Positions 1 through 53,829 of a stretch of 53,829 nucleotides of DNA are shown here, one piece after another (within the stretch, counting starts at the first letter, position 1; each line of letters starts with the position of its first letter). The translations under genes and the position numbers were made by a program. A model generated the notes under the pieces. It worked only from the letters and a program-made list of their open reading frames with translations. It searched no databases and had not been told where the DNA came from. The stretch lies in IMG/VR virus record IMGVR_UViG_3300010885_044768, positions 1 to 53,829 of that record; one strand, given 5' to 3'. Source of the DNA: a virus.

Positions 1-414
1 CGACACAAGAATAATGCCTTGACGCAAACCGCCAGTAACCTGAAGCTCACCCGACAAAGCAACAACATCTGAAACAGGGGCAGTAATCTCATAAGAGGTT
101 TGCTTAGCAACCGCAAGTGTGCATCGGTTGCCTCCAATCAAACCGCCATCGTAAGCAATTGTCACAGCAGGTGTCAAGTCGTTATTTACAATGTCCTCAA
201 AAACAGCTGAAATAGCGTTAGCATCGCCATCAAACATACCCTTCAAGCTGATTGTGCCATCATTCTGACCAGTAATGTAAGTTTTAGCATTGCTACCAAA
301 AGCTGAAGTTTCGGCAGTTTCAATGTTCATGCTCGAATTTACTTCGTTCAAGTAAGCCGAAATGTCATACTTGCCCAAAATAATGTCAGTATCTTTACCA
401 TGTCTAATCGGCAT
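1..414 (-). CDS. Major tail tube protein A, N-terminal part (cut by window edge)
   Basis: Partial gene starting at ATG 414 and reading off the left edge. The 138 visible residues match the neighbouring tail tube protein B (53091-53516) throughout: both carry ETAETS.FGSNAKTYITGQNDATIS near the start and a SYEI.APV.DVV.LS.ELQ.TG block at the end. That pattern is typical of siphovirus tail tube proteins, which polymerise into the tube around the tape measure. The start overlaps the stop of the upstream 78-residue gene by 11 bases. If the window is circular the protein continues at 53828 and ends at 53520, about 240 residues in total, longer than protein B because of an extra C-terminal beta-rich domain. 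Confidence 0.82.
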   Translation of the reverse strand, partial: MPIRHGKDTDIILGKYDISAYLNEVNSSMNIETAETSAFGSNAKTYITGQNDGTISLKGMFDGDANAISAVFEDIVNNDLTPAVTIAYDGGLIGGNRCTLAVAKQTSYEITAPVSDVVALSGELQVTGGLRQGIILVS

Positions 415-640
415 CAACTACAACTTCCTCTAGGGGCAACTCATTTTCTAAAGCATCCACAACATCAGCGACAACATCCTCGACAACAGGCGCAGCTGAG
501 TTCAAGACGATGTAACCGCCCGATACTAGCCAGCTAATGCTTTCTTTCGGCAAATCGGTAACGATGTCGTATGCCTCTGCTCGCTTAGCAGGTGGGTAAT
601 CTAAACCCACTAATACTTTGTATTCAATGTTTTTTGCCAT
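404..640 (-). CDS. Small head-tail region protein
   Basis: 78 residues, starting MAKNIEYKVLVGLDYPP, with an acidic C-terminus (ENELPLEEVVVDAD). Small proteins of this type commonly sit between the tail terminator and the tail tube gene in actinophages; their role is not known to me. A good ribosome binding site (GAGGAAATT before ATG) supports the start. It is the first gene after a GGGCGTGT-type promoter (656-696) and overlaps the tail tube start, so it likely leads the tail transcript. Confidence 0.8.
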   Translation of the reverse strand: MAKNIEYKVLVGLDYPPAKRAEAYDIVTDLPKESISWLVSGGYIVLNSAAPVVEDVVADVVDALENELPLEEVVVDAD

Positions 641-655
641 AATTTCCTCATTTCA

Positions 656-696
656 ACTATACGGATTGGACTTTTTTGCTATCTTCTAACACGCCC
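656..696 (-). promoter_or_regulatory. Phage-type promoter: GGGCGTGT box plus TATAGT -10
   Basis: On the minus strand, GGGCGTGT (696-689) is followed by TTAGAAGATAG and, 35 nt after its first base, by TATAGT (661-656). The predicted start is about 649, just ahead of the 640 gene. The box is shared with the elements at 8107-8148 and 45953-45994, which have the same spacing to a -10, and with a box at 12158-12165. Confidence 0.55.
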
Positions 697-700
697 ACAA

Positions 701-970
701 CTAGAACTGTTCGCCACAGCTATTGCATAGGAGAGAAACGCCACCAAGAGTTACTAGCTCAAGAGAATCTTCATGCGAACAAACATCATTAGGAATCATG
801 TCCAAGATTTTAGAAGCTTTAGATTGCTTGACTGGTTCGACAGGTTCGATAGGAGCTTCAGGTTGCAATACTGGCTCGATAGAAGCAACGATTAGATTGC
901 GAGTAGTTTCTAAATAAGCAGCCAGCCCATCCAAAGCCATCAAAATTTTGTTAGCCTCAGATTCCTGCAA
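701..970 (-). CDS. Small protein with C-terminal Cys/His zinc-like motif
   Basis: 89 residues. The N-terminal half is helical, a proline/glutamate-rich linker follows (PEAPIEPVEPV), and the C-terminus holds VCSHEDSLELVTLGG...LLCNSCGEQF. That C-x-H...C-x2-C arrangement looks like a small zinc-binding fold. It lies between the tail terminator (14-base overlap) and the promoter for the next block. Similar small C-terminal Cys motifs occur in actinophage head-tail modules. Function unknown. Confidence 0.7.
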   Translation of the reverse strand: MQESEANKILMALDGLAAYLETTRNLIVASIEPVLQPEAPIEPVEPVKQSKASKILDMIPNDVCSHEDSLELVTLGGVSLLCNSCGEQF

Positions 971-1352
971 AAGTCACCTCAAAATTAGCTGAAAACTCCC
1001 AACGCAAACGGTCATCCTGACCCATGCTCAAAATCGTGCTTGAAGGTCGAACTCTCAAAAACTGAACACCGCCAAGAGTTTGATTAGAAATCGAGTTGAG
1101 CAAAGTCTGAATTGCAACCAACCTAGCTCTCGGAGTGACATAATCATCAATCACGCCACGAACTCGCACCTGCAAACTCGGCTGCGAAAGAGCCATACCT
1201 GATGCAAAAGTTTCCATAAAACTGCCGTCATACTCAGTTAGCAAAGTAGTCAAAACAGTTGTATCAGGCATCTGACCAATAAATAAATCAGTTCCCTGAG
1301 TTCCCAAACTGTTGCTAGTCAGATGGTCAGCGATAGCATTGACCCAACTCAT
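957..1352 (-). CDS. Tail terminator (minor capsid-like) protein
   Basis: 131 residues. N-terminal helix, then GTQGTDLFIGQMPD, a central strand SQPSLQVRVRG, helix PRARLVAIQTLLNSI, and a C-terminal strand (RLRWEFSANFEVTF). This order matches the tail terminator/minor capsid fold that caps the tail tube and joins it to the head completion proteins. Position directly after the HK97 gp10-like gene, with stop and start sharing one base, supports the call. Confidence 0.75.
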   Translation of the reverse strand: MSWVNAIADHLTSNSLGTQGTDLFIGQMPDTTVLTTLLTEYDGSFMETFASGMALSQPSLQVRVRGVIDDYVTPRARLVAIQTLLNSISNQTLGGVQFLRVRPSSTILSMGQDDRLRWEFSANFEVTFAGI

Positions 1353-1741
1353 TACTTCACACTCCCAAGAATTCTGCCGACACGATAAGCAAGGCGTTCT
1401 TCAAGATTTGGCAACCGTTCACGAATTGGGTTTTCCAAATACTTAGCAGACTTACCCTCTTTATGTTTGTAATCCAAACGCTCATGTTGGTCCATTGCAT
1501 ACGCACTTGCTGCACCGCCATAACCCATTACAACAATCCAATTGCCTTGTCGTTTCATCAATGGCAAAATCTTGCCACTACGCCTTAGCGTTCCAAACTC
1601 GACAGGCACACGCCTTTGCGATGCAAGAAACATAAGTTGAGCTTCCTCATTCAACGCCTGACCCAAAGCAACCTCAGTCACCTCAGTCAATTGCTGAGAG
1701 CTAAGCCTCCGCAAAGCCTCAATACCCAAAAGCTCAATCAT
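1352..1741 (-). CDS. HK97 gp10-like head-tail protein
   Basis: 129 residues. Contains RRVPVEFGTLRRSGKILP, MGYGGAASAYAMDQHE and KYLENPIRE, which are the conserved features of the HK97 gp10-like family: a V.TG.LR.S segment, a YG..YA...HE segment, and a helix starting K.LE.P. These proteins act at the head-tail junction. It sits in the usual order: adaptor, stopper, gp10-like, terminator. Confidence 0.85.
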   Translation of the reverse strand: MIELLGIEALRRLSSQQLTEVTEVALGQALNEEAQLMFLASQRRVPVEFGTLRRSGKILPLMKRQGNWIVVMGYGGAASAYAMDQHERLDYKHKEGKSAKYLENPIRERLPNLEERLAYRVGRILGSVK

Positions 1742-1743
1742 CG

Positions 1744-2064
1744 CTAACCCTCAAAATCAATAGTCGTATGATGCGCTCCAACCTCATCATAAAAAGTTTG
1801 CACATTCAAAATCTTTGGAGAAGTGCCATCAGGCATGTTTAGAATTGCGTTCTTTTGAACATCATAAACATCATCCATGTAAATCGTGCCACCATAAGTA
1901 ACCAAGTTACTTTCAGGCGTATAAGCCTCACGCCGATTTAATTTGATGTGACACTTGAAAGTAACAACCGCTCCACCAGTTCGGCTACCATAAACATCCC
2001 TACTAGCAACATTTTGATAACTAGCAGTAGTCGCCATCAACGAAACCAAATTTTTATCAATCAT
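1744..2064 (-). CDS. Head closure / stopper protein
   Basis: 106 residues, predicted mostly beta. A strand bearing Y.SRTGGAVVTFKCHIKLNRREAY leads into the TIYMDDVYDV and HHTTIDFEG strands, as in small head closure proteins that plug the portal after packaging. Position between the adaptor (4-base overlap, ATGA) and the gp10-like gene supports this more than sequence alone. Confidence 0.65.
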   Translation of the reverse strand: MIDKNLVSLMATTASYQNVASRDVYGSRTGGAVVTFKCHIKLNRREAYTPESNLVTYGGTIYMDDVYDVQKNAILNMPDGTSPKILNVQTFYDEVGAHHTTIDFEG

Positions 2065-2450
2065 GGGCGCAACTCATCAAACTGCCCAATAGAAAATTGT
2101 GTATCCGACTCAACAAAATAAGCAGACAAAGTGTTACTAATCCTGCCCAGCTTCAACCGCTTAGCCAGCTCCTTATACTCAGCAGCCGTATTTTGGTAAC
2201 TCAAACTCAAACTCAAGTCACCAACACTTTTAGAAGTTACGGCAGAAAGTTGTGCGTAAGCAATCGCTAAATGAGTAGCTCCTTGAGATGCTGCAAGGTA
2301 AACGCTGCCATCAAAAAAATCTAGCAAATAATAAATTTCTTCATTGCTCAAACTACGCTCTTGCTCCACAGTATCCATAACAAGGAAGCGCACTTCATCT
2401 TTAGGGTCGGCATAAACACCGCTGACTGCCTCACTATAAGAAAATGTCAT
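2061..2450 (-). CDS. Head-tail adaptor protein
   Basis: 129 residues, all-helical. FLVMDTVEQERSLSNEEIYYLLDF is a typical opening of phage head-tail adaptors: a short P.D.VRFLVGDT-like segment followed by an L.DEEI..LL helix. Adaptors form a ring beneath the portal. The ATG overlaps the stop of a 40-residue gene, and translational coupling is likely. Confidence 0.72.
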   Translation of the reverse strand: MTFSYSEAVSGVYADPKDEVRFLVMDTVEQERSLSNEEIYYLLDFFDGSVYLAASQGATHLAIAYAQLSAVTSKSVGDLSLSLSYQNTAAEYKELAKRLKLGRISNTLSAYFVESDTQFSIGQFDELRP

Positions 2451-2569
2451 TTCTGTTCTTCCTCGTCTGGGATTTCTTCAATTGAAATTATGTTGCTTAG
2501 CGGATGGTCATGAGTTGAATCACAATTTTCACAATAACCACCAAGTCCATAAATAACATTCGTTGCCAT
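2447..2569 (-). CDS. Very small CxxC protein
   Basis: 40 residues. Starts MATNVIYGLGGYCENCDSTH and ends EEIPDEEEQK. The TAATG junction with the fibre-like gene upstream and the ATGA junction with the adaptor downstream are both tight couplings, which is the main evidence that this is a gene. The C-E-N-C plus H-D-H cluster could bind a metal. Function unknown. Confidence 0.6.
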   Translation of the reverse strand: MATNVIYGLGGYCENCDSTHDHPLSNIISIEEIPDEEEQK

Positions 2570-3300
2570 TAGAAGCCAGCTACCAGTAAAGGAACATAAT
2601 AGTTAGATAAAGTTGGTGTTACCGTTGATGGAAATGATGAAGTTGATGAAACTATCCAACAAGCTGTGCTTGCTAATGTGGTCGGAATAAACGGCGATTG
2701 TGTGGTTGCTGTAAAAATTTGCGGTGCGCCACTTGTAGATAAATAAGCTAACCAATAAAGACCTGCGGATAAGGATTGACTAATGGTTATAGTTTTTGCG
2801 CCTGTTGTTGATGTAGAAACTGCTCCAGCGTCTAATACTAAAGTAGTAGGCACATCATCAGAATTACTTGAATAAATACCTAAACTAGCCGTAGCGCCAG
2901 CGACAATAGAACTTACTCTGACAGTAAGGCTTGTCATTGTTTGAGTTATTGGCATCACGAAAGGCATAAAAACTATTGTATTCACCGCAACCGAAGCACC
3001 TGCAACTGCACTAGGTAGCGTGTAATACTGTCCAGTTTTATAGGCACGATGACCCCACGAATAAGCGCTACCGCCACCCGAACTTGTAACCCAGCCAGTT
3101 GCATAATCAGCTCCTGAAGTTTTAGCCAACACCTGCCCAGCAGTTCCACCAACAGGAACACCTATGCCATTAGCACCTTGCGGTCCAGTCGTTGAAGTCA
3201 AAACTTGAACCGCTTGAGAAGTAACATTTAGCTCAACAGTATTTTGAGCAACAGCAACCCCAACAGTATTTTGAGCGACCTCAACAACAACACTAGACAC
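2569..3300 (-). CDS. Fibre-like structural protein in the head module
   Basis: 243 residues. The N-terminus carries short VAQNTV repeats, then a collagen-like/linker segment TTGPQGANGIGVPVGGTAGQVLAK and ADYATGWV, a linker very common in phage fibres, then a glycine/serine/threonine-rich beta domain. It lies between other fibre-like genes and the head-tail connectors, so head fibre or receptor-binding decoration is more likely than tail fibre. Exact function is inferred. Confidence 0.7.
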   Translation of the reverse strand: MSSVVVEVAQNTVGVAVAQNTVELNVTSQAVQVLTSTTGPQGANGIGVPVGGTAGQVLAKTSGADYATGWVTSSGGGSAYSWGHRAYKTGQYYTLPSAVAGASVAVNTIVFMPFVMPITQTMTSLTVRVSSIVAGATASLGIYSSNSDDVPTTLVLDAGAVSTSTTGAKTITISQSLSAGLYWLAYLSTSGAPQIFTATTQSPFIPTTLASTACWIVSSTSSFPSTVTPTLSNYYVPLLVAGF

Positions 3301-3643
3301 GAGTTACCTCAGACGAAACAGTAAAAGTTCCTTGCAAAATGCGGTCTTTGATACCACCACTAGAAGTCAATTCTAAATCGTAAATGTATTGACCCGCCTC
3401 AAAAGCAGCAGTAGTAGCGTGAGCAATCAACAAAGTGATAGTGCCAGCAGAACCACCCAAAGTGATTCCGCTGCCACTCGTCAAACTTATCAAAGGCGTT
3501 ACCGAATCGTAAGTCCTACGAACTTGCATAGCCGCAGAATACCCTGTCAGATTTACCGCAACATTATCAATTTTGTAAGTAAAAGTTTCTGTATAAGTAA
3601 CACCTTGTGGGCAAATAATGTCGTAAACGCCAGCAACTAGCAT
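3293..3643 (-). CDS. BppU/Ig-like structural domain protein
   Basis: 116 residues. VYDIICPQGVTYTETFTYKI, NLTGYSAAMQVRR, GTITLLIAHATTAAF and GQYIYDLELTS follow the usual pattern of small phage beta-sandwich proteins related to the N-terminal domain of baseplate upper proteins, often found beside fibre genes. Overlaps the next gene by 8 bases. Probably an anchor or assembly partner for the adjacent fibre proteins. Confidence 0.68.
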   Translation of the reverse strand: MLVAGVYDIICPQGVTYTETFTYKIDNVAVNLTGYSAAMQVRRTYDSVTPLISLTSGSGITLGGSAGTITLLIAHATTAAFEAGQYIYDLELTSSGGIKDRILQGTFTVSSEVTRV

Positions 3644-3653
3644 TTATCTTTCC

Positions 3654-4220
3654 TTACTTGACTAGAGATGTATAAATGCTCACAGAAGCAGCGGTAGGTC
3701 GAGTTGGGCTAGTTCCAGCAGCAAAAGTTGAAAGCTGAACCGAGGTAGATGATGTTCCCCAAACCACTTCAAAATAATCGCCAGCAGCCGCAGTAATCAA
3801 GTGAGTTCCTGTCAGATACACACGACCATTTACTGCCGTCTGAATAGCAGGAATGCTACCAACAGAAGTCGAACCAACAACATCTGTGCCATTCTTACGC
3901 AACCAAACATAAATGTCAGAGCGAGTAGCCGCAGAGTTTTCAACTTGAATGTCAAACTCTAACGAGTAATTTCCAGCGTTTGCATAAGTAATACGAGAGT
4001 TTGATACAACACTTACACCATCCGAGTAATCAGAGGTGTTGAGAGTGATTGCTTTAGAAGCTGTCGCATCGGCAGTTGTTTGGTTGGTGTAATCCGAAAA
4101 CTGTCCAGCGTATCCACGATAAGCAGTAGTCTGAATCAGACCATCGCCAAAAGTAATACCGCCGTTATAGGTCAGTTGAAGAACCTGTGTAACAACTTTT
4201 TTGAAATTGTCAAAAGCCAT
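3654..4220 (-). CDS. Fibre protein with C1q/TNF-like jelly-roll domain
   Basis: 188 residues. A short N-terminal anchor (to about residue 40) is followed by a jelly roll: GQFSDYTNQTTADATASKAI, RITYANAGNYSLEFDIQVEN, DIYVWLRKNGTDV, GDYFEVVWGTSSTSVQL. This order is characteristic of C1q/TNF-like trimeric domains in phage fibres and receptor-binding proteins. Context places it in the head module next to the capsid genes. Confidence 0.75.
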   Translation of the reverse strand: MAFDNFKKVVTQVLQLTYNGGITFGDGLIQTTAYRGYAGQFSDYTNQTTADATASKAITLNTSDYSDGVSVVSNSRITYANAGNYSLEFDIQVENSAATRSDIYVWLRKNGTDVVGSTSVGSIPAIQTAVNGRVYLTGTHLITAAAGDYFEVVWGTSSTSVQLSTFAAGTSPTRPTAASVSIYTSLVK

Positions 4221-4230
4221 TTCTAATCTC

Positions 4231-5754
4231 CTAAGATTGTGCTTCGCTAAAACGAATAGTTGCAGATGCGCCAGTCAAAGTCGCACCAGTAATTGGAGTA
4301 ACCGCAACAGTCAAAATGTCTGATAGTGTGCCTTTAGTGTTCAATCCAAGCGGATACAAACCACGCAAGTCAGCAGCGGTAATCGTGTTGGCTGTTGCGT
4401 AATACGATGCGACAACTTCGCCACCTGACAAAGCGGTGGCTGATGTATCTTTCTGCGAAAGCGATGTGCCACCAATGTCAGTAAAGTTTGCGCCAGTCAA
4501 AGTTGGTGACAAAACAAACTCGATAAACGCTACACCGCCGCCAGTATAAATACCAACATCTGTTGGCAAAATACCTCCACGATTGAGCAAACCGATGCTG
4601 AAAGTATCCGCAGCCGTAACAGTCGTAGTTGGATAAAGGATTTGAGTTGTGTCTAAAGTCAAAGTGTTGTTGGTGTTAGACACAATCAAAAATGGTTTAG
4701 CAGCGTTAGTGCCGCTAGTCATAATAACAAAAAGACCAGCATAAGCGTTTACAACCCAAGGAGTTCCCGAAACAGTAATCGTGCTTGTAGTCGCAGATGC
4801 TACTGTTCCAGTCGTTGCAACCGTTGCAACTTGTCTAGCACGAATTGAAACGATTGGGCGGCGAGCAGTCAGACCAGTAGTAACCGCAGTTGCACCGTTT
4901 GAGCCAGCGTAAATGTAACCTCGGTCAGTATCAAAACCGCCCTCGGTCATCACCGATGTGCCGTAGTGATAAAGGTTAGACGCAGCATTTGAACCTGATA
5001 CTGAGCGAATCTCATAACGAGCAGGTAAGTTACCAGTTCGCATGTAAGCCTGAGTAACATTGTTTGCGTGACGGTATTGGTGAACAGGATAAAAACGACC
5101 ATCAATGTAGAAACCAAAAGTAGCTACACCAGCACCATACCAAGCAAACTGAATTGAAAACATTTGAAGCTTAGTAAAATCAAGGTTGATAGCTGATGGA
5201 CCAGTTCCATCCATCTTGTCAATGTTCCATTGGTCTTTAGTAAATTTGGTATCGGTAACAGAGCCACCAATTGTCGCTCTACGAACAACAGAAATACCGT
5301 TTGGGTTTACCTGATTGCCAGCAGCGGTGACAGTCGTGTTTACATCTGAAAAAGCCTGCTCAAAGAAAAGTCCATTGCAGTCATCAAACATACCAACACG
5401 ATTGATAACACCAGCATCAGGAAACGAGAAAAGTGCGGCAGCAGAAGTGTATTGCTGCTTGCCCGACTGATAACGGAAATAGCGTTTGGTCTGACGGATA
5501 GCAAAAGCGCCAAGAGTGTTGGCAGGGATTGAAAGGTTTACTCCACCTTTTTCGGGCATGTGAGCAATCGTGCCACCGCTACCAGTAAGCGACTCCCAAC
5601 GAGTGCTTTGCAAACCATACTCAAGGTCGGTATCAAACATTGCTTGGTGTTGAGTGGTTTTTAGCCGACCGAACACATCTGCCATTGCAGGGTCAATACC
5701 TACAAGTGGGATTGTGCCAAGAGATGAATTCATCTTAGCTTGCATTTTAGACAT
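4231..5754 (-). CDS. Large virion structural protein (fibre/decoration type)
   Basis: 507 residues. The core contains VGMFDDCNGLFFEQ, ISVVRRATIGGSV, FTKDQWNIDKMDGTGPS, LDFTKLQMFSIQFAWYGAG and GFYIDGRFYPVHQYRHAN, a block I recognise from large structural proteins of many aquatic phages. A threonine/alanine-rich beta insert (about 300-380) precedes the C-terminal part. Gene order after the major capsid protein suggests a capsid-attached or head-proximal protein. No enzymatic motif seen. Confidence 0.7.
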   Translation of the reverse strand: MSKMQAKMNSSLGTIPLVGIDPAMADVFGRLKTTQHQAMFDTDLEYGLQSTRWESLTGSGGTIAHMPEKGGVNLSIPANTLGAFAIRQTKRYFRYQSGKQQYTSAAALFSFPDAGVINRVGMFDDCNGLFFEQAFSDVNTTVTAAGNQVNPNGISVVRRATIGGSVTDTKFTKDQWNIDKMDGTGPSAINLDFTKLQMFSIQFAWYGAGVATFGFYIDGRFYPVHQYRHANNVTQAYMRTGNLPARYEIRSVSGSNAASNLYHYGTSVMTEGGFDTDRGYIYAGSNGATAVTTGLTARRPIVSIRARQVATVATTGTVASATTSTITVSGTPWVVNAYAGLFVIMTSGTNAAKPFLIVSNTNNTLTLDTTQILYPTTTVTAADTFSIGLLNRGGILPTDVGIYTGGGVAFIEFVLSPTLTGANFTDIGGTSLSQKDTSATALSGGEVVASYYATANTITAADLRGLYPLGLNTKGTLSDILTVAVTPITGATLTGASATIRFSEAQS

Positions 5755-5792
5755 TTATTTATTACTCCAAATCTTTGAAAAGGTCTTGAATG

Positions 5793-5838
5793 CTAGAAAG
5801 GCGGTGAATAGGCGTGAACCTAAACACCGCCTTTCTAG
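5793..5838 (-). terminator. Perfect 14-bp hairpin after the major capsid gene
   Basis: CTAGAAAGGCGGTG (5793-5806) pairs perfectly with CACCGCCTTTCTAG (5825-5838), with an 18-nt loop. It lies between the capsid gene stop and the 5754 gene start. There is no U-tract, so it may be a partial terminator or an mRNA 3' end stabiliser that lets capsid mRNA exceed downstream mRNA. Confidence 0.6.
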
Positions 5839-5849
5839 GCTGATAGCGA

Positions 5850-6827
5850 CTAAGCTACTGCGCTTGCGAAATACGCACCAAGGTCAGCTGCAACAACTTT
5901 GTTGTCAAACGCAATCTGCGATTCAACATAGGTAGCAGCGTTCTGCTCTAGGCGATACTGCTTAGTTCCAACAGTTAGACCAAGACCTTCTGAAACGCCT
6001 CTCCATTGGAAGCTGTAACCAGCTGATGGAGTTAGAAGCGATGGTGATGGGGCTGAGTAAACCAACAAAGCTGCCTTACCGAAGCTGAAGCTGAATGAAC
6101 CAGTCTGACCTTCGTTAGCGGTGTTCTTGACAGCCTTAGCAACAAGAATTTCATCAAGACCAAACAACTGTGCAAGATACTGAGTGTCAGGAACATCACG
6201 ACCTGTGTATTTTACTCGGTCAATAATGTCTGGGTGGTTGCGAAGAACACGATAGACATCGTAACCAAGAACAAGCTTGTTTGGCTCGAAACCTGTTGTG
6301 GACATAATCTGAGCCTTTGCAAGCTCAATGTCCTGAATCGGGTCAGAGTTAGCAAGGTCAGACCATTGCTTGAACTGAGTGCCAGTAGGAGTGCCTGAAA
6401 CGCCTGTGTAGTCAGTTCCCCAAACACCAGTAGTGATGTAGTCAGAAACGAACTGGTTCTCAAGACGGTTGAGTAGAAGCTGAGAAGTGAACTTAGCAGC
6501 GTCACGCATTGGGTCAAGAGGGTTGTCGAAGTTAGCCATAGTCTGGTCGCCAACAGCCTTCTTCACAGCAAAAACATCTGCGTAGTAGTTGTCGGTGCTT
6601 AGACCATAACCTGAAGTTGCGGCTTCTGAACCGTCTGCACGAAGTCGTGCATCGTCACGAAACCAGTCCTCTTTGGTGTATTTGAAATAAAGGTTTGACT
6701 GCTTGTCCACAGGAACGATAGGGAAAACCTTCGTAGCGATGAAGTTGTCAGCAGACTGAATGTAAGCTACCGATGCGTTCGTTAGAATTGCATCGACATG
6801 GACTTGGTTGATTGATGGCTGTGGCAT
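5850..6827 (-). CDS. Major capsid protein
   Basis: 325 residues, HK97-fold type. N-terminal FIATKVFPIVPVDKQSNLYFKYTKEDWFRDDA and ADGSEAATSGYGLS segments, central NKLVLGYDVYRVLRNHPDIIDRVKYT, and QLFGLDEILVAKAVKNTANEG are typical of a major capsid family widespread in actinophages. It follows the scaffold and decoration genes and precedes a strong hairpin. Forms the icosahedral shell. Confidence 0.9.
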   Translation of the reverse strand: MPQPSINQVHVDAILTNASVAYIQSADNFIATKVFPIVPVDKQSNLYFKYTKEDWFRDDARLRADGSEAATSGYGLSTDNYYADVFAVKKAVGDQTMANFDNPLDPMRDAAKFTSQLLLNRLENQFVSDYITTGVWGTDYTGVSGTPTGTQFKQWSDLANSDPIQDIELAKAQIMSTTGFEPNKLVLGYDVYRVLRNHPDIIDRVKYTGRDVPDTQYLAQLFGLDEILVAKAVKNTANEGQTGSFSFSFGKAALLVYSAPSPSLLTPSAGYSFQWRGVSEGLGLTVGTKQYRLEQNAATYVESQIAFDNKVVAADLGAYFASAVA

Positions 6828-6839
6828 TTAGAGTTCTCC

Positions 6840-7235
6840 TTAGTTAGCTCGTGTTGGCGACTTGCAGTCGAATAGAACAGTAATGATGTCGCCAGCAGCT
6901 GTGGCTGCGGTCAAAGCCTGACCCAAAACATACTGCGTAGTGTCAGTTCCAGCGGTAATGCTCTTGGCACGACCAGTAGTAACAGTAATACCAACCAAAG
7001 CACCAGCTGAGATTGCAGCACTTGCAACAACTTTTGAAACACCAGAAATAGCAACCTCTGCGGTCTTACCTGAAGTCGGGGCGTTCTGCAAAATGCCTAG
7101 TGGGATGTCGGTAACTGCGCTAGCGAAAGTAGTTCCGCCAGTTGCAACCTTGACGATGTGATACTGCTTAGCTGATAGGTCAGCCGTAGCAGCAAGTGAA
7201 ATTTTGTGCTGTGAATCTACATACTCAAAAGCCAT
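6840..7235 (-). CDS. Capsid decoration protein (DUF2190-like)
   Basis: 131 residues, alanine/threonine-rich beta protein. LSAKQYHIVKV, DIPLGILQNAPTSGKTAEVAISGVSKVV, SAGALVGITVTTGRAKSI and YVLGQALTAATAAGDIITVLF match the DUF2190 pattern of head decoration proteins. Gene order scaffold-decoration-capsid fits. It would bind the capsid exterior to stabilise it. Confidence 0.82.
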   Translation of the reverse strand: MAFEYVDSQHKISLAATADLSAKQYHIVKVATGGTTFASAVTDIPLGILQNAPTSGKTAEVAISGVSKVVASAAISAGALVGITVTTGRAKSITAGTDTTQYVLGQALTAATAAGDIITVLFDCKSPTRAN

Positions 7236-8080
7236 TAGTTTGCACCTTCCTGTGCGTATCGTTTAGCAAGCTCAGAATTGGTGTCGAGAACTCGCTCAAT
7301 TCCTTGCTCGATGGTCTTTACTTCGCCTGCATCAACAAGCGACTTTGCGAGGCTACGAGCCTCTTCCAACACAGTCACACCTGAAGCGGTTGATGTTGCG
7401 CCGAATTCTTTTAGCAAGCCTGACTCTGATACCTGAGCGTCAGCAGCAAGCAAAACACCTTCAACAGTCTTAGCAAGCTCAGGGTCAGTAGCAGTCAAAC
7501 GGCGTAGAGCAGGAGCAACTACCTCGTGGTCAAGACCTACATTTTTGAAAGTTTCTTTTGACTTAGCGATAGCTTCAGCATCAAGGCGAACATCACGCTC
7601 TTTGCGTAGCTCCTCGCTCTGAGCTTTGAAAGCCTTAGCCATGATGTCACGCTGCTCAGCTGGAAGAGCCTTCACGCTCTTAGCAACCTCATCAGGCATT
7701 TCTTCCATAGCGGCAGCAACTTCAGCTGGAACTTCTTCCTCAGCTGGCATTTCCTCAGTCGTTTCCTCGCCAGTTTGCATAGCCTGAATTTCTTCAAGCT
7801 TCATTGCAAGGTCAGATGCCTGATTCTTAGCTGCTTCTAGTGCAGCTTCAAGTCCAGCAACCTGTTCCTCATAACCATCTACGGCTTTGGTAACGGCGAG
7901 GTCAATCTGCTCTTGAACAGAACTCAAATTAATCTCCTCGGTTTTGCCCAATTGGGCGGTTGATTGTGCTTCATCCGCACTTTTCATTACTAGGAAGCCA
8001 TCATAAAGATGAGCAGCCCTATCAACGCCAGATGTTTCAAGAACATCTAGGTTCACAAGCTTTTTCGTTGGTCTAGCCAT
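7235..8080 (-). CDS. Capsid scaffolding protein
   Basis: About 281 residues from ATG 8080. N-terminus VNLDVLETSGVDRAAHLYDGF, then a long coiled-coil (about 60-110), an acidic stretch TGEETTEEMPAEEEVP, and further helices. The charged helical composition and position just before the decoration and capsid genes fit a scaffold, which fills the prohead and is removed. ATG 8086 is also in frame, but GGAAG abuts it directly; the same site lies 6 nt before ATG 8080, so 8080 is preferred. Start of the late head transcript from the promoter at 8107-8148. Confidence 0.75.
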   Translation of the reverse strand: MARPTKKLVNLDVLETSGVDRAAHLYDGFLVMKSADEAQSTAQLGKTEEINLSSVQEQIDLAVTKAVDGYEEQVAGLEAALEAAKNQASDLAMKLEEIQAMQTGEETTEEMPAEEEVPAEVAAAMEEMPDEVAKSVKALPAEQRDIMAKAFKAQSEELRKERDVRLDAEAIAKSKETFKNVGLDHEVVAPALRRLTATDPELAKTVEGVLLAADAQVSESGLLKEFGATSTASGVTVLEEARSLAKSLVDAGEVKTIEQGIERVLDTNSELAKRYAQEGAN

Positions 8081-8106
8081 TGACATCTTCCTTTTGGTTC
8101 ATCTAA

Positions 8107-8148
8107 AGAATACGAAAATGATAAGTTTCAAATGCCTTTGACACGCCC
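8107..8148 (-). promoter_or_regulatory. Phage-type promoter: GGGCGTGT box plus TATTCT -10
   Basis: GGGCGTGT (8148-8141, minus) is followed 36 nt after its first base by TATTCT (8112-8107). The predicted start near 8100 leaves a 20-nt leader containing AAAAGGAAG before ATG 8080. The spacing is identical to the element upstream of the lysis genes (45953-45994). Confidence 0.62.
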
Positions 8149-8191
8149 AAACCATGCAATGAAGATAGATACAAAATCGTTACTTCACAAA

Positions 8192-8220
8192 TTGCAACTT
8201 ATTAGGTCTTGCATTAGACT
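8192..8220 (+). promoter_or_regulatory. Sigma70-like promoter for the 8.2-11.9 kb operon
   Basis: TTGCAA (8192-8197), 17-nt spacer, TAGACT (8215-8220). The leader then carries AGAGGAAGGAAG before ATG 8246. Divergent from the late promoter at 8107-8148. Unlike the other plus-strand promoters, no hairpin follows the start site. Confidence 0.55.
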
Positions 8221-8245
8221 AAGTATGTAAGAGGAAGGAAGAAAA

Positions 8246-8446
8246 ATGGGAGTCGAAATGCGCTATGAGGGTTGCAAGGGGTGGGCATGGATTGACCAAG
8301 CCGCCAACAAACCCAAGTATCAATTCTTTATTTACGAAAAAGAAGATGATGCTCGTAGCGGAGTGCCATCAGACTTAGGTGTTGGTGCTGTCGTGTTTAG
8401 AAATGATGAGTGGATTATTGATGAAGGAGAAAAAGCAAATGTCTAA
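8246..8446 (+). CDS. Small hypothetical protein
   Basis: 66 residues, starting MGVEMRYEGCKGWAWIDQAA. Strong ribosome binding site GAGGAAGGAAG. First gene of the rightward small-gene operon. Charged, with no recognised domain; possibly an early host-takeover protein by position only. Confidence 0.7.
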   Translation: MGVEMRYEGCKGWAWIDQAANKPKYQFFIYEKEDDARSGVPSDLGVGAVVFRNDEWIIDEGEKANV

Positions 8447-8651
8447 ACCAAGTATCAAAGCAGTTCAAAATTGGTATTGCCAAAGCTATGACGAAAATGT
8501 CCAAGTTTATTCAGGCAGAGCAGTTTTTGACGATGACTATTTCAAAGTAGTTGTCAAAGGCAAAGTAAAGTATTTTTACGGCGAACAGGCGTGGTCGGAT
8601 GCGGAACGATTCGCTTCAGACGCTCGGTTCGAATTCGCAAGAATGTCATAA
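8439..8651 (+). CDS. Small hypothetical protein
   Basis: 70 residues from ATG 8439 (MSKPSIKAVQNWYCQSYDEN). The start is set by AAGGAG 8 nt upstream inside the previous gene; the two genes overlap by 8 bases. Aromatic-rich, with DDDYFKVVVKGKVKYFYGEQAW in the centre. Unrecognised. Confidence 0.65.
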   Translation: MSKPSIKAVQNWYCQSYDENVQVYSGRAVFDDDYFKVVVKGKVKYFYGEQAWSDAERFASDARFEFARMS

Positions 8652-8682
8652 GCTACTAATAAAATCTCAGGAAAGGGAAATC

Positions 8683-8841
8683 ATGATTCATTTATCGCCA
8701 GTAGCCACATGGTTGCTTTTATTCAGTATCGGTTTTGTCATTTATGTTGCCATGTCTGCGTTATACGCAAACAGCTTGCAACACGAAATCAAAGTTTTGA
8801 AAGAAGAGCTAGAAAAGGAGTTTCAAGATGACCACAACTAA
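8683..8841 (+). CDS. Small single-pass membrane protein
   Basis: 52 residues from ATG 8683, preceded by GGAAAGGGAAATC. Residues about 7-27 (VATWLLLFSIGFVIYVAMSA) form one membrane segment, followed by a charged helix rich in K and E (IKVLKEELEKEF) on the other side, likely cytoplasmic. Function unknown; candidate early membrane-acting protein. Confidence 0.65.
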   Translation: MIHLSPVATWLLLFSIGFVIYVAMSALYANSLQHEIKVLKEELEKEFQDDHN

Positions 8842-9034
8842 TCTTTTGGAATCAATCAGACAGGTCGGTTACATGGAAGGGAGGACCTCGCTGAGAAGTG
8901 AGGTTCTTGCAGCTGTAAAAGATTTTGGTAGCATTCCCGATTCAACCGATGCCCAATGCCGAGAGATGATGTTTGCGGTTATGACCGCACTTGTCGAGTC
9001 TTTTGCTAAAGACGACAAAGGAGCTGAGGCGTGA
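8828..9034 (+). CDS. Small hypothetical protein
   Basis: 68 residues, MTTTNLLESIRQVGYMEGR, predicted helical. AAAAGGAG sits 7 nt before the ATG within the previous gene. It overlaps both neighbours, so translation is likely coupled. No recognised domain. Confidence 0.62.
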   Translation: MTTTNLLESIRQVGYMEGRTSLRSEVLAAVKDFGSIPDSTDAQCREMMFAVMTALVESFAKDDKGAEA

Positions 9035-9285
9035 GTGTTTTTGATGTGCTAAAACACAATCTCAACAACGAGGTCGATGTTGTCACGATGGCGTATAAAA
9101 CTTATGCCACTAGATTGCGAGAGGCGCAAGCAGAGGAACGAGAAACTATTTGCGCCGACCTAGAGAGCTATTTCGAACTAACTCGTTACTCAGTAGAAGT
9201 TGAAGGCGCAAAACAAAATCCCGAGTGGGAAGATGGTTTTCAAGCTGCACTCGCTTTTGTCAAAAACAGATTGCCTAATCGATGA
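9031..9285 (+). CDS. Small hypothetical protein
   Basis: 84 residues from GTG 9031, overlapping the upstream stop (GTGA), with AAAGGAG upstream. Starts MSVFDVLKHNLNNEVD and is helical and acidic. Ends in an ATGA overlap with the zinc-finger gene. Unrecognised. Confidence 0.62.
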   Translation: MSVFDVLKHNLNNEVDVVTMAYKTYATRLREAQAEERETICADLESYFELTRYSVEVEGAKQNPEWEDGFQAALAFVKNRLPNR

Positions 9286-9662
9286 GAACTCTTGCAGCAA
9301 AAGTCACGATTGCTGAGATAGCCGCTGTAAAAAAGTTTGTTGGTAATGACAAACCTGAGTATTGCGGTTTAGCAAAATGCGGCAGAAACCACCTTGCAAG
9401 TAATCTTTGCAGAGCGCATTATCTGCAACTGCACAGGTCGCAACCTAAACAGCCCCGAATCAAACCATCTGTCGATGATGTATTGAGTGCGATGAAACCT
9501 AAAGTTTCGAGCCAGCTAACTATCAAGCAGCGAAAATGTTTTGTTGATGGCTGCCGTTACGAGTTTCACGCTCGTGGTTTATGTCGTAAACATTATTCAC
9601 GCTGGTATCACTTAGCGAAAGGAAAAACAAGTGAGCTACCCACCAGAGCAAGTCATCGCTGA
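9282..9662 (+). CDS. Protein with two tandem Cys-His zinc-finger-like units
   Basis: 126 residues. Two copies of one unit: C-GLAK-C-x8-NLCRAHYLQLHR (about residues 28-50) and C-FVDG-C-x7-GLCRKHYSRWYHLAKG (about 86-115). Each has C-x4-C...C-x2-H spacing, a zinc-binding pattern common in small phage DNA-associated proteins and near HNH-like folds, but the HNH catalytic residues are not evident. DNA or RNA binding is inferred. Confidence 0.68.
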   Translation: MRTLAAKVTIAEIAAVKKFVGNDKPEYCGLAKCGRNHLASNLCRAHYLQLHRSQPKQPRIKPSVDDVLSAMKPKVSSQLTIKQRKCFVDGCRYEFHARGLCRKHYSRWYHLAKGKTSELPTRASHR

Positions 9663-9870
9663 CATGATTCTTCGCATTCGTGCTGAAGAACGAAATGCTG
9701 AGCATGAACGCATTATCAAACTGTTAGACGAGAACCACCTGACTGCTGCTAGTGAACTGATTGAGCAAGATGCTCTTAGCAGAGGAGAGAACAAGGCTAA
9801 CCCTTGGACTTCTAGACCGCTTACTGAAGAAGATGTAGAACACTACGGACTAGAGAGAGAGAACAAGTGA
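9631..9870 (+). CDS. Small hypothetical protein, duplicated family copy 1
   Basis: 79 residues from GTG 9631 after AAAGGAAAAA. The first 25 residues (MSYPPEQVIADMI...IRA.ERNAE) are nearly identical to those of the gene at 10709-10945, also at DNA level, while the C-terminal parts differ. This is a recent duplication with tail divergence or a modular swap. Ends ...LERENK directly before the next GTGAGC start. Function unknown. Confidence 0.62.
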   Translation: MSYPPEQVIADMILRIRAEERNAEHERIIKLLDENHLTAASELIEQDALSRGENKANPWTSRPLTEEDVEHYGLERENK

Positions 9871-10031
9871 GCAAAGTAACTAGGGTAACTAGGGAAGAAC
9901 TAGAACAACACATCAAGAATCAGTTATTCAAGATTTGGATGGAGTCCGTCTTGGATGATTGGGATAACTTCGACATTCGTGACTTGCACCTTATGTGGCA
10001 TTCAGCTCTTATCAAAGGAGAGAACGAGTGA
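9867..10031 (+). CDS. Very small hypothetical protein
   Basis: 54 residues from GTG 9867 in a GTGA overlap with the previous stop. MSKVTRVTREELEQHIKNQL followed by an acidic, tryptophan-bearing helix (WMESVLDDWDNFDIRDLH). Ends KGENE, giving the same gene junction (GGAGAGAAC.AGTGAGC) as its neighbours. Unrecognised. Confidence 0.6.
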   Translation: MSKVTRVTREELEQHIKNQLFKIWMESVLDDWDNFDIRDLHLMWHSALIKGENE

Positions 10032-10390
10032 GCGAACAGTTACAAACTGAAATGACACCGAACGCACTCATGAATCGGGCTGACTGGCTGAAAAGTTTAG
10101 AAACTGCTGAAACTCTCAAGATTGTTATGACTAATGCCGAATACGAAAAGCTGACAAACAACATGGGTGAGTGGCTGCAACGCAAACTAGACGAATCGGG
10201 TCTAAACACACTTTCAAACCTTGCGCTCAAAAGCGGCATTAGCAAAGGCACTTTGAGCAAGTATTTTCGAGGATTGCAGCGACCATCAATCGATGTCATC
10301 AGACCTTTATCTGATGCTCTCAACATCTCACCAACTGAGTTGCTAATCGGACTTGGTGCTATTGATAATGACGAGCGTAGCCGTCACTAA
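10028..10390 (+). CDS. XRE-family helix-turn-helix regulator
   Basis: 120 residues from GTG 10028, in GTGA overlap with the preceding gene and behind AAAGGAGAG. The C-terminal half is a Cro/cI-type helix-turn-helix: GEWLQRKLDESGLNTLSNLA (helix 1), LKSGISKGTLSKYFRG (helices 2-3 with the turn), and PSIDVIRPLSDALNISPTELL. It probably binds an operator among the phage promoters. No integrase was found, so it is not by itself evidence of a temperate life cycle. Confidence 0.82.
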   Translation: MSEQLQTEMTPNALMNRADWLKSLETAETLKIVMTNAEYEKLTNNMGEWLQRKLDESGLNTLSNLALKSGISKGTLSKYFRGLQRPSIDVIRPLSDALNISPTELLIGLGAIDNDERSRH

Positions 10391-10433
10391 AGTTGATAGT
10401 GACGAACATAATCGCCATAACGGAAGGAACAAA

Positions 10434-10712
10434 ATGAATAACCAAGAAGCAAACCGAGAATCTTTGCTAATCCATATTGAAGGTTTACAAGCCACTCTCG
10501 CTAAACGCAATGCTCGCATCGTTGAACTTGAAGCCAAAATAACTAAGCAAGGTAGCAAAATTCAAACAGAATTGGCTATTCGCAAAGCCTACAAAAAAGG
10601 CTGGACTGATTGCTCTGGCAAGTTGATTGACATTACTCGCCAGACCGCATTGCAATTGAGTGAAGTCCGCAAAGAAGCTTGGCGTGTTTACACAGAAGGA
10701 GAGAACAAGTGA
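10434..10712 (+). CDS. Coiled-coil small protein
   Basis: 92 residues from ATG 10434 behind GGAAGGAAC. Residues about 8-45 form a coiled coil (ESLLIHIEGLQATLAKRNAR). The remainder is helical with KKGWTDCSGK. Ends EGENK* with the shared junction sequence. No known family recognised. Confidence 0.62.
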   Translation: MNNQEANRESLLIHIEGLQATLAKRNARIVELEAKITKQGSKIQTELAIRKAYKKGWTDCSGKLIDITRQTALQLSEVRKEAWRVYTEGENK

Positions 10713-10945
10713 GCTATCCACCAGAGCAGGTCATCGCTGACATGATTATGCTTATTCGTGCACAAGAACGAAATGCAGAGGGTAAACGCATTATCAAAGC
10801 TGTCACTAACGCAAGCACTCAAATTGCTGACTTGTATTGGTATCGTGATGCAGGTCGCCCTGAAGAAGCGTTTCAGTTTTTGCTTAGTGTTATCAAAGGA
10901 GAGCAACCTGTCGGAAATGCTGACAAGTTGGAGGATAACAAGTGA
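10709..10945 (+). CDS. Small hypothetical protein, duplicated family copy 2
   Basis: 78 residues from GTG 10709. Its N-terminus, MSYPPEQVIADMIMLIRAQE, matches copy 1 at 9631. The C-terminal half is different (WYRDAGRPEEAFQFLLSVIKG). Start set by AGAAGGAGAGAACAA. Function unknown; the pair brackets the XRE regulator. Confidence 0.62.
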   Translation: MSYPPEQVIADMIMLIRAQERNAEGKRIIKAVTNASTQIADLYWYRDAGRPEEAFQFLLSVIKGEQPVGNADKLEDNK

Positions 10946-11124
10946 GCGTCACTTATTACGATAAAGAAACTAAAAAATGGGTTACGCTAGTTTGCGATGG
11001 CTGTGAGTATTGCAAAGGCAGACATGGTTGCTTTGGTCACGAAGTCCAATCAAAGCACCGTTGCCCTGATGAGCCAAACCCTTGTCGTTGTGACGAAGGT
11101 GTCGATAAGAAACGAGGTAAATGA
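10942..11124 (+). CDS. Cysteine-rich small protein
   Basis: 60 residues from GTG 10942 (GTGA overlap, GGAGGATAAC upstream). Seven cysteines: C-DG-C-EY-C...C...C, then C-R-C near the end, plus several histidines. A zinc-binding fold is likely. It could bind nucleic acid or protein; nothing more can be said from sequence. Confidence 0.6.
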   Translation: MSVTYYDKETKKWVTLVCDGCEYCKGRHGCFGHEVQSKHRCPDEPNPCRCDEGVDKKRGK

Positions 11125-11273
11125 TGAAGATAAAGTTTCGCCGCTACAAACGAACCATGACCGATGTTCACGAGTATGGCATTGTGTTGTTCGACCTAAA
11201 AACGCAGCCAACTCTCGACATCATGTTTGGTGTTCATGTTTTTGCAATCGTGCTAATCAAGCCAAATAAATAA
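11121..11273 (+). CDS. Very small basic protein
   Basis: About 50 residues. ATG 11121 overlaps the previous stop (AAATGATG), or ATG 11124. Basic N-terminus MKIKFRRYKRTMTD, then a hydrophobic C-terminal stretch (IMFGVHVFAIVLIKPNK). Tight packing between two genes is the main support. Confidence 0.5.
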   Translation: MMKIKFRRYKRTMTDVHEYGIVLFDLKTQPTLDIMFGVHVFAIVLIKPNK

Positions 11274-11274
11274 C

Positions 11275-11502
11275 ATGAGCGACCCAGTAAATCATCCAAA
11301 ACACTACACAAGCGACCCAAGCGGTATTGAGTGCATCGAGATAACTCGCCACCGCACTTTCAACATCGGCAATGCTTTCAAGTATCTTTGGAGAGCAGGC
11401 TTGAAAGATTCGACTGCAACAGTTCAAGATTTAGAAAAAGCAATCTTTTACATACAAGATGAAATCAACAGGTTGAAAGGTTCACACGATGTCGCCAAGT
11501 GA
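11275..11502 (+). CDS. DUF3310 family protein
   Basis: 75 residues. VNHPKHYTSDPSGIECIEIT, FNIGNAFKYLWRAGLKD and DLEKAIFYIQDEI are the hallmark blocks of DUF3310 (often called SaV-like), a small family frequent in phages and placed near nucleotide metabolism genes. Precise activity is not established. Confidence 0.85.
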   Translation: MSDPVNHPKHYTSDPSGIECIEITRHRTFNIGNAFKYLWRAGLKDSTATVQDLEKAIFYIQDEINRLKGSHDVAK

Positions 11503-11707
11503 GCAAGACGCTAAAACTCAATCTATTTATGTCACAGGCTATAACGATGGCAGATTAGATAATGTCAATGACATGATTCACATGTTGAATTACAACACTT
11601 GTTTTGACCACATTGAAACTCACACTTGCGACCACATGCAATGTTGGGGATTTCAAAACCTAAAGCGGAAACTAGAAAAAAACAAAATCGAAGGGAAATA
11701 CAAATGA
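11489..11707 (+). CDS. Small hypothetical protein
   Basis: 72 residues, MSPSEQDAKTQSIYVTGYND, with a C/H-rich centre (CFDHIETHTCDHMQCWG) that may bind metal. Overlaps the DUF3310 gene by 14 bases and the next gene by 4. Unrecognised. Confidence 0.6.
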   Translation: MSPSEQDAKTQSIYVTGYNDGRLDNVNDMIHMLNYNTCFDHIETHTCDHMQCWGFQNLKRKLEKNKIEGKYK

Positions 11708-11925
11708 AGCAAATTATTTGGTGGATACAAAACGCTGTTGCTGGAAAAGTAATTGAGGAAGCCTATGACTTTGGTTTGCAAATTGGTGCAAGGACAGGCA
11801 TGCGTTTATCCGAGCGTAACTTGCTTGAAGTTTTGGACAGCATGCCGACTAAGAAGTTTACGGCTGATGAGTTGCGTGTTGCGCTCAAAGCAAACTATGA
11901 AGCTGAGCTAAATAAAAATCTTTGA
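11704..11925 (+). CDS. Small hypothetical protein
   Basis: 73 residues from ATG 11704 (ATGA overlap; GAAGGGAAATACAA upstream). N-terminal amphipathic segment MKQIIWWIQNAVAGKVIEEA, then helices. Last gene of this rightward operon; its 3' end overlaps the convergent gene by 18 bases. Confidence 0.62.
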   Translation: MKQIIWWIQNAVAGKVIEEAYDFGLQIGARTGMRLSERNLLEVLDSMPTKKFTADELRVALKANYEAELNKNL

Positions 11926-12117
11926 ATCGGGTGGTAAAAAGAAGGTCAAATTCTCATCGATTTCGACAGCTACGATGGCATTGAGTTCGTCATCCATTGA
12001 GCCGTAGAAGTCGGTGAGTTTTCCTTTTTCGATTTGTTCCCAGCCGATGTCAATGCCAATAACCTTACCAAGGTCTTTTATGGTAAGGTCTGACAGTTTC
12101 TTTTCGGTCATACTCAT
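11908..12117 (-). CDS. Small acidic hypothetical protein
   Basis: 69 residues, MSMTEKKLSDLTIKDLGKVI, ending in a hydrophobic strand. The second ATG (12111) is an alternative start; no strong ribosome binding site precedes either. The GGGCGTGTCAAAAGATTG box lies about 40 nt upstream (12158-12165), suggesting its own phage promoter. It is alone on the minus strand between two rightward blocks. Confidence 0.5.
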   Translation of the reverse strand: MSMTEKKLSDLTIKDLGKVIGIDIGWEQIEKGKLTDFYGSMDDELNAIVAVEIDENLTFFLPPDSKIFI

Positions 12118-12157
12118 AGTTCAATGGTCTTAGGTTTTTTTCAGCTACAATCTTTTG

Positions 12158-12165
12158 ACACGCCC
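12158..12165 (-). promoter_or_regulatory. GGGCGTGT box without a clear -10
   Basis: The minus-strand stretch GGGCGTGTCAAAAGATTG resembles the copy at 679-696 closely (14 of 18 positions). No good -10 is seen at the 35-36 nt spacing used by the other copies, so it may be a binding site only or a weak promoter for the 12117 gene. Confidence 0.4.
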
Positions 12166-12207
12166 AGCAACGATACTATTTGATACTAATAAATGTTTTG
12201 CTAAAAG

Positions 12208-12257
12208 TTGATAAATAGTAACTTTTTTGCTATTCTTGTTATGTGGGCAGATTGCCC
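12208..12257 (+). promoter_or_regulatory. Sigma70-like promoter with 5' hairpin leader
   Basis: TTGATA (12208-12213), 17-nt spacer, TATTCT (12231-12236). The transcript would start near 12243 and fold at once into GGGCA-GAT-TGCCC (12245-12257), followed by GGAAGGAG before ATG 12275. Same architecture as the promoters at 30012, 37003, 43739 and 44181. Confidence 0.62.
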
Positions 12258-12274
12258 GATTGGAAGGAGTCGAG

Positions 12275-12685
12275 ATGAAATCAGTTTGGCAACGAGGAGT
12301 TGTGGGTGTTGGCTATGGTGGCGGTAAAGCTCACTTCGTAATCGCTCAAGTCAAAGAAGCAAATGGACAAAAAGGTTATTTCAACATTGATGTCGAGTGC
12401 GGTAGCCAAAAGAATTATGGATACTTGATGCGCTCAGGTATCAATGGTTTTGAAGCCTTGGTTGAAGAAGTTGAAGTTGAAGTTGAGGTTGCTGATGATG
12501 CTAGTGAGCAGGAAAAACGCTTTGCAGGTTACGGAATGAAGCGCATGGCATACGGTCACAAGTATGTCGAGGCTTTTGATGTCGCAGTTGAAAAGTTTGG
12601 TGGCAACTTCTGTGCCAAATGTATGAAGCGTGGCGAGCGCATGAAAGCTTATTACGCCAAGCAAGAAATGGAGCAGGCAGCGTAA
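12275..12685 (+). CDS. Hypothetical protein with VE repeat and CxxC
   Basis: 136 residues from ATG 12275 (GGAAGGAG, 8 nt). Glycine-rich N-terminal part (GVVGVGYGGGKAHFVIAQV), an acidic VEEVEVEVEVADD run near the middle, and FCAKCMKRGERM toward the end. The Val-Glu run may be a simple-repeat expansion. Unrecognised; heads the second rightward cluster. Confidence 0.68.
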   Translation: MKSVWQRGVVGVGYGGGKAHFVIAQVKEANGQKGYFNIDVECGSQKNYGYLMRSGINGFEALVEEVEVEVEVADDASEQEKRFAGYGMKRMAYGHKYVEAFDVAVEKFGGNFCAKCMKRGERMKAYYAKQEMEQAA

Positions 12686-12709
12686 GCTGCCTGAAAGGGA
12701 GGAATCAAA

Positions 12710-13099
12710 ATGAGTTACTACAAGAAACCAAACTTTGTTGATTGGGAGATGTCTGCTGAGGAGCAACAGATAGCTGCCCAGCAAGAAGAAATGAAAGCTG
12801 AAAAAGCTTTTCAAAAATTGAACAAACTTATTGATAAAGCTGAGAGCTTGATTGGCAGAGCAGAATTTCACGAGATGGTAAGTGCGTTTATCTACTGGAA
12901 TAGGTATGTTGCTGATTACAAAAATCCTGTCGAATACCCTAAATACAAATTGCCTGAAAATTATGCTGCATCTCATGTTTACAACTTGAGAGGTGGTTCT
13001 AAAAAGCCTTATGTAGCAATCAGCAAAAATGGTGGCAACCGCCACTTTGCAACTCCGCTTGAAGCATTCGCATGGGCAGTCAGCTTAGGCGTAAACTAA
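12710..13099 (+). CDS. Hypothetical protein
   Basis: 129 residues with GGGAGGAATCAAA before ATG. The first half is a charged helix (EEQQIAAQQEEMKAEKAF); the second half has AASHVYNLRGGSKKPYVAIS and HFATPLEAFAWAVSLG. No family recognised. Confidence 0.68.
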   Translation: MSYYKKPNFVDWEMSAEEQQIAAQQEEMKAEKAFQKLNKLIDKAESLIGRAEFHEMVSAFIYWNRYVADYKNPVEYPKYKLPENYAASHVYNLRGGSKKPYVAISKNGGNRHFATPLEAFAWAVSLGVN

Positions 13100-13122
13100 A
13101 AACAAAAAGGGAAGGTAACAAA

Positions 13123-13560
13123 ATGTTTGAAAAACAATTTGAATTGTGCGAGTTCTGTGCCGTAGTTGGCGTAGAAAACACTATCTGTAAAGAATGCCGT
13201 CAGGGAGGAAAAAACATGTTTGAAAAGAATGTGAAAATCACATGGGTCAGTTGTGGCACTTTGGGAGAACGCAAAGACGCTTACATCGCAGAGCTTGTTG
13301 CAAAAGGTTACGATGTCAAACCTGATGCATCAGTCGAAATCAAATTCAACTTTGGTATCGATTGGAAAGATAAAACCATTATCTACGCCATCTACGGCGA
13401 CATGAACACTTACAGCGGTAAGTTTTATGACGCAATCGCAGAGGTCATGCCTGCTGAGCGTTCACACACCGCATTGAGCATCGGTGACATCATCGAGATT
13501 GATGGTCGAGCATACACCTGCGAGGAGTTCGGTTGGAGCGTGGCGCAAGTCGCTGCCTAG
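13123..13560 (+). CDS. Hypothetical protein with N-terminal zinc-knuckle and a second internal start
   Basis: 145 residues from ATG 13123 (GGGAAGGTAAC). The first 31 residues carry C-EF-C...C-KE-C, a possible zinc ribbon. A second in-frame ATG at 13216 also begins MFEK and is preceded by a strong GGGAGG, so a shorter 114-residue form (MFEKNVKITWVSCGTLGERK...) is plausible. The body is alpha/beta with SIGDIIEIDGRAYTCEEFGW. Function unknown. The stop is followed almost at once by a large hairpin. Confidence 0.62.
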   Translation: MFEKQFELCEFCAVVGVENTICKECRQGGKNMFEKNVKITWVSCGTLGERKDAYIAELVAKGYDVKPDASVEIKFNFGIDWKDKTIIYAIYGDMNTYSGKFYDAIAEVMPAERSHTALSIGDIIEIDGRAYTCEEFGWSVAQVAA

Positions 13561-13570
13561 CAGAGCTGCA

Positions 13571-13614
13571 CAGACTGCTCCCGATTGGGAACTCCCTATC
13601 CAAGGAGCAGTCTG
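13571..13614 (+). terminator. Long hairpin at the end of the 12.3-13.6 kb operon
   Basis: CAGACTGCTCC (13571-13581) pairs with GGAGCAGTCTG (13604-13614). A further TTGG/CCAA pair sits inside after a 3-nt bulge. No U-tract follows. Likely a terminator of the U-tract-poor kind or an mRNA 3' stabiliser. Confidence 0.55.
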
Positions 13615-13710
13615 GCAAGGCGGATGCCCGATAGTGGACACCTGCAAACACTCAGCCATTACAACTAAGGTAAGCCTGTTACGGCTCTCTGCATTCAACA
13701 AAATGCATAG

Positions 13711-13790
13711 TGGAGCTGAAGGGAATCGAACCCTTATGCATCATCTTCCATTGTATGGTTTTGAGATGATGACGAAGCCATAACAGCCCC
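13711..13790 (-). ncRNA. tmRNA-like tRNA-like structure without a tag reading frame
   Basis: On the minus strand the RNA begins GGGGCTG (13790-13784) and ends CAGCTCCA (13718-13711), a 7-bp acceptor with a G-U at the third pair, the alanine identity pair of tRNA-Ala and tmRNA. The T arm is AAGGG-TTCGATT-CCCTT. After the acceptor comes TTATGGCTTCGTC, close to the conserved tmRNA D-loop (..TGG.TTCG.C). There is no canonical D stem or 7-nt anticodon loop. Instead CATCATCT pairs with AGATGATG (8 bp) around a 17-nt loop, like tmRNA helix 2 closed over a deleted mRNA domain. CCA is not encoded (ACTA). It may be charged with alanine; its role is unknown. Confidence 0.6.
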
Positions 13791-13800
13791 CGACAAGAAC

Positions 13801-13828
13801 AGGCTAGCCAAAGCGGTTAGCCTTTTCT
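13801..13828 (+). terminator. Rho-independent terminator
   Basis: AGGCTAGCC-AAAGC-GGTTAGCCT followed by TTTTCT: a 9-bp stem (one G-T pair), 5-nt loop and U-tract on the plus strand. It closes the rightward cluster and lies between it and the convergent minus-strand operon. Confidence 0.7.
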
Positions 13829-13843
13829 CATAGACACGCCAAC

Positions 13844-14977
13844 CTAGATGATACTCAAGTTTGAAAAGTCCACACCATTAGTCAGCATCGTCAAAGCACC
13901 AGTTCGAGCGACATCACCATGACGGTGCTTCCAATAAGTTGATTCAGATTCAAAAGTTGGAACGCAAATAACCGCTCGCTCTTTTTTCACCGACATGTGC
14001 ATTTCGTGATTGTGACCATGCAACAAAAATTGGGCTGCGCCTGCTGAATGATTGTTCAACGCCTGCTTTGACCACCACTCAAAAGCTTTACCCTTGCCCC
14101 ATTGATTGCCATGAGCGTGAGTGAAAACAGAGTTGCCAATCTCTCTAGTAATCGTCATCTCATCCCGATTTGGAACAAAGATTTTTACATGCCCATAAGA
14201 CGCAGGATTTAGAAGCAACGCATCCGACAGCGCAATCATCGCTTCAGTTGCATGACCGTCATCGGGTCTAGTAGCAACTGGTAATCGTTGCGCCTCGTCA
14301 TGGTTGCCGTTTACAACATCGATTTCTAACCGCTCAACAAGCGGAGCAAAAGCATCCACAGCATAAAGAGCTAAACGGCGAAACAGTCGATACTGCTCCG
14401 TAACAGTCAGCTCAGTTCGCCACATGCTTTTACCGCCTTGCGACTGATTGCCCTCGCCACAGTCGCCAAGCCAAGCCTGATGCACCATACCGATTGAGTT
14501 GAACCTGCGAAGGGTTTTCAACTCTTTCACACCATTATCAATCGAAGCAAGGACTCTATCCACAACGCCTTGAGTTCCATCGCCATCAATCTTGCCAAGT
14601 TGCAAGTCACCTGCCAACCAATGAAAAACATCATCGCCCTGAGTCGGTGTTGGTTTGAACCTGCGACTACTGATGTGTTTTACCACATCATCCAAATTAG
14701 AAGTTGTGGCTGGAGCGATAGAAAACCGATACGAATGTAGCCATGCGCCATCTTCACGCTGTTGCCATTTAGAAGTTTTGAGAGTTCCAACAATCCGAAC
14801 CTCTTTTGGGTCGTATCCAAACAGTTCTAACACTTCGTCATAACTCGGAGCGCTAGCAAGAGGCTCAGTTTGGATAAACCCTCGACTGCCATCAAATTCT
14901 GTTGAACGAATAAACGGCGCTTTTGGCATTGGCTCAACAACCGTTGGGATGCTGAGATGCTCTCTCAAGTTACCCAT
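13844..14977 (-). CDS. Calcineurin-like metallophosphoesterase
   Basis: 377 residues. The metal-site motifs appear in order: LAGDLQLGKIDGDG (about 121-134), WLGDCGEG, VVNGNHDE, THAHGNQWGKG and LLHGHNHEMH. They match the D.H/GD/GNHD/H/GH.H pattern of calcineurin-like phosphoesterases; the first D.x.H is changed to D.x.Q. The roughly 100-residue N-terminal region is extra. Phosphoesterases of this type in actinophages are annotated as nucleases or with unknown substrate. One-base overlap with the small upstream gene (TGATG). Confidence 0.75.
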   Translation of the reverse strand: MGNLREHLSIPTVVEPMPKAPFIRSTEFDGSRGFIQTEPLASAPSYDEVLELFGYDPKEVRIVGTLKTSKWQQREDGAWLHSYRFSIAPATTSNLDDVVKHISSRRFKPTPTQGDDVFHWLAGDLQLGKIDGDGTQGVVDRVLASIDNGVKELKTLRRFNSIGMVHQAWLGDCGEGNQSQGGKSMWRTELTVTEQYRLFRRLALYAVDAFAPLVERLEIDVVNGNHDEAQRLPVATRPDDGHATEAMIALSDALLLNPASYGHVKIFVPNRDEMTITREIGNSVFTHAHGNQWGKGKAFEWWSKQALNNHSAGAAQFLLHGHNHEMHMSVKKERAVICVPTFESESTYWKHRHGDVARTGALTMLTNGVDFSNLSII

Positions 14978-15195
14978 CAGAGATTTTTGCGAAGCAAATT
15001 AACAGTAGTAGGAGAAACAGGATACCCAGCTTTAGTCATTTTGTCTGCAATGTAACTGCCTGAAAAATCGTTAGTTGCTTTCAGGCAAGTAATCAGCCAT
15101 TCATAATCTTCAGCATCAAGTTTGTCTTTCATGATGTCAAGCCATGTAGGATGTTTAGATTTTACTTGAGGTGTCAGTATGTCTTTGAGAGCCAT
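14977..15195 (-). CDS. Small helix-turn-helix-like protein
   Basis: 72 residues from ATG 15195 (AGGAG 5 nt upstream; the longer TTG start at 15213 has none). LDAEDYEWLITCL, FSGSYIADKMTKAGYPVSPTTVNLLRKN resembles a short helix-turn-helix (IA..L...G..VS..TV...R). Usually found directly before a phosphoesterase in such phages. DNA binding is inferred. Confidence 0.62.
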   Translation of the reverse strand: MALKDILTPQVKSKHPTWLDIMKDKLDAEDYEWLITCLKATNDFSGSYIADKMTKAGYPVSPTTVNLLRKNL

Positions 15196-15257
15196 TATTA
15201 CTCCTAGTGTCAAGGGTTAGCGTAATGCTATTCCCATGATACACGACAAGCTTTTTA

Positions 15258-15617
15258 TTACAGTTGTCGAACCACTTTTTGCGATAGCGTTTCCTTGACT
15301 TCTCGCAACTGCGATGGTCGCCAAACATAGCATTCAACACCAGTTGCTCTGAGCGCATCCAACCAAATTTCTTGCGCTTCAGAAACAGTTCCCAGCTCAC
15401 GCTTCAATTCAGCAAAAACAAGACGCTCACCTTTGACCAAAACAAGGTCAGGGAAACCTGCAACAACTTTTTGTATCCGACCATTTACAGGTCGATTATC
15501 AGGAGCATGGTAATGCTTCCAACCCAAATCAACAGCGTAACGGATTACCTGATTCTGCCAATCACGCTCAGTAATACTGCGGAAAGCTTTTTCAGTTAGT
15601 GATAGGCGAGTTGCCAT
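15258..15617 (-). CDS. VRR-NUC domain nuclease
   Basis: 119 residues. TERDWQNQVIRYAVDLGWKH, HAPDNRP, GFPDLVLVKGERLVFAELKRE and EAQEIWLDAL...VECYVWRP are the conserved blocks of VRR-NUC proteins, with catalytic GFPD and E-L-K residues of the PD-(D/E)xK fold. These small stand-alone nucleases often act on branched DNA, for example before packaging. Overlaps the next gene by 26 bases. Confidence 0.88.
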   Translation of the reverse strand: MATRLSLTEKAFRSITERDWQNQVIRYAVDLGWKHYHAPDNRPVNGRIQKVVAGFPDLVLVKGERLVFAELKRELGTVSEAQEIWLDALRATGVECYVWRPSQLREVKETLSQKVVRQL

Positions 15618-15909
15618 TGCCCGATTGGGTCGTCTGCTCAGGAGTAGCAGTTGCGCCCATCTCAGTCAGGGTGCGAGGTTTTCCATGAGCTTTTTCAGTA
15701 GCCTCAATAATTGAAACAAAAGCATCAGGGTTAGCCCACTCATTAGGAATTTCGCCCATAACACCAGCAGGAGCATCATTGTATTGCTTTTCAAGTGTTG
15801 CGTAAGCATCTGTGTATTCTGGGTTGATAGGCAAACCAGTCACATCGATAGGCAACCCAAGCTGAGCAGCTAAAGCCATTTTCATCAAGTCATCGCCATT
15901 TATTGCCAT
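15592..15909 (-). CDS. Small hypothetical protein of the cargo operon
   Basis: 105 residues, MAINGDDLMKMALAAQLGLP, low complexity at the C-terminus (EQTTQSGNGNSP). Its ATG shares a base with the stop of the zeta-toxin-like gene. It could be an immunity or chaperone partner by position, but no antitoxin fold is recognisable. Confidence 0.6.
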   Translation of the reverse strand: MAINGDDLMKMALAAQLGLPIDVTGLPINPEYTDAYATLEKQYNDAPAGVMGEIPNEWANPDAFVSIIEATEKAHGKPRTLTEMGATATPEQTTQSGNGNSPITN

Positions 15910-16958
15910 TATTCGTTACCCTTTGCTAGGAACTCGTCATACGCTGCTTGGTCTGCTGCGACAAAGTTTCTTGAATTATCTGTTTGCCCAATAATTTTAG
16001 CACCACCCATAACTGTCGAGTCGATAAGAATCAACCGAGTAAACGCTTTGCTAACTGCCGCTTCTTTGAAAGTGTTTGATACTTGCTTGTGAGTGTCACG
16101 AACAATGTATTCAGGAACAAAACGGCGACCAGACGAGTTCAATGCTCGTTTTTTGCTTCTTCCCCAAGCTTCTTCAGTTGGAATGGTGAAGTAAACGCCT
16201 TGAACTCCATAGCCTGCCGATGTCGCCTGCTTGATTTTTTTCTCAAGTTTTTCCATTGATGAATCGCCTGTGCCGTCAAGAACAATGTCTTGTTTGTTGG
16301 CGACAGCTGCGTTTTGAACTCGTTTAGCTAGCATTGAAGATTCTTCGTGAGAAAAAGCGGCAGCTTCAAAAAAGTCGTTGTCGTCATCGCTTTTGGTCAT
16401 GCGCCCATACTCAGGCAAATTATCTTTGAGGTCATCAGCGTTGATGTGGACTCCTTGCGTTTTACTCGGCACTCCTTCGACAATGCCTTGCTTTAGCGCA
16501 GTTGTTTTACCTGCGGCTGGACCACCACCAAGCATTGTAAATGTTGGGTTATCTGATGAAGGAATTCCAGCAGTTGCTTTTTCGATAATACTGTTGTGTA
16601 AAGCAGCTCGCTCAGCAGTTAGACGGTAGCCGTTAGCTCCGTCACTTTCTAGGTGATGCCAAAGGCTGTGGTCTGGGGTCAGGTGCATGCCGTCAAATTC
16701 AATGTCATTTGGGATGCCAGCTTTGTAACCGCCAGTAGCATCAGGGTTGATAACATTGCCTCGGTTGTCACGCTTCATGCCATGTTTGATTTTTCCCGAA
16801 TCCATCATTTTTTTACGGTTCAATGCCATGCGAGCGTAAGCGGCTGAGCGACCGCCACCTGCGTGAAAACTTTGGTCATGCTTGCCAGCCATGTGTTTTT
16901 CAATGCTGTCATCATAGCCACTATCAAAAATTAGCGGTGAGCTTGAAGGAACAATCAT
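15909..16958 (-). CDS. Zeta toxin-like kinase with HDQS tag
   Basis: 349 residues. The tag KHMAGKHDQSFH spans residues 21-32, after a 20-residue leader. A P-loop follows at 144-152 (GGGPAAGKT), then HINADDLKDNLPEY (171-184) and FSHEESSML (202-210), and DIVLDGTGD (224-232), all features of the zeta toxin/UDP-GlcNAc kinase fold. Zeta toxins phosphorylate UDP-N-acetylglucosamine and so block cell wall synthesis; activity here is inferred. No epsilon-type antitoxin is adjacent, which fits a protein kept inside the virion rather than a toxin-antitoxin pair. Confidence 0.82.
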   Translation of the reverse strand: MIVPSSSPLIFDSGYDDSIEKHMAGKHDQSFHAGGGRSAAYARMALNRKKMMDSGKIKHGMKRDNRGNVINPDATGGYKAGIPNDIEFDGMHLTPDHSLWHHLESDGANGYRLTAERAALHNSIIEKATAGIPSSDNPTFTMLGGGPAAGKTTALKQGIVEGVPSKTQGVHINADDLKDNLPEYGRMTKSDDDNDFFEAAAFSHEESSMLAKRVQNAAVANKQDIVLDGTGDSSMEKLEKKIKQATSAGYGVQGVYFTIPTEEAWGRSKKRALNSSGRRFVPEYIVRDTHKQVSNTFKEAAVSKAFTRLILIDSTVMGGAKIIGQTDNSRNFVAADQAAYDEFLAKGNE

Positions 16959-18376
16959 CAGTATTCTCCAGTTTGAGGCATTTCGATAGAAGATGCTAGG
17001 TGGTCTGTAAAGTTTTGAACAAGCATAGAACCATACTCGCTCACATTTATTTCATAAGCGTCAGCGACAGCATCGCCAACAATAGCCCTCAACTGCCATT
17101 GCCACTTAGAGTGCATGTCCAAACGGTCAGCTAAAAAGTTTGCAACGCCCTGCTCACTCATCGCTGTTGCGAGCGAAAATGCTTTTACAAGGCAACCACG
17201 CAACTGTTCGTTAGCCACATACAAAATTTGGCTCATCAGCATTGGGTCGTTGGTTTCAGGGATTTCCATAGTCGCAAGGTTGCACATGAAATCGCTAATA
17301 CGAAAAGGTGCATCAAAGTTGAGTTTACGAATGTTCTCAGCAAGTGGGTCAATTGAACTATCGGCATCTTCGTAAATCTCTTGAAACAGGTCGTGGAACT
17401 GTTGAAAGTTTGGACCTGTAACATTCCAATGAAAACCATGACCGATGAATTTGAAAGTGACGACATCTCCGAGCAGTTCGCACAGCTCAGCAGCTAAACC
17501 TTCTTTAGTTGGTTCTGTGATAAACATTGCATGTTTTGCAACGGTTAGATTATCTACAAAGTCTTTAGGCAAAATGAAAGGCGCAGATTTACGGATGTGT
17601 TTGATTCGGTTGATTTCCGCTTCACGCTCTTTGGCTGCTTTTTCAGAGCTGAAACTTCCAAGGTGACGGCTACCATCATGTGAGTAAAGTTCAAACTTGC
17701 CATTATCTTCACGAATCATTTTGGTGAAACTAAAAGAACCCGATGGGTCATCTAGCGAAGCAGTAACTTCTTCCTCAGCTCGAACCGCTGTGCCACCAAT
17801 TGACAAACCACGAATCTGACCGCCCTTGATAAGCTCCCAAGCCCAAGGTTGCCAAACAATACCTAGAAAAGGTGTGCCAGCTGGAAAAGTGTATTCGGTG
17901 TCACCTTCAGGGTGTTTGACTGGAGCAGTAAATTCGAAAGGAAATGTTGCGCCTTCAACCCATTCACCTGCAACAATGTCGGTGTTGTGTTGTAGGCGGA
18001 TACCTCGGTCAGGTTTTGCAAGGTAGTTCCAAAAAGCGTGTTGAACTTCTTTAGAGTCAGTCCATTCTCCATGAGCGTCTAATGAGTCGGGCACATACCA
18101 AGGTGAAAAGGTGTAACGCTCTTCTTCACTCATTGCTTTAGCGATAGAGCTAAACGATGTGAGTGGTTTCTTTTTGTTCCAGCTAGTGCTATCAACATGT
18201 GAGCTAGTTGAAGTTGGAGCGTCTTTGGTCATCGAAAGAATCTGCAATCCCTCGTCATCGAACTCGACAACAACAGTATCCTGCCCATCAACAATCATGT
18301 CGCTTAGGGTAGCAGAAAGTTCTGGGTTGTCTTTGACAAGTTCAAGAGCATCGGAGATAGCTAGCGTTTTCTTCAT
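16958..18376 (-). CDS. XkdF-like prohead protease fused to a Dps/ferritin-like domain
   Basis: 472 residues. Residues about 86-205 match the XkdF-type capsid protease: YTFSPWYVPDSLDAHGEWTD, GIRLQHNTDIVAGEWVEG, PFLGIVWQPWAWELIKGGQI and GLSIGGTAVR; H130 and S192 are candidate catalytic residues. A short linker domain (YSHDGSRHLGSFSSEKAAKE) follows. Residues about 290-435 are Dps-like: HWNVTGPNFQQFH, then D343 and E347, with the Dps spacing of H316, H328, D343 and E347; the fifth ferroxidase ligand position is Q332. Dps proteins bind iron and DNA as 12-mers. This fusion is unusual. There is no HDQS tag in this protein. Confidence 0.78.
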   Translation of the reverse strand: MKKTLAISDALELVKDNPELSATLSDMIVDGQDTVVVEFDDEGLQILSMTKDAPTSTSSHVDSTSWNKKKPLTSFSSIAKAMSEEERYTFSPWYVPDSLDAHGEWTDSKEVQHAFWNYLAKPDRGIRLQHNTDIVAGEWVEGATFPFEFTAPVKHPEGDTEYTFPAGTPFLGIVWQPWAWELIKGGQIRGLSIGGTAVRAEEEVTASLDDPSGSFSFTKMIREDNGKFELYSHDGSRHLGSFSSEKAAKEREAEINRIKHIRKSAPFILPKDFVDNLTVAKHAMFITEPTKEGLAAELCELLGDVVTFKFIGHGFHWNVTGPNFQQFHDLFQEIYEDADSSIDPLAENIRKLNFDAPFRISDFMCNLATMEIPETNDPMLMSQILYVANEQLRGCLVKAFSLATAMSEQGVANFLADRLDMHSKWQWQLRAIVGDAVADAYEINVSEYGSMLVQNFTDHLASSIEMPQTGEY

Positions 18377-18468
18377 AAGTCGCTTTCTAGCAGATAGTAG
18401 ATGCTTTTATCCTGCCAGAATGGGATGAGTTCATTTGTGCTGACACACCGACACCAGCCGATAGCAGG

Positions 18469-18603
18469 TTATTTGTTGTCAGGCTCAATCGGTAACTCTG
18501 CTTGAGGGATAGACTCCCACAGTTTGCTAGCAAAATCGTCAATCTGCTCATCCGTCATAACAGACAGGTCAGGCAACTGCGATACATCAATTGATTCAGA
18601 CAT
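18469..18603 (-). CDS. Very small acidic protein
   Basis: 44 residues, MSESIDVSQLPDLSVMTDEQ...IEPDNK, from ATG 18603, which overlaps the upstream stop by 8 bases. GGAGG/GAGGAACTGG in the upstream gene provides a ribosome binding site. Unrecognised. Confidence 0.55.
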   Translation of the reverse strand: MSESIDVSQLPDLSVMTDEQIDDFASKLWESIPQAELPIEPDNK

Positions 18604-19756
18604 TTCCAGTTCCTCCAGTCGGTATTTCTTCAAAGTTTACTACATCCCAAATAGAAATTTGGTCATTTTTTTGACCCATTACTACCGCAGTTTCTCGGTT
18701 CATAATGTTGGCGGAAACATCGAAATAAACTTTGCCATCTTCTTTGTTGTGCCAGATGCCCAAATAATCTTTGCCTGTTGAAAGTTCGTTTTTATGTTTC
18801 TTCATGTAATCGGAAAGCATTTTTTTGCCCTTGATTGGGTCATAAAAGTCTTTGGCGTTTTCAACTGCACCCATACCGCCACGAGCGACCATAAAGCCTT
18901 TGATAGGTTCGCTACCGTTTGTTAGGCGAACGGATAGCCCACCGTTTTCTTTGACTTTATCGAGGATGCCACGAGTGATTTTGCTACTTACAGAAGTTTT
19001 GCCTGCACCGCCATGTCCATGAGAACTCTGGTCGTGCTTACCTGCCATGTGTTTTTCAACACTTTTGGTGGTGGCGGCAAATCCTGCGCCGTCAGCAGTT
19101 AGGTGACTCGAATGCAAAACTGGTTTTGGCGAAGTTGAACGAGCAAACTCTAACATTGCTGTTGCAATACCTTTGCCGACAGACTTAGCTGCGTAAATCT
19201 TTGAAGCATTTATGTTGCCATCTATAATAATCGGACTTCTAAAATCTGCACCATAATTCAAAGAGCCTTCGTAGCCTTTATCAAACGAAACAGTTGTTAT
19301 TTGTGATGCGTTTTCTAAATCAGCTTTGTTAGAGAAAGTAATAACAGCACCACTAACACCAGTTCCATCAGCACTAGGAGCTTCAAACATTTTCATGTAA
19401 TGCTCCACACCCTCCCTATCTTTATAGGTGGCGGTGCTAACTGTTTCAGGGCTGCCGTTGATGTTTACAAATTTTGAAGCTGGGTTATTATTAGTAGTTT
19501 TGACATCGCTAATAGCGGCAGCAATTGTTTTAGCTTTTTCAGATAGCCCAACATAGGGGAAACTAGCTGCTACGAGATTGTCTTGAGAAACATCGCCACT
19601 TGTTGGGATTTTCAAACTTTGTTGATGCTGAGCCGAATCGGGCATGTGGGTGTGAGAACCATGCCCATGAGAGCTTTGGTCATGTTTACCCTCCATGTGC
19701 TTGACAACTCGGTCATCAGAAAACATAACCAAGTCGCCTTGTGGAACATAAACCAT
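18596..19756 (-). CDS. Two-module tagged effector: acetyltransferase-like and SIWDV domain
   Basis: 386 residues with two HDQS tags: residues 19-30 and 235-246. The first module (40-230) has KSVGKGIATAMLEFARS, resembling the acetyl-CoA loop of GNAT enzymes, and PVLHSSHLTADGAGFAA. The second (255-386) has GGLSVRLTNG, GFMVARGGMG, DFYDPIKGKKMLSDYMKKHK, YLGIWHNKEDGKVYFDVS and QISIWDVVNFEEIPTGG, a compact domain I recognise from actinophage virion polyproteins but cannot assign. Each tag sits directly before a module, as in the MuF fusion. Confidence 0.7.
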   Translation of the reverse strand: MVYVPQGDLVMFSDDRVVKHMEGKHDQSSHGHGSHTHMPDSAQHQQSLKIPTSGDVSQDNLVAASFPYVGLSEKAKTIAAAISDVKTTNNNPASKFVNINGSPETVSTATYKDREGVEHYMKMFEAPSADGTGVSGAVITFSNKADLENASQITTVSFDKGYEGSLNYGADFRSPIIIDGNINASKIYAAKSVGKGIATAMLEFARSTSPKPVLHSSHLTADGAGFAATTKSVEKHMAGKHDQSSHGHGGAGKTSVSSKITRGILDKVKENGGLSVRLTNGSEPIKGFMVARGGMGAVENAKDFYDPIKGKKMLSDYMKKHKNELSTGKDYLGIWHNKEDGKVYFDVSANIMNRETAVVMGQKNDQISIWDVVNFEEIPTGGTGNV

Positions 19757-19992
19757 TACAAACCTCTAGGTTTTTTCAAAGTGGAAAAATAAGCTCGTGT
19801 CATCTCGTTGAACTGAGCATCTTGAAGTTCAATCTTTTCAGGACCTTCATACGAAGAAACTCCTGCCACGCCGACATTAGCTAAAGTATTCTTCCAGAGA
19901 GGCAAGCCCTTAGAAGTAATCCACATGCCGTTAGTGAGTTCACCTAACAGCACCCCAGCTTCTGTCTGGTATTTCATAGGAATGATAACCAT
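19756..19992 (-). CDS. Small hypothetical protein of the cargo operon
   Basis: 78 residues, MVIIPMKYQTEAGVLLGELT. Contains GMWITSKGLPLWKNTLANVG. Shares a base with genes on both sides (TAATG-type junctions), so it is translated with them. No tag motif; function unknown. Confidence 0.6.
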   Translation of the reverse strand: MVIIPMKYQTEAGVLLGELTNGMWITSKGLPLWKNTLANVGVAGVSSYEGPEKIELQDAQFNEMTRAYFSTLKKPRGL

Positions 19993-21218
19993 TAGTTTTC
20001 TCCATCTGGTAGTGGAACAGTTTCGTAAGGGATGCCCTGTTTTTCTAATCGAGCTATTACCGATTTAGATGGTGGCGTAAAAAATCTGACTTTAGCAATG
20101 TCGCTTACTTGCACCCCACCATGAACTTGAATTTCAAAAGGAGTGTTATAACCAAAATCTTTTGAATCAAAATAGTTGTCGCCAGTTCCCTTGCGGTAAA
20201 TGGCAGCCTTGTGAGCAGTTGTATTTGCTTGAAAAATAGTCGCATCAGTAGTTTTACCTGCTTGAAAATAGTTCAACGAGTCGCCATCGGTCCAAGTGGT
20301 TCGGGATTTAGTTTCAGGTTTCAAAACAACTTCAGCAGGCTTACTACCACCATAGATTGCGTGAGCTTCCATAGGATAGCCACCCTTACCAACCATCAAA
20401 CCCGATACAGGTCGAGCCGATACAGGCGTTGAATCGTTGTAGCCGTAAGCAACATTTTCATAAAGAAGTCGGTCGTCAATGTAATGTTCATCAGCTTTGC
20501 CACTAGCTCCTTGGCTTTGACCAGTTTCATGAACAGTTTTCATTCTGCCATCAAGCAAAACTTGATTCAGTTTGGCTTGAGGTATGACAATAACGGACTC
20601 GGCTTGACTGGCGAAAGTTTTGAAATCCTCGGTAGCAATTTTGATAGATTCCTCGGCTGTCGTGCGAGTATCCTTCAACTTAGTGTCTAACTTGCTGTTA
20701 TAAAATTGTCTAGGCATCTCGTAAACATTGCCAGCTAAAATACCTTCGCTGACAGTAGCTTTTCGCATAAGGTAATCACTTGGAGATTCAAGAGCATCCT
20801 CATACACCTTGTCGCCCAGTCGAACACCATTAGCGTCATGCAAGTTCATTGCATCTTTATAAAGAAAGTTTTCACTAAGAGCTTTTTTAGCATCAATTAA
20901 TTCTTGATTTGAGTCCAAAGTTTTTTTATAAAGCTTTTTGCTCTCTTCAGGTGAAGTAACAGTATGACTTGCTTTTAGGGCTTCGTCATGAGCGTGATAC
21001 CAAGCCATTTCTTTTTTATGAATCAGTTTCACTAATTCAAGTTTTGACGCAGACGAAAAGCGTTTACCTTCTAAGTCAATCCCAGCAGGCACACCTGACC
21101 GATGTTGGGGAGCATGAGTTGATTGGTCATGTTGCCCATACAAGTGCTTAGCAAACTTTTCAGGCTTGATAAAAATCGGGTCTAAAGGGTCAGTAATAGT
21201 GACTTCTTCAATTAGCAA
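19992..21218 (-). CDS. Tagged effector, DUF3626-like domain copy 1
   Basis: 408 residues. Tag KHLYGQHDQSTH at 24-35. A helical middle is followed by a C-terminal domain (about 215-400): RMKTVHETGQSQGAS, VSARPVSGLMVGKGG, AHAIYGGSKPAEVVLKPETK, RTTWTDGDS, FEIQVHGGVQVSDIAKVRFF. The blocks parallel those of the 22100-23578 protein, so the two are paralogs. The pattern (R.KT..E, RP..G, YG...V.LK, RTT...GDS) reminds me of DUF3626, but that is recall rather than a search. Enzyme activity unknown. Confidence 0.65.
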   Translation of the reverse strand: MLIEEVTITDPLDPIFIKPEKFAKHLYGQHDQSTHAPQHRSGVPAGIDLEGKRFSSASKLELVKLIHKKEMAWYHAHDEALKASHTVTSPEESKKLYKKTLDSNQELIDAKKALSENFLYKDAMNLHDANGVRLGDKVYEDALESPSDYLMRKATVSEGILAGNVYEMPRQFYNSKLDTKLKDTRTTAEESIKIATEDFKTFASQAESVIVIPQAKLNQVLLDGRMKTVHETGQSQGASGKADEHYIDDRLLYENVAYGYNDSTPVSARPVSGLMVGKGGYPMEAHAIYGGSKPAEVVLKPETKSRTTWTDGDSLNYFQAGKTTDATIFQANTTAHKAAIYRKGTGDNYFDSKDFGYNTPFEIQVHGGVQVSDIAKVRFFTPPSKSVIARLEKQGIPYETVPLPDGEN

Positions 21219-22110
21219 TTTGCACTCCTACTGCTCCATAAATACCTTCTAAGCGGTCAGCTGGCTGGTCACCCATCACCTGACGAATCAAGTCAAGGTG
21301 ATTGCGAGTAAATTCTTTGCCATGACCCTCAAACTCACTAACAGATGACATCGCTGTTGCATAATGTGCTATCTCATGCAAAATAGTTGGCTCATGCAAA
21401 GCCATACCTTTATCGATTTTGAAAGTCGAATACGGGCTGCCACCTTTGAAACCATACGAATACTGTCCTGCAAAAGTTTTTGAAGCTGGTGTGCTAAATT
21501 TTGGTGACCCGAACGGATTGTTGCTGCCAAATTTGTCTTGAAACCATGCGCTGCTCGTAACAGCTTCAAAGTATTTTTTGATGCCTTTATTGCTGCCATC
21601 TAAACATTGTTGAGCTAGCGGCGAAACGAGTAGCCTTGAACTTTCTTGTGACCACTTATCCCACTCTTTGCTGTAATTGTCGTAAGCTGCCGAGTATTCA
21701 GATACATTAGCAAAATCAGCTCGTTTAGGGCAAATTGGTGCAGGCAATTTGCGTTGTTCTTGCGGCGCACACAGATTTTCAGCAGAGTAAACTTTCTTGA
21801 CTTGTGAATCAATTTTTTTGCCACTTATGTTGAAGATTTCTCGTGCAGTCAAACCGCTGCCAGAGTTCAACCTGCGAACTGATGCATTATGCCCATTGCC
21901 ATGAGTTGATTGGTCATGTTTCCCTGCAAGATGCTTTTGCAATTCACCAGCAAACCAATCGAAAGCATCGCCGTTAGTCTGTGTTACGAGTGATTGAAAA
22001 GATACCTCACGACCAGTAGGCAGCCGAATAGTTGTTGTCAAGTCAAAACCGTTTTCGTTATCCCACGAAACAACGCCGTTGAGTTCAGGGATGAGTAAAT
22101 TAGTCTGCAC
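21208..22110 (-). CDS. Tagged zinc metallopeptidase, TIGR04338-like
   Basis: 300 residues from GTG 22110, preferred over upstream in-frame starts that overlap the previous gene by 100 bases. Tag KHLAGKHDQSTH at 59-70. The C-terminal domain opens with QVKKVYSAENL (like the R.S.V..KVY.AE start of TIGR04338) and carries ILHEIAHYATA (HExxH, H245-H249) with FEGHGKEF (third ligand H263) and DLIRQVMGDQPADRLEGIYG. TIGR04338 proteins are actinobacterial metallohydrolases of unknown target. A virion-delivered protease is inferred. Confidence 0.78.
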   Translation of the reverse strand: MQTNLLIPELNGVVSWDNENGFDLTTTIRLPTGREVSFQSLVTQTNGDAFDWFAGELQKHLAGKHDQSTHGNGHNASVRRLNSGSGLTAREIFNISGKKIDSQVKKVYSAENLCAPQEQRKLPAPICPKRADFANVSEYSAAYDNYSKEWDKWSQESSRLLVSPLAQQCLDGSNKGIKKYFEAVTSSAWFQDKFGSNNPFGSPKFSTPASKTFAGQYSYGFKGGSPYSTFKIDKGMALHEPTILHEIAHYATAMSSVSEFEGHGKEFTRNHLDLIRQVMGDQPADRLEGIYGAVGVQIAN

Positions 22111-23578
22111 TCCAGTTACTCTCCGCTCTCGATACTTGAATCCCTGATGCATCCAGTTTAGTTTGCATTGGCTTAGAGATAGCAAAATCTGGTGGCACAA
22201 TAATCTCTTTCACATCTGACAGTTTGACACCACCATGAATCTGAGTTTCAATGTAGTGATAACCTGCAATGTCACGAACATCCTTCAAGCCGTTGTAGCC
22301 TGAGATAGTTTCGTTGAAATTTTTGCTCTCATAACTAAAATACGGCGAATTGCGAGAGTTTGCAGTTGTAAGAGCAATACGCTCAGCAGTAGCATCTAAA
22401 AACTGTGTTGGCGTAACTTTACTTTCAGCTAAATCAGATGCCCAAAAAACGCCTTTGACCCTATCGTCAGCTGAATCACCGATTGAAACAGTTGTTCGAT
22501 GTTTGACATCATCTTTCAAAACAATTCGAGTATCGCCGTAAAGAACGCCTTGAGTTCCTAACACACCATAAACAGGTCGTTGTTCTTTTGGAACATTGTA
22601 TGGAACGCCCATCATGTCTGTTTCGATAACTTCACGAGCTTCAATGTATTTAGCTCGACTTGCGCCCTTGCTCGGGCTTGAAACTTCGTGAACAGTTTTG
22701 TAACGCTCATCAGATAAAAACTTTTTCAAACGAGTTGCTGGCATTGTCAGCGAAATGTCTGTTCCAATGGTTTCGGCTTTGAGTTGGGCTAAAGCTTTAT
22801 TAGACATGTCATCGAGGACTTGACCGACTGTGTTGCCGTCAGCCATTTTTTGCTCTCGTATCTTCTCTAAAACAAACTTATTTTCTCGTTCAACATACGC
22901 TTGACCTTTTTCAGGGTTCTTAGCAATCCAAACCATAAGCGTTTTATTTTTTTCATAATCGTCTAACTCAGCGAACGAAGTTGCAGGAGTATCTCGATAC
23001 TCACGAGTTTGCAAAACAGCGTTTAGCTCATCGATTGGTGGCATCGGATAGTTTTTGTCACCAAGAATTGTTTGTTTGAGTTTAGAGTTAGCCTCATCGT
23101 ATTCATCGTTTGAACCGTTAGGCATGACCGCAGAATTTACGACTGCTAAATGTTTAGCTAAACGAGTTGCGTCATTTTCTGGCGTATAAAAATCTGAGCT
23201 TTCAGCAGTTGTAAACAAAGGTCGGTCAAGTTCGCCATACTTGCCGTTGTCCATCCATGCTTGTGAGAAATTCAAGTAGTCAGGCGGTCTGATGCCTTCT
23301 TTGGTGGCAGGTTTGAGTTCGTAAGGTCGGATTGAAGATTTACCATGCCCATGAGTGGACTGGTCATGTTGTCCAAGAAGATGTTTAGCAACATTAGAAT
23401 CCGATGCGAGGGCTTTTGCTACATCTGCTAAACCTTTTTGTAACCATTCAGGCAGCGCACTAACAGTATCATTTCTAACCAAAAGCATTGGCACTTGATT
23501 GGATTGCTCTTTAGACAGAGAAGCGTAATAAGACAGGAAACCTGCTAAACGAGAAACACGAGGGTCATTCACCAACAA
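22100..23578 (-). CDS. Tagged effector, DUF3626-like domain copy 2
   Basis: 492 residues. A 64-residue leader, tag KHLLGQHDQSTH at 65-76, a helical middle, and a C-terminal domain with RYKTVHEVSSPSKGAS, RPVYGVLGTQGVLYGDTRIV, HRTTVSIGDS and YIETQIHGGVKLSDVKEIIV. These blocks match the 19992-21218 protein, with low overall identity. The gene overlaps both neighbours by 11-14 bases. Unknown activity; a shared catalytic or binding fold with its paralog is likely. Confidence 0.65.
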   Translation of the reverse strand: MLVNDPRVSRLAGFLSYYASLSKEQSNQVPMLLVRNDTVSALPEWLQKGLADVAKALASDSNVAKHLLGQHDQSTHGHGKSSIRPYELKPATKEGIRPPDYLNFSQAWMDNGKYGELDRPLFTTAESSDFYTPENDATRLAKHLAVVNSAVMPNGSNDEYDEANSKLKQTILGDKNYPMPPIDELNAVLQTREYRDTPATSFAELDDYEKNKTLMVWIAKNPEKGQAYVERENKFVLEKIREQKMADGNTVGQVLDDMSNKALAQLKAETIGTDISLTMPATRLKKFLSDERYKTVHEVSSPSKGASRAKYIEAREVIETDMMGVPYNVPKEQRPVYGVLGTQGVLYGDTRIVLKDDVKHRTTVSIGDSADDRVKGVFWASDLAESKVTPTQFLDATAERIALTTANSRNSPYFSYESKNFNETISGYNGLKDVRDIAGYHYIETQIHGGVKLSDVKEIIVPPDFAISKPMQTKLDASGIQVSRAESNWSAD

Positions 23579-24476
23579 CTTGCAACGCTCCTCTGTTGAA
23601 AACTACTGTGAAAGCTTCGTTTTTATTTGGTGTATCAATCTGAATTCCATCGTAACCCTGAAGCAACAAATCAGTTGATAATGCGTGAGGTCCACTATCA
23701 TAAAAGTTTTTGAGAATTTTGGATTTCTGCTCCGATTCGCCACCCCAATTGAACTGCATGTCGTAACCTACGGCACTTGCATTAGACATCATCATGCTCA
23801 TCTCATCCCATGCTGAGTATTCATCATCGGCATTTTTGACAACAAATACTTTGGCATCTTTTTTCCAGCCAGCAGTATAAACAGCACTCTTTTTTGATGG
23901 ACTCCATTGGTTGGCATCTCGGGCATAAAACTCAGCAGTTTTTTTGTCGTTAGAAAAATAGTAACCGTCACCAAAAACACCAACACCAACACGAGCGTAT
24001 TCGCCTTTTACTTCGCTTATGCTGCCTTCGGCTGATGTGCCACGATACATAGGTGCGCCATCTAACTTTTTGACTATCTCAGGTTTGCCACCTTTACCAA
24101 GTCTATCTAACAGCACTCGCATCGCAACATTGCCGTTTACAAACGGTGAACCGCCGCTTGCCGCTGTTATCTCATCAATAGTTTTTTGGATACCGTCAGC
24201 ATCAGCTACAAGGTCGGCTACCGATGTTGGCGCTTTACGACCTCGACCATGCGTTGATTGGTCATGCTGACCCATAAGATGCTTGTGCATGATGCCAAAA
24301 AGTTGAACCTTCAAACTATCGGGCATTTTAGTTGCAGCTGGCAAAGTCATAAAATGGTCGAGCTTATCCATGCCACCAATAACAGCAAGGAACTTATGCG
24401 AATCGGTTGGCAAATCCCAGCTGAGGGTTTTTATCCAGTCAGCTGTCAGGTCGTTATCTTCAATAATCGTTAGCAT
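23565..24476 (-). CDS. Tagged ADP-ribosyltransferase-like effector
   Basis: 303 residues. Tag KHLMGQHDQSTH at 65-76. The catalytic-type blocks are APMYRGTS (R145), GVGVFGDGYYFSNDKKTAEFYA (165-186), LLQGYDGIQID and NEAFTVVFNRGALQVVG (E287 as the candidate catalytic glutamate). This order is typical of phage and toxin ADP-ribosyltransferases (YRG... G.G.YF... A..YA... GYD.I... E..V.N..AL.V). Its ATG overlaps the MuF stop by one base. Confidence 0.8.
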   Translation of the reverse strand: MLTIIEDNDLTADWIKTLSWDLPTDSHKFLAVIGGMDKLDHFMTLPAATKMPDSLKVQLFGIMHKHLMGQHDQSTHGRGRKAPTSVADLVADADGIQKTIDEITAASGGSPFVNGNVAMRVLLDRLGKGGKPEIVKKLDGAPMYRGTSAEGSISEVKGEYARVGVGVFGDGYYFSNDKKTAEFYARDANQWSPSKKSAVYTAGWKKDAKVFVVKNADDEYSAWDEMSMMMSNASAVGYDMQFNWGGESEQKSKILKNFYDSGPHALSTDLLLQGYDGIQIDTPNKNEAFTVVFNRGALQVVGE

Positions 24477-27022
24477 TATTTATTCGCCAAATTTTCAAGT
24501 GATGAAACATTTGCTACATCTGTTGCAATAACTTTTTCAATGCCGCCAAGGGTTACAAATTCTTGTTCGTTATAGCAGCCAGTTCCAGTCATCGGAGTTG
24601 AAAAGATTTTTTCGACTGGCATCACAGCCTTAGACACAAACCCTTTTACGCCACCAAAAGTTATAGCTGTATTTTTGTCACCTGACCATGAGCTTAGCGG
24701 TCTAGTAATAAATTGCAAGTCAGTCGGGTCAGGCATTGCATCGAAAACATTATCAGTTGTGCCAGTTCTAACCATTCCACGATACAAAGTAACTTCTTTG
24801 ATACCCTTTTCTTTGAAAAGTGCTTGAGTTTCGTCATACTGCGCCTGAATAAAAGCTGTATAAACTTTTTGGTCACGCTTCATCCACTCAACTTCTTTTG
24901 CGGTATTGGCATCAATTTTCCATGACGCAGTAGCCTGCAAGTTGAAAACTTCTTTGGCGGTATCTTGCATCATCAAACTCATTGCTTGCGTATCGTTCGA
25001 GCTAGCAGCCCATTGGTGAACCGCAGTATTGACAAACTCTTGTGCGCCTAACGCCTGAATGTCAGGTGCTTTTTTTCCAAAATTATTGAGAAACCATTGG
25101 TCTTGCGCCCAAGTTTCATCATCACTTGGATTATTTGCAGCAAAGTTTTTATGATAAATAGCAAGACTCATTTCAAGGTCGGTCACGCCATAGCTTTTCA
25201 TACGAGTATAAATTTTTTCAACTACAACTGATTTTAGGTCAGCAATCGATTTACCAGTTTTCCAAAATTCTCTGATAGCAGTATCATCATGCAAACCGCT
25301 TTTGCGCCCATGAGTTGATTGGTCATGCAGACCTGCCATGTGTTTAGTAACACCTACTGGCAAAGAATTAGCATCTACAAGAATTTTAGATGGGTTTAGA
25401 AAAACTGATTCTAATTGACTTCCAAGAATAGCATCGTAACCTTCAGCAAAAAGCATCAAGCTAGCTACCTGTGGAAGAGACGACCATCTTCCTCTATCAA
25501 AAACTTGAGATTGAATTTGCATGTGCATTGCTTGCTGTGACAAAGCCATAAAATGCTCTCTACCGTCAGTTGCATAACTGGTATCGAGTATTTTTGCATC
25601 AGGAGCTAACGCAAGCTTCAAAGTATGTTGATTTCCACCTTGCCAATTGTCGTTTCGCTCTTCTTCAACCCATACATTGTGTTGCTCTAAACTAGGTGAA
25701 ACATAAAGACCTAAACCTACTCCGCCACTTGCTATGTAAGGAGTATCGCCATGCAAGAACATGTCAATTTTTTCTTCAGCCGAACCTAAAGCTCGCCCTG
25801 ATTCGATTTCCCTAAAATCGTAAGCGTGATTTCCAGCAAACGAACGATAAGAAACATTTTGCTCATCACCAGTAAAATTGATAACTGTTGGTTTGCCTGT
25901 GCGACCAGTCGCCTCAGCAAGTTTTTGCATTGCAAAACGATACTTGGCATCGCCTTCAAGATTGCCGTAATCAAGTTTTTCAAGAAAGCTACGAGTTTGA
26001 GATGGCGTGAATGTTTTTGTTCGTTTGCTTTGAGAGTTGGCGTTATTTTGCGAGCTACCATGCCCATGAGTTGATTGGTCGTGCTTGCCAGCCATGTGCT
26101 TAGCAAACTCGACTTCGAACTGATTAGCACCCGATTTAGAGAACGCTTGATTAGTGAAAACCGTATCCGCATAATCAGGTGGCAACAATACCCCAGCGCA
26201 ACGACAATTTGGGTGTTGTGGTGGCATCATCTTGCCAAACAAAAATGGTTCGTTCCAAGGAACTAGCTTGCCATCCATCTCATGACACTTTTCACAAGCA
26301 TCAGGCTCGGCAACCCACTCTTTGAGTGAAGCACCATCGACCATGCCAGTTTCCATACCAGCTTGCCAACCCAAATAGCGACCTTCAGAAGCGGCTGAAG
26401 CTAGTTCTGTGCGTGAAATGGTTTCAGCTCTGCGCCTAGCAAGTTTTTCAGCGTAAGCATTGGCGTTAGTTTTGGCTCGAACCTTAGCCGCAGCCTCAGT
26501 CATACCCTTTCGAACAAATGTTTCAAACTGTCGGGTGTGGTAATTCTTGACTGCGTTAGCATCTTTCTCAGTCAAAGGCAGAACTCGGTAGATTTCTTCA
26601 GCAGCTTCTCGCCATGTCATGTCGCCCATAGTCGAGGAAGTGATTGTGTTGCGAATGTTGAGGCGCATTGCTTCAGTAATTTCGGTAACGAGTTCGGCTG
26701 CTCGTTCTGAAGCCCATCGGACAGCTCTGGCATCAATTAGGTCGAAGGTAATTTGTGCGCCAACACCGCCGTCTTGGTAGAACTTTACAGCTGACTGGTT
26801 AGCGGCGGCTGAGAGAAGTTCCTTGAAGGGTTCAAATGCTGACTCAATGCCTCTCCAGTCCATCATTGACTGAAAAGCTTGCCAGTTGCCCATACGGAGC
26901 TGTTCTAAAGCTTCTGGAGGGATTGCTCGCTTAGCGTTTTTTAGGGCAGCGAACAGCTGTCTGAGGGCTTTTTTGACTGATTCGTCAAAGCCATCGGGCA
27001 AGACCCAAGGACTTTTTGCCAT
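24476..27022 (-). CDS. MuF-like head protein fused to two ADP-ribosyltransferase-like modules
   Basis: 848 residues. Residues 1-290 are MuF-like: RRAETISRTELASAASEGRY, LKEWVAEPDACEKCHEMDG and PPQHPNCRCAGV are the conserved blocks, including the H-PNCRC end. Tag 1 (308-319) precedes module 1 (about 340-550): SYRSFAG, GGVGLGLYVSPS, YDAILGSQLESVFLNPSKILV. Tag 2 (560-571) precedes module 2 (about 580-848): TLYRGMVRTG, RPLSSWSGDKNTA and NEQEFVTLGG, an R/S-x-S/E-x-E layout typical of arginine-type ADP-ribosyltransferases. MuF proteins sit inside the capsid with the portal and are often fused to toxins. Confidence 0.85.
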   Translation of the reverse strand: MAKSPWVLPDGFDESVKKALRQLFAALKNAKRAIPPEALEQLRMGNWQAFQSMMDWRGIESAFEPFKELLSAAANQSAVKFYQDGGVGAQITFDLIDARAVRWASERAAELVTEITEAMRLNIRNTITSSTMGDMTWREAAEEIYRVLPLTEKDANAVKNYHTRQFETFVRKGMTEAAAKVRAKTNANAYAEKLARRRAETISRTELASAASEGRYLGWQAGMETGMVDGASLKEWVAEPDACEKCHEMDGKLVPWNEPFLFGKMMPPQHPNCRCAGVLLPPDYADTVFTNQAFSKSGANQFEVEFAKHMAGKHDQSTHGHGSSQNNANSQSKRTKTFTPSQTRSFLEKLDYGNLEGDAKYRFAMQKLAEATGRTGKPTVINFTGDEQNVSYRSFAGNHAYDFREIESGRALGSAEEKIDMFLHGDTPYIASGGVGLGLYVSPSLEQHNVWVEEERNDNWQGGNQHTLKLALAPDAKILDTSYATDGREHFMALSQQAMHMQIQSQVFDRGRWSSLPQVASLMLFAEGYDAILGSQLESVFLNPSKILVDANSLPVGVTKHMAGLHDQSTHGRKSGLHDDTAIREFWKTGKSIADLKSVVVEKIYTRMKSYGVTDLEMSLAIYHKNFAANNPSDDETWAQDQWFLNNFGKKAPDIQALGAQEFVNTAVHQWAASSNDTQAMSLMMQDTAKEVFNLQATASWKIDANTAKEVEWMKRDQKVYTAFIQAQYDETQALFKEKGIKEVTLYRGMVRTGTTDNVFDAMPDPTDLQFITRPLSSWSGDKNTAITFGGVKGFVSKAVMPVEKIFSTPMTGTGCYNEQEFVTLGGIEKVIATDVANVSSLENLANK

Positions 27023-27025
27023 AAG

Positions 27026-28294
27026 CTACTCCGATACTGGTGGCATGTCTGCCTGAAGTCTAGCCCACGCTTCAAGGTCAGGGTCAGCAGGCGACAGGAT
27101 TCCAGCAGTTGCAAGAGCGTCAAGATAAGTTCCTAGTTGTGCTAGGTCTGCTCGTGCCACAGTTCCAAAAGTAAGTTTTGGTGGGTTAGCGCATTCAATG
27201 CCGTTCAAAGTGAGTAGCTTGTCGATGCCCTGTTTGTTGAAAACAGAACAAATTGACTTTGCAAGCGATTCAATAACCATCTGCCACGATTCAAGCTTTT
27301 GGCTACCTAGAGCGAATGAACCAACATTGCCTTGACCGAGTAGAACAAAGTCTGCGAGCATCGAAGTTGCAATCATTTTGTTGTATCGGTCGATAATTGC
27401 GCCAGTATCGAATGAGCGTGAACCGCCTGAGCTGAGAAGTTCCAAGCTCAAAACTTTTTGGTCAGCTTCATTAGTGATGTAAGGCAACACAACGCCCTCA
27501 GTTTCGTTGCGCTTGATTTGTGTCACCATGTTTTGGATTGCAGTCAGCGAAGCTTTTACGCCTGCGTCTGCGCCTGAGCTAAACCATTCTTGCGGTGCAT
27601 ACACAACAGGCAAACCTGCTAGGTCACGCTCAATGCCGATGGCTTCAATTTCTTGAATGCGCTTTTTGTAAAACCATGAGCTGTAAGCTTTTCGCAGAAT
27701 CGAAACACCTTCAGGGTTGCCCTTGAATTCGTTAGTGCGGAACAACATAGCTTTCTGCATCGGGATGTAGTGCATACCAGTTGCAAGGTCTTGCTGCACG
27801 AAAGCTTGAATCTCTCCATGCTCGCCAAACTCCCAGCGCAAGAATGAATCCTGTGAACGGATTGCAAACTTGCGCCAACCGATACGACCGTCAGCATACT
27901 TGCTACGATACACAGGCGACTTTGATTTTCCGCCACGAACTTTGTAAACGATTTCTGTGATTGCGTAACCGTAAACAAGCATTGAAAGAATTTGGGCGAG
28001 AGTTGAATCCCAACCATCTTCAGTATCTTCGAAAGCTGAAGCAATAAAGTCGTAAGCTAATAAGTCTTGAGCTGTTGCCTCTTCAGGTTTTTCAATGTGC
28101 CAGTCCAGCCGACCCATAACCTCATTGAACGCCAACAAGATACCGCCAACAACAGGGTCATTGTCAGACATCTCACGATAAACTTGCCTAGCTCTCGTGC
28201 CTTGTAGCTGTGGCAGAAACTCTTCGAGAACGAATCCACCAGAGCGGCGTAAACCTGTTGCACCGAGTTCGAGAAACTCACTCTTCTCAGTCAT
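27026..28294 (-). CDS. Portal protein
   Basis: 422 residues from ATG 28294 (GAAGG 5 nt upstream); ATG 28306 is in frame but has a weaker site. Features: VYREMSDNDPVVGGILLAF, MGRLDWHIEKP, FGEHGEIQAFVQQ, YIPMQKAMLFR, EFKGNPEGVSILRKAYSSW, ERDLAGLPVVYAP, and a late GGSRSFDTGAIIDRYN, as in portals related to DUF935/Mu gp29-type. The portal is the DNA entry and exit vertex. It is followed 3 nt later by the MuF fusion gene. Confidence 0.87.
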   Translation of the reverse strand: MTEKSEFLELGATGLRRSGGFVLEEFLPQLQGTRARQVYREMSDNDPVVGGILLAFNEVMGRLDWHIEKPEEATAQDLLAYDFIASAFEDTEDGWDSTLAQILSMLVYGYAITEIVYKVRGGKSKSPVYRSKYADGRIGWRKFAIRSQDSFLRWEFGEHGEIQAFVQQDLATGMHYIPMQKAMLFRTNEFKGNPEGVSILRKAYSSWFYKKRIQEIEAIGIERDLAGLPVVYAPQEWFSSGADAGVKASLTAIQNMVTQIKRNETEGVVLPYITNEADQKVLSLELLSSGGSRSFDTGAIIDRYNKMIATSMLADFVLLGQGNVGSFALGSQKLESWQMVIESLAKSICSVFNKQGIDKLLTLNGIECANPPKLTFGTVARADLAQLGTYLDALATAGILSPADPDLEAWARLQADMPPVSE

Positions 28295-28463
28295 CGTCAC
28301 CTTCATCCATCGTTCCCGAATCAGCCATGTTCATAATCAGCTGCATCGATTGGTCGTCATCAAAACCTGCGGTCCGAAACGCTGTATAAGTTTCATGCAT
28401 CGCTATCGCCATTTCCATGAGTGGCGAAATGACTTCCGCAAATTCAAACTCTGGTTCGGACAT
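28287..28463 (-). CDS. Small acidic protein before the portal
   Basis: 58 residues from ATG 28463: MSEPEFEFAEVISPLMEMAI, then AFRTAGFDDDQSMQLIMNMAD, ending DEGDDD. It overlaps the portal start by 8 bases. No strong ribosome binding site is seen, and a possible -10 (AAGATT, 28469-28474) lies 5-6 nt upstream, so the message could be nearly leaderless. Function unknown. Confidence 0.6.
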   Translation of the reverse strand: MSEPEFEFAEVISPLMEMAIAMHETYTAFRTAGFDDDQSMQLIMNMADSGTMDEGDDD

Positions 28464-28525
28464 GTATCAATCTTGCCACAACGGTGATGTGGGCGTTTTG
28501 TGACACGCACACACGAGGAACACGA

Positions 28526-28555
28526 AAGCCCCAGAGTTTATGCACTCTGGGGCTT
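28526..28555. terminator. Perfect 12-bp hairpin
   Basis: AAGCCCCAGAGT (28526-28537), loop TTATGC, ACTCTGGGGCTT (28544-28555). The hairpin is equally stable on either strand and lacks a real U-tract. It lies between the Mom-like gene and the portal operon and probably ends the Mom-like transcript. Confidence 0.6.
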
Positions 28556-28562
28556 CGGAAGT

Positions 28563-28642
28563 GGGCAGGTATTCAAATGGGGGAAGGAGAACCATCTGCC
28601 CTAGAGCTAACGGTTTGTTGGGGGAAACATGTTGTTAGCTCT
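28563..28642. ncRNA. Two tandem hairpins with matching loop motifs
   Basis: Hairpin 1: GGGCAGGT (28563-28570) with ATCTGCCC (28594-28601), 23-nt loop. Hairpin 2: AGAGCTAAC (28603-28611) with GTTAGCTCT (28634-28642), 22-nt loop. Both loops contain TGGGGGAA on the plus strand. On the minus strand, which would be the 3' UTR of the Mom-like gene, loop 1 reads TTCTCCTTCCCCC, the complement of the phage's common GGGAAGGAG ribosome binding sites. No ORF covers 28464-28680. Confidence 0.45.
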
Positions 28643-28680
28643 TGAAACTATTCTAAGGGGTAAACGAACAGATTTGCAAC

Positions 28681-29316
28681 TTATTGTTTTGGGTATGGTT
28701 GCACCTTGTAGCGCATCTTAGAAACAAGTTCGTTTTTGCGTTTCTTTGACCCACGAAAAATGATGTAGCGGTGTTTGCGACCACGCTCAGTTCGTTGCAG
28801 TCTTTCGCCATAAAACTTTTTTGCACCCTCGACACCGCCATGTTCATCAAACAGATGTCTGCCATGTTTCCCAGTTGCGCCATCTAAACGCCATTCAACA
28901 TGGGCATCAGATAAACCTGTGTATAAAAAGTTTGTTGCTTGATAGACGATGCCACGATGCCCAGCACCAATTTCTGCGTAACTGACTATGATGTCGTAAT
29001 CGACAGGTAGCAAGCGTAATGATGCGCCGATAAGAAAAGACTCTGCGTTGCGTGGAGAACTGTCGTCAATCCATAAGCGTGTCAGTTCAATCACTCGACT
29101 TGATTCTTCAGGTCCACAGATACCGATACAAAGAGATGGGCTTGCAGGTTTGCCGTAGATAACGCAACCCATCATCGGAGCGAGTATGTCATCTGATTCG
29201 AATAACCCATAAGCAAACATCGCTTGAGCGTTGCGTTTCAAATAGTGGTTGCTTGCTTGCAGTAGGTTTGCTTGCTTCCCCGATACTGGTCTAACTATAA
29301 AGTTCTCTAATCCCAT
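28681..29316 (-). CDS. Mom-like DNA modification protein
   Basis: 211 residues. GCVIYGKPASPSLCIGICGP, VIELTRLWIDDSSPRNAESF, ASLRLLPVDYDIIVSYAEI, GHRGIVYQATNFLYTG and GRHLFDEHGG are the conserved blocks of the phage Mu Mom family, GNAT-fold enzymes that modify adenine in phage DNA and protect it from restriction. The C-terminal third is basic (RKHRYIIFRGSKKRKNE), as expected for DNA contact. The promoter's -10 ends 6 nt before the ATG, so the mRNA is predicted leaderless. Confidence 0.85.
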   Translation of the reverse strand: MGLENFIVRPVSGKQANLLQASNHYLKRNAQAMFAYGLFESDDILAPMMGCVIYGKPASPSLCIGICGPEESSRVIELTRLWIDDSSPRNAESFLIGASLRLLPVDYDIIVSYAEIGAGHRGIVYQATNFLYTGLSDAHVEWRLDGATGKHGRHLFDEHGGVEGAKKFYGERLQRTERGRKHRYIIFRGSKKRKNELVSKMRYKVQPYPKQ

Positions 29317-29322
29317 TTTTAC

Positions 29323-29351
29323 ATCCTATCTTTTGCAGGGTTGAGTGGCAA
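29323..29351 (-). promoter_or_regulatory. Promoter giving a leaderless transcript
   Basis: TTGCCA (29351-29346), 17-nt spacer, TAGGAT (29328-29323), then GTAAAA and ATG 29316. The start point is predicted at or next to the A of ATG, and there is no ribosome binding site. Confidence 0.6.
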
Positions 29352-29365
29352 GTGTATTCGTAGGG

Positions 29366-29395
29366 TAAAAGAAAACCCTCGACCGAAATCGAGGG
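29366..29395 (-). terminator. Rho-independent terminator
   Basis: Minus strand: CCCTCGA-TTTCGG-TCGAGGG followed by TTTTCTTTTA. It lies about 17 nt after the stop of the 29413 gene and ends the short transcript from the promoter at 29943-29971. Confidence 0.8.
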
Positions 29396-29412
29396 CATCT
29401 TTGATGGCGTTG

Positions 29413-29610
29413 TTACGCTTCAGGCTCGTCATAACCGATGGCACTTAGAACCGACTCATAAGCGGAAACAATTCCTCTTGTATAGTTCTGCCAGTTTGGG
29501 TTGCCTTCGTTGTAAACAATTTCACGCTTGCCAGATTCGACACGCTTCAGTAGCTCTTGCGCTAACTCTGGCATTGAAACATAATCTGCGTTTACATCTA
29601 ACTTAACCAT
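29413..29610 (-). CDS. Small hypothetical protein
   Basis: 65 residues, MVKLDVNADYVSMPELAQEL, helical. Overlaps the upstream gene by 8 bases. With that gene it forms a two-gene transcript with its own promoter and terminator. Unrecognised. Confidence 0.65.
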   Translation of the reverse strand: MVKLDVNADYVSMPELAQELLKRVESGKREIVYNEGNPNWQNYTRGIVSAYESVLSAIGYDEPEA

Positions 29611-29857
29611 TAGAAGCTCCTCGTTGATTCTTGGCGATTGCTTTCACAACTTTTGGCAACATGGCATCGTATAACTTGAGCAATGCCAACATGCTTTTGC
29701 GGTGAGCTTCACGCTCTTTGCGAATGTTGCTGAAATCCAAAATGCCGTATGCGCTGTCTTGCAATGGCTCACGCCATCTGTCTAACTGCTCGATGCGCCA
29801 TTTGAGCAACTTGCTCAATCGTTCGGCTTCTTTGTCTGTTAGTTGAATAGTCACCAT
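29603..29857 (-). CDS. Small helical hypothetical protein
   Basis: 84 residues, MVTIQLTDKEAERLSKLLKW, with heptad-like helices and basic stretches (IRKEREAHRKS). GGGAAGGAAC precedes the ATG. First gene of the strong minus-strand promoter at 29943-29971. The long leader contains two short hairpins (AAGCCTC-AAGTA-GAGGTTT and GAGTT-TAC-AACTC). Unrecognised. Confidence 0.65.
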   Translation of the reverse strand: MVTIQLTDKEAERLSKLLKWRIEQLDRWREPLQDSAYGILDFSNIRKEREAHRKSMLALLKLYDAMLPKVVKAIAKNQRGASNG

Positions 29858-29942
29858 GACTGTTCCTTCCCTGTGGAGTTGTAAACTCTAAACCTCTACT
29901 TGAGGCTTGGAGCTGTTTCGGGCTAAATCCCTTGACCTGTCC

Positions 29943-29971
29943 ATTATAGCACGAATGTTGATTTAGTGCAA
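29943..29971 (-). promoter_or_regulatory. Consensus sigma70-like promoter
   Basis: TTGCAC (29971-29966), 17-nt spacer, TATAAT (29948-29943): a perfect -10 and the best housekeeping-type promoter in the window. It is divergent from the rightward promoter at 30012-30040. Confidence 0.75.
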
Positions 29972-30011
29972 CTCCTAGTTTTACCCTAGTAATACTGCAA
30001 CCGTTACAAAG

Positions 30012-30062
30012 TTGCACTTATTGTGTTGATGTGTGATAATTATCTAGGCGAGAGATTCTCGC
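30012..30062 (+). promoter_or_regulatory. Sigma70-like promoter with 5' hairpin leader
   Basis: TTGCAC (30012-30017), 17-nt spacer, GATAAT (30035-30040). The transcript start is near 30047 and the first nucleotides fold as GCGAGA-GAT-TCTCGC (30048-30062), then CGGGAAGGA before ATG 30078. Confidence 0.68.
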
Positions 30063-30077
30063 TCGGGAAGGAAAATC

Positions 30078-30461
30078 ATGAGCGTCAATTATCAAGAGGT
30101 CTGGGATGAAGCGTGTGCCGCATTCCAAGTTGCCCATGCAGGAGCTAAACCGCCGATGTTCGTTGTCGGAGATGCAATCGGGTTGAGCAACGAAATCGAT
30201 TATTCAAAACCTGTTTACCAGATGGAGGGCTTGTGCGGTTTTGCGTGGGTCAATGTTGGCGATGGTCGTAAACCTTTTGCTCGATGGGCTAAAGCTCAGG
30301 GATACGCCCACAAGTCGTATTATGGTGGCATGGACATCTGGTCGTCAAAGTTTGGTGAGCGTGGTCAAAGCATCGACCGCAAGGAAGCTGGATGCCGAGC
30401 TGCGGCAGATGTATTCCGTAAATACGGTTTCTACGCTTCTGTCAGTTCTCGGTTGGACTAA
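30078..30461 (+). CDS. Hypothetical protein
   Basis: 127 residues, MSVNYQEVWDEACAAFQVAH, with FAWVNVGDGRKPFARWAKAQ and SYYGGMDIWSSKFGERGQSI and AAADVFRKYGFYA. The pattern looks like a small alpha/beta protein shared among actinophages; no function is known to me. First gene of the 30.1-31.6 kb rightward cluster. Confidence 0.7.
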   Translation: MSVNYQEVWDEACAAFQVAHAGAKPPMFVVGDAIGLSNEIDYSKPVYQMEGLCGFAWVNVGDGRKPFARWAKAQGYAHKSYYGGMDIWSSKFGERGQSIDRKEAGCRAAADVFRKYGFYASVSSRLD

Positions 30462-30477
30462 GCGAGAAATTCTCGCT
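30461..30477 (+). promoter_or_regulatory. Second copy of the GCGAGA hairpin, inside the operon
   Basis: AGCGAGA-AAT-TCTCGCT: a 7-bp stem immediately after the previous stop codon and just before GGAAGGGAT and ATG 30493. It repeats the leader hairpin at 30048-30062 almost exactly. Possibly an RNA processing or stability element. Confidence 0.5.
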
Positions 30478-30492
30478 GGAAGGGATAAAAAA

Positions 30493-30729
30493 ATGTCTGT
30501 CAAGTATCCAGAAGTAAATGTGCAGTTGGTCGGAGAGGATGGCAATGCGTTTGCCATTTTGGGTCGTGTGGTCAAAGCAATGAAGCGAGCTGGCATCTCA
30601 GAAGGTGTTCGTGAGCAGTTCGTGCAGGAAGCTAAGGGTGGCGACTACAACAATTTGTTGCAAGTTGTCATGGCGTGGGTTGCTGTTGATGAAGATGATG
30701 AAGATGAGTGTTGGGAGAGTGCTTACTAA
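30493..30729 (+). CDS. Small conserved phage protein
   Basis: 78 residues from ATG 30493 (GGAAGGGAT). VNVQLVGEDGNAFAILGRVVKAMKRAG and EAKGGDYNNLLQVV are familiar from a small family widespread in actinobacterial phages and plasmids; role unknown. Acidic C-terminus. The start overlaps no upstream gene. Confidence 0.7.
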   Translation: MSVKYPEVNVQLVGEDGNAFAILGRVVKAMKRAGISEGVREQFVQEAKGGDYNNLLQVVMAWVAVDEDDEDECWESAY

Positions 30730-30908
30730 TGAAAAGAAAATACATGTCGAGTGTGGCGTTTGAAGCCATGCAAGAGCAAGACAAAATCGAAGCTGATGTG
30801 GTTTATGTGGTCAGCGACAAAGACGGCAACAAGTTCTATGCTGTCAGCCCAGATGGAATTGGGTTCGTGTTTTTTGATAACAACAAAGATGTAAAGGCGG
30901 CGTTCTAA
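30729..30908 (+). CDS. Small hypothetical protein
   Basis: 59 residues from ATG 30729 in a TAATG junction. MKRKYMSSVAFEAMQEQDKI, then ADVVYVVSDKDGNKFYAVSP, a likely beta-rich fold. Unrecognised. Confidence 0.6.
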   Translation: MKRKYMSSVAFEAMQEQDKIEADVVYVVSDKDGNKFYAVSPDGIGFVFFDNNKDVKAAF

Positions 30909-31081
30909 TGAGCGAAGATAAAATGTTTGATGTGATGGCTGCGTTTGTCGGCTATTGTGTTGAGGTCAAGGGAGCGACCGTTGAAAACGCTCGTGAGATT
31001 GCTGAGCAGTTTGCAAAGAACTTTGACCAGTTGCAAGCAGCCTACGATTTGGGCATGGCTGAGCAGAAAGCGAAAGGATAA
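30908..31081 (+). CDS. Small helical hypothetical protein
   Basis: 57 residues from ATG 30908 (TAATG junction): MSEDKMFDVMAAFVGYCVEV, then ENAREIAEQFAKNFDQLQAA. All helical. Unrecognised. Confidence 0.58.
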   Translation: MSEDKMFDVMAAFVGYCVEVKGATVENAREIAEQFAKNFDQLQAAYDLGMAEQKAKG

Positions 31082-31085
31082 AACC

Positions 31086-31316
31086 ATGATGGAATACAAA
31101 GTTGCCTACCGCCTCGTGAAGAGCGGTATTGAGATTACTGAGCCAGCTCGTTACGAGAGCGAGCAGGTGGCATCGGTGGAAGCTAACGCTTATGCCCTTG
31201 ACCCGATTGTCGAGTATGCGTGGGTGGTTGAAGTTCAACCGCTAGCATGCAAGTGCCACCATTCGTTGCTTGAGAAAATGGCGTGTATCAAAAAATCAAA
31301 AGCAGGTAAATCATGA
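31086..31316 (+). CDS. Small hypothetical protein with C-x-C
   Basis: 76 residues from ATG 31086. MMEYKVAYRLVKSGIEITEP begins a beta-hairpin-like half; CKCHHSLLEKMACIKKSK ends it, a possible metal site. GAAAGGATAAAACC precedes the start. Unrecognised. Confidence 0.58.
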   Translation: MMEYKVAYRLVKSGIEITEPARYESEQVASVEANAYALDPIVEYAWVVEVQPLACKCHHSLLEKMACIKKSKAGKS

Positions 31317-31633
31317 GCTACAAAGAATCTGAAGAGTGGCAAGAAATCATCAGCCAAAATTATCAGTTCTTCAAAGAAAGCACTTTGAGATGGTGGGGGT
31401 GTGAAGTGTTGTGGGATACCCTCACCTCCGATAGCAATGGCAACAAGTTGTTCATTACTTTGGAGGATAACTTTGAAAGCACTCAAAAGCGTTACAGCAT
31501 CCGCAAGGCTGACGCTAAAGGAATCCTTTCCATTTTGTCATGGCAGGAAACCGATGACCTTGCAGTTGCTAAAAAGTTGCTTGCTAAAATCGCCAACTAT
31601 TCTCTTGACCAACAGTCACAACCTCAACACTAG
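31313..31633 (+). CDS. Hypothetical protein convergent with terminase
   Basis: 106 residues, MSYKESEEWQEIISQNYQFF. Tryptophan-rich N-terminal half and KADAKGILSILSWQETDDLA. Its last 50 bases overlap the 3' end of the terminase large subunit gene on the other strand, so both C-termini are constrained by one stretch of DNA. Unrecognised. Confidence 0.62.
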   Translation: MSYKESEEWQEIISQNYQFFKESTLRWWGCEVLWDTLTSDSNGNKLFITLEDNFESTQKRYSIRKADAKGILSILSWQETDDLAVAKKLLAKIANYSLDQQSQPQH

Positions 31634-32930
31634 GAATAGCTTTTTTACCGAGAGCCAACTCGGTCAATGCCCAGACCATAGCGTCTAGGCGGTCAGGTGA
31701 TGTGCCATCGCTCGAAGTCCAGTTTGTTAGTTGGGCTTCGAGTTTTTCTAACCCTTTGACATGTTTGACTTTGCCCTGTTCGTAGAGAGCCGCAATGGGT
31801 TCGGCTCGTTGCACTTTGCCTCGTGACGCTGTAACCATTTTGAAGTTGGCTTTGTTGTCCACCTGTTTGATAATGGCTTCTACCATGTCGCCACCGAAAT
31901 TCTTTTCAGCTATAAGTTTGTCAGCTTTGTATTCGTGATAAGCGGCGACAGCTCTGGAAGCCCATCCTTGAGGTGAGAGCTTGCAACTTCTATCATCCAA
32001 AACATAGTAGTTGCCATCGACACCTTGCCCAGCGACCACAATTCCCTGTTCGTCATTACCTTCAGCATCTCCACCGCTAGGGTCGATAGCGACAACGATG
32101 CGAGCCATCTCTGGCACAGAATCGGTTTGAGCGGCTTCCAACATGGCGTTAGTCCATAATGCTCCGTCAATGTCCTCCAACAGTTCGCCCAAAAGTTCCT
32201 GTCTGCCGATACGAGTTCCTTCATAACTGGCTAACACTTGCTCTTTGAAAACAGGGGCGAGGTTACTCAAATTGTCGTAGGTTGAGCCTCTGGTCATGAC
32301 GGTCGAAGGTCGGCTCATAATCGTTTTAGTCAGCCGATTATTCTTAGGCGTAGTGGTCACAATCACTTTAGGAGCTTTACCTAAACGCATACCCAGCATC
32401 AAGTTGTTCCAAGCCGTATCAACAACATCGCCCTTCCAAGCATCCGCCCAAGAGGAAAGCTCATCGGTCCATGCATAATGGTGTTGAGGTCCACGAAGTT
32501 TCGCAGGCACTTCAGCAGAATAAATGAAGCAACGAGTTCCATTAGGGAAAGTCAAGCGTGACTTAGAAGGCTCATACAAAATCTCGATACCTCTAGCGCA
32601 GGCAAGAATCCCCGAATCGCCTTCGACCATAACATCTCGAACATCGGCAGGGTTACGACCTACAAGAGCAATACGCAAATTTGGTTGCTCAGCCAGTTCG
32701 ATAATGGCTTCAGCTGCGCTACGAGTCTTACCAGCTCCACGCCCAGCGATAAATGCCCAAGTGAACCAATCACCTTCAGGCATGAGTTGCTCAGGTCGAG
32801 CCAGTTCACGCCAAGGCAACATGACAGGTTTTTGAACCTCAGCCTCAAAGAAAGCCGCCTCTTCAGGCGAAAGCGATAAAAGAAAAGCTCTACGCTTCTC
32901 TTCGCTCATCTTCAGATACAACTGTTTCAT
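31584..32930 (-). CDS. terL: Terminase large subunit
   Basis: 448 residues from ATG 32930 (GTG 32936 also possible). Walker A FIAGRGAGKTRSAAEA, Walker B-type YAWTDELSSW, motif III IVTTTPKNN, and nuclease residues in IVVAIDPSGGD, IAEKNFGGDMVEAI and SPDRLDAMVWAL. This is the packaging ATPase plus nuclease that docks on the portal. The N-terminus overlaps the small subunit gene by about 41 bases. Confidence 0.93.
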   Translation of the reverse strand: MKQLYLKMSEEKRRAFLLSLSPEEAAFFEAEVQKPVMLPWRELARPEQLMPEGDWFTWAFIAGRGAGKTRSAAEAIIELAEQPNLRIALVGRNPADVRDVMVEGDSGILACARGIEILYEPSKSRLTFPNGTRCFIYSAEVPAKLRGPQHHYAWTDELSSWADAWKGDVVDTAWNNLMLGMRLGKAPKVIVTTTPKNNRLTKTIMSRPSTVMTRGSTYDNLSNLAPVFKEQVLASYEGTRIGRQELLGELLEDIDGALWTNAMLEAAQTDSVPEMARIVVAIDPSGGDAEGNDEQGIVVAGQGVDGNYYVLDDRSCKLSPQGWASRAVAAYHEYKADKLIAEKNFGGDMVEAIIKQVDNKANFKMVTASRGKVQRAEPIAALYEQGKVKHVKGLEKLEAQLTNWTSSDGTSPDRLDAMVWALTELALGKKAIPSVEVVTVGQENSWRF

Positions 32931-33360
32931 CGTCACCCAACAATGCTAACATTCGGCGTTCAAGCTCTTGCACCGACACAGGTGCGCTAACCTCAGCTTG
33001 AATCTTCCGCCCATACTGATTAGGCATGGAGCGTTCTAACCACCATGCTGCTGCCTGCCATTGACCGTTGCCTGCGGCTTGTTGGATGATGGTGACATTG
33101 CGTAGCACAGCGGTTGCACGAGCTTTTTCTACTGCATTGCATAAGTCTATGTATTGTGTTTCGATTGGGTCGGGTTTGTTGCCGAGTTCTTGTGATTGTT
33201 TTTCGGCTCTTCCTCGTTCCATCCAGCGGTGGACTGTTGAGGGTGCTAGCCCTGCGTAGGAGCAGGCTACTTCTATGTAGTTGCCACCTGTGAGTGCTTG
33301 TAAGAGTAGTTGGACTTTTGGGTCGTCAAGGGTGGATACTCTTCTGCCTTTGGTTGCCAC
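32890..33360 (-). CDS. terS: Terminase small subunit
   Basis: 156 residues from GTG 33360, which shares a base with the methyltransferase stop. The N-terminal helix-turn-helix is NYIEVACSYAGLAPSTVHRWMERG. A helical oligomerisation region follows (YIDLCNAVEKARATAVLRNV, WQAAAWWLERSMPNQYGRK), the usual plan of TerS. It recognises the packaging site. Confidence 0.86.
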   Translation of the reverse strand: MATKGRRVSTLDDPKVQLLLQALTGGNYIEVACSYAGLAPSTVHRWMERGRAEKQSQELGNKPDPIETQYIDLCNAVEKARATAVLRNVTIIQQAAGNGQWQAAAWWLERSMPNQYGRKIQAEVSAPVSVQELERRMLALLGDDETVVSEDERREA

Positions 33361-33908
33361 TAAATTTCATCTCCCCATACTTCCCAGCCTGTGTATGGTC
33401 GTCTTGCAAAGAGTTCGAGTTTGGTGGCGTTGGGGTAGAGTTTGTTGATTGAGTCGTGGATTGCATCGGGTTTGCGTGAGTGTTCTTGTTTGGGTGCGAG
33501 GATGACATGGCGGATTGATTCGTCTGCTAAGGGTAGTGGTCTGCCTTTGGCAACATTGGATGCAACTAGAACAAATTCGGCTGTTGGTTTGACTACTGAT
33601 GGTCTTACGCCTTGTGCGCCGATTGGTGTGCCGTTTTGTTTGGATTTGACCCATGTGAATGCTACTCCTCGGTAGTGTAATCCCCATGCTTCGATGAGTT
33701 TGATTGCTGCGTCTAGGCGTGGTGCGGTTGCCCATACGAATACGACTGCTTTTTTGTTTAGCAAATTTTGAATGGGCATTGCTTGTAGGTCTGTGTCTGT
33801 CATGGTTGAGTAGAACTTTGCAGCTGCACCCCATTTGTCTTGTTGTCCATGATAAGACCAAGGTGGGTCTATGAGTAGAACATCGTAGGTTTTGTTTGGT
33901 AGTTGCAT
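33360..33908 (-). CDS. MT-A70 family adenine methyltransferase
   Basis: 182 residues from ATG 33908 (GGAG 5 nt upstream; TAATG junction with the transporter). YDVLLIDPPWSYHG holds the DPPW catalytic motif; FVWATAPRLDAAIKLIEAWG, YRGVAFTWVKS, TAEFVLVAS and HSRKPDAIHDSINKLYP...KLELFARRPYTGWEVWGDE complete the family pattern. Probably methylates adenine N6 in DNA at a specific site. It lies beside the terminase genes, with a second DNA modification gene at 28681. Confidence 0.9.
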   Translation of the reverse strand: MQLPNKTYDVLLIDPPWSYHGQQDKWGAAAKFYSTMTDTDLQAMPIQNLLNKKAVVFVWATAPRLDAAIKLIEAWGLHYRGVAFTWVKSKQNGTPIGAQGVRPSVVKPTAEFVLVASNVAKGRPLPLADESIRHVILAPKQEHSRKPDAIHDSINKLYPNATKLELFARRPYTGWEVWGDEI

Positions 33909-34687
33909 TACAGCTCCATGAGGATTGGAACACCGATTGCGATTGCTGCTAGGGATGCGATGAGTGTGAGTGTGATGTTGTAAATGTAGCGTTGGTCTTT
34001 GGCTATTGCCCATTTCATGCTTTTGCTCATGATGTATCCGCTTAGGGTGTCGCCTAGTGCCATTCCTGCGGTGAAGATGATTGGTAACGATAGGACTGCA
34101 AAAGCTAGATTGGCTGAGGCTACGCTAACGATTGACAGGCTGAGGAATGTGATGCTTGTTGCTGTATCGAAGCCTAGCCCAAATAATAGTCCGACTGGAT
34201 ACATTTGCCATTGTTGGTTTACTGGCTTGATGAACTTGCTGAAGAAACCTGTTGGTTGAGCGTCTTTGTCGCCATCCACAATTTTCCAAAGGATTCTTAG
34301 ATTCCATGCTGCGAGTAGTAGTAGAAAGCTTCCAGCTACTAGGCTGCCGATAAATCCGCCTGTTTGTTTTAGGGTTGAGTTTTCGTTGAGGAGGTCTTGC
34401 CCGATTGTGCTGATTCCTGTAACCGCTAAAGCTGTTGCAATGAAAACAACTGTTGAGTGACCTAGTGAGAAAAAGAAACCTACGCCATGTGATTCTTTAT
34501 GTTCGTGGATTAGTTTGCGAGTAGTGCCGTCAATGGCAACTAGGTGGTCTGCGTCAAATGCGTGGCGCATGCCCAGCGTATAAGCAAGTAGGGCTGTTGC
34601 TAGTGTGATTGATTCAAAACCTAAAACGAAAAAGATTCCCCATCCAATCAAATGTAATGTGGCAACGCCTATAAGTATTTTTTTCAT
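33908..34687 (-). CDS. NiCoT-family nickel/cobalt permease
   Basis: 259 residues, about seven hydrophobic segments. The family signatures are present: RHAFDADHLVAID (HX4DH, H42/D47/H48), GFFFSLGHSTVV, LGFDTATSI (171-179) and AGMALGDTLSGYIM (207-220). NiCoT proteins import Ni2+ or Co2+ across the inner membrane. Cellular members are usually above 300 residues, so this is short but keeps all signatures. Tight spacing to the ParB-like gene (6 nt) and TAATG coupling to the methyltransferase show that it is a true phage gene, a candidate auxiliary metabolic gene. Confidence 0.88.
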   Translation of the reverse strand: MKKILIGVATLHLIGWGIFFVLGFESITLATALLAYTLGMRHAFDADHLVAIDGTTRKLIHEHKESHGVGFFFSLGHSTVVFIATALAVTGISTIGQDLLNENSTLKQTGGFIGSLVAGSFLLLLAAWNLRILWKIVDGDKDAQPTGFFSKFIKPVNQQWQMYPVGLLFGLGFDTATSITFLSLSIVSVASANLAFAVLSLPIIFTAGMALGDTLSGYIMSKSMKWAIAKDQRYIYNITLTLIASLAAIAIGVPILMEL

Positions 34688-34693
34688 AATTTC

Positions 34694-35296
34694 CTAATTG
34701 ACCTCTGACAGTTTTTCAAACGCTGCATTGATAGCTGCGACTGTGTTTAGAAGAGTAGAGCCTTTGCCAGCATTTTCAACGGCGGCGTTCCATCGGTCGG
34801 CTGCGCCTTCAGGCACAACAAAACTAATCCGAACCATTCCGCTATCCTCGCCTGAATCGCTTCCTTCATCAAGGAGGTCGCCAAGGTCTGGAGTTTCTGA
34901 CCAAGTTTTTAGTAGCTCGTCTAATGTTTCCTGACTGAAGCCAGCTGCCAAAATGAGTTCGTCTGGTAGCTCAGAGATTGTGTCTAGTAGTTGTTCGTTA
35001 TCCCACTTCGACAATTCGTGTGTTCGATTGTCTGCAATTGCGTAGGCTTTAGCTTCGGCTTCGGTCCAAGTTTCAGGTGCGACAACAACAGCGATTTCTT
35101 GCCAGTCTAACTTTTTGGCTGCCATGAGAGTTCCATTGCCAGCGATAACAACATTTGACTTATTGATAACAATAGGTTTTTGTTGCCCGAATCTATCTAG
35201 GCTTTTGCTGATAGCTTCAAGGTTTATGTCATCGTGTTGCCGAGCATTATTTGGGTCAAGTTTTAGACTAAACACATTACGATACTCTAGTTTCAT
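34694..35296 (-). CDS. ParB-like nuclease domain protein
   Basis: 200 residues. LDPNNARQHDDINLEAISKSLDRFGQQKPIVIN, VVIAGNGTLMAAKKLDWQEIAVVV and AYAIADNRTHELSKWD are the ParB/Srx N-terminal domain blocks. Phage proteins of this type near terminase and methyltransferase genes may act in DNA modification or packaging control; no partition system is nearby. The C-terminal part after about residue 135 is acidic. Confidence 0.85.
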   Translation of the reverse strand: MKLEYRNVFSLKLDPNNARQHDDINLEAISKSLDRFGQQKPIVINKSNVVIAGNGTLMAAKKLDWQEIAVVVAPETWTEAEAKAYAIADNRTHELSKWDNEQLLDTISELPDELILAAGFSQETLDELLKTWSETPDLGDLLDEGSDSGEDSGMVRISFVVPEGAADRWNAAVENAGKGSTLLNTVAAINAAFEKLSEVN

Positions 35297-35341
35297 GTTC
35301 TAATCTTACCGTCAAAACATACATGTGCCTGTGTATGGCGG

Positions 35342-35863
35342 TCATGTCTGGAGAGCTTCAATGACCTCATCGACCGCTTCAGCAATGGTGACGATTCCAC
35401 CAATTCGTGATGTTTGCATAACCTTGCGGAAAGCTTCATCCAAGTTTGAAAATTTGTTTTCCATAGCAACTACAAGGTTTTCAGATTTGGTCAAAGGCTT
35501 TTCGGCAACAGCAAAAAAAGGTTTACTGATTGTGCGTAAATCATTTGCCTGAGTTGCCATTTCTAAAGCAACATCGTGATGGATACCTACCGATAGAAGG
35601 TGCGGTGTTGAGCGCACAGGCGTATCATCTCCGAGGAGCAGGCGCAGTTCTCCCATACGGACCAGAGAATGAGTTTCTGTATCCCAAACAATTTGCAAAG
35701 TTGTTTTTTGGTTTTCGTTTACATAAAAAGATGCGTCTTGGTGTGGTTGATGTTTTTTCTCAAAAGCTCGTTGGCAGCTGTTTATAGCTAGTAAATCTTC
35801 CCAGCGGTTCATAGTTGGCTTATAGAAAATGTTGCTTTCACAGTATTGGCATAAAAATAGCAT
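35342..35863 (-). CDS. Hypothetical protein with N-terminal CxxC
   Basis: 173 residues, MLFLCQYCESNIFYKPTMNR. C-x2-C at the start, then DETHSLVRMGELRLLLGDD-like and HDVALEMATQANDL segments and a C-terminal helix. No family recognised. Preceded by AGGGAGAAAAC. Confidence 0.6.
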   Translation of the reverse strand: MLFLCQYCESNIFYKPTMNRWEDLLAINSCQRAFEKKHQPHQDASFYVNENQKTTLQIVWDTETHSLVRMGELRLLLGDDTPVRSTPHLLSVGIHHDVALEMATQANDLRTISKPFFAVAEKPLTKSENLVVAMENKFSNLDEAFRKVMQTSRIGGIVTIAEAVDEVIEALQT

Positions 35864-35920
35864 TTTGTTTTCTCCCTAGTGTTGCAAAAGGGAGCTGCCA
35901 GTTCGACAGCTCCCACAGTT

Positions 35921-36910
35921 TTAGACGGTGGCTAGCATTCTGAATGCTTTTGATTTTAGCTCATCTGACTTACCACTAGCAACCGACATTGCTCGGTGAT
36001 AAGCGATTTGCTCATCGCTCTTACCTTGAACCTTGACAAAGTGGTCTAGGTATTCGGTGACTGCCTGATAGCCAGCCCAAGCAGTTCCACGAATGCCTGT
36101 TGAAGTTGGCGACTCAACAAAAAGTTCCATGAGCTTCAAGCTAGTTTCTTCAGAACGAATTTTCAAAATGTCTGAAGCATCGTCTTGAACTGGATACAAG
36201 CTTGACACGATGTCAAAGAAAGTTGATTCATCAAGTGACTTTTGAATCATCTTTTCGGCTTCGACCTGAAAGTTGTCAAGATACTTGAAGGTCATCCCAA
36301 GAGTTTCTCGGGCTTGAGCGATAACGCCTGAAGCTCCCGACTTCGTGTGACGGACTGAGAAGCGACTTTTAGCGGATGCGATTGCAGCTGCTTGAGTGTT
36401 GGCGCAAACGATACGAACAGGGGTCACGATGAACTGGAACGATTTGCTGCCATCGTGTGAGTTCAAAGCTGCAATGTAAGTTTCGATTTTGTCCACGCCA
36501 CCGATTTCAATTGTTTCTGGCAACTTCATGGTGATGAAAGTTTGCTTACCGTTGAACAATGAGCCAGCGGTTTCAAAGTGTGCGCCCGATGCATCAACCA
36601 AAGCATTTAGCAAGTCTGCGTGTTCTTCGTTTTGAATTGGTTCATACTTTGAGCCAACTACTCCGAGGATGTCGGTCTGCCCTTCAATGAATGGGTTGTT
36701 GCGGATGGTTGCAAAGCGGTCTGGAACTTCAGTTCCATTGGCTAGGTAAAGTGGAGCTTTGCGAACATCCCAGTCTGCAAGGTGTGCAAAACCAAAAGCA
36801 GCTTCAGCGGTCAAAGCTTCAGGCACTACTGTGCCAAGTTTGTGCCATGCATCTTCACGAACGCTCACAAACGCTGTTTCGTTTCCGAATGTTTCTAGTT
36901 GGTGTGCCAT
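35921..36910 (-). CDS. DUF932 family protein
   Basis: 329 residues. AWHKLGTVVPEALTAEAAF, VGSKYEPIQNEEHADLLNAL, AALNSHDGSKSFQFIVTPVR and IVCANTQAAAI.. SRFSVRHTKS are the conserved blocks of DUF932 (phage/plasmid-like TIGR03299). These large proteins are common in phages; proposed roles are in replication or defence evasion, not proven. AAAGGAAAACTC precedes the ATG. Confidence 0.88.
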   Translation of the reverse strand: MAHQLETFGNETAFVSVREDAWHKLGTVVPEALTAEAAFGFAHLADWDVRKAPLYLANGTEVPDRFATIRNNPFIEGQTDILGVVGSKYEPIQNEEHADLLNALVDASGAHFETAGSLFNGKQTFITMKLPETIEIGGVDKIETYIAALNSHDGSKSFQFIVTPVRIVCANTQAAAIASAKSRFSVRHTKSGASGVIAQARETLGMTFKYLDNFQVEAEKMIQKSLDESTFFDIVSSLYPVQDDASDILKIRSEETSLKLMELFVESPTSTGIRGTAWAGYQAVTEYLDHFVKVQGKSDEQIAYHRAMSVASGKSDELKSKAFRMLATV

Positions 36911-37002
36911 GAGTTTTCCTTTCCGTTAGTGTTACTCACATTCATAGTATGCACCATAAAAACAAAAGATGCAAACTTTCTTCAATAATCTTTTTTTTGT
37001 GT

Positions 37003-37052
37003 TTGACTTATTGCAACTTATTGTGCAATAATAGACATGTCGGCAGGTTGCC
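37003..37052 (+). promoter_or_regulatory. Sigma70-like promoter with 5' hairpin leader
   Basis: TTGACT (37003-37008), 18-nt spacer, AATAAT (37027-37032). The leader folds GGCA-GGT-TGCC (37042-37052) and carries GGGAAGGAG before ATG 37076. Confidence 0.6.
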
Positions 37053-37075
37053 AGACAGGGAAGGAGTTGTTCGAA

Positions 37076-37357
37076 ATGAGCAACGAGAAAAAAATAAAAG
37101 CTATTGAATACGCCTTGTATGTCATGGATGGTTTTGACGAGTTTGTCCAGTCTGAGGACAAAGAAGATTTTGTCGAGGCTAAAGCGTTTTTGGAGCGTGA
37201 ATGGGCAGCTGCTAAAAAGCAAGCTGACATTGACATGATAGCTCAAAGAATTGCTGAAAACGCTCGGAAGCAATACCCAGATGCAAAAGCATCGGACATC
37301 AAAAAAGCGGCGATGGTTGCTGCTCGCAAGTGGGTCAAGGAAGGTAACAATGTCTAA
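37076..37357 (+). CDS. Small hypothetical protein
   Basis: 93 residues from ATG 37076, MSNEKKIKAIEYALYVMDGF, acidic then basic helices (AKAFLEREWAAAKKQADIDM; AAMVAARKWVKEG). Probably helical. The 37.0-37.6 kb pair is an isolated rightward island inside a leftward block, like the 30 kb cluster. Unrecognised. Confidence 0.65.
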   Translation: MSNEKKIKAIEYALYVMDGFDEFVQSEDKEDFVEAKAFLEREWAAAKKQADIDMIAQRIAENARKQYPDAKASDIKKAAMVAARKWVKEGNNV

Positions 37358-37559
37358 TCAAAAATGGTATTTCATGCAGGTCAAAAAAATCGTGATGAAG
37401 CACCAATCAGCAAAAATCGATGGAGTCTTTATTGATGTTCAATCCGCAAACTTGATTGTCCAGATGTATCAGCAAGCTTCCTACAAATCACAGGTAGCCA
37501 TGATGAATCACTCAATCGGTTTTGTTGCTGAGCGTGTATGGCGAGCAATGGCTCGCTAA
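37350..37559 (+). CDS. Small hypothetical protein
   Basis: 69 residues from ATG 37350 (AAGGAAGGTAAC), MSNQKWYFMQVKKIVMKHQS. Overlaps the previous gene by 8 bases and the convergent WhiB stop by 4. Unrecognised. Confidence 0.62.
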   Translation: MSNQKWYFMQVKKIVMKHQSAKIDGVFIDVQSANLIVQMYQQASYKSQVAMMNHSIGFVAERVWRAMAR

Positions 37560-37870
37560 CGAGAGTTGCGAATCTGTATCAGTCGGCGGCGTTCCCTGAC
37601 AGATTTGCCACCCCAAACTCCGTAATCCACTTCGAGAGCAAGAGCTGTTTCTAGGCATTGCTCTCGAATCGGGCATCTGGGAAAACCTAATGATTCTAGT
37701 GAAGCCTGCCAGCCGTTACAGTTTTTTTTGGCTTGCATGGTGTCCTCATTAGTTTCCCCATCCCAAGTGGCAGGGTCTTGCATGCAAATGACATCATGCT
37801 CAATTGCCTCTTTTTGAAGCTCACTAACCATGTGTGCTTCTTTTTTTGTAAGCTCAAACTTTGAAGCCAA
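37556..37870 (-). CDS. WhiB-like transcription factor
   Basis: 104 residues. Four cysteines C29, C51, C66 and C72, the GVWGG turn (84-88) and a basic RERRRL tail are the WhiB (Wbl) hallmarks; these bind a [4Fe-4S] cluster and work with the actinobacterial sigma factor. The usual C-x2-C is expanded to C-x14-C here. WhiB proteins are essentially confined to Actinobacteria and their phages, which fixes the host phylum. It follows the helicase gene by 1 nt. Confidence 0.88.
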   Translation of the reverse strand: MASKFELTKKEAHMVSELQKEAIEHDVICMQDPATWDGETNEDTMQAKKNCNGWQASLESLGFPRCPIREQCLETALALEVDYGVWGGKSVRERRRLIQIRNSR

Positions 37871-37871
37871 A

Positions 37872-39098
37872 CTAACTCACCGCTCTGGCAAACTCGCCTT
37901 GCCACTTCAACCTTACTAGAGAAGGCGGTCCTTGCCTGTTTTTAGCGACATCCAATAGCAAAGTGTCATCCTCCTGATGTAGCAAGATTACGACATCGGC
38001 ATCTTGTTCAATCGCTCCTGATTCTCGCAAGTCAGCAATTGTTGGTCGCTTGTCATTGCGTTGCTCAGAATTACGGTTTAGTTGCGATAGGGCAATAACA
38101 GGAACTTCTAAATCTCTAGCAAGAATTTTTAGTTGCCTTGACATTTCAGCAACTACCTCATGGCGAGGGCGGTTATCTTTGGAACTCATGAGCTGCAAGT
38201 AATCCACCACAATTCCCGACAGGGGCATGGTGCGGTGAACTGACCTAGCGAAACTTCTGATGTCGTGAACCGAAACTTCAGCCCTGTCGTCAATCGCTAT
38301 GTTGGGTCGAATTTGGTCGCCAAGTCGTGAGATGCGTTCCCACTCTTCAGGCGTTACTCGGTTGTTCATTGTTGAATCCATTGGGATACTTGCCCCGATA
38401 GAAATGATGCGCTTGTGCATTTCTTCACGATTCATCTCAAGACTGCTAAACGCCACAGCGCCCTCACGACTGAGAACCATAGCGCATTGCAACCCTACTG
38501 ATGTTTTGCCTTTTGCAGGTCTTGCACCGATGACATAAAGCGAGCCACTACGAAAACCGCCAATAGCTTTGGTCAATACTGCCCAAGGAGTTTTGTAGCT
38601 TTTAGTTGGCTTAGTCATGTTGTCGATTGTCGTCGCAATCTCGTCTGTGATAAAAGAGATGCTTGCTTGCTTGATACCAAGAGCTGAATCGATTTTGCCT
38701 CTTACCGATTCGGTGAGCAAAGTAAAATCAGCGTGAGTGCTTTCTTGTTGGATGTTTGCAGCTGCAAGGTTTAGCCTGCGTCTAACAGCGCACTCATAAA
38801 CGATGTCAGCGTAGTAAGTTGCATTGGCTGCTGTTGGAACGAAACCGCTCCACTCAAACAACATGACAGGATTTAGCGCTTTGTTATTTTGAAACTCAAT
38901 GTGGTTGCCAACTGTGATTGCATCGATAGGCTCGCCTGCTAAAAACATTTTCCGCATGATACGGAATACGGCTTCGTGCCGAGGCTCGTAAAAATCTTCA
39001 GGTTGCAAAGTTATTTCGTCTAGCACATTGTAGCTAATGAGAGCTGCGCCAAGAACTGATTTTTCTGCATCAAAATTGTGTAATGCGTTTTGGCTCAT
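37872..39098 (-). CDS. DnaB-like replicative helicase
   Basis: 408 residues. DnaB N-terminal domain (AEKSVLGAALISYNVLDEIT, FYEPRHEAVFRIM) and RecA-type core: GSLYVIGARPAKGKTSVGLQ (Walker A), VAFSSLEMNREEMHKR, IVVDYLQLMSS (Walker B) and VIALSQLNRNSEQR, ADLRESGAIEQDADVVILLH. It unwinds the replication fork as a hexamer. Starts inside the stop of the loader-like gene. Confidence 0.94.
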   Translation of the reverse strand: MSQNALHNFDAEKSVLGAALISYNVLDEITLQPEDFYEPRHEAVFRIMRKMFLAGEPIDAITVGNHIEFQNNKALNPVMLFEWSGFVPTAANATYYADIVYECAVRRRLNLAAANIQQESTHADFTLLTESVRGKIDSALGIKQASISFITDEIATTIDNMTKPTKSYKTPWAVLTKAIGGFRSGSLYVIGARPAKGKTSVGLQCAMVLSREGAVAFSSLEMNREEMHKRIISIGASIPMDSTMNNRVTPEEWERISRLGDQIRPNIAIDDRAEVSVHDIRSFARSVHRTMPLSGIVVDYLQLMSSKDNRPRHEVVAEMSRQLKILARDLEVPVIALSQLNRNSEQRNDKRPTIADLRESGAIEQDADVVILLHQEDDTLLLDVAKNRQGPPSLVRLKWQGEFARAVS

Positions 39099-39331
39099 GT
39101 GACTACTCGCTTCTTTTTTTCTTCCTTGATTGCTCTCGCTCCACGAACTATGTGAGCAGGTTTACAAGATTCAGTTGAATGTCTGTAATGCTGGACAAGC
39201 GCTTCTAACGAATCCTCATAGTTGAGGTCTGAAAGAATTTCATGCCAAGCAAGAATTGTTTCGTTGGTCGCTTCCCGATTTTCAATGAGCGCAATCTTTG
39301 CAAGAATTACGCCAGTTTGTTTGATGTCCAT
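39095..39331 (-). CDS. Helicase loader/inhibitor-like small protein
   Basis: 78 residues. ATNETILAWHEILSDLNYED, ALVQHYRHSTE and PAHIVRGARAI resemble the small loader proteins that sit between phage initiators and DnaB-type helicases (G39P-like). Gene order initiator-loader-helicase supports this. It overlaps the helicase ATG by 4 bases. Confidence 0.72.
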   Translation of the reverse strand: MDIKQTGVILAKIALIENREATNETILAWHEILSDLNYEDSLEALVQHYRHSTESCKPAHIVRGARAIKEEKKKRVVT

Positions 39332-40053
39332 TATTCGATTCTCCTCTGAGAGTAAGAATCCATAGCTGCCGCTCTGTTCATGATGTCGGCAGCAATCGAT
39401 GTTGCATTTTTAGAACCCACTAGAGCTTCGATGTCATCTGTCCATCTTGCTTGATTCAACCAAGTTGTCGGATGTGGGATGTATTGCATCTCTGGCATCT
39501 TGCCTGAAGCTATCCAAGCTCTCAATCCATCGAGAATAATTTCTGGTGATTCTTTGGCGGATGCTTTTTGAAAAGCTTTCAACGCAGCACCCTTCCCGAT
39601 TTTGCGTGGATACTCGGACCAAAAGATTTCGAATGCCTGAGTATTAATTCTATTGTGTTCTTTAATTGTAGTGTTCTTAAGTGTGAGGTTTTCTAACATT
39701 AGGTTTTCTGTTTGATTTTCTAACATTAGGTTTTCTGATTCTGGCTCGAATGGGTCAGAAATAATCCACTCACTACCCTCAATCTGATTTTTAGAATTGC
39801 GTATTTGATTGCGCTTGAGATAGCCCAACTCTTGCAATTGTGAGATAGCGGTTCTGACTGCGGTTATTCCGTCTGGACCATCGCCAGCTAAATGTTCAAG
39901 ACTAATTTTCCAGCCGTCTTGGTGGCTCATTAGCAAAAGCAAGATGCCTTTAGCTCGATACCCTAAGCGTTCATCTCTTGCCCATGTGTTGGGTATCTGC
40001 GTAAATTTGCCTTCGAATCCCAAAGGTTTGCGTAAAAAACTTACTGTTTTCAT
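39331..40053 (-). CDS. Winged-helix replication initiator-like protein
   Basis: 240 residues. FTQIPNTWARDERLGYRAKGILLLLMSHQDGW begins a winged-helix domain of the replication protein type; AVRTAISQLQELGYLKRNQI is its recognition part. A linker with the internal repeat SENLMLENQTENLMLENLTL (about 105-125) leads to a C-terminal domain with FEIFWSEYPRKIGKGAALKAFQKA, common in phage replisome organisers. The linker DNA is a direct repeat cluster that may be the origin, as in lambda O. Confidence 0.82.
   Translation of the reverse strand: MKTVSFLRKPLGFEGKFTQIPNTWARDERLGYRAKGILLLLMSHQDGWKISLEHLAGDGPDGITAVRTAISQLQELGYLKRNQIRNSKNQIEGSEWIISDPFEPESENLMLENQTENLMLENLTLKNTTIKEHNRINTQAFEIFWSEYPRKIGKGAALKAFQKASAKESPEIILDGLRAWIASGKMPEMQYIPHPTTWLNQARWTDDIEALVGSKNATSIAADIMNRAAAMDSYSQRRIE
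39687..39737. repeat. Direct repeats inside the initiator gene, candidate origin
   Basis: TTTTCTAACATTAGGTTTTCTG occurs at 39689-39710 and again at 39716-39737, 27 nt apart, and GGTTTTCT occurs three times (39687, 39702, 39729). Very AT-rich DNA flanks it at 39640-39680. Placement in the linker region of a replication initiator gene is the arrangement of lambda-type origins. Confidence 0.5.
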
Positions 40054-40087
40054 TTTGTCCTTTCCCTGACAAAAATCATCCTATAAC

Positions 40088-40882
40088 TTACTTCAGTTCA
40101 AAAAGTGCTTTCCACTCAAGAAATCCAACACGACCTGTTACACGCAAGTTATTTGCTGTTTGAAAATCTCTGACACAACGAATTGTTTCAGTTCCAAAGC
40201 GAGATGTGACAGGAACATAGAAACCATTGACCATTAGAGCCGATTGTAAAACTCGCACTTTGATGCCAGCGTAGCCTCCAGCAATTCTATCTGTGGCTTT
40301 TGGAGCAATAGCGTTCCATGTATAAAAATCGACTTCTCCAGTTTGAGGCATGCCCATTCGTTGCTGAAAATAAGTTATTGCTTCCGACATGCTTTTGTCA
40401 AAAGTGGTTTGCATCTCAGGATTTTCCAGCCCCAAAAAGTAAGCCAAAAACTTTACATCTTTGCCTTTGTCGTGAAGCTTTATTTGGCGAGCAGCCAACT
40501 TCAAACTTTTCTCGTCAATGTAAGAATGTTTCTCTGTATTTGGTTTTGCTTCATCTTCCAAAGCAAAATCACGATAAATAAAAATGTCATCCAGTTGAGC
40601 AAAATGTAAATCATCTGTATCAATGGCTACATGGAAATTTGGAATTTGAATTTTCAAACCGTATTTGGCTTCAATGGAATCATCCATTTCATAAGCAGGC
40701 AAAACAGTCGGCAAACCATCGGCACTAAAAACTGCGCCATGCGATGCTACTCTGAAAAGTAGTTCCTCAACATCACTCACGATGTTGCGGTGAACAAACA
40801 CTCTAGCTGTATCAAAAATTACTCTGCGAATGTTGTTATTTTTGAAACTTTTTAGTTCGGGATTGCCCCATGAATTAGCCAT
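40088..40882 (-). CDS. Protein with two peptidoglycan-binding-like domains
   Basis: 264 residues from ATG 40882 (MANSWGNPELKSFKNNNIRR). The C-terminal half holds two PG_binding_1-type repeats: DKSMSEAITYFQQRMGMPQTGEVDFYTWNAI and IKVRVLQSALM...SRFGTETIRCVRDFQTANNLRVTGRVGFLEWKAL. The N-terminal half (about 1-150) has no recognised fold and no catalytic lysin motif. It is far from the endolysin and sits upstream of the replication genes, so a role at the cell wall during entry or superinfection is possible, but unknown. No ribosome binding site; probably leaderless. Confidence 0.72.
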   Translation of the reverse strand: MANSWGNPELKSFKNNNIRRVIFDTARVFVHRNIVSDVEELLFRVASHGAVFSADGLPTVLPAYEMDDSIEAKYGLKIQIPNFHVAIDTDDLHFAQLDDIFIYRDFALEDEAKPNTEKHSYIDEKSLKLAARQIKLHDKGKDVKFLAYFLGLENPEMQTTFDKSMSEAITYFQQRMGMPQTGEVDFYTWNAIAPKATDRIAGGYAGIKVRVLQSALMVNGFYVPVTSRFGTETIRCVRDFQTANNLRVTGRVGFLEWKALFELK

Positions 40883-40888
40883 AAAACT

Positions 40889-40894
40889 ATTGTA
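40889..40894 (-). promoter_or_regulatory. -10 element immediately before ATG (leaderless)
   Basis: TACAAT (40894-40889) lies 6 nt before ATG 40882 with no ribosome binding site between. The -35 is not convincing. The layout matches the leaderless promoter before the Mom-like gene (29316). Confidence 0.42.
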
Positions 40895-40993
40895 GTTGCA
40901 CAACACAATAAGCGTCTTTACACCCTGCGTGTCGATTTTGCGGTCAGCCTGAGATAAAGCAAACTGTTATCGAGAGTCCTTTCCCTCTCTCAT

Positions 40994-41030
40994 GCCCTAG
41001 AGGTTGAGCATGTCCAGCTCCCTCTAGGGC
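40994..41030. terminator. Strong hairpin between divergent genes
   Basis: GCCCTAGAGG pairs with CCTCTAGGGC (10 bp) and inside it GAGC with GCTC after a 2-nt bulge, around a 7-nt loop. A second, weaker hairpin (AACTCTA/TAGAGTT) follows close to 41060-41083. No clear -35/-10 pair is visible between 40900 and 41125, so the promoter of the recombination cluster is not placed. Confidence 0.45.
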
Positions 41031-41124
41031 AACCCAATAAAATGTCGTAGGCAAACTCTAAAATGTTTTTTATAGAGTTGCGATGAAAAGTCAAATGGCA
41101 TACTCTAAAAGCGGAAGGGAAATT

Positions 41125-41715
41125 ATGGACATCCAAACTGTGCATGGTGTCGCAATTGTTGCATCTTCAGAAAATCGTGATGAGTGGCTAGCCGCTCGGA
41201 ACAATGGAGTGACCGCAACAAACGCAGGCAAGCTTGCATCTGAATCTTCAATCGATTCAATTCTCAAATCAAAATTCTTCGATGGTTTTGTTGGCAACCC
41301 TGCAACCGAGTGGGGTCTTGAACGGGAGCCTTTTCTTGTGGATTGGGCAGGTTTTGAGCAAAACAAGTTTTTGTTCAAATCTGCGGAAAACAGCAGATTT
41401 ATGGCAACTCCTGATGGTGTGCGTTTAGATAAAGATGGCATCATTGAACTATGTCAAGTCAAAACAACTGGCAAAGAAATGAAGAGCATACCTGCTCACT
41501 ACTATCGGCAAATCCAATGGGAGATGTTTGTGATGGGAGCAGCTCGCTGTTACTTTGTAGTTGAGGAACACCAAGATTTCGTGCCGATTAGCCTAGAGCC
41601 AAAGCTTTGGGTTATCGACAGAAACGATGAAGCAATCGCTTCGTTGATAACGCTCGCAACAGCTTTTCTAGTCAGACTGGATGAAGCAGTTGCTTTCGAG
41701 AAGGAGATGGCATGA
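41125..41715 (+). CDS. YqaJ-type viral recombinase exonuclease
   Basis: 196 residues from ATG 41125 (GGAAGGGAAATT). REEWLAARNNGVTATNAGKL-like opening (DEWLAARNNGVTATNAGKLA), EWGLEREPFLVDW, MATPDGVRLD and LCQVKTTGKEMKS are the catalytic blocks of the lambda exonuclease/YqaJ fold (E...D...Q-V-K). It degrades one strand of double-stranded ends. Coupled by ATGA to the annealase, forming the recombination pair. Confidence 0.9.
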   Translation: MDIQTVHGVAIVASSENRDEWLAARNNGVTATNAGKLASESSIDSILKSKFFDGFVGNPATEWGLEREPFLVDWAGFEQNKFLFKSAENSRFMATPDGVRLDKDGIIELCQVKTTGKEMKSIPAHYYRQIQWEMFVMGAARCYFVVEEHQDFVPISLEPKLWVIDRNDEAIASLITLATAFLVRLDEAVAFEKEMA

Positions 41716-42536
41716 GCAGCCTCGCAGAAATACCAACCACAGGTGATGCAAACTTGTGGACCGATAGCCAAAAAGCTCTTATGGAGTTCGCAGGTCTATA
41801 CAAGAAAATCAATACCAGCAACGGCGAAAAGATGGTTCTCGCTCCGAGAGCTATCGTTGAAGCTTTTGCTCAAACTGTCCAGCGCACTCAGCTTGACCCA
41901 ATCGCACGACAGATTTATTGCATCGAGCGTGGTGGCAAGTATTCAATTCAGGTGGGCATCGATGGCGCACGACTTGTCGCTCAGCGCACAGGCGAATACA
42001 CAGGGCAAAAACCGATTCAATGGACTGCCGATGGTGAAAAGTGGGTAGATGTTTGGCTCAGTAACGAACCGCCAGCCGCAGCCCGAGCAGGTGTCATGCG
42101 AAAAGGTTTCGAAGAGCCACTATACGCAGTCGCTACTTGGAGCAGTTATGCACCATACTTTGGCAACAAGTTGTCACAGATGTGGTCGCAGCATGGCTCA
42201 CTAATGCTCGGCAAATGTGCCGAGATGCTTGCACTACGAAAAGCATTCCCAATGGAGCTTTCAGGATTGTATGTAGCCGAGGAAATGGACACAGCAAGTG
42301 CTTCCACCCCAGCGGTAGTTGCCAGCCACGACTGGCTTGCTGAAGCTAAAAAGCTAGACGACAAAGCAGAGTTGCGCAAGCTTCACCGAGCTTGCAAAGA
42401 CTCAGGCGAACTTACTCCAGCTCTATCGGCAGAGTTCATGAACCTAGCTTCTAAGATGGTCAAAGATTCTGACGCTGAAATTGTTGAAGCTGAAATTGTC
42501 GAAGAGTCGCAAAACGCTGAGGAGGTGCTTCTCTAA
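41712..42536 (+). CDS. Single-strand annealing protein, RecT/Bet family
   Basis: 274 residues. FAQTVQRTQLDPIARQIYCIER, KYSIQVGIDGARLVAQRTGEYTG, AVATWSSYAPYFG...MWSQHGSLMLGKCAEMLALRKAFP and LSGLYVAEEM are conserved Bet/RecT blocks. It anneals the overhangs made by the YqaJ exonuclease. The C-terminal tail has an acidic EIVEAEIVEE repeat. Confidence 0.93.
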   Translation: MSSLAEIPTTGDANLWTDSQKALMEFAGLYKKINTSNGEKMVLAPRAIVEAFAQTVQRTQLDPIARQIYCIERGGKYSIQVGIDGARLVAQRTGEYTGQKPIQWTADGEKWVDVWLSNEPPAAARAGVMRKGFEEPLYAVATWSSYAPYFGNKLSQMWSQHGSLMLGKCAEMLALRKAFPMELSGLYVAEEMDTASASTPAVVASHDWLAEAKKLDDKAELRKLHRACKDSGELTPALSAEFMNLASKMVKDSDAEIVEAEIVEESQNAEEVLL

Positions 42537-42901
42537 TGCAAGCACAACTCAAACTAAACGAACACCTTATCGAGTGGAATAGGTTTTTGCTAAAAGAGTG
42601 GCAACCTGCGCTCGATGCTGAGGCAACCGCTAAAGCTGATTTTGAATACAAGTTCAACCTAAACAAAGCTACATTGAAAATCAATCAGCCAAACATTGCA
42701 AGCGCATGGGCAGAGTCATTGACTTTTGCCAACGAAGAAATTCACATGCTCAACTTACAAAAGCGGTTGGCGGAAGCAAAAGTCGAAGCTCTACGCAAAA
42801 CTCTCAACTACCTTGAAGCACGAGCTGATGCAATTCGCTCAGAGGTGTCATCGGAGCGAGAAGAAGCAAAACTGCACTCAGTCAATAGGTATGTGCCTTG
42901 A
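42536..42901 (+). CDS. Helical hypothetical protein
   Basis: 121 residues from ATG 42536 in a TAATG junction. Long coiled-coil throughout (EWQPALDAEATAKADFEYKF; LQKRLAEAKVEALRKTLNYL). Placed between the annealase and HNH genes, it may be a partner of one of these. No family recognised. Confidence 0.68.
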   Translation: MQAQLKLNEHLIEWNRFLLKEWQPALDAEATAKADFEYKFNLNKATLKINQPNIASAWAESLTFANEEIHMLNLQKRLAEAKVEALRKTLNYLEARADAIRSEVSSEREEAKLHSVNRYVP

Positions 42902-43242
42902 ACCGAAAAACACGATTGCAAGTCATGGGCAGAGATGACAATCGCTGCGTAGCATGTGGCACAGAGCAGGAACTAACAATTCATCACCGAGTGAATCGTG
43001 GAGCAGGCGGAAGCAAACTTTACGACACCCACTCACACTTATTGACCATGTGCTACCGATGCAACAACTCATTTGAAGCAGATGATGTATCGGCTCGCAA
43101 GGCAAGAGTGAACGGCTACAAACTTCTAAGAAATACCAACCCACCAATTGACCCTGCAACAATTCCAGTTTTTTACTACTGGGAAAGCAAATGGTATTTG
43201 CTAAACAACCTAAACGAGAAAGAAGAAATTATCAATGGCTAA
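42898..43242 (+). CDS. HNH endonuclease-like protein
   Basis: 114 residues from TTG 42898, in a TTGA overlap with the previous stop and without a separate ribosome binding site, so translation is probably coupled. DDNRCVACGTEQELTIHHRVNRGAGGSK, HSHLLTMCYRCNNSFEAD gives the C-x2-C...HH-R...N-x..C-x2-C-N zinc-bound HNH fold. The C-terminal tail (PATIPVFYYWESKWYLL) is typical of phage HNH proteins associated with recombination genes. Confidence 0.85.
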   Translation: MNRKTRLQVMGRDDNRCVACGTEQELTIHHRVNRGAGGSKLYDTHSHLLTMCYRCNNSFEADDVSARKARVNGYKLLRNTNPPIDPATIPVFYYWESKWYLLNNLNEKEEIING

Positions 43243-43672
43243 CGACACCACAATCACAATTGTTGGATACTTGACTGCCGACCCAGAGTTGAAATCAACT
43301 CAGAGCGGTTTGTCTGTTGTAAACATCACTATCGCATCGACACCTAGCAAGTTTGACAAAACATCAAACGAGTGGGTAAATGGCGAAACTTTGTTTTTGC
43401 GAGCATCTGCATGGCGCACATTTGCGGAACAGATTTCTGGCAGCCTCAAAAAGGGCGACAAAGTAATTGCACAAGGTCGCCTAATCGCACAAAGCTACAC
43501 AGATAAAGACGGCAACTCTCGGACAAGCAATCAACTTGAATTAGAGTCATGTGGACTCGACCTCAGCCGACCACCTAAAACTGGTTATTCAGATGTGCCA
43601 CGCTCGTCTAGCCCAAGCGCGTCAAGTTGGGTTGATGAGGTTGCGCCACCAGCTGAGGATTCACCCTTCTAA
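43235..43672 (+). CDS. ssb: Single-stranded DNA-binding protein
   Basis: 145 residues. OB-fold blocks: TIVGYLTADPELKSTQSGLSVVNI, NEWVNGETLFLRASAWRTFAEQI, LKKGDKVIAQGRLIAQSYTDKDGN. The C-terminus is a proline-serine linker ending in an acidic EDSPF tip, the partner-binding tail of bacterial SSB. Overlaps the HNH gene by 8 bases. Works with the YqaJ and RecT pair in replication and recombination. Confidence 0.94.
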   Translation: MANDTTITIVGYLTADPELKSTQSGLSVVNITIASTPSKFDKTSNEWVNGETLFLRASAWRTFAEQISGSLKKGDKVIAQGRLIAQSYTDKDGNSRTSNQLELESCGLDLSRPPKTGYSDVPRSSSPSASSWVDEVAPPAEDSPF

Positions 43673-43684
43673 ACGCTGACCTGT

Positions 43685-43724
43685 AAGTAGCCCTCGAAAT
43701 AGTTATAGTTTCGAGGGCTTACTT
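43685..43724 (+). terminator. Terminator hairpin after ssb
   Basis: AGCCCTCGAAA (43689-43699) pairs with TTTCGAGGGCT (43709-43719), 11 bp, loop of 9 nt; the AAGT/ACTT flanks extend it across a bulge. No long U-tract. Ends the recombination transcript. Confidence 0.68.
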
Positions 43725-43738
43725 GCAATCTCAATAAG

Positions 43739-43788
43739 TTGCTAAATAACTATAAATGAGTCATAATAGTTATGTAGCCGTTTGGCTA
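43739..43788 (+). promoter_or_regulatory. Sigma70-like promoter with 5' hairpin leader
   Basis: TTGCTA (43739-43744), 17-nt spacer, CATAAT (43762-43767); hairpin TAGCC-GTTT-GGCTA (43775-43788), then GGGAAGGA and ATG 43805. The stretch CATAATAGTTATGTAGCCGTT is repeated at the 44181-44230 promoter. Confidence 0.68.
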
Positions 43789-43804
43789 TTTCGGGAAGGA
43801 AAAA

Positions 43805-44113
43805 ATGAGTAATCAAGTTGCAGTTCCAAATGTTGGAGAAATCTTAGTTTCAAGTTGGGGATACGACCAAACCAATGTGGACTTTTACGAGGTAGTTCGT
43901 GCAAGCGCCGCCTCTGTCTGGGTAGTTCCAATGAAACAGCAAATCGTTAGAGCTGAAAGTTGGGCAAGCGAGATGGTAGTTCCTGCCAGCAAAAAAGAAG
44001 GCGCAAAGCCTGAAATGTTTCGATGGAACAAAAACGGATACGCACGAGTCGGCTATTCCGAATGGGCAAGAATCTATGACGGGAAGCCTCAGTTCCAAAG
44101 CCATTGGGCATAA
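43805..44113 (+). CDS. Small hypothetical protein
   Basis: 102 residues, MSNQVAVPNVGEILVSSWGY, beta-rich: DFYEVVRASAASVWVVPMKQ, then MFRWNKNGYARVGYSEWARI. Single-gene transcript bounded by its own promoter and a U-tract terminator. Unrecognised. Confidence 0.7.
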   Translation: MSNQVAVPNVGEILVSSWGYDQTNVDFYEVVRASAASVWVVPMKQQIVRAESWASEMVVPASKKEGAKPEMFRWNKNGYARVGYSEWARIYDGKPQFQSHWA

Positions 44114-44121
44114 CTAAAAAC

Positions 44122-44157
44122 TCTCCTGCGTCTATCAAGATTCAGGAGATTTTTTTA
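44122..44157 (+). terminator. Rho-independent terminator
   Basis: TCTCCTG (44122-44128), 14-nt loop, CAGGAGA (44143-44149), then a run of eight T. A textbook intrinsic terminator 9 nt after the stop of the 43805 gene. Confidence 0.85.
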
Positions 44158-44180
44158 TACAAAAGCTTGACCTGTAAAAG

Positions 44181-44230
44181 TTGATAAAATGATACAAATA
44201 AGGCATAATAGTTATGTAGCCGTTAGGCTA
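44181..44230 (+). promoter_or_regulatory. Sigma70-like promoter with 5' hairpin leader
   Basis: TTGATA (44181-44186), 17-nt spacer, CATAAT (44204-44209); hairpin TAGCC-GTTA-GGCTA (44217-44230); then GGAAGGAG and ATG 44251. Confidence 0.68.
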
Positions 44231-44250
44231 TACGCTTGGAAGGAGCGAAA

Positions 44251-44760
44251 ATGGAAATCTGGTTTCGGGAAAATGTGAGCGATGCTGAATGGGTAGCTCA
44301 TGCAGAATCATGTCGAGAAAAAGCTCGCAAGATTGAGGAAGATAAACAACGCATTTACGATGAAGATGGTTACGCCTTTTACCACGATGGCATGATGCGA
44401 AGCTCGTATAGCGAAGCTCGTTTAGCTGACCAAAAGGGTATCGGCATGTTCTTCAAGTTGATGGACTTCAACGGCAATGTTGTTGATGCCCGAATCGTAG
44501 ATGGCAAATTCGGCAAAGTCTGGTGTGTTCAAAACAGCGATGGCAGCGTCAGTTGGGTCAATGTTAGTCAAGCTAAAGACGAAAAGCGTGAAGCTGCGTT
44601 TTACGAAAGCAAAGGCTACCGAGTCGCATGGGTTGAATACAAATCGTATTATCGAGGTGGCGTGAAGCAGATTCCAGACTCAGAGCCAATCTCAATCCAG
44701 TATGTAGGCGAATTGGAGTCACCGATTTACAGACAGGATAGCGAGTTTGCAGATGCCTAA
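44251..44760 (+). CDS. Hypothetical protein
   Basis: 169 residues from ATG 44251. Charged N-terminal helix (HAESCREKARKIEEDKQRIY), then an alpha/beta part with GMFFKLMDFNGNVVDARIVD, KVWCVQNSDGSVSWV and YESKGYRVAWVEYKSYYRGG. No family recognised. Ends by overlapping the next gene by 8 bases. Confidence 0.68.
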   Translation: MEIWFRENVSDAEWVAHAESCREKARKIEEDKQRIYDEDGYAFYHDGMMRSSYSEARLADQKGIGMFFKLMDFNGNVVDARIVDGKFGKVWCVQNSDGSVSWVNVSQAKDEKREAAFYESKGYRVAWVEYKSYYRGGVKQIPDSEPISIQYVGELESPIYRQDSEFADA

Positions 44761-45070
44761 TAAAACCGCCGAGCAACTTCGAGATGAAGGTCTTGAGCTA
44801 GTAGAAACTAATGCCAACTCAGAATGGGCAACTCTCGTAATTGAGATAATCGAGGAACTCGCTCGTAGTCATTTCAAACTGACCAGCGATAATGTGTGGG
44901 AAGAACTTGAACGCTTTCCACACATCCAAACCCATCAGCCTTCAGCAATGGGAGCAATGTTCAAAAAAGCTCAAAAGCTCGGATACATTTCATCAACAGA
45001 AACATTTTTTATTTCAAAAAGACCATCATCTCATGCCCGACCAATTCGGGTTTGGGAATCAAACCTATAA
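44753..45070 (+). CDS. Winged-helix-like small phage protein
   Basis: 105 residues from ATG 44753 (TTG 44747 is an alternative). KLTSDNVWEELERFPHIQTHQPSAMGAMFKKAQKLGYI and SKRPSSHARPIRVWES match a small actinophage family in which a winged helix (VW..L......P..LGA.F..A...G.I) ends in R.VRVW. DNA binding is inferred; often near HNH or SSB genes. Confidence 0.72.
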   Translation: MPNKTAEQLRDEGLELVETNANSEWATLVIEIIEELARSHFKLTSDNVWEELERFPHIQTHQPSAMGAMFKKAQKLGYISSTETFFISKRPSSHARPIRVWESNL

Positions 45071-45083
45071 GAAGGAAAACAAA

Positions 45084-45308
45084 ATGGAGTGGACTAATCC
45101 ACCAGCGGCTAAACGAGGTCGCAGTTCAAGCAAATGGACTGCTATTGCCGAACAGCTAAAAGCAAAACCCAACACATGGGCAAAGATTGGAACTGTAAAG
45201 TTCCCATCGCAAGGTTCAGTAATCGCAAAAACTCATGGACTAAAAGTCGTCACTCGCAAAACAGAAGGCGAGTTTTACGACCTATACGCAATGTTTGAGG
45301 TGAAGTAA
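45084..45308 (+). CDS. Small hypothetical protein
   Basis: 74 residues from ATG 45084 (AAGAAGGAAAAC): MEWTNPPAAKRGRSSSKWTA, IAEQLKAKPNTWAKIGTVKF. Basic, with a winged-helix-like pattern. Stop overlaps the next start (TAATG). Confidence 0.62.
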   Translation: MEWTNPPAAKRGRSSSKWTAIAEQLKAKPNTWAKIGTVKFPSQGSVIAKTHGLKVVTRKTEGEFYDLYAMFEVK

Positions 45309-45469
45309 TGGAGCTACTAATAATCGGTGGCATTATCTTTTTTGGACTAATAGCCATAGGAATAGTCGCAGCATTTTTGATGGTCGTAGCTTTTGCGATT
45401 GATTCATACAAGGTCCAACAAAAAGCCGAAATTGATAACCGCACTTTTTGGGAACAGTTTGAAGATTAG
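45308..45469 (+). CDS. Small membrane protein
   Basis: 53 residues from ATG 45308. Residues 4-30 (LIIGGIIFFGLIAIGIVAAF) are one strongly hydrophobic membrane segment; the cytoplasmic tail is polar. Placed convergent with the lysis genes (4-base overlap), it could modulate lysis, but this is only positional. Confidence 0.62.
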   Translation: MELLIIGGIIFFGLIAIGIVAAFLMVVAFAIDSYKVQQKAEIDNRTFWEQFED

Positions 45470-45732
45470 CCTAAAAGCTTGCTCACCAAGTAAGCAATAA
45501 TCGCTGACGGAAATGTTGTTAGCAAGGCAGCAACACCAGCTTGCTTCCACTTCCATTCTTCTAATCCACGAATGCGTTTCTCGTGGTCAGCAAAAGCTCG
45601 AAGCGTAAGTTGGACTTCTTGCAAAGCAAGTTTTATCTCGTTGAAATCAGATGAAACTTGCTTTTCAAGCTTGTCAAGTTTTTCGTAAGTGGTCGTCAAA
45701 GTGATTTTGACTGTTGGCTCTGGCTCACTCAC
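45466..45732 (-). CDS. XhlA-like lysis-associated membrane protein
   Basis: 88 residues. Coiled-coil N-terminal part (YEKLDKLEKQVSSDFNEIKL) and one C-terminal membrane segment (AGVAALLTTFPSAIIAYLVS). This is the plan of XhlA-type proteins that work with holins. Follows the holin-like gene with a 4-base overlap. Confidence 0.62.
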   Translation of the reverse strand: MSEPEPTVKITLTTTYEKLDKLEKQVSSDFNEIKLALQEVQLTLRAFADHEKRIRGLEEWKWKQAGVAALLTTFPSAIIAYLVSKLLG

Positions 45733-45929
45733 TTTTTGATGCCAAATGTCGCATCATTAGGGTTGAGGTAACGGATGACAACTGGGATGACGGCAATCCA
45801 AATTGCGTTACTAACTGTTGCCCAATCCGCAGAAGTAAACTCAGTTGGTAGTTTTCCGATAGCAAAAACAGCAGTCAAAGTAGTCGCAAGAAAACTGCGC
45901 CCATACGATGCCAAAACAGATAAGTTCAT
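45729..45929 (-). CDS. Holin-like small membrane protein
   Basis: 66 residues from ATG 45929 (GAAAGG upstream; the longer start is unsupported). SFLATTLTAVFAIGKLPTEF and AIWIAVIPVVIRYLNPNDATFG give two membrane segments, typical of small holins in aquatic actinophages. Holins form the membrane lesion that lets the endolysin reach peptidoglycan. Confidence 0.7.
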   Translation of the reverse strand: MNLSVLASYGRSFLATTLTAVFAIGKLPTEFTSADWATVSNAIWIAVIPVVIRYLNPNDATFGIKK

Positions 45930-45952
45930 TTTATGCCTTTCATTCCACAAAT

Positions 45953-45994
45953 AGAATAATCAACAGCGACTATCAAATAAAAAAATACACGCCC
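45953..45994 (-). promoter_or_regulatory. Phage-type promoter: GGGCGTGT box plus TATTCT -10
   Basis: GGGCGTGT (45994-45987), and 36 nt after its first base TATTCT (45958-45953). The start would be near 45946, with a 17-nt leader containing GAAAGG before ATG 45929. Probably boosts holin and XhlA-like gene expression late in infection. Confidence 0.62.
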
Positions 45995-46001
45995 ATAAAC
46001 G

Positions 46002-46478
46002 CTATTCTTTATTGTAAGCAGGTCGCCCAACACCCATAATGACTGAGTAGCTGCGCCAACGCACTTGAACAACTCCGCCATTGGCGTGACTTGCATCTGA
46101 GGTGTTGCCCTCAATGGTTTGTATCTGTTTAGCTTTAGGGTTATTGGCAATAACTAATCCAACATGGTCTTGGATGTTATCGCCGTTCCAATCAAAAAAT
46201 GCTAGGTCGCCAGCTTTAGCTTCTGTTACAGGATGCCAAGCTTTTTTAGCTTTGAAGAATTTGATTCCAGCGCCACAAGAATTGAAACCTTTAGCGGTCT
46301 GCGCACCTTTGATAAGTTTGCCAGCGCCACTTTTATTTAGCACATAAGAAACAAAACAAGCGCACCAAGGTGAAAAGTTAGCACCATACCATTTACCAAA
46401 AATGTTGTTCTGATGAGCTGATTCAACATAGCCATTGAACTTCATGGCTGTTGCAATAGTTTTTTTGATAGATGCCAT
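46002..46478 (-). CDS. CHAP-domain endolysin
   Basis: 158 residues, single domain. FSPWCACFVSYVLNKSGAG carries the catalytic cysteine, AGDLAFFDWNGDNIQDHVGLV the catalytic histidine, and QTIEGNTSD the third polar region of CHAP amidase/endopeptidases. No cell wall binding domain is attached. It degrades peptidoglycan at the end of infection and lies directly before the holin-like gene. Confidence 0.9.
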   Translation of the reverse strand: MASIKKTIATAMKFNGYVESAHQNNIFGKWYGANFSPWCACFVSYVLNKSGAGKLIKGAQTAKGFNSCGAGIKFFKAKKAWHPVTEAKAGDLAFFDWNGDNIQDHVGLVIANNPKAKQIQTIEGNTSDASHANGGVVQVRWRSYSVIMGVGRPAYNKE

Positions 46479-46642
46479 TAGACGCTCTCAATCGTTTCAA
46501 TAATTGGCTCAGGGATGTTGCTAACCTGTCCAGCTAAAGTAGCCGCACAGCCACCACATTCGGCAGTTTCATCAAACCCATTGAGATTGTATTCAACCTC
46601 AAAGTTTGGACAACTTGAATTGTCGCATACAAATTTTTTCAT
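46478..46642 (-). CDS. Very small zinc-ribbon protein
   Basis: 54 residues from ATG 46642: MKKFVCDNSSCPNFEVEYNL, then ECGGC. C-x4-C and C-x2-C suggest a zinc ribbon. One-base overlap with the endolysin start. Function unknown; common in tail-lysis regions of such phages. Confidence 0.6.
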   Translation of the reverse strand: MKKFVCDNSSCPNFEVEYNLNGFDETAECGGCAATLAGQVSNIPEPIIETIESV

Positions 46643-46644
46643 GG

Positions 46645-47103
46645 TTACGCCACTTCGTAAAATGCTCGGAAACTTAGTTGGTTTCCTGACGCAATAGTGA
46701 AAACGCCAGCTGGACCAGTCCAAGAAACATAAGTTCCAGCAGAGTTCATAATGTAAAAAGCCAAGCTTGTTGCTCCATTGTTAGTTACAAGCATCGGATA
46801 ATTGGTCGAAGCGTTGTAAATAGTTCCAAACCCACCGCCATACATAGCTGTTTTTATGTTTTTGCCAGAAGGAACTGTTATCGATGGCTGACTAGGGATA
46901 GCGCCACCTGTGCCAAAAGTAATCAAAAATTCAAGCAAAAGAGTTTTTCCAATTTGGGCGTAACGAGCAGTCATGACACCGCCAGTTCCTAATGTCAATC
47001 CGCTCAAAGTCGGCGTGTAAGAAGTCCAACCGCTTGCGTCAAAACTGTTATTCAAATCATCAGCGGTAAGGACATCACCTGCTGTCCAAAGTTTGTAAGC
47101 CAT
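46645..47103 (-). CDS. Tail tip / receptor-binding-like protein
   Basis: 152 residues. MAYKLWTAGDVLTADDLNN is a typical start of phage tail-end proteins; a jelly-roll-like body follows (SGWTSYTPTLSGLTLGTGG, ARYAQIGKTLLLEFLITFGT). Placed after the large tail tip protein. A role in receptor binding is inferred. Confidence 0.7.
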   Translation of the reverse strand: MAYKLWTAGDVLTADDLNNSFDASGWTSYTPTLSGLTLGTGGVMTARYAQIGKTLLLEFLITFGTGGAIPSQPSITVPSGKNIKTAMYGGGFGTIYNASTNYPMLVTNNGATSLAFYIMNSAGTYVSWTGPAGVFTIASGNQLSFRAFYEVA

Positions 47104-47116
47104 AGTTTATTTTCTC

Positions 47117-49957
47117 CTAATAAGATAAAACATTCGAATCTAACACACCAACAACATTGCTGTCTAGTCGGAATGGCTGATTTGCAAGCGAACCAAGTGA
47201 CAAAGTTGTCATGTGGCGGTTATCTACAATTTCATGATTCACACCAATAACATTATAAAAAGCAACTTCTTGAGTAGCCATCCGCAAAGGCTGATAAGTC
47301 AAACGAATCATCGAACGGATGTCAATACCAAGAATTTGTTCCTTAGCCGCATTGCTAATTGCATCGGTTGCAATTGTAATAGATTCAACTCGAAGCTCTG
47401 GTCGAGAGTAAGAGGTGAGGTATGTTTTAGCAATCGCTAAAACAGAAGCGTCATCAATGTTGAGATAATCGCCATCCGCAAAAGTTCTAACTCCGTAAGC
47501 TGCTTGCAAAGCAGTATCTTCAGCGACTAATGTCGGTTGCATTGTAGAACCATCATTACGAATCAAAGAAATACGATTGAAAAGTCGCTCGCTTGAATAG
47601 CTGACTTGCATGTCCATAATAGGGATGTCTGAACCTGAAGCGTCAGACAAAGAGAGATAAGAAACAGTTGGGTTGATTGTGCCAACATAATCGGTCAAAA
47701 CGCTAGTCGAAGCATTTGGCAGACCTGTCCAAGCAGTTGTGTAACGATGGTTTGATGGAGCAATCGGAACAAAAGTGCCGTCAAAATAAGAATTCAAAGT
47801 AGCGCCTGTTTCGGCTAAAACAGAATCTACATAAAACCCAGCAGAGTTGCCTGTTGCTGTGCTGAGATAAACAGTCCATCCGTTTACTCCACCAGTAGGG
47901 GTGCCTGTGACCGACAACCTTGTCCAAGTGTTTGCAGATACAAGAACTGTCGTTGTCGGGTTTACACCGCTAGGAGTAAACAAAACAGATAAAGTAATGT
48001 TTTGAGCAACGGTCGTGTAAACATACGCACTAAATCTGCCAGCAGAACTCCATCCGCCACCATCTGTGTAATTTATGTTGCAAGATTGACCGATGTAATC
48101 ATAACCAACAGATAGAGCGTAACCTCCTGCTTGCCGAGGGCTAGAAACCCGAGAATAGTGAGGACCACTCGAACTTACTTGTTGCCAATAACTTGTGTCA
48201 GTTTCAAAGTTAGGATTTTTGCAATAATTCGTTCGAGTAGTCGAAACGCTCCAAGTTCTCGAAAGCCAAGTGCGGTCACGAAAAGTAGCTGTGCCATCTC
48301 GACTAACAAAAAAGTCACCCGATTCAGCTTTAGCAACCTGCTGAATGTATTGCAAAGTATTTGTGTTATCTGCAATCTCGTCAGTAGTTACCTGATTGTA
48401 TCCAAAGTCAATGTCTGTTGCGTCATCCCAATTGACTTCAATTTTATTTAGAACACCTGAGATTCTCGGACCAATGTATTCTTGAACATTCAGGTATTCC
48501 AGCAAAGCTGTTTTAGACAAATTAGATAAACCATCGTAAGCGACAAGCGTTGCCACCGAATCATGGTTGCTGTTCATGAATTCGAAAGACCATGAATCTA
48601 TAAACCCATAAAAAATAACTTGGTTATCGCTTGTTATCTTTACAGCGCCAGCAGGTTTGACCTCATCGCTAAAAAGACCACCATAAACTTGCCTCAAACT
48701 TGTCGAAGCATTAGCTGACCCTGACCACGAATAAGACACATTTGGTTCAAGCGCTGAGTAACCATCAAAATAATTTGTAAGAGTTGCAGATTTTTCTAAA
48801 AGCACAGCATCAACAAAAGCAACACCGCCAGCGGTTTCTCCTGAACCATTTTGGATTTTAGGTTCAATGTAAGTGACACCAGCTGGAATAGTCCAAGTTA
48901 CAAACAATCTAATCCACGCTGATGTGTTGATTGTGTTGAATCCACCATCTTGAAAAGCAACTCTTGTTCCGCCTGATGAAACATCAAAACCTGAGATGGT
49001 TGCTTGCCATTGAGCTGTGCTTGTGGAGTTTTTTATGTAGTAACTAAAAGTGTAAGTTTCACCATTTACAACAGGTATTCGAGAGCTAGGGTAAGCAGAT
49101 AAAAAAGATGCGCCTGAACCGTTTGTAAGTTGTGCTGATGCGCTACCTACACAGGCTGTCGATGTTGTTCGAGCAATCGACATTGTTCCAAGAGTTGTCC
49201 AGCCAGTTGTATTAGTTTCAAAGCTCGGATTAGTAATCAGATTAGTGCGAAGATAATTGTAAGTTGAGCCATCAAAATAATCGTTCAAAGTAGATGACTG
49301 CTCAAACATTGCAGCATCGTAACGAGTTTTTGAAGATGCCGCAGGTGCAGTAGTCGAACGAATCCTAAAGTCAGCTTTTATTGCGTTATTAGGGGCGATA
49401 GCAACGACACTCAATCTGCTCCACCCAGTAGTCAGAACACTCACAGATGGCGCTGTCGATGATGAGATGTAACCACCAAACGCATACCAGTCAATTGTTA
49501 GCGTATGAGGGCGAGCAGTTGTAACTTCTTTCACATACACACTTGCAGCATAAGATTGACCAGCAACAACAGTAACTTGCGGAGAATAAGGGTTTACCCA
49601 AGCATCGCCAGCAGAGCCAGTCCAAGTTGCCTCTAAGGAAGCTGTTCCCTTATAAAAATCAGATGTAACTCTTGCAATCGAAGCCAAGTTTGCTGACCAG
49701 CTAGTCGTATCAACTTCTAAACTCGGATTAGTAAAAAGGTTTGTTCTAGTCGAAGCTAAAGTTGTATAAGTCGGGTCAAACTCTCGAAAAGTATTAGACA
49801 GTTTTACAGAACAACTACCAGCGGCATAAACATCAAGTTCACGACTTGTGCCACGAGATACGCTCGCCTCACGAAAAAAAGAACTTACATCATTCCAAAC
49901 ATAAGCACCATTTAATTTGTTGTAAGCAATCTCAACAATCTCATTAGGTTTTCCCAT
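47117..49957 (-). CDS. Large minor tail protein with three carbohydrate-binding-like modules
   Basis: 946 residues. The hub-like core (EIAYNKLNGAYVWNDVSSFF; VKPAGAVKITSDNQVIFYGF) is interrupted by three CBM4/9-like jelly rolls, each opening RTNL.TNPS.E.DTT.W or a variant (about residues 80, 235 and 580) and closing with ..ATL..YFDG. Such modules bind sugars, probably host surface glycans. The C-terminal part resembles tail hub proteins. It follows the tape measure gene directly. Confidence 0.8.
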   Translation of the reverse strand: MGKPNEIVEIAYNKLNGAYVWNDVSSFFREASVSRGTSRELDVYAAGSCSVKLSNTFREFDPTYTTLASTRTNLFTNPSLEVDTTSWSANLASIARVTSDFYKGTASLEATWTGSAGDAWVNPYSPQVTVVAGQSYAASVYVKEVTTARPHTLTIDWYAFGGYISSSTAPSVSVLTTGWSRLSVVAIAPNNAIKADFRIRSTTAPAASSKTRYDAAMFEQSSTLNDYFDGSTYNYLRTNLITNPSFETNTTGWTTLGTMSIARTTSTACVGSASAQLTNGSGASFLSAYPSSRIPVVNGETYTFSYYIKNSTSTAQWQATISGFDVSSGGTRVAFQDGGFNTINTSAWIRLFVTWTIPAGVTYIEPKIQNGSGETAGGVAFVDAVLLEKSATLTNYFDGYSALEPNVSYSWSGSANASTSLRQVYGGLFSDEVKPAGAVKITSDNQVIFYGFIDSWSFEFMNSNHDSVATLVAYDGLSNLSKTALLEYLNVQEYIGPRISGVLNKIEVNWDDATDIDFGYNQVTTDEIADNTNTLQYIQQVAKAESGDFFVSRDGTATFRDRTWLSRTWSVSTTRTNYCKNPNFETDTSYWQQVSSSGPHYSRVSSPRQAGGYALSVGYDYIGQSCNINYTDGGGWSSAGRFSAYVYTTVAQNITLSVLFTPSGVNPTTTVLVSANTWTRLSVTGTPTGGVNGWTVYLSTATGNSAGFYVDSVLAETGATLNSYFDGTFVPIAPSNHRYTTAWTGLPNASTSVLTDYVGTINPTVSYLSLSDASGSDIPIMDMQVSYSSERLFNRISLIRNDGSTMQPTLVAEDTALQAAYGVRTFADGDYLNIDDASVLAIAKTYLTSYSRPELRVESITIATDAISNAAKEQILGIDIRSMIRLTYQPLRMATQEVAFYNVIGVNHEIVDNRHMTTLSLGSLANQPFRLDSNVVGVLDSNVLSY

Positions 49958-52537
49958 TTATGGAGTTCTCCAGCTAGCAGTCGATTGGCGTTCATAAGTT
50001 TTGATAGCTTCAACAATAGCTTTACCAATCGAATTTTTATCGCCAACACCACCCGAAACTTGAAACGAAAAAGTAGTCTGATTAGTAGCAACAGCCCGAC
50101 CAGTCGCCAACGCAGTATCACCCAACTGATTGTAAAGACTATTCAACTCAGGGATGTCACCGCCAGCGTTCAAGCTCTTAGCTAAAGCCAAACCCTCGAC
50201 AGGTCCAGCAGCAATAATCTGATTCAACAACATTGGGTTCAAATTCTTTTGCGACAACCCAACAATCTCTGCACCAAACTCTTTAGCCTTATCAACAAGA
50301 CGGCGAGCGTTCGCAATAACATTAGCGCTACTTCGACCCATCTTAGACACATCAAAACCACTCATAATCGACTGCTGAATACTTTGCATCGTATTCTTTA
50401 CAACATCACCGACTTTAGCAATCCCAGCTGCCGTTTGAGCAAACTTAGATTCAAGACCAGTAATCGCCTTAGAACCGCCCTTGACAATCTGGCTATAAAT
50501 CTTCTCCCAGCCCTCACCAGCTGAAACAACTTGATTAGCCAAATCTTCATTCAAACCCATAGAAATAAGTTTCAAACGAGCAGTTTGTTGCTTAGCTTCA
50601 TTGCCCATTTTTTTGTAGAACTCAGCAACAGGATTCTTTTTAGCCTGAGCTTTGCTACCTGAGCCACCTTGAGTTTGACCGCCACCCACACCTAGCGTAG
50701 TCAAAGCAGGCACTCTGACAGATGATGCCGTAACAGCTTTTTCGCCAGCAATCTTGGCTTCACCGATAGCTTTACCTTGCTTGAAAGCTGCGGTAATAGA
50801 ACTTTTTGGAAGTTTAGGAAGAGTTGCCTGCCCCATAGCGCTTAGAACAGAATTAATACCGTCAATAATTCCATTCAAGATAGGTTCAATGTAAGGGTAT
50901 AACCAATCGATAAAGCCCTTGATGTCGGTCACTACTTTGGCAACAAACTCACCAACTTTTTGAATAATTGCGCCCAAAATTGGCACAAGAAATTTCAAAA
51001 CAGGAATAAGCAACTTAAGAATAATCTGTGCAATCTTAGAAAGAATCGGCATCAAAGTCATAAACAAGTCAATGAACGGCGGAAGGATTGAAGTTACCAA
51101 AGATAAAATAGGCGGAATCAACGGCAACAACGCATCGACCAATTCAAAAACAATCGGGATAAGCGGAGTTACCGCATTGATTACGCTAATAAAAGCATCC
51201 ATCAGCATCGGCATAGCATCCAAAGCTATTTGCACAACTGTGTCTAATACTGGACCAAGGCTCTGCCATAATCCCATAAGTGCATCAATAAACATTCCGA
51301 TTGATGGCAATAATTTAGTAAAAGCATTAGCAATAAGAGTGCCAAGTTGAGTAAATACTGGCATCAGTTTTTGCACAGAAGAAAAAATTAGCTCCCAAGC
51401 TGGAAGTAACGCAGTCAAAATACTGCTCAAACTAGGCAAAAGCCCATTCACCAAAGTGGCAAGAGGGGCGGCTAGAGATGAAAATAAACTCAAAAGGGGA
51501 GCTAACAATGCAAGTAGCGGAGGTAAAATTGCTGACACAATGTTGGCAAAAACTTCAGCCAAAACTTTTAGAATGTCAAAAATCGGTTTCATGACAGGCT
51601 CAAGACCGCCCATCGCCAAAGTCACAGCTTCAATAACTGGATTCAACGCTTTGACCGCATCCGTCAGCAACGGACCAAGAACCTGAATAAGAGGAACAGC
51701 TGCCGCCGCTAACTTAGCCATCGCAGGAAGTAAAGCTCCACCCACATCTTTTTGCAAGTTTTGGAACAACGCAGAAGTTGTTTTAATTTGGTTGCCGTAT
51801 GTATCGCCATACTTTACAAAGTCGCCCTGAGCGACACCCATCTGGTCCATGATAGATTTTTGGCGAACCATAATTTTTTGTTGTTGAGTAAGATTTTTAC
51901 CAGTCTTACTAATACCCATCGCCATCGCTGCTTGACCGATACTATTCTCATCCAACAAAATGTTGAAACGGCGCAACGGTTCATACTCGCCACGCAAACC
52001 CTGCTGAATAGCCATCAAAGCAGACTCAGTTGGCAAGTCAAAAAACGAGCCTAAGTCACCAGCGGCTTGAACCATTTTGGTCGAAAAGTCTGACTGAGCA
52101 TCGCCAGCAAGACCAGCAGATTTTGCGTAACCACCAAAAGACTTAGCAAAACGCAACGCACTATTTTCAGCAATACCAGCAGTAACCGCAGCATTTTTTG
52201 CAAAATCCTGCACCTTTTTTGCGCCATCGCCAAACATCTGATTGACACCCTCGAACTCAGCCTCAAAGTTCGATGCGCTTTGGATAGCACCTTTTAGAAA
52301 CTGTTGCCCTTGAATGGCAACAAAACCGACAACAGCACCTTTTACAAGAGTTCCCAGTTTGAGAGCAGAACGACCAATCGAATCAAACGAACCCTTGACA
52401 TGTTTTTCGGTTTGGTCTGAGCCTTGCTGTGCGCTTTTAGTAAAGTTCTCAGTAGCTTTACGAGCTGCATCCATACCAGCGGTATAAGAACCAATGTCGG
52501 CTTTTAGCCGAGCTGTGACATTGATTACTGATGACAT
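49958..52537 (-). CDS. Tape measure protein
   Basis: 859 residues. VINVTARLKADIGSYTAGMDAARKATENF opens the usual tape measure domain; NASNFEAEFEGVNQMFGDGAKKV-type segments follow, then a long run of hydrophobic helices (about 300-520: LPALLALLAPLLSLFSSLAAPLATLVNGLL). The length sets tail length, roughly 1.5 angstrom per residue by the family rule. It starts just after the chaperone frameshift region. Confidence 0.93.
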   Translation of the reverse strand: MSSVINVTARLKADIGSYTAGMDAARKATENFTKSAQQGSDQTEKHVKGSFDSIGRSALKLGTLVKGAVVGFVAIQGQQFLKGAIQSASNFEAEFEGVNQMFGDGAKKVQDFAKNAAVTAGIAENSALRFAKSFGGYAKSAGLAGDAQSDFSTKMVQAAGDLGSFFDLPTESALMAIQQGLRGEYEPLRRFNILLDENSIGQAAMAMGISKTGKNLTQQQKIMVRQKSIMDQMGVAQGDFVKYGDTYGNQIKTTSALFQNLQKDVGGALLPAMAKLAAAAVPLIQVLGPLLTDAVKALNPVIEAVTLAMGGLEPVMKPIFDILKVLAEVFANIVSAILPPLLALLAPLLSLFSSLAAPLATLVNGLLPSLSSILTALLPAWELIFSSVQKLMPVFTQLGTLIANAFTKLLPSIGMFIDALMGLWQSLGPVLDTVVQIALDAMPMLMDAFISVINAVTPLIPIVFELVDALLPLIPPILSLVTSILPPFIDLFMTLMPILSKIAQIILKLLIPVLKFLVPILGAIIQKVGEFVAKVVTDIKGFIDWLYPYIEPILNGIIDGINSVLSAMGQATLPKLPKSSITAAFKQGKAIGEAKIAGEKAVTASSVRVPALTTLGVGGGQTQGGSGSKAQAKKNPVAEFYKKMGNEAKQQTARLKLISMGLNEDLANQVVSAGEGWEKIYSQIVKGGSKAITGLESKFAQTAAGIAKVGDVVKNTMQSIQQSIMSGFDVSKMGRSSANVIANARRLVDKAKEFGAEIVGLSQKNLNPMLLNQIIAAGPVEGLALAKSLNAGGDIPELNSLYNQLGDTALATGRAVATNQTTFSFQVSGGVGDKNSIGKAIVEAIKTYERQSTASWRTP

Positions 52538-52539
52538 GA

Positions 52540-53078
52540 TTACCTCTTTTTACTAGCTTGACGAGCTTCTTCAGGCTCAATGATTGACAAAACTGCTAAC
52601 CACTCAACCCACTCAGCGTTGCTCAGAGGCAAGAAGCTAGGCGAACCCTGCTCAAGTTCACGAACAGTTCTGCCTAGCCTCTCAGCAATTATGAACTTTG
52701 CTCGTCTTTCAGGGTTGAGGAAGATTTTTTTGCTGCGATGTCCACAGCTTCCTCACCAAGACCTGACAAACGCTGACCGACCTGAATCAAACGGTCAATA
52801 GCCGCAGCAGATTTTTGCTTTAGAGTTGGAATGTCAGCTTCCGTAAACAAACGCTCACCAGATTCAGGGTCATAAGCTGTGCCAACAAGAATGCCAGCGT
52901 TGAATGCTTTCACATTCGGCTCATTAGTCTGTCGGTCAAGAATCGAAGCCAAAAAGTCATCTTTAGCTCCAAGAGTAAAACCCTTTACAAGAATCTTGAT
53001 GTTACCCCATTCAGGGATTTCAACAATCTCAGATGGTGTATCATTTTGAATAGCAAGAATTTGGTCACGAAGTGCCAT
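52540..53078 (-). CDS. Tail assembly chaperones G and GT with programmed -1 frameshift
   Basis: The first reading frame (53078-52689, 129 residues, MALRDQILAIQNDTPSEIVE) ends shortly after a run of seven A (52731-52725). That run forms the slippery heptamer A-AAA-AAA in frame. A -1 slip continues as KK-IFLNPERRAKFIIAERLG...EWVEWLAVLSIIEPEEARQA to the TAA at 52542-52540, giving a fusion of 179 residues. This G/GT arrangement upstream of the tape measure gene is a hallmark of siphoviruses; G and GT coat the tape measure during tail assembly. Confidence 0.9.
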
Positions 53079-53090
53079 GTGTAACTCCTA

Positions 53091-53516
53091 TTAGAATGTG
53101 CCGATGGTGGTAGCTCCAGTTCGTTGTAGCTCCAAGCTCAACGATACCACATCACCAACAGGCGCACCGATTTCATAAGATGTCACGATAGCTGTGCCTG
53201 AAAACTTTTTTGCACCAGTAGCAGAACCCTGTGGACCAAAAACAAACTTTAGGCTAGCAAGAGTTCCAGCAACAAGAGCATCGATAGCGCCCTCGATAGT
53301 GGTTGCAGTAGTCTGGTCAAACAAGCCCTTGATGCTGATAGTCGCATCATTCTGACCTGTGATGTAAGTCTTGGCGTTGCTACCAAAAACAGAAGTTTCA
53401 GCAGTTTCAAGATTTAGTGAATAAGAAATCTCATTAGCGATTGAAGTCAAGCTAGTAAGAGTGCCAGCTGAGTTGTCCAGCTGAATGTAAGCGTTTCTAC
53501 CATGAACGAATGCCAT
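53091..53516 (-). CDS. Major tail tube protein B
   Basis: 141 residues, paralog of tail tube protein A. Contains ETAETSVFGSNAKTYITGQND, ISIKGLFDQTTATTIEGAID and SYEIGAPVGDVVSLSLELQRTG, but no extra C-terminal domain. Two tube genes side by side suggests a duplicated tube with one decorated form. AAACTAATAA precedes the start closely after protein A's stop. Confidence 0.85.
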   Translation of the reverse strand: MAFVHGRNAYIQLDNSAGTLTSLTSIANEISYSLNLETAETSVFGSNAKTYITGQNDATISIKGLFDQTTATTIEGAIDALVAGTLASLKFVFGPQGSATGAKKFSGTAIVTSYEIGAPVGDVVSLSLELQRTGATTIGTF

Positions 53517-53519
53517 TTA

Positions 53520-53829
53520 TTAGTTTCTCCTTGCGATGGAAATGGTTAGTGTGATTGAACCTGTGCCAGCGGTTAGCGTGGTGTTGGCTCGCAGGTAGCG
53601 GTTTACAGTTCCGCTAACAGCTAGGGTTTCACTTGTGGTAGTGGTTGCACCAACAGAAGCAAAAGTAATCAAGTCCACCCAAGTTGAGTTATCAACAGAA
53701 TGTTGAACCTTGATAGTTGAGGCTGTGCTACGAGTGTTCACAGTCACATGCAAATTGGCAGTCGCACCCAAAGCAGTCAAAGCTGCGTTGTCGTAAGCTG
53801 TTCCAACGGTGCTAGCAGACTGAGCAGCC
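53520..53829 (-). CDS. Major tail tube protein A, C-terminal part (continues from base 1)
   Basis: In-frame sequence enters at the right edge as AAQSASTVGTAYDNAALTAL and ends ...YLRANTTLTAGTGSITLTI. The pattern (IKVQHSVDNSTWVDLITF, ETLAVSGTVNRYLRA) is the beta-rich C-terminal extension found on longer tail tube proteins. It aligns in order after the end of the 1-414 half. Joining base 53828 to base 1 restores one open frame. Confidence 0.8.
   Translation of the reverse strand, partial: AAQSASTVGTAYDNAALTALGATANLHVTVNTRSTASTIKVQHSVDNSTWVDLITFASVGATTTTSETLAVSGTVNRYLRANTTLTAGTGSITLTISIARRN

Follow-up and report, generated by a model that had tools for sequence, protein, structure and literature searches.

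Closest described systems

Nearly all bacteria depend on ribosome rescue, which is also a drug target. The standard tmRNA (RF00023), 230–400 nt in length, combines a tRNA-like domain (TLD), in which a G3-U70/A73 acceptor, a stemless UGGNUUCG D loop, a GAC..GGAC helix 2 base and a T arm can be discerned, with pseudoknots, a resume codon and a tag frame. Full-length tmRNAs of this kind are also carried by phages, often in tRNA arrays, as in the Bxz1-type mycobacteriophages, Streptomyces phage Forrest and, in permuted form, the OM43 phage Melnitz, and these encode the tag. Tag-less tmRNAs consisting of a tRNA-like domain without coding sequence are found in organelles, both in mitochondria and as ~65-bp plastid genes in Mallomonadaceae. 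A 2025 census of 97,179 tmRNA sequences lists 9 as “standard, no CDS” versus 72 as “permuted, no CDS” (PMC11915505). Among phages, the tmRNA of mycobacteriophage DS6A is listed as “TLD only” (tmRNA Website 11587), and a similar molecule is reported to inhibit tmRNA strongly in E. coli whether it is chargeable or not, perhaps via titration of SmpB (PMC4131195, PMC11915505). A TLD-only phage tmRNA is an already known kind, reported from one phage.

The element considered here lies on the minus strand of the window, i.e. the whole stretch of DNA analysed, a virus record of 53,829 bases. Compared by description, it resembles the DS6A RNA in being a phage gene of standard order that comprises little more than the tRNA-like domain and has no tag. 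Mao et al. (2009) are reportedly the source for both the DS6A TLD and the inhibition of tmRNA. The DS6A RNA has been reported as a single case, whereas RNAs of the window’s kind, referred to below as mini-tmRNAs, occur in more than 100 phage contigs. They share the acceptor, D loop, helix 2 base and T arm of the standard tmRNA and the coding-free tRNA-like domain of the organelle forms, but measure 58–107 nt, with helix 2 ending in a short hairpin; their genes are phage-borne, follow the standard order and encode a cap that is conserved, whereas the tag-less forms of the census are more commonly permuted. In the literature searched (outside subscription journals and preprints), neither a wide phage family nor the cap or conservation of the alanine identity is described, and the breadth of the family, its conserved cap and the selection on charging appear to be undescribed; a widespread phage counter-measure against ribosome rescue was likewise not found there.

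Architecture and identity of the element

Read on the minus strand from 13790 to 13711, the 5′ part of the RNA is GGGGCUG-UUAUGGCUUCGU-CAUCAUCU-(CAAAA CCA UACAA UGG A), and the 3′ part following the cap is AGAUGAUG-CAU-AAGGG-UUCGAUU-CCCUU-CAGCUCC-A. The features are as follows, R1 being a mini-tmRNA covariance model that has the window among its building sequences:

13711..13790, minus strand: mini-tmRNA (tRNA-like domain only), 80 nt from G1 to discriminator A73; RF00023 57 bits, R1 75.4 bits
13784..13790, minus strand: acceptor 5′ strand GGGGCUG, including G3 of the G3-U70 wobble; 7/7 paired with 13712–13718
13772..13783, minus strand: stemless D-loop region UUAUGGCUUCGU, of tmRNA type UGGNUUCG by the RF00023 alignment
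13764..13771, minus strand: helix 2, 5′ strand CAUCAUCU, 8 bp
13747..13763, minus strand: cap, an A-rich internal loop and small hairpin CCA-UACAA-UGG replacing pseudoknots and tag frame
13739..13746, minus strand: helix 2, 3′ strand AGAUGAUG, paired with 13764–13771
13719..13735, minus strand: T arm AAGGG-UUCGAUU-CCCUU, 5/5 bp, GUUCGA loop
13711..13718, minus strand: acceptor 3′ strand CAGCUCC (including U70) and discriminator A73, from the sequence; kept in relatives
13708..13710, minus strand: CUA where an encoded CCA would stand, from the sequence

The Rfam tmRNA model RF00023 matches positions 13708–13790 of the minus strand with 57 bits (gathering score 47, E 9e-20 in a search of the whole window). 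The alignment spans model positions 1–374, with approximately 290 internal positions absent, and by this alignment the mRNA-like domain of a full tmRNA, with its pseudoknots and tag reading frame, is not present in the RNA. Judged by its sequence, the element is thus the tRNA-like domain of a tmRNA without the tag part, as had been anticipated by the original prediction of a tag-less tmRNA-like RNA. That prediction holds in its particulars for the tmRNA acceptor with the G-U alanine identity pair, all seven pairs of which form, for the tmRNA-like D-loop, and for the perfect T arm. It has to be amended at helix 2, where the 8-bp helix lacking pseudoknots and tag frame is indeed found, but the plain short loop thought to close it is instead an asymmetric A-rich internal loop with a 3-bp hairpin, the spacing between the two helix strands being only 17 nt. 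As CCA is not encoded, its addition after trimming would be needed. The minimum-free-energy z-score of the RNA is −2.8, and a pattern describing its geometry has 1 match in the window versus 0 in 200 simulated sequences (order-1, of the same length as the window, one strand each).

Several other classes of RNA were considered and rejected. ARAGORN finds 0 genes in the window, neither tRNA nor tmRNA, and the tRNA model RF00005 has 0 matches across the whole record, which together rule out a degenerate or canonical tRNA; the covariance models, which could have contradicted the predicted class, thus uphold it, with the tmRNA model matching over its cut-off and the tRNA model not at all. A permuted two-piece tmRNA (RF04321) is ruled out by the standard order of the halves and a score of 18.7 bits against a cut-off of 47, and an att-site scar in ssrA is made improbable by the presence of both the 5′ and 3′ ends and the lack of a PF00589 match in the window.

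Genomic context and conservation in the lineage

The mini-tmRNA is located in a convergent gap, where it closes the leftward gene block of the window. Immediately upstream is a gene of the same orientation, whose stop codon is separated from the RNA by 53 nt:

13844..14977, minus strand: exonuclease/metallophosphoesterase gene (PHROG 284)

No convincing promoter is seen near it in the window, and for that reason the RNA is probably cut from the transcript of the leftward block. A weak GGCGTGTC box at 13831–13840, to which the original prediction had drawn attention, cannot be made out behind the exonuclease gene of three relatives (L132, L133 and L135) and is probably a chance string. For the portal and helicase proteins of the window the closest relatives come from Arthrobacter phages (50% and 45% identity, respectively), and for its exonuclease they come from mycobacterial, Gordonia and other actinobacterial phages, which makes an actinobacterial host likely.

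Relatives of this lineage were sought with the exonuclease protein rather than with the RNA, and 24 were found. Those with the nearest exonucleases carry the mini-tmRNA, either directly after the exonuclease gene (L132, 84% identical; L133, 81%; L135, 49%) or upstream in the same gene block (L134, 67%), and the D-loop is kept in all four. Acceptors among the relatives found in this way read GGGCUUG/CAAGUCC, GGGCUAG/CUAGUCC and GGGAGAU/AUCUUCC, so that at pairs 4–7 both sides change with pairing kept, and G3-U70 is constant in 6/6. Both-sided changes are also seen at 7/8 pairs of helix 2 among 6 relatives, compensatory changes occur in the T stem too, and the stem of the cap hairpin varies with compensation, being CCA/UGG in the window, CCG/CGG in L109 and CCC/GGG in L134. 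In the lineage alignment, which was not fitted to the structure and includes L109, where another phage has an identical acceptor, pairing holds in 92.7% of cells and 15/23 pairs show both-sided change; the covariation score is 0.646 versus 0.194 for shuffled and at most 0.151 for slid structures. Conservation in related phages, on which the predicted class depended, is thus present with compensatory changes, helix 2 included. The mini-tmRNA is absent from Jace, Catfish, prophiGD91-2 and Kovu despite their related exonuclease or portal.

A wide phage family

Further members were collected with sequence patterns that impose the letters of the D-loop and T-loop and leave helix 2, the cap and the outer T-stem pairs free, so that conservation of the imposed letters in the pattern-derived set is no evidence in itself. 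A strict pattern matched 14 viral stretches and none of the genomes of 84,980 species; a looser pattern matched at least 119 viral stretches, and one with the acceptor left free at least 120. In genomes, the acceptor-free pattern gave 3 matches, namely 2 full-length tmRNAs and 1 true member, the sole one in a bacterial genome, which lies beside a tRNA array in Cellulosimicrobium cellulans. A covariance-model scan of 296 Actinomycetota genomes recovered no further member; the weak matches (36–43 bits) that were inspected proved to be tRNA-Ala, terminal parts of full tmRNAs and, in one case (L260), a tRNA-like sequence. In all, more than 130 distinct sequences were gathered (76 and 60 more), and by these searches the family is large, essentially phage-restricted and mostly unannotated, being present in more than 100 other phages. 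Its members are compact RNAs that retain exactly those parts which AlaRS, EF-Tu and SmpB are known to use, while the tag-making part is gone.

The alignments exclude the false positives L021, L046, L089, L105, L110 and L121, which are tRNA-like fragments, as well as the doubtful L019, L085, L098 and L125. Across 63 distinct family sequences, whose alignment, unlike that of the lineage, was fitted to the model, pairing is found in 92.9% of cells, with a covariation score of 0.668 versus 0.136 shuffled and at most 0.11 slid. With R1, most members score 53–81 bits (the window 75.4) versus 18–43 for full tmRNAs and tRNAs; for the full-length phage tmRNAs L249, L250 and L251 the range is 18–33 bits, as against 53–81 for nearly all minis. 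Lengths span 58–107 nt, most members measuring 73–84 nt and bearing a UAAAGCC...GGA-type cap, in which the AAAGCC..GGA pattern is conserved, and in a short class of 58–64 nt a plain loop closes helix 2. Four sequences (L127, L128, L129 and L130) have longer caps (101–107 nt in total) and may represent either a stage between full tmRNAs and the short form or a later expansion.

At the base of helix 2, unpaired residues (13772 and 13738 in the window) flank an invariant C-G pair and seem to covary, being A/G in 100 sequences, U/C in 8 (the window lineage included) and C/U in 4, which suggests a noncanonical pair. One contig (L178) carries two mini-tmRNAs, at 5–81 and 1317–1392, the T loop of the first being broken. 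In three phage contigs the mini-tmRNA is preceded, ~105–205 nt upstream and in the same orientation, by a Pistol ribozyme:

L006 6093–6154, minus strand: Pistol ribozyme
L010 11838–11899, minus strand: Pistol ribozyme
L009 706–767, plus strand: Pistol ribozyme

Pistol cleavage could shape the precursor of the mini-tmRNA. In two of these contigs (L006 5905–6228 and L010 11650–11973) ARAGORN calls a spurious 324-nt tmRNA with the tag AWDYNPMWVQCSA, which ends on the mini-tmRNA and engulfs the ribozyme. Existing annotation may therefore hide mini-tmRNAs inside spurious long tmRNAs; current tools miss them either in this way or, as in the window, by calling nothing.

Among cultured phages, clear members are found in the Streptomyces phages LuckySocke, GiJojo, pSt2308, BRock and Shaeky and in Stenotrophomonas virus Jojan60, none so annotated, and weaker, drifting copies in Alone3 and Riptide. 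The copies of the cultured Streptomyces and Stenotrophomonas phages sit in tRNA arrays, and in LuckySocke, pSt2308, Alone3 and BRock the mini-tmRNA follows the same tRNA-Val(tac) gene, the linked acceptors being GGGUCUG, GGGGCUG and GGGUUUG, each with a matching opposite strand. Some copies, such as that of Alone3, are decaying, and the RNA is therefore dispensable in some phages.

Such decaying copies, together with the frequent targeting of ssrA by integrases (PMC11915505), could be taken to mean that the element is a functionless remnant, either a decayed tmRNA gene or the scar of an ssrA integration site. The strong compensatory change throughout the RNA largely refutes this reading, and it is further opposed by 5′ and 3′ halves that are complete, unlike those of an att scar, by a tyrosine integrase over cut-off in only 5/41 carrier records and none in the window, and by the near absence from bacterial genomes. 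A remnant is accordingly regarded as extremely improbable.

Alanine identity and the CCA end

The acceptor was assessed in 65 distinct sequences of the acceptor-unconstrained set. A full 7-pair acceptor forms in 64/65 of these, and G1-C72 (65/65), G2-C71 (64/65), G3-U70 (64/65), G7-C66 (64/65) and A73 (65/65) are kept, while pairs 4, 5 and 6 each show five or six pair types. The recognition elements of AlaRS are G3-U70 and A73 (PMC3968760); their constancy, while pairs 4–6 vary, implies selection that keeps alanine identity beyond mere pairing, so alanine charging appears to be under selection in the family. CCA is encoded in 14/65 sequences, most relatives being without it. The Jojan60 (Stenotrophomonas) copy encodes CCA and the Streptomyces phage copies that were checked do not, a pattern that fits host-matched maturation.

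Proposed action on ribosome rescue

The sequences themselves show that the tRNA-like domain is present and the tag domain missing, that the RNA is conserved and retains its alanine identity, that it is nearly restricted to phages and that no phage SmpB goes with it: none is encoded in the 52 records searched, window included. These 52 records also hold no second tmRNA match over cut-off, and hence no full-length tmRNA beside the mini; in 5 of them, whose copies are short or divergent, there is no tmRNA match over cut-off at all. No tRNA over cut-off is found in 27/52, again including the window, so that the mini-tmRNA is often the sole tRNA-like gene. The charged acceptor of the tRNA-like domain is the part bound by EF-Tu. 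SmpB contacts the TLD at its D/T-loop elbow, and stalled ribosomes carrying the TLD–SmpB complex have been visualised (PMC3968760). Given both interactions, an alanylated tRNA-like domain together with host SmpB should enter stalled ribosomes, and with neither resume codon nor tag it cannot complete trans-translation.

Phages therefore probably use the mini-tmRNA to interfere with or rewire host ribosome rescue. In the model preferred here, to which we give about an even chance, an alanylated tag-less tmRNA that uses the AlaRS, EF-Tu and SmpB of the host competes with host tmRNA at stalled ribosomes. The mini-tmRNA would be processed from the phage transcript in tRNA fashion, with CCA added by the host; host AlaRS would then load it with alanine, and EF-Tu and SmpB, likewise from the host, would bind it. 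The charged RNA would enter the mRNA-less A site of stalled ribosomes in rivalry with host tmRNA, and titration of SmpB and/or a dead-end transfer of the nascent chain would follow. During infection this would dampen trans-translation and with it the tagging of stalled proteins. Expression, charging, binding of SmpB and EF-Tu, inhibition and benefit to the phage, as well as every step after transcription, are what we infer. The reported inhibition by a similar molecule makes this decoy model the best supported, and on the present analysis a decoy function is plausible. Since that molecule is reported to inhibit whether chargeable or not, SmpB titration alone leaves the conservation of charging unexplained; that the charging signal is kept suggests an additional effect on the ribosome itself. 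The scale of the family, the selection on charging, the cap and the existence of cultured Streptomyces and Stenotrophomonas phages with unannotated copies allow the question to be tested directly.

That the charging identity is conserved more than SmpB titration alone requires would equally suit a tag-free form of rescue, in which the alanylated RNA with host SmpB enters stalled ribosomes, accepts the nascent chain and helps to free the ribosome or adds alanine, leaving no mark for proteolysis. Ribosomes would then keep moving and phage proteins would be spared tagging, as with the mitochondrial tag-less tmRNAs, which are conserved despite having no tag frame and co-occur with SmpB (PMC11915505). 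It has to be noted, however, that no way is known of releasing the ribosome without a stop codon on the tmRNA, and that the similar molecule is reported (PMC4131195, PMC11915505) as an inhibitor of tmRNA and not as its replacement; rescue of this kind is considered rather unlikely. A further variant, which we would call a long shot, has the mini-tmRNA stay charged and, with host SmpB, re-enter mRNA-less ribosomes repeatedly and add alanine untemplated, so that trans-translation would become phage-controlled and tag-free beyond mere titration of SmpB, with the cap as the phage-specific part that blocks host tmRNA or fixes the complex on the ribosome. If true, it would be an RNA-only counterpart of bacterial poly-alanine tailing.

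The RNA might also serve another tRNA-like purpose: it could act as bait for tRNA nucleases or tRNA-sensing defences of the host, buffer AlaRS or EF-Tu, or mark the transcript for processing. Its place in the tRNA arrays of Streptomyces and Stenotrophomonas phages, its position closing the leftward gene block in the window and the conserved sequence in the cap would agree with such uses, but it has no anticodon loop for cutting or reading, in many carriers, among them the window, no encoded tRNA exceeds the family cut-off, and the kept tmRNA-type D loop and helix 2 geometry point to SmpB. This explanation is held to be about as doubtful as tag-free rescue.

Other features of the window

A 14-nt inverted repeat at 13796–13828, just 5′ of the mini-tmRNA, is terminator-like on the plus strand, and a plus-strand transcript terminating there would cross the mini-tmRNA in antisense. 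The convergent gap also holds a perfect 11-bp inverted repeat, CAGACTGCTCC/GGAGCAGTCTG, with a 22-nt spacer at 13571–13614. An RNA-repair operon was considered and rejected, the PHROG label “RNA ligase” on 16958–18376 belonging to a protease/ferritin-like protein by Pfam. On the minus strand, positions 33908–34687 encode a NicO-family nickel-transport protein (174.6 bits), the gene adjoining that of an MT-A70 methyltransferase.
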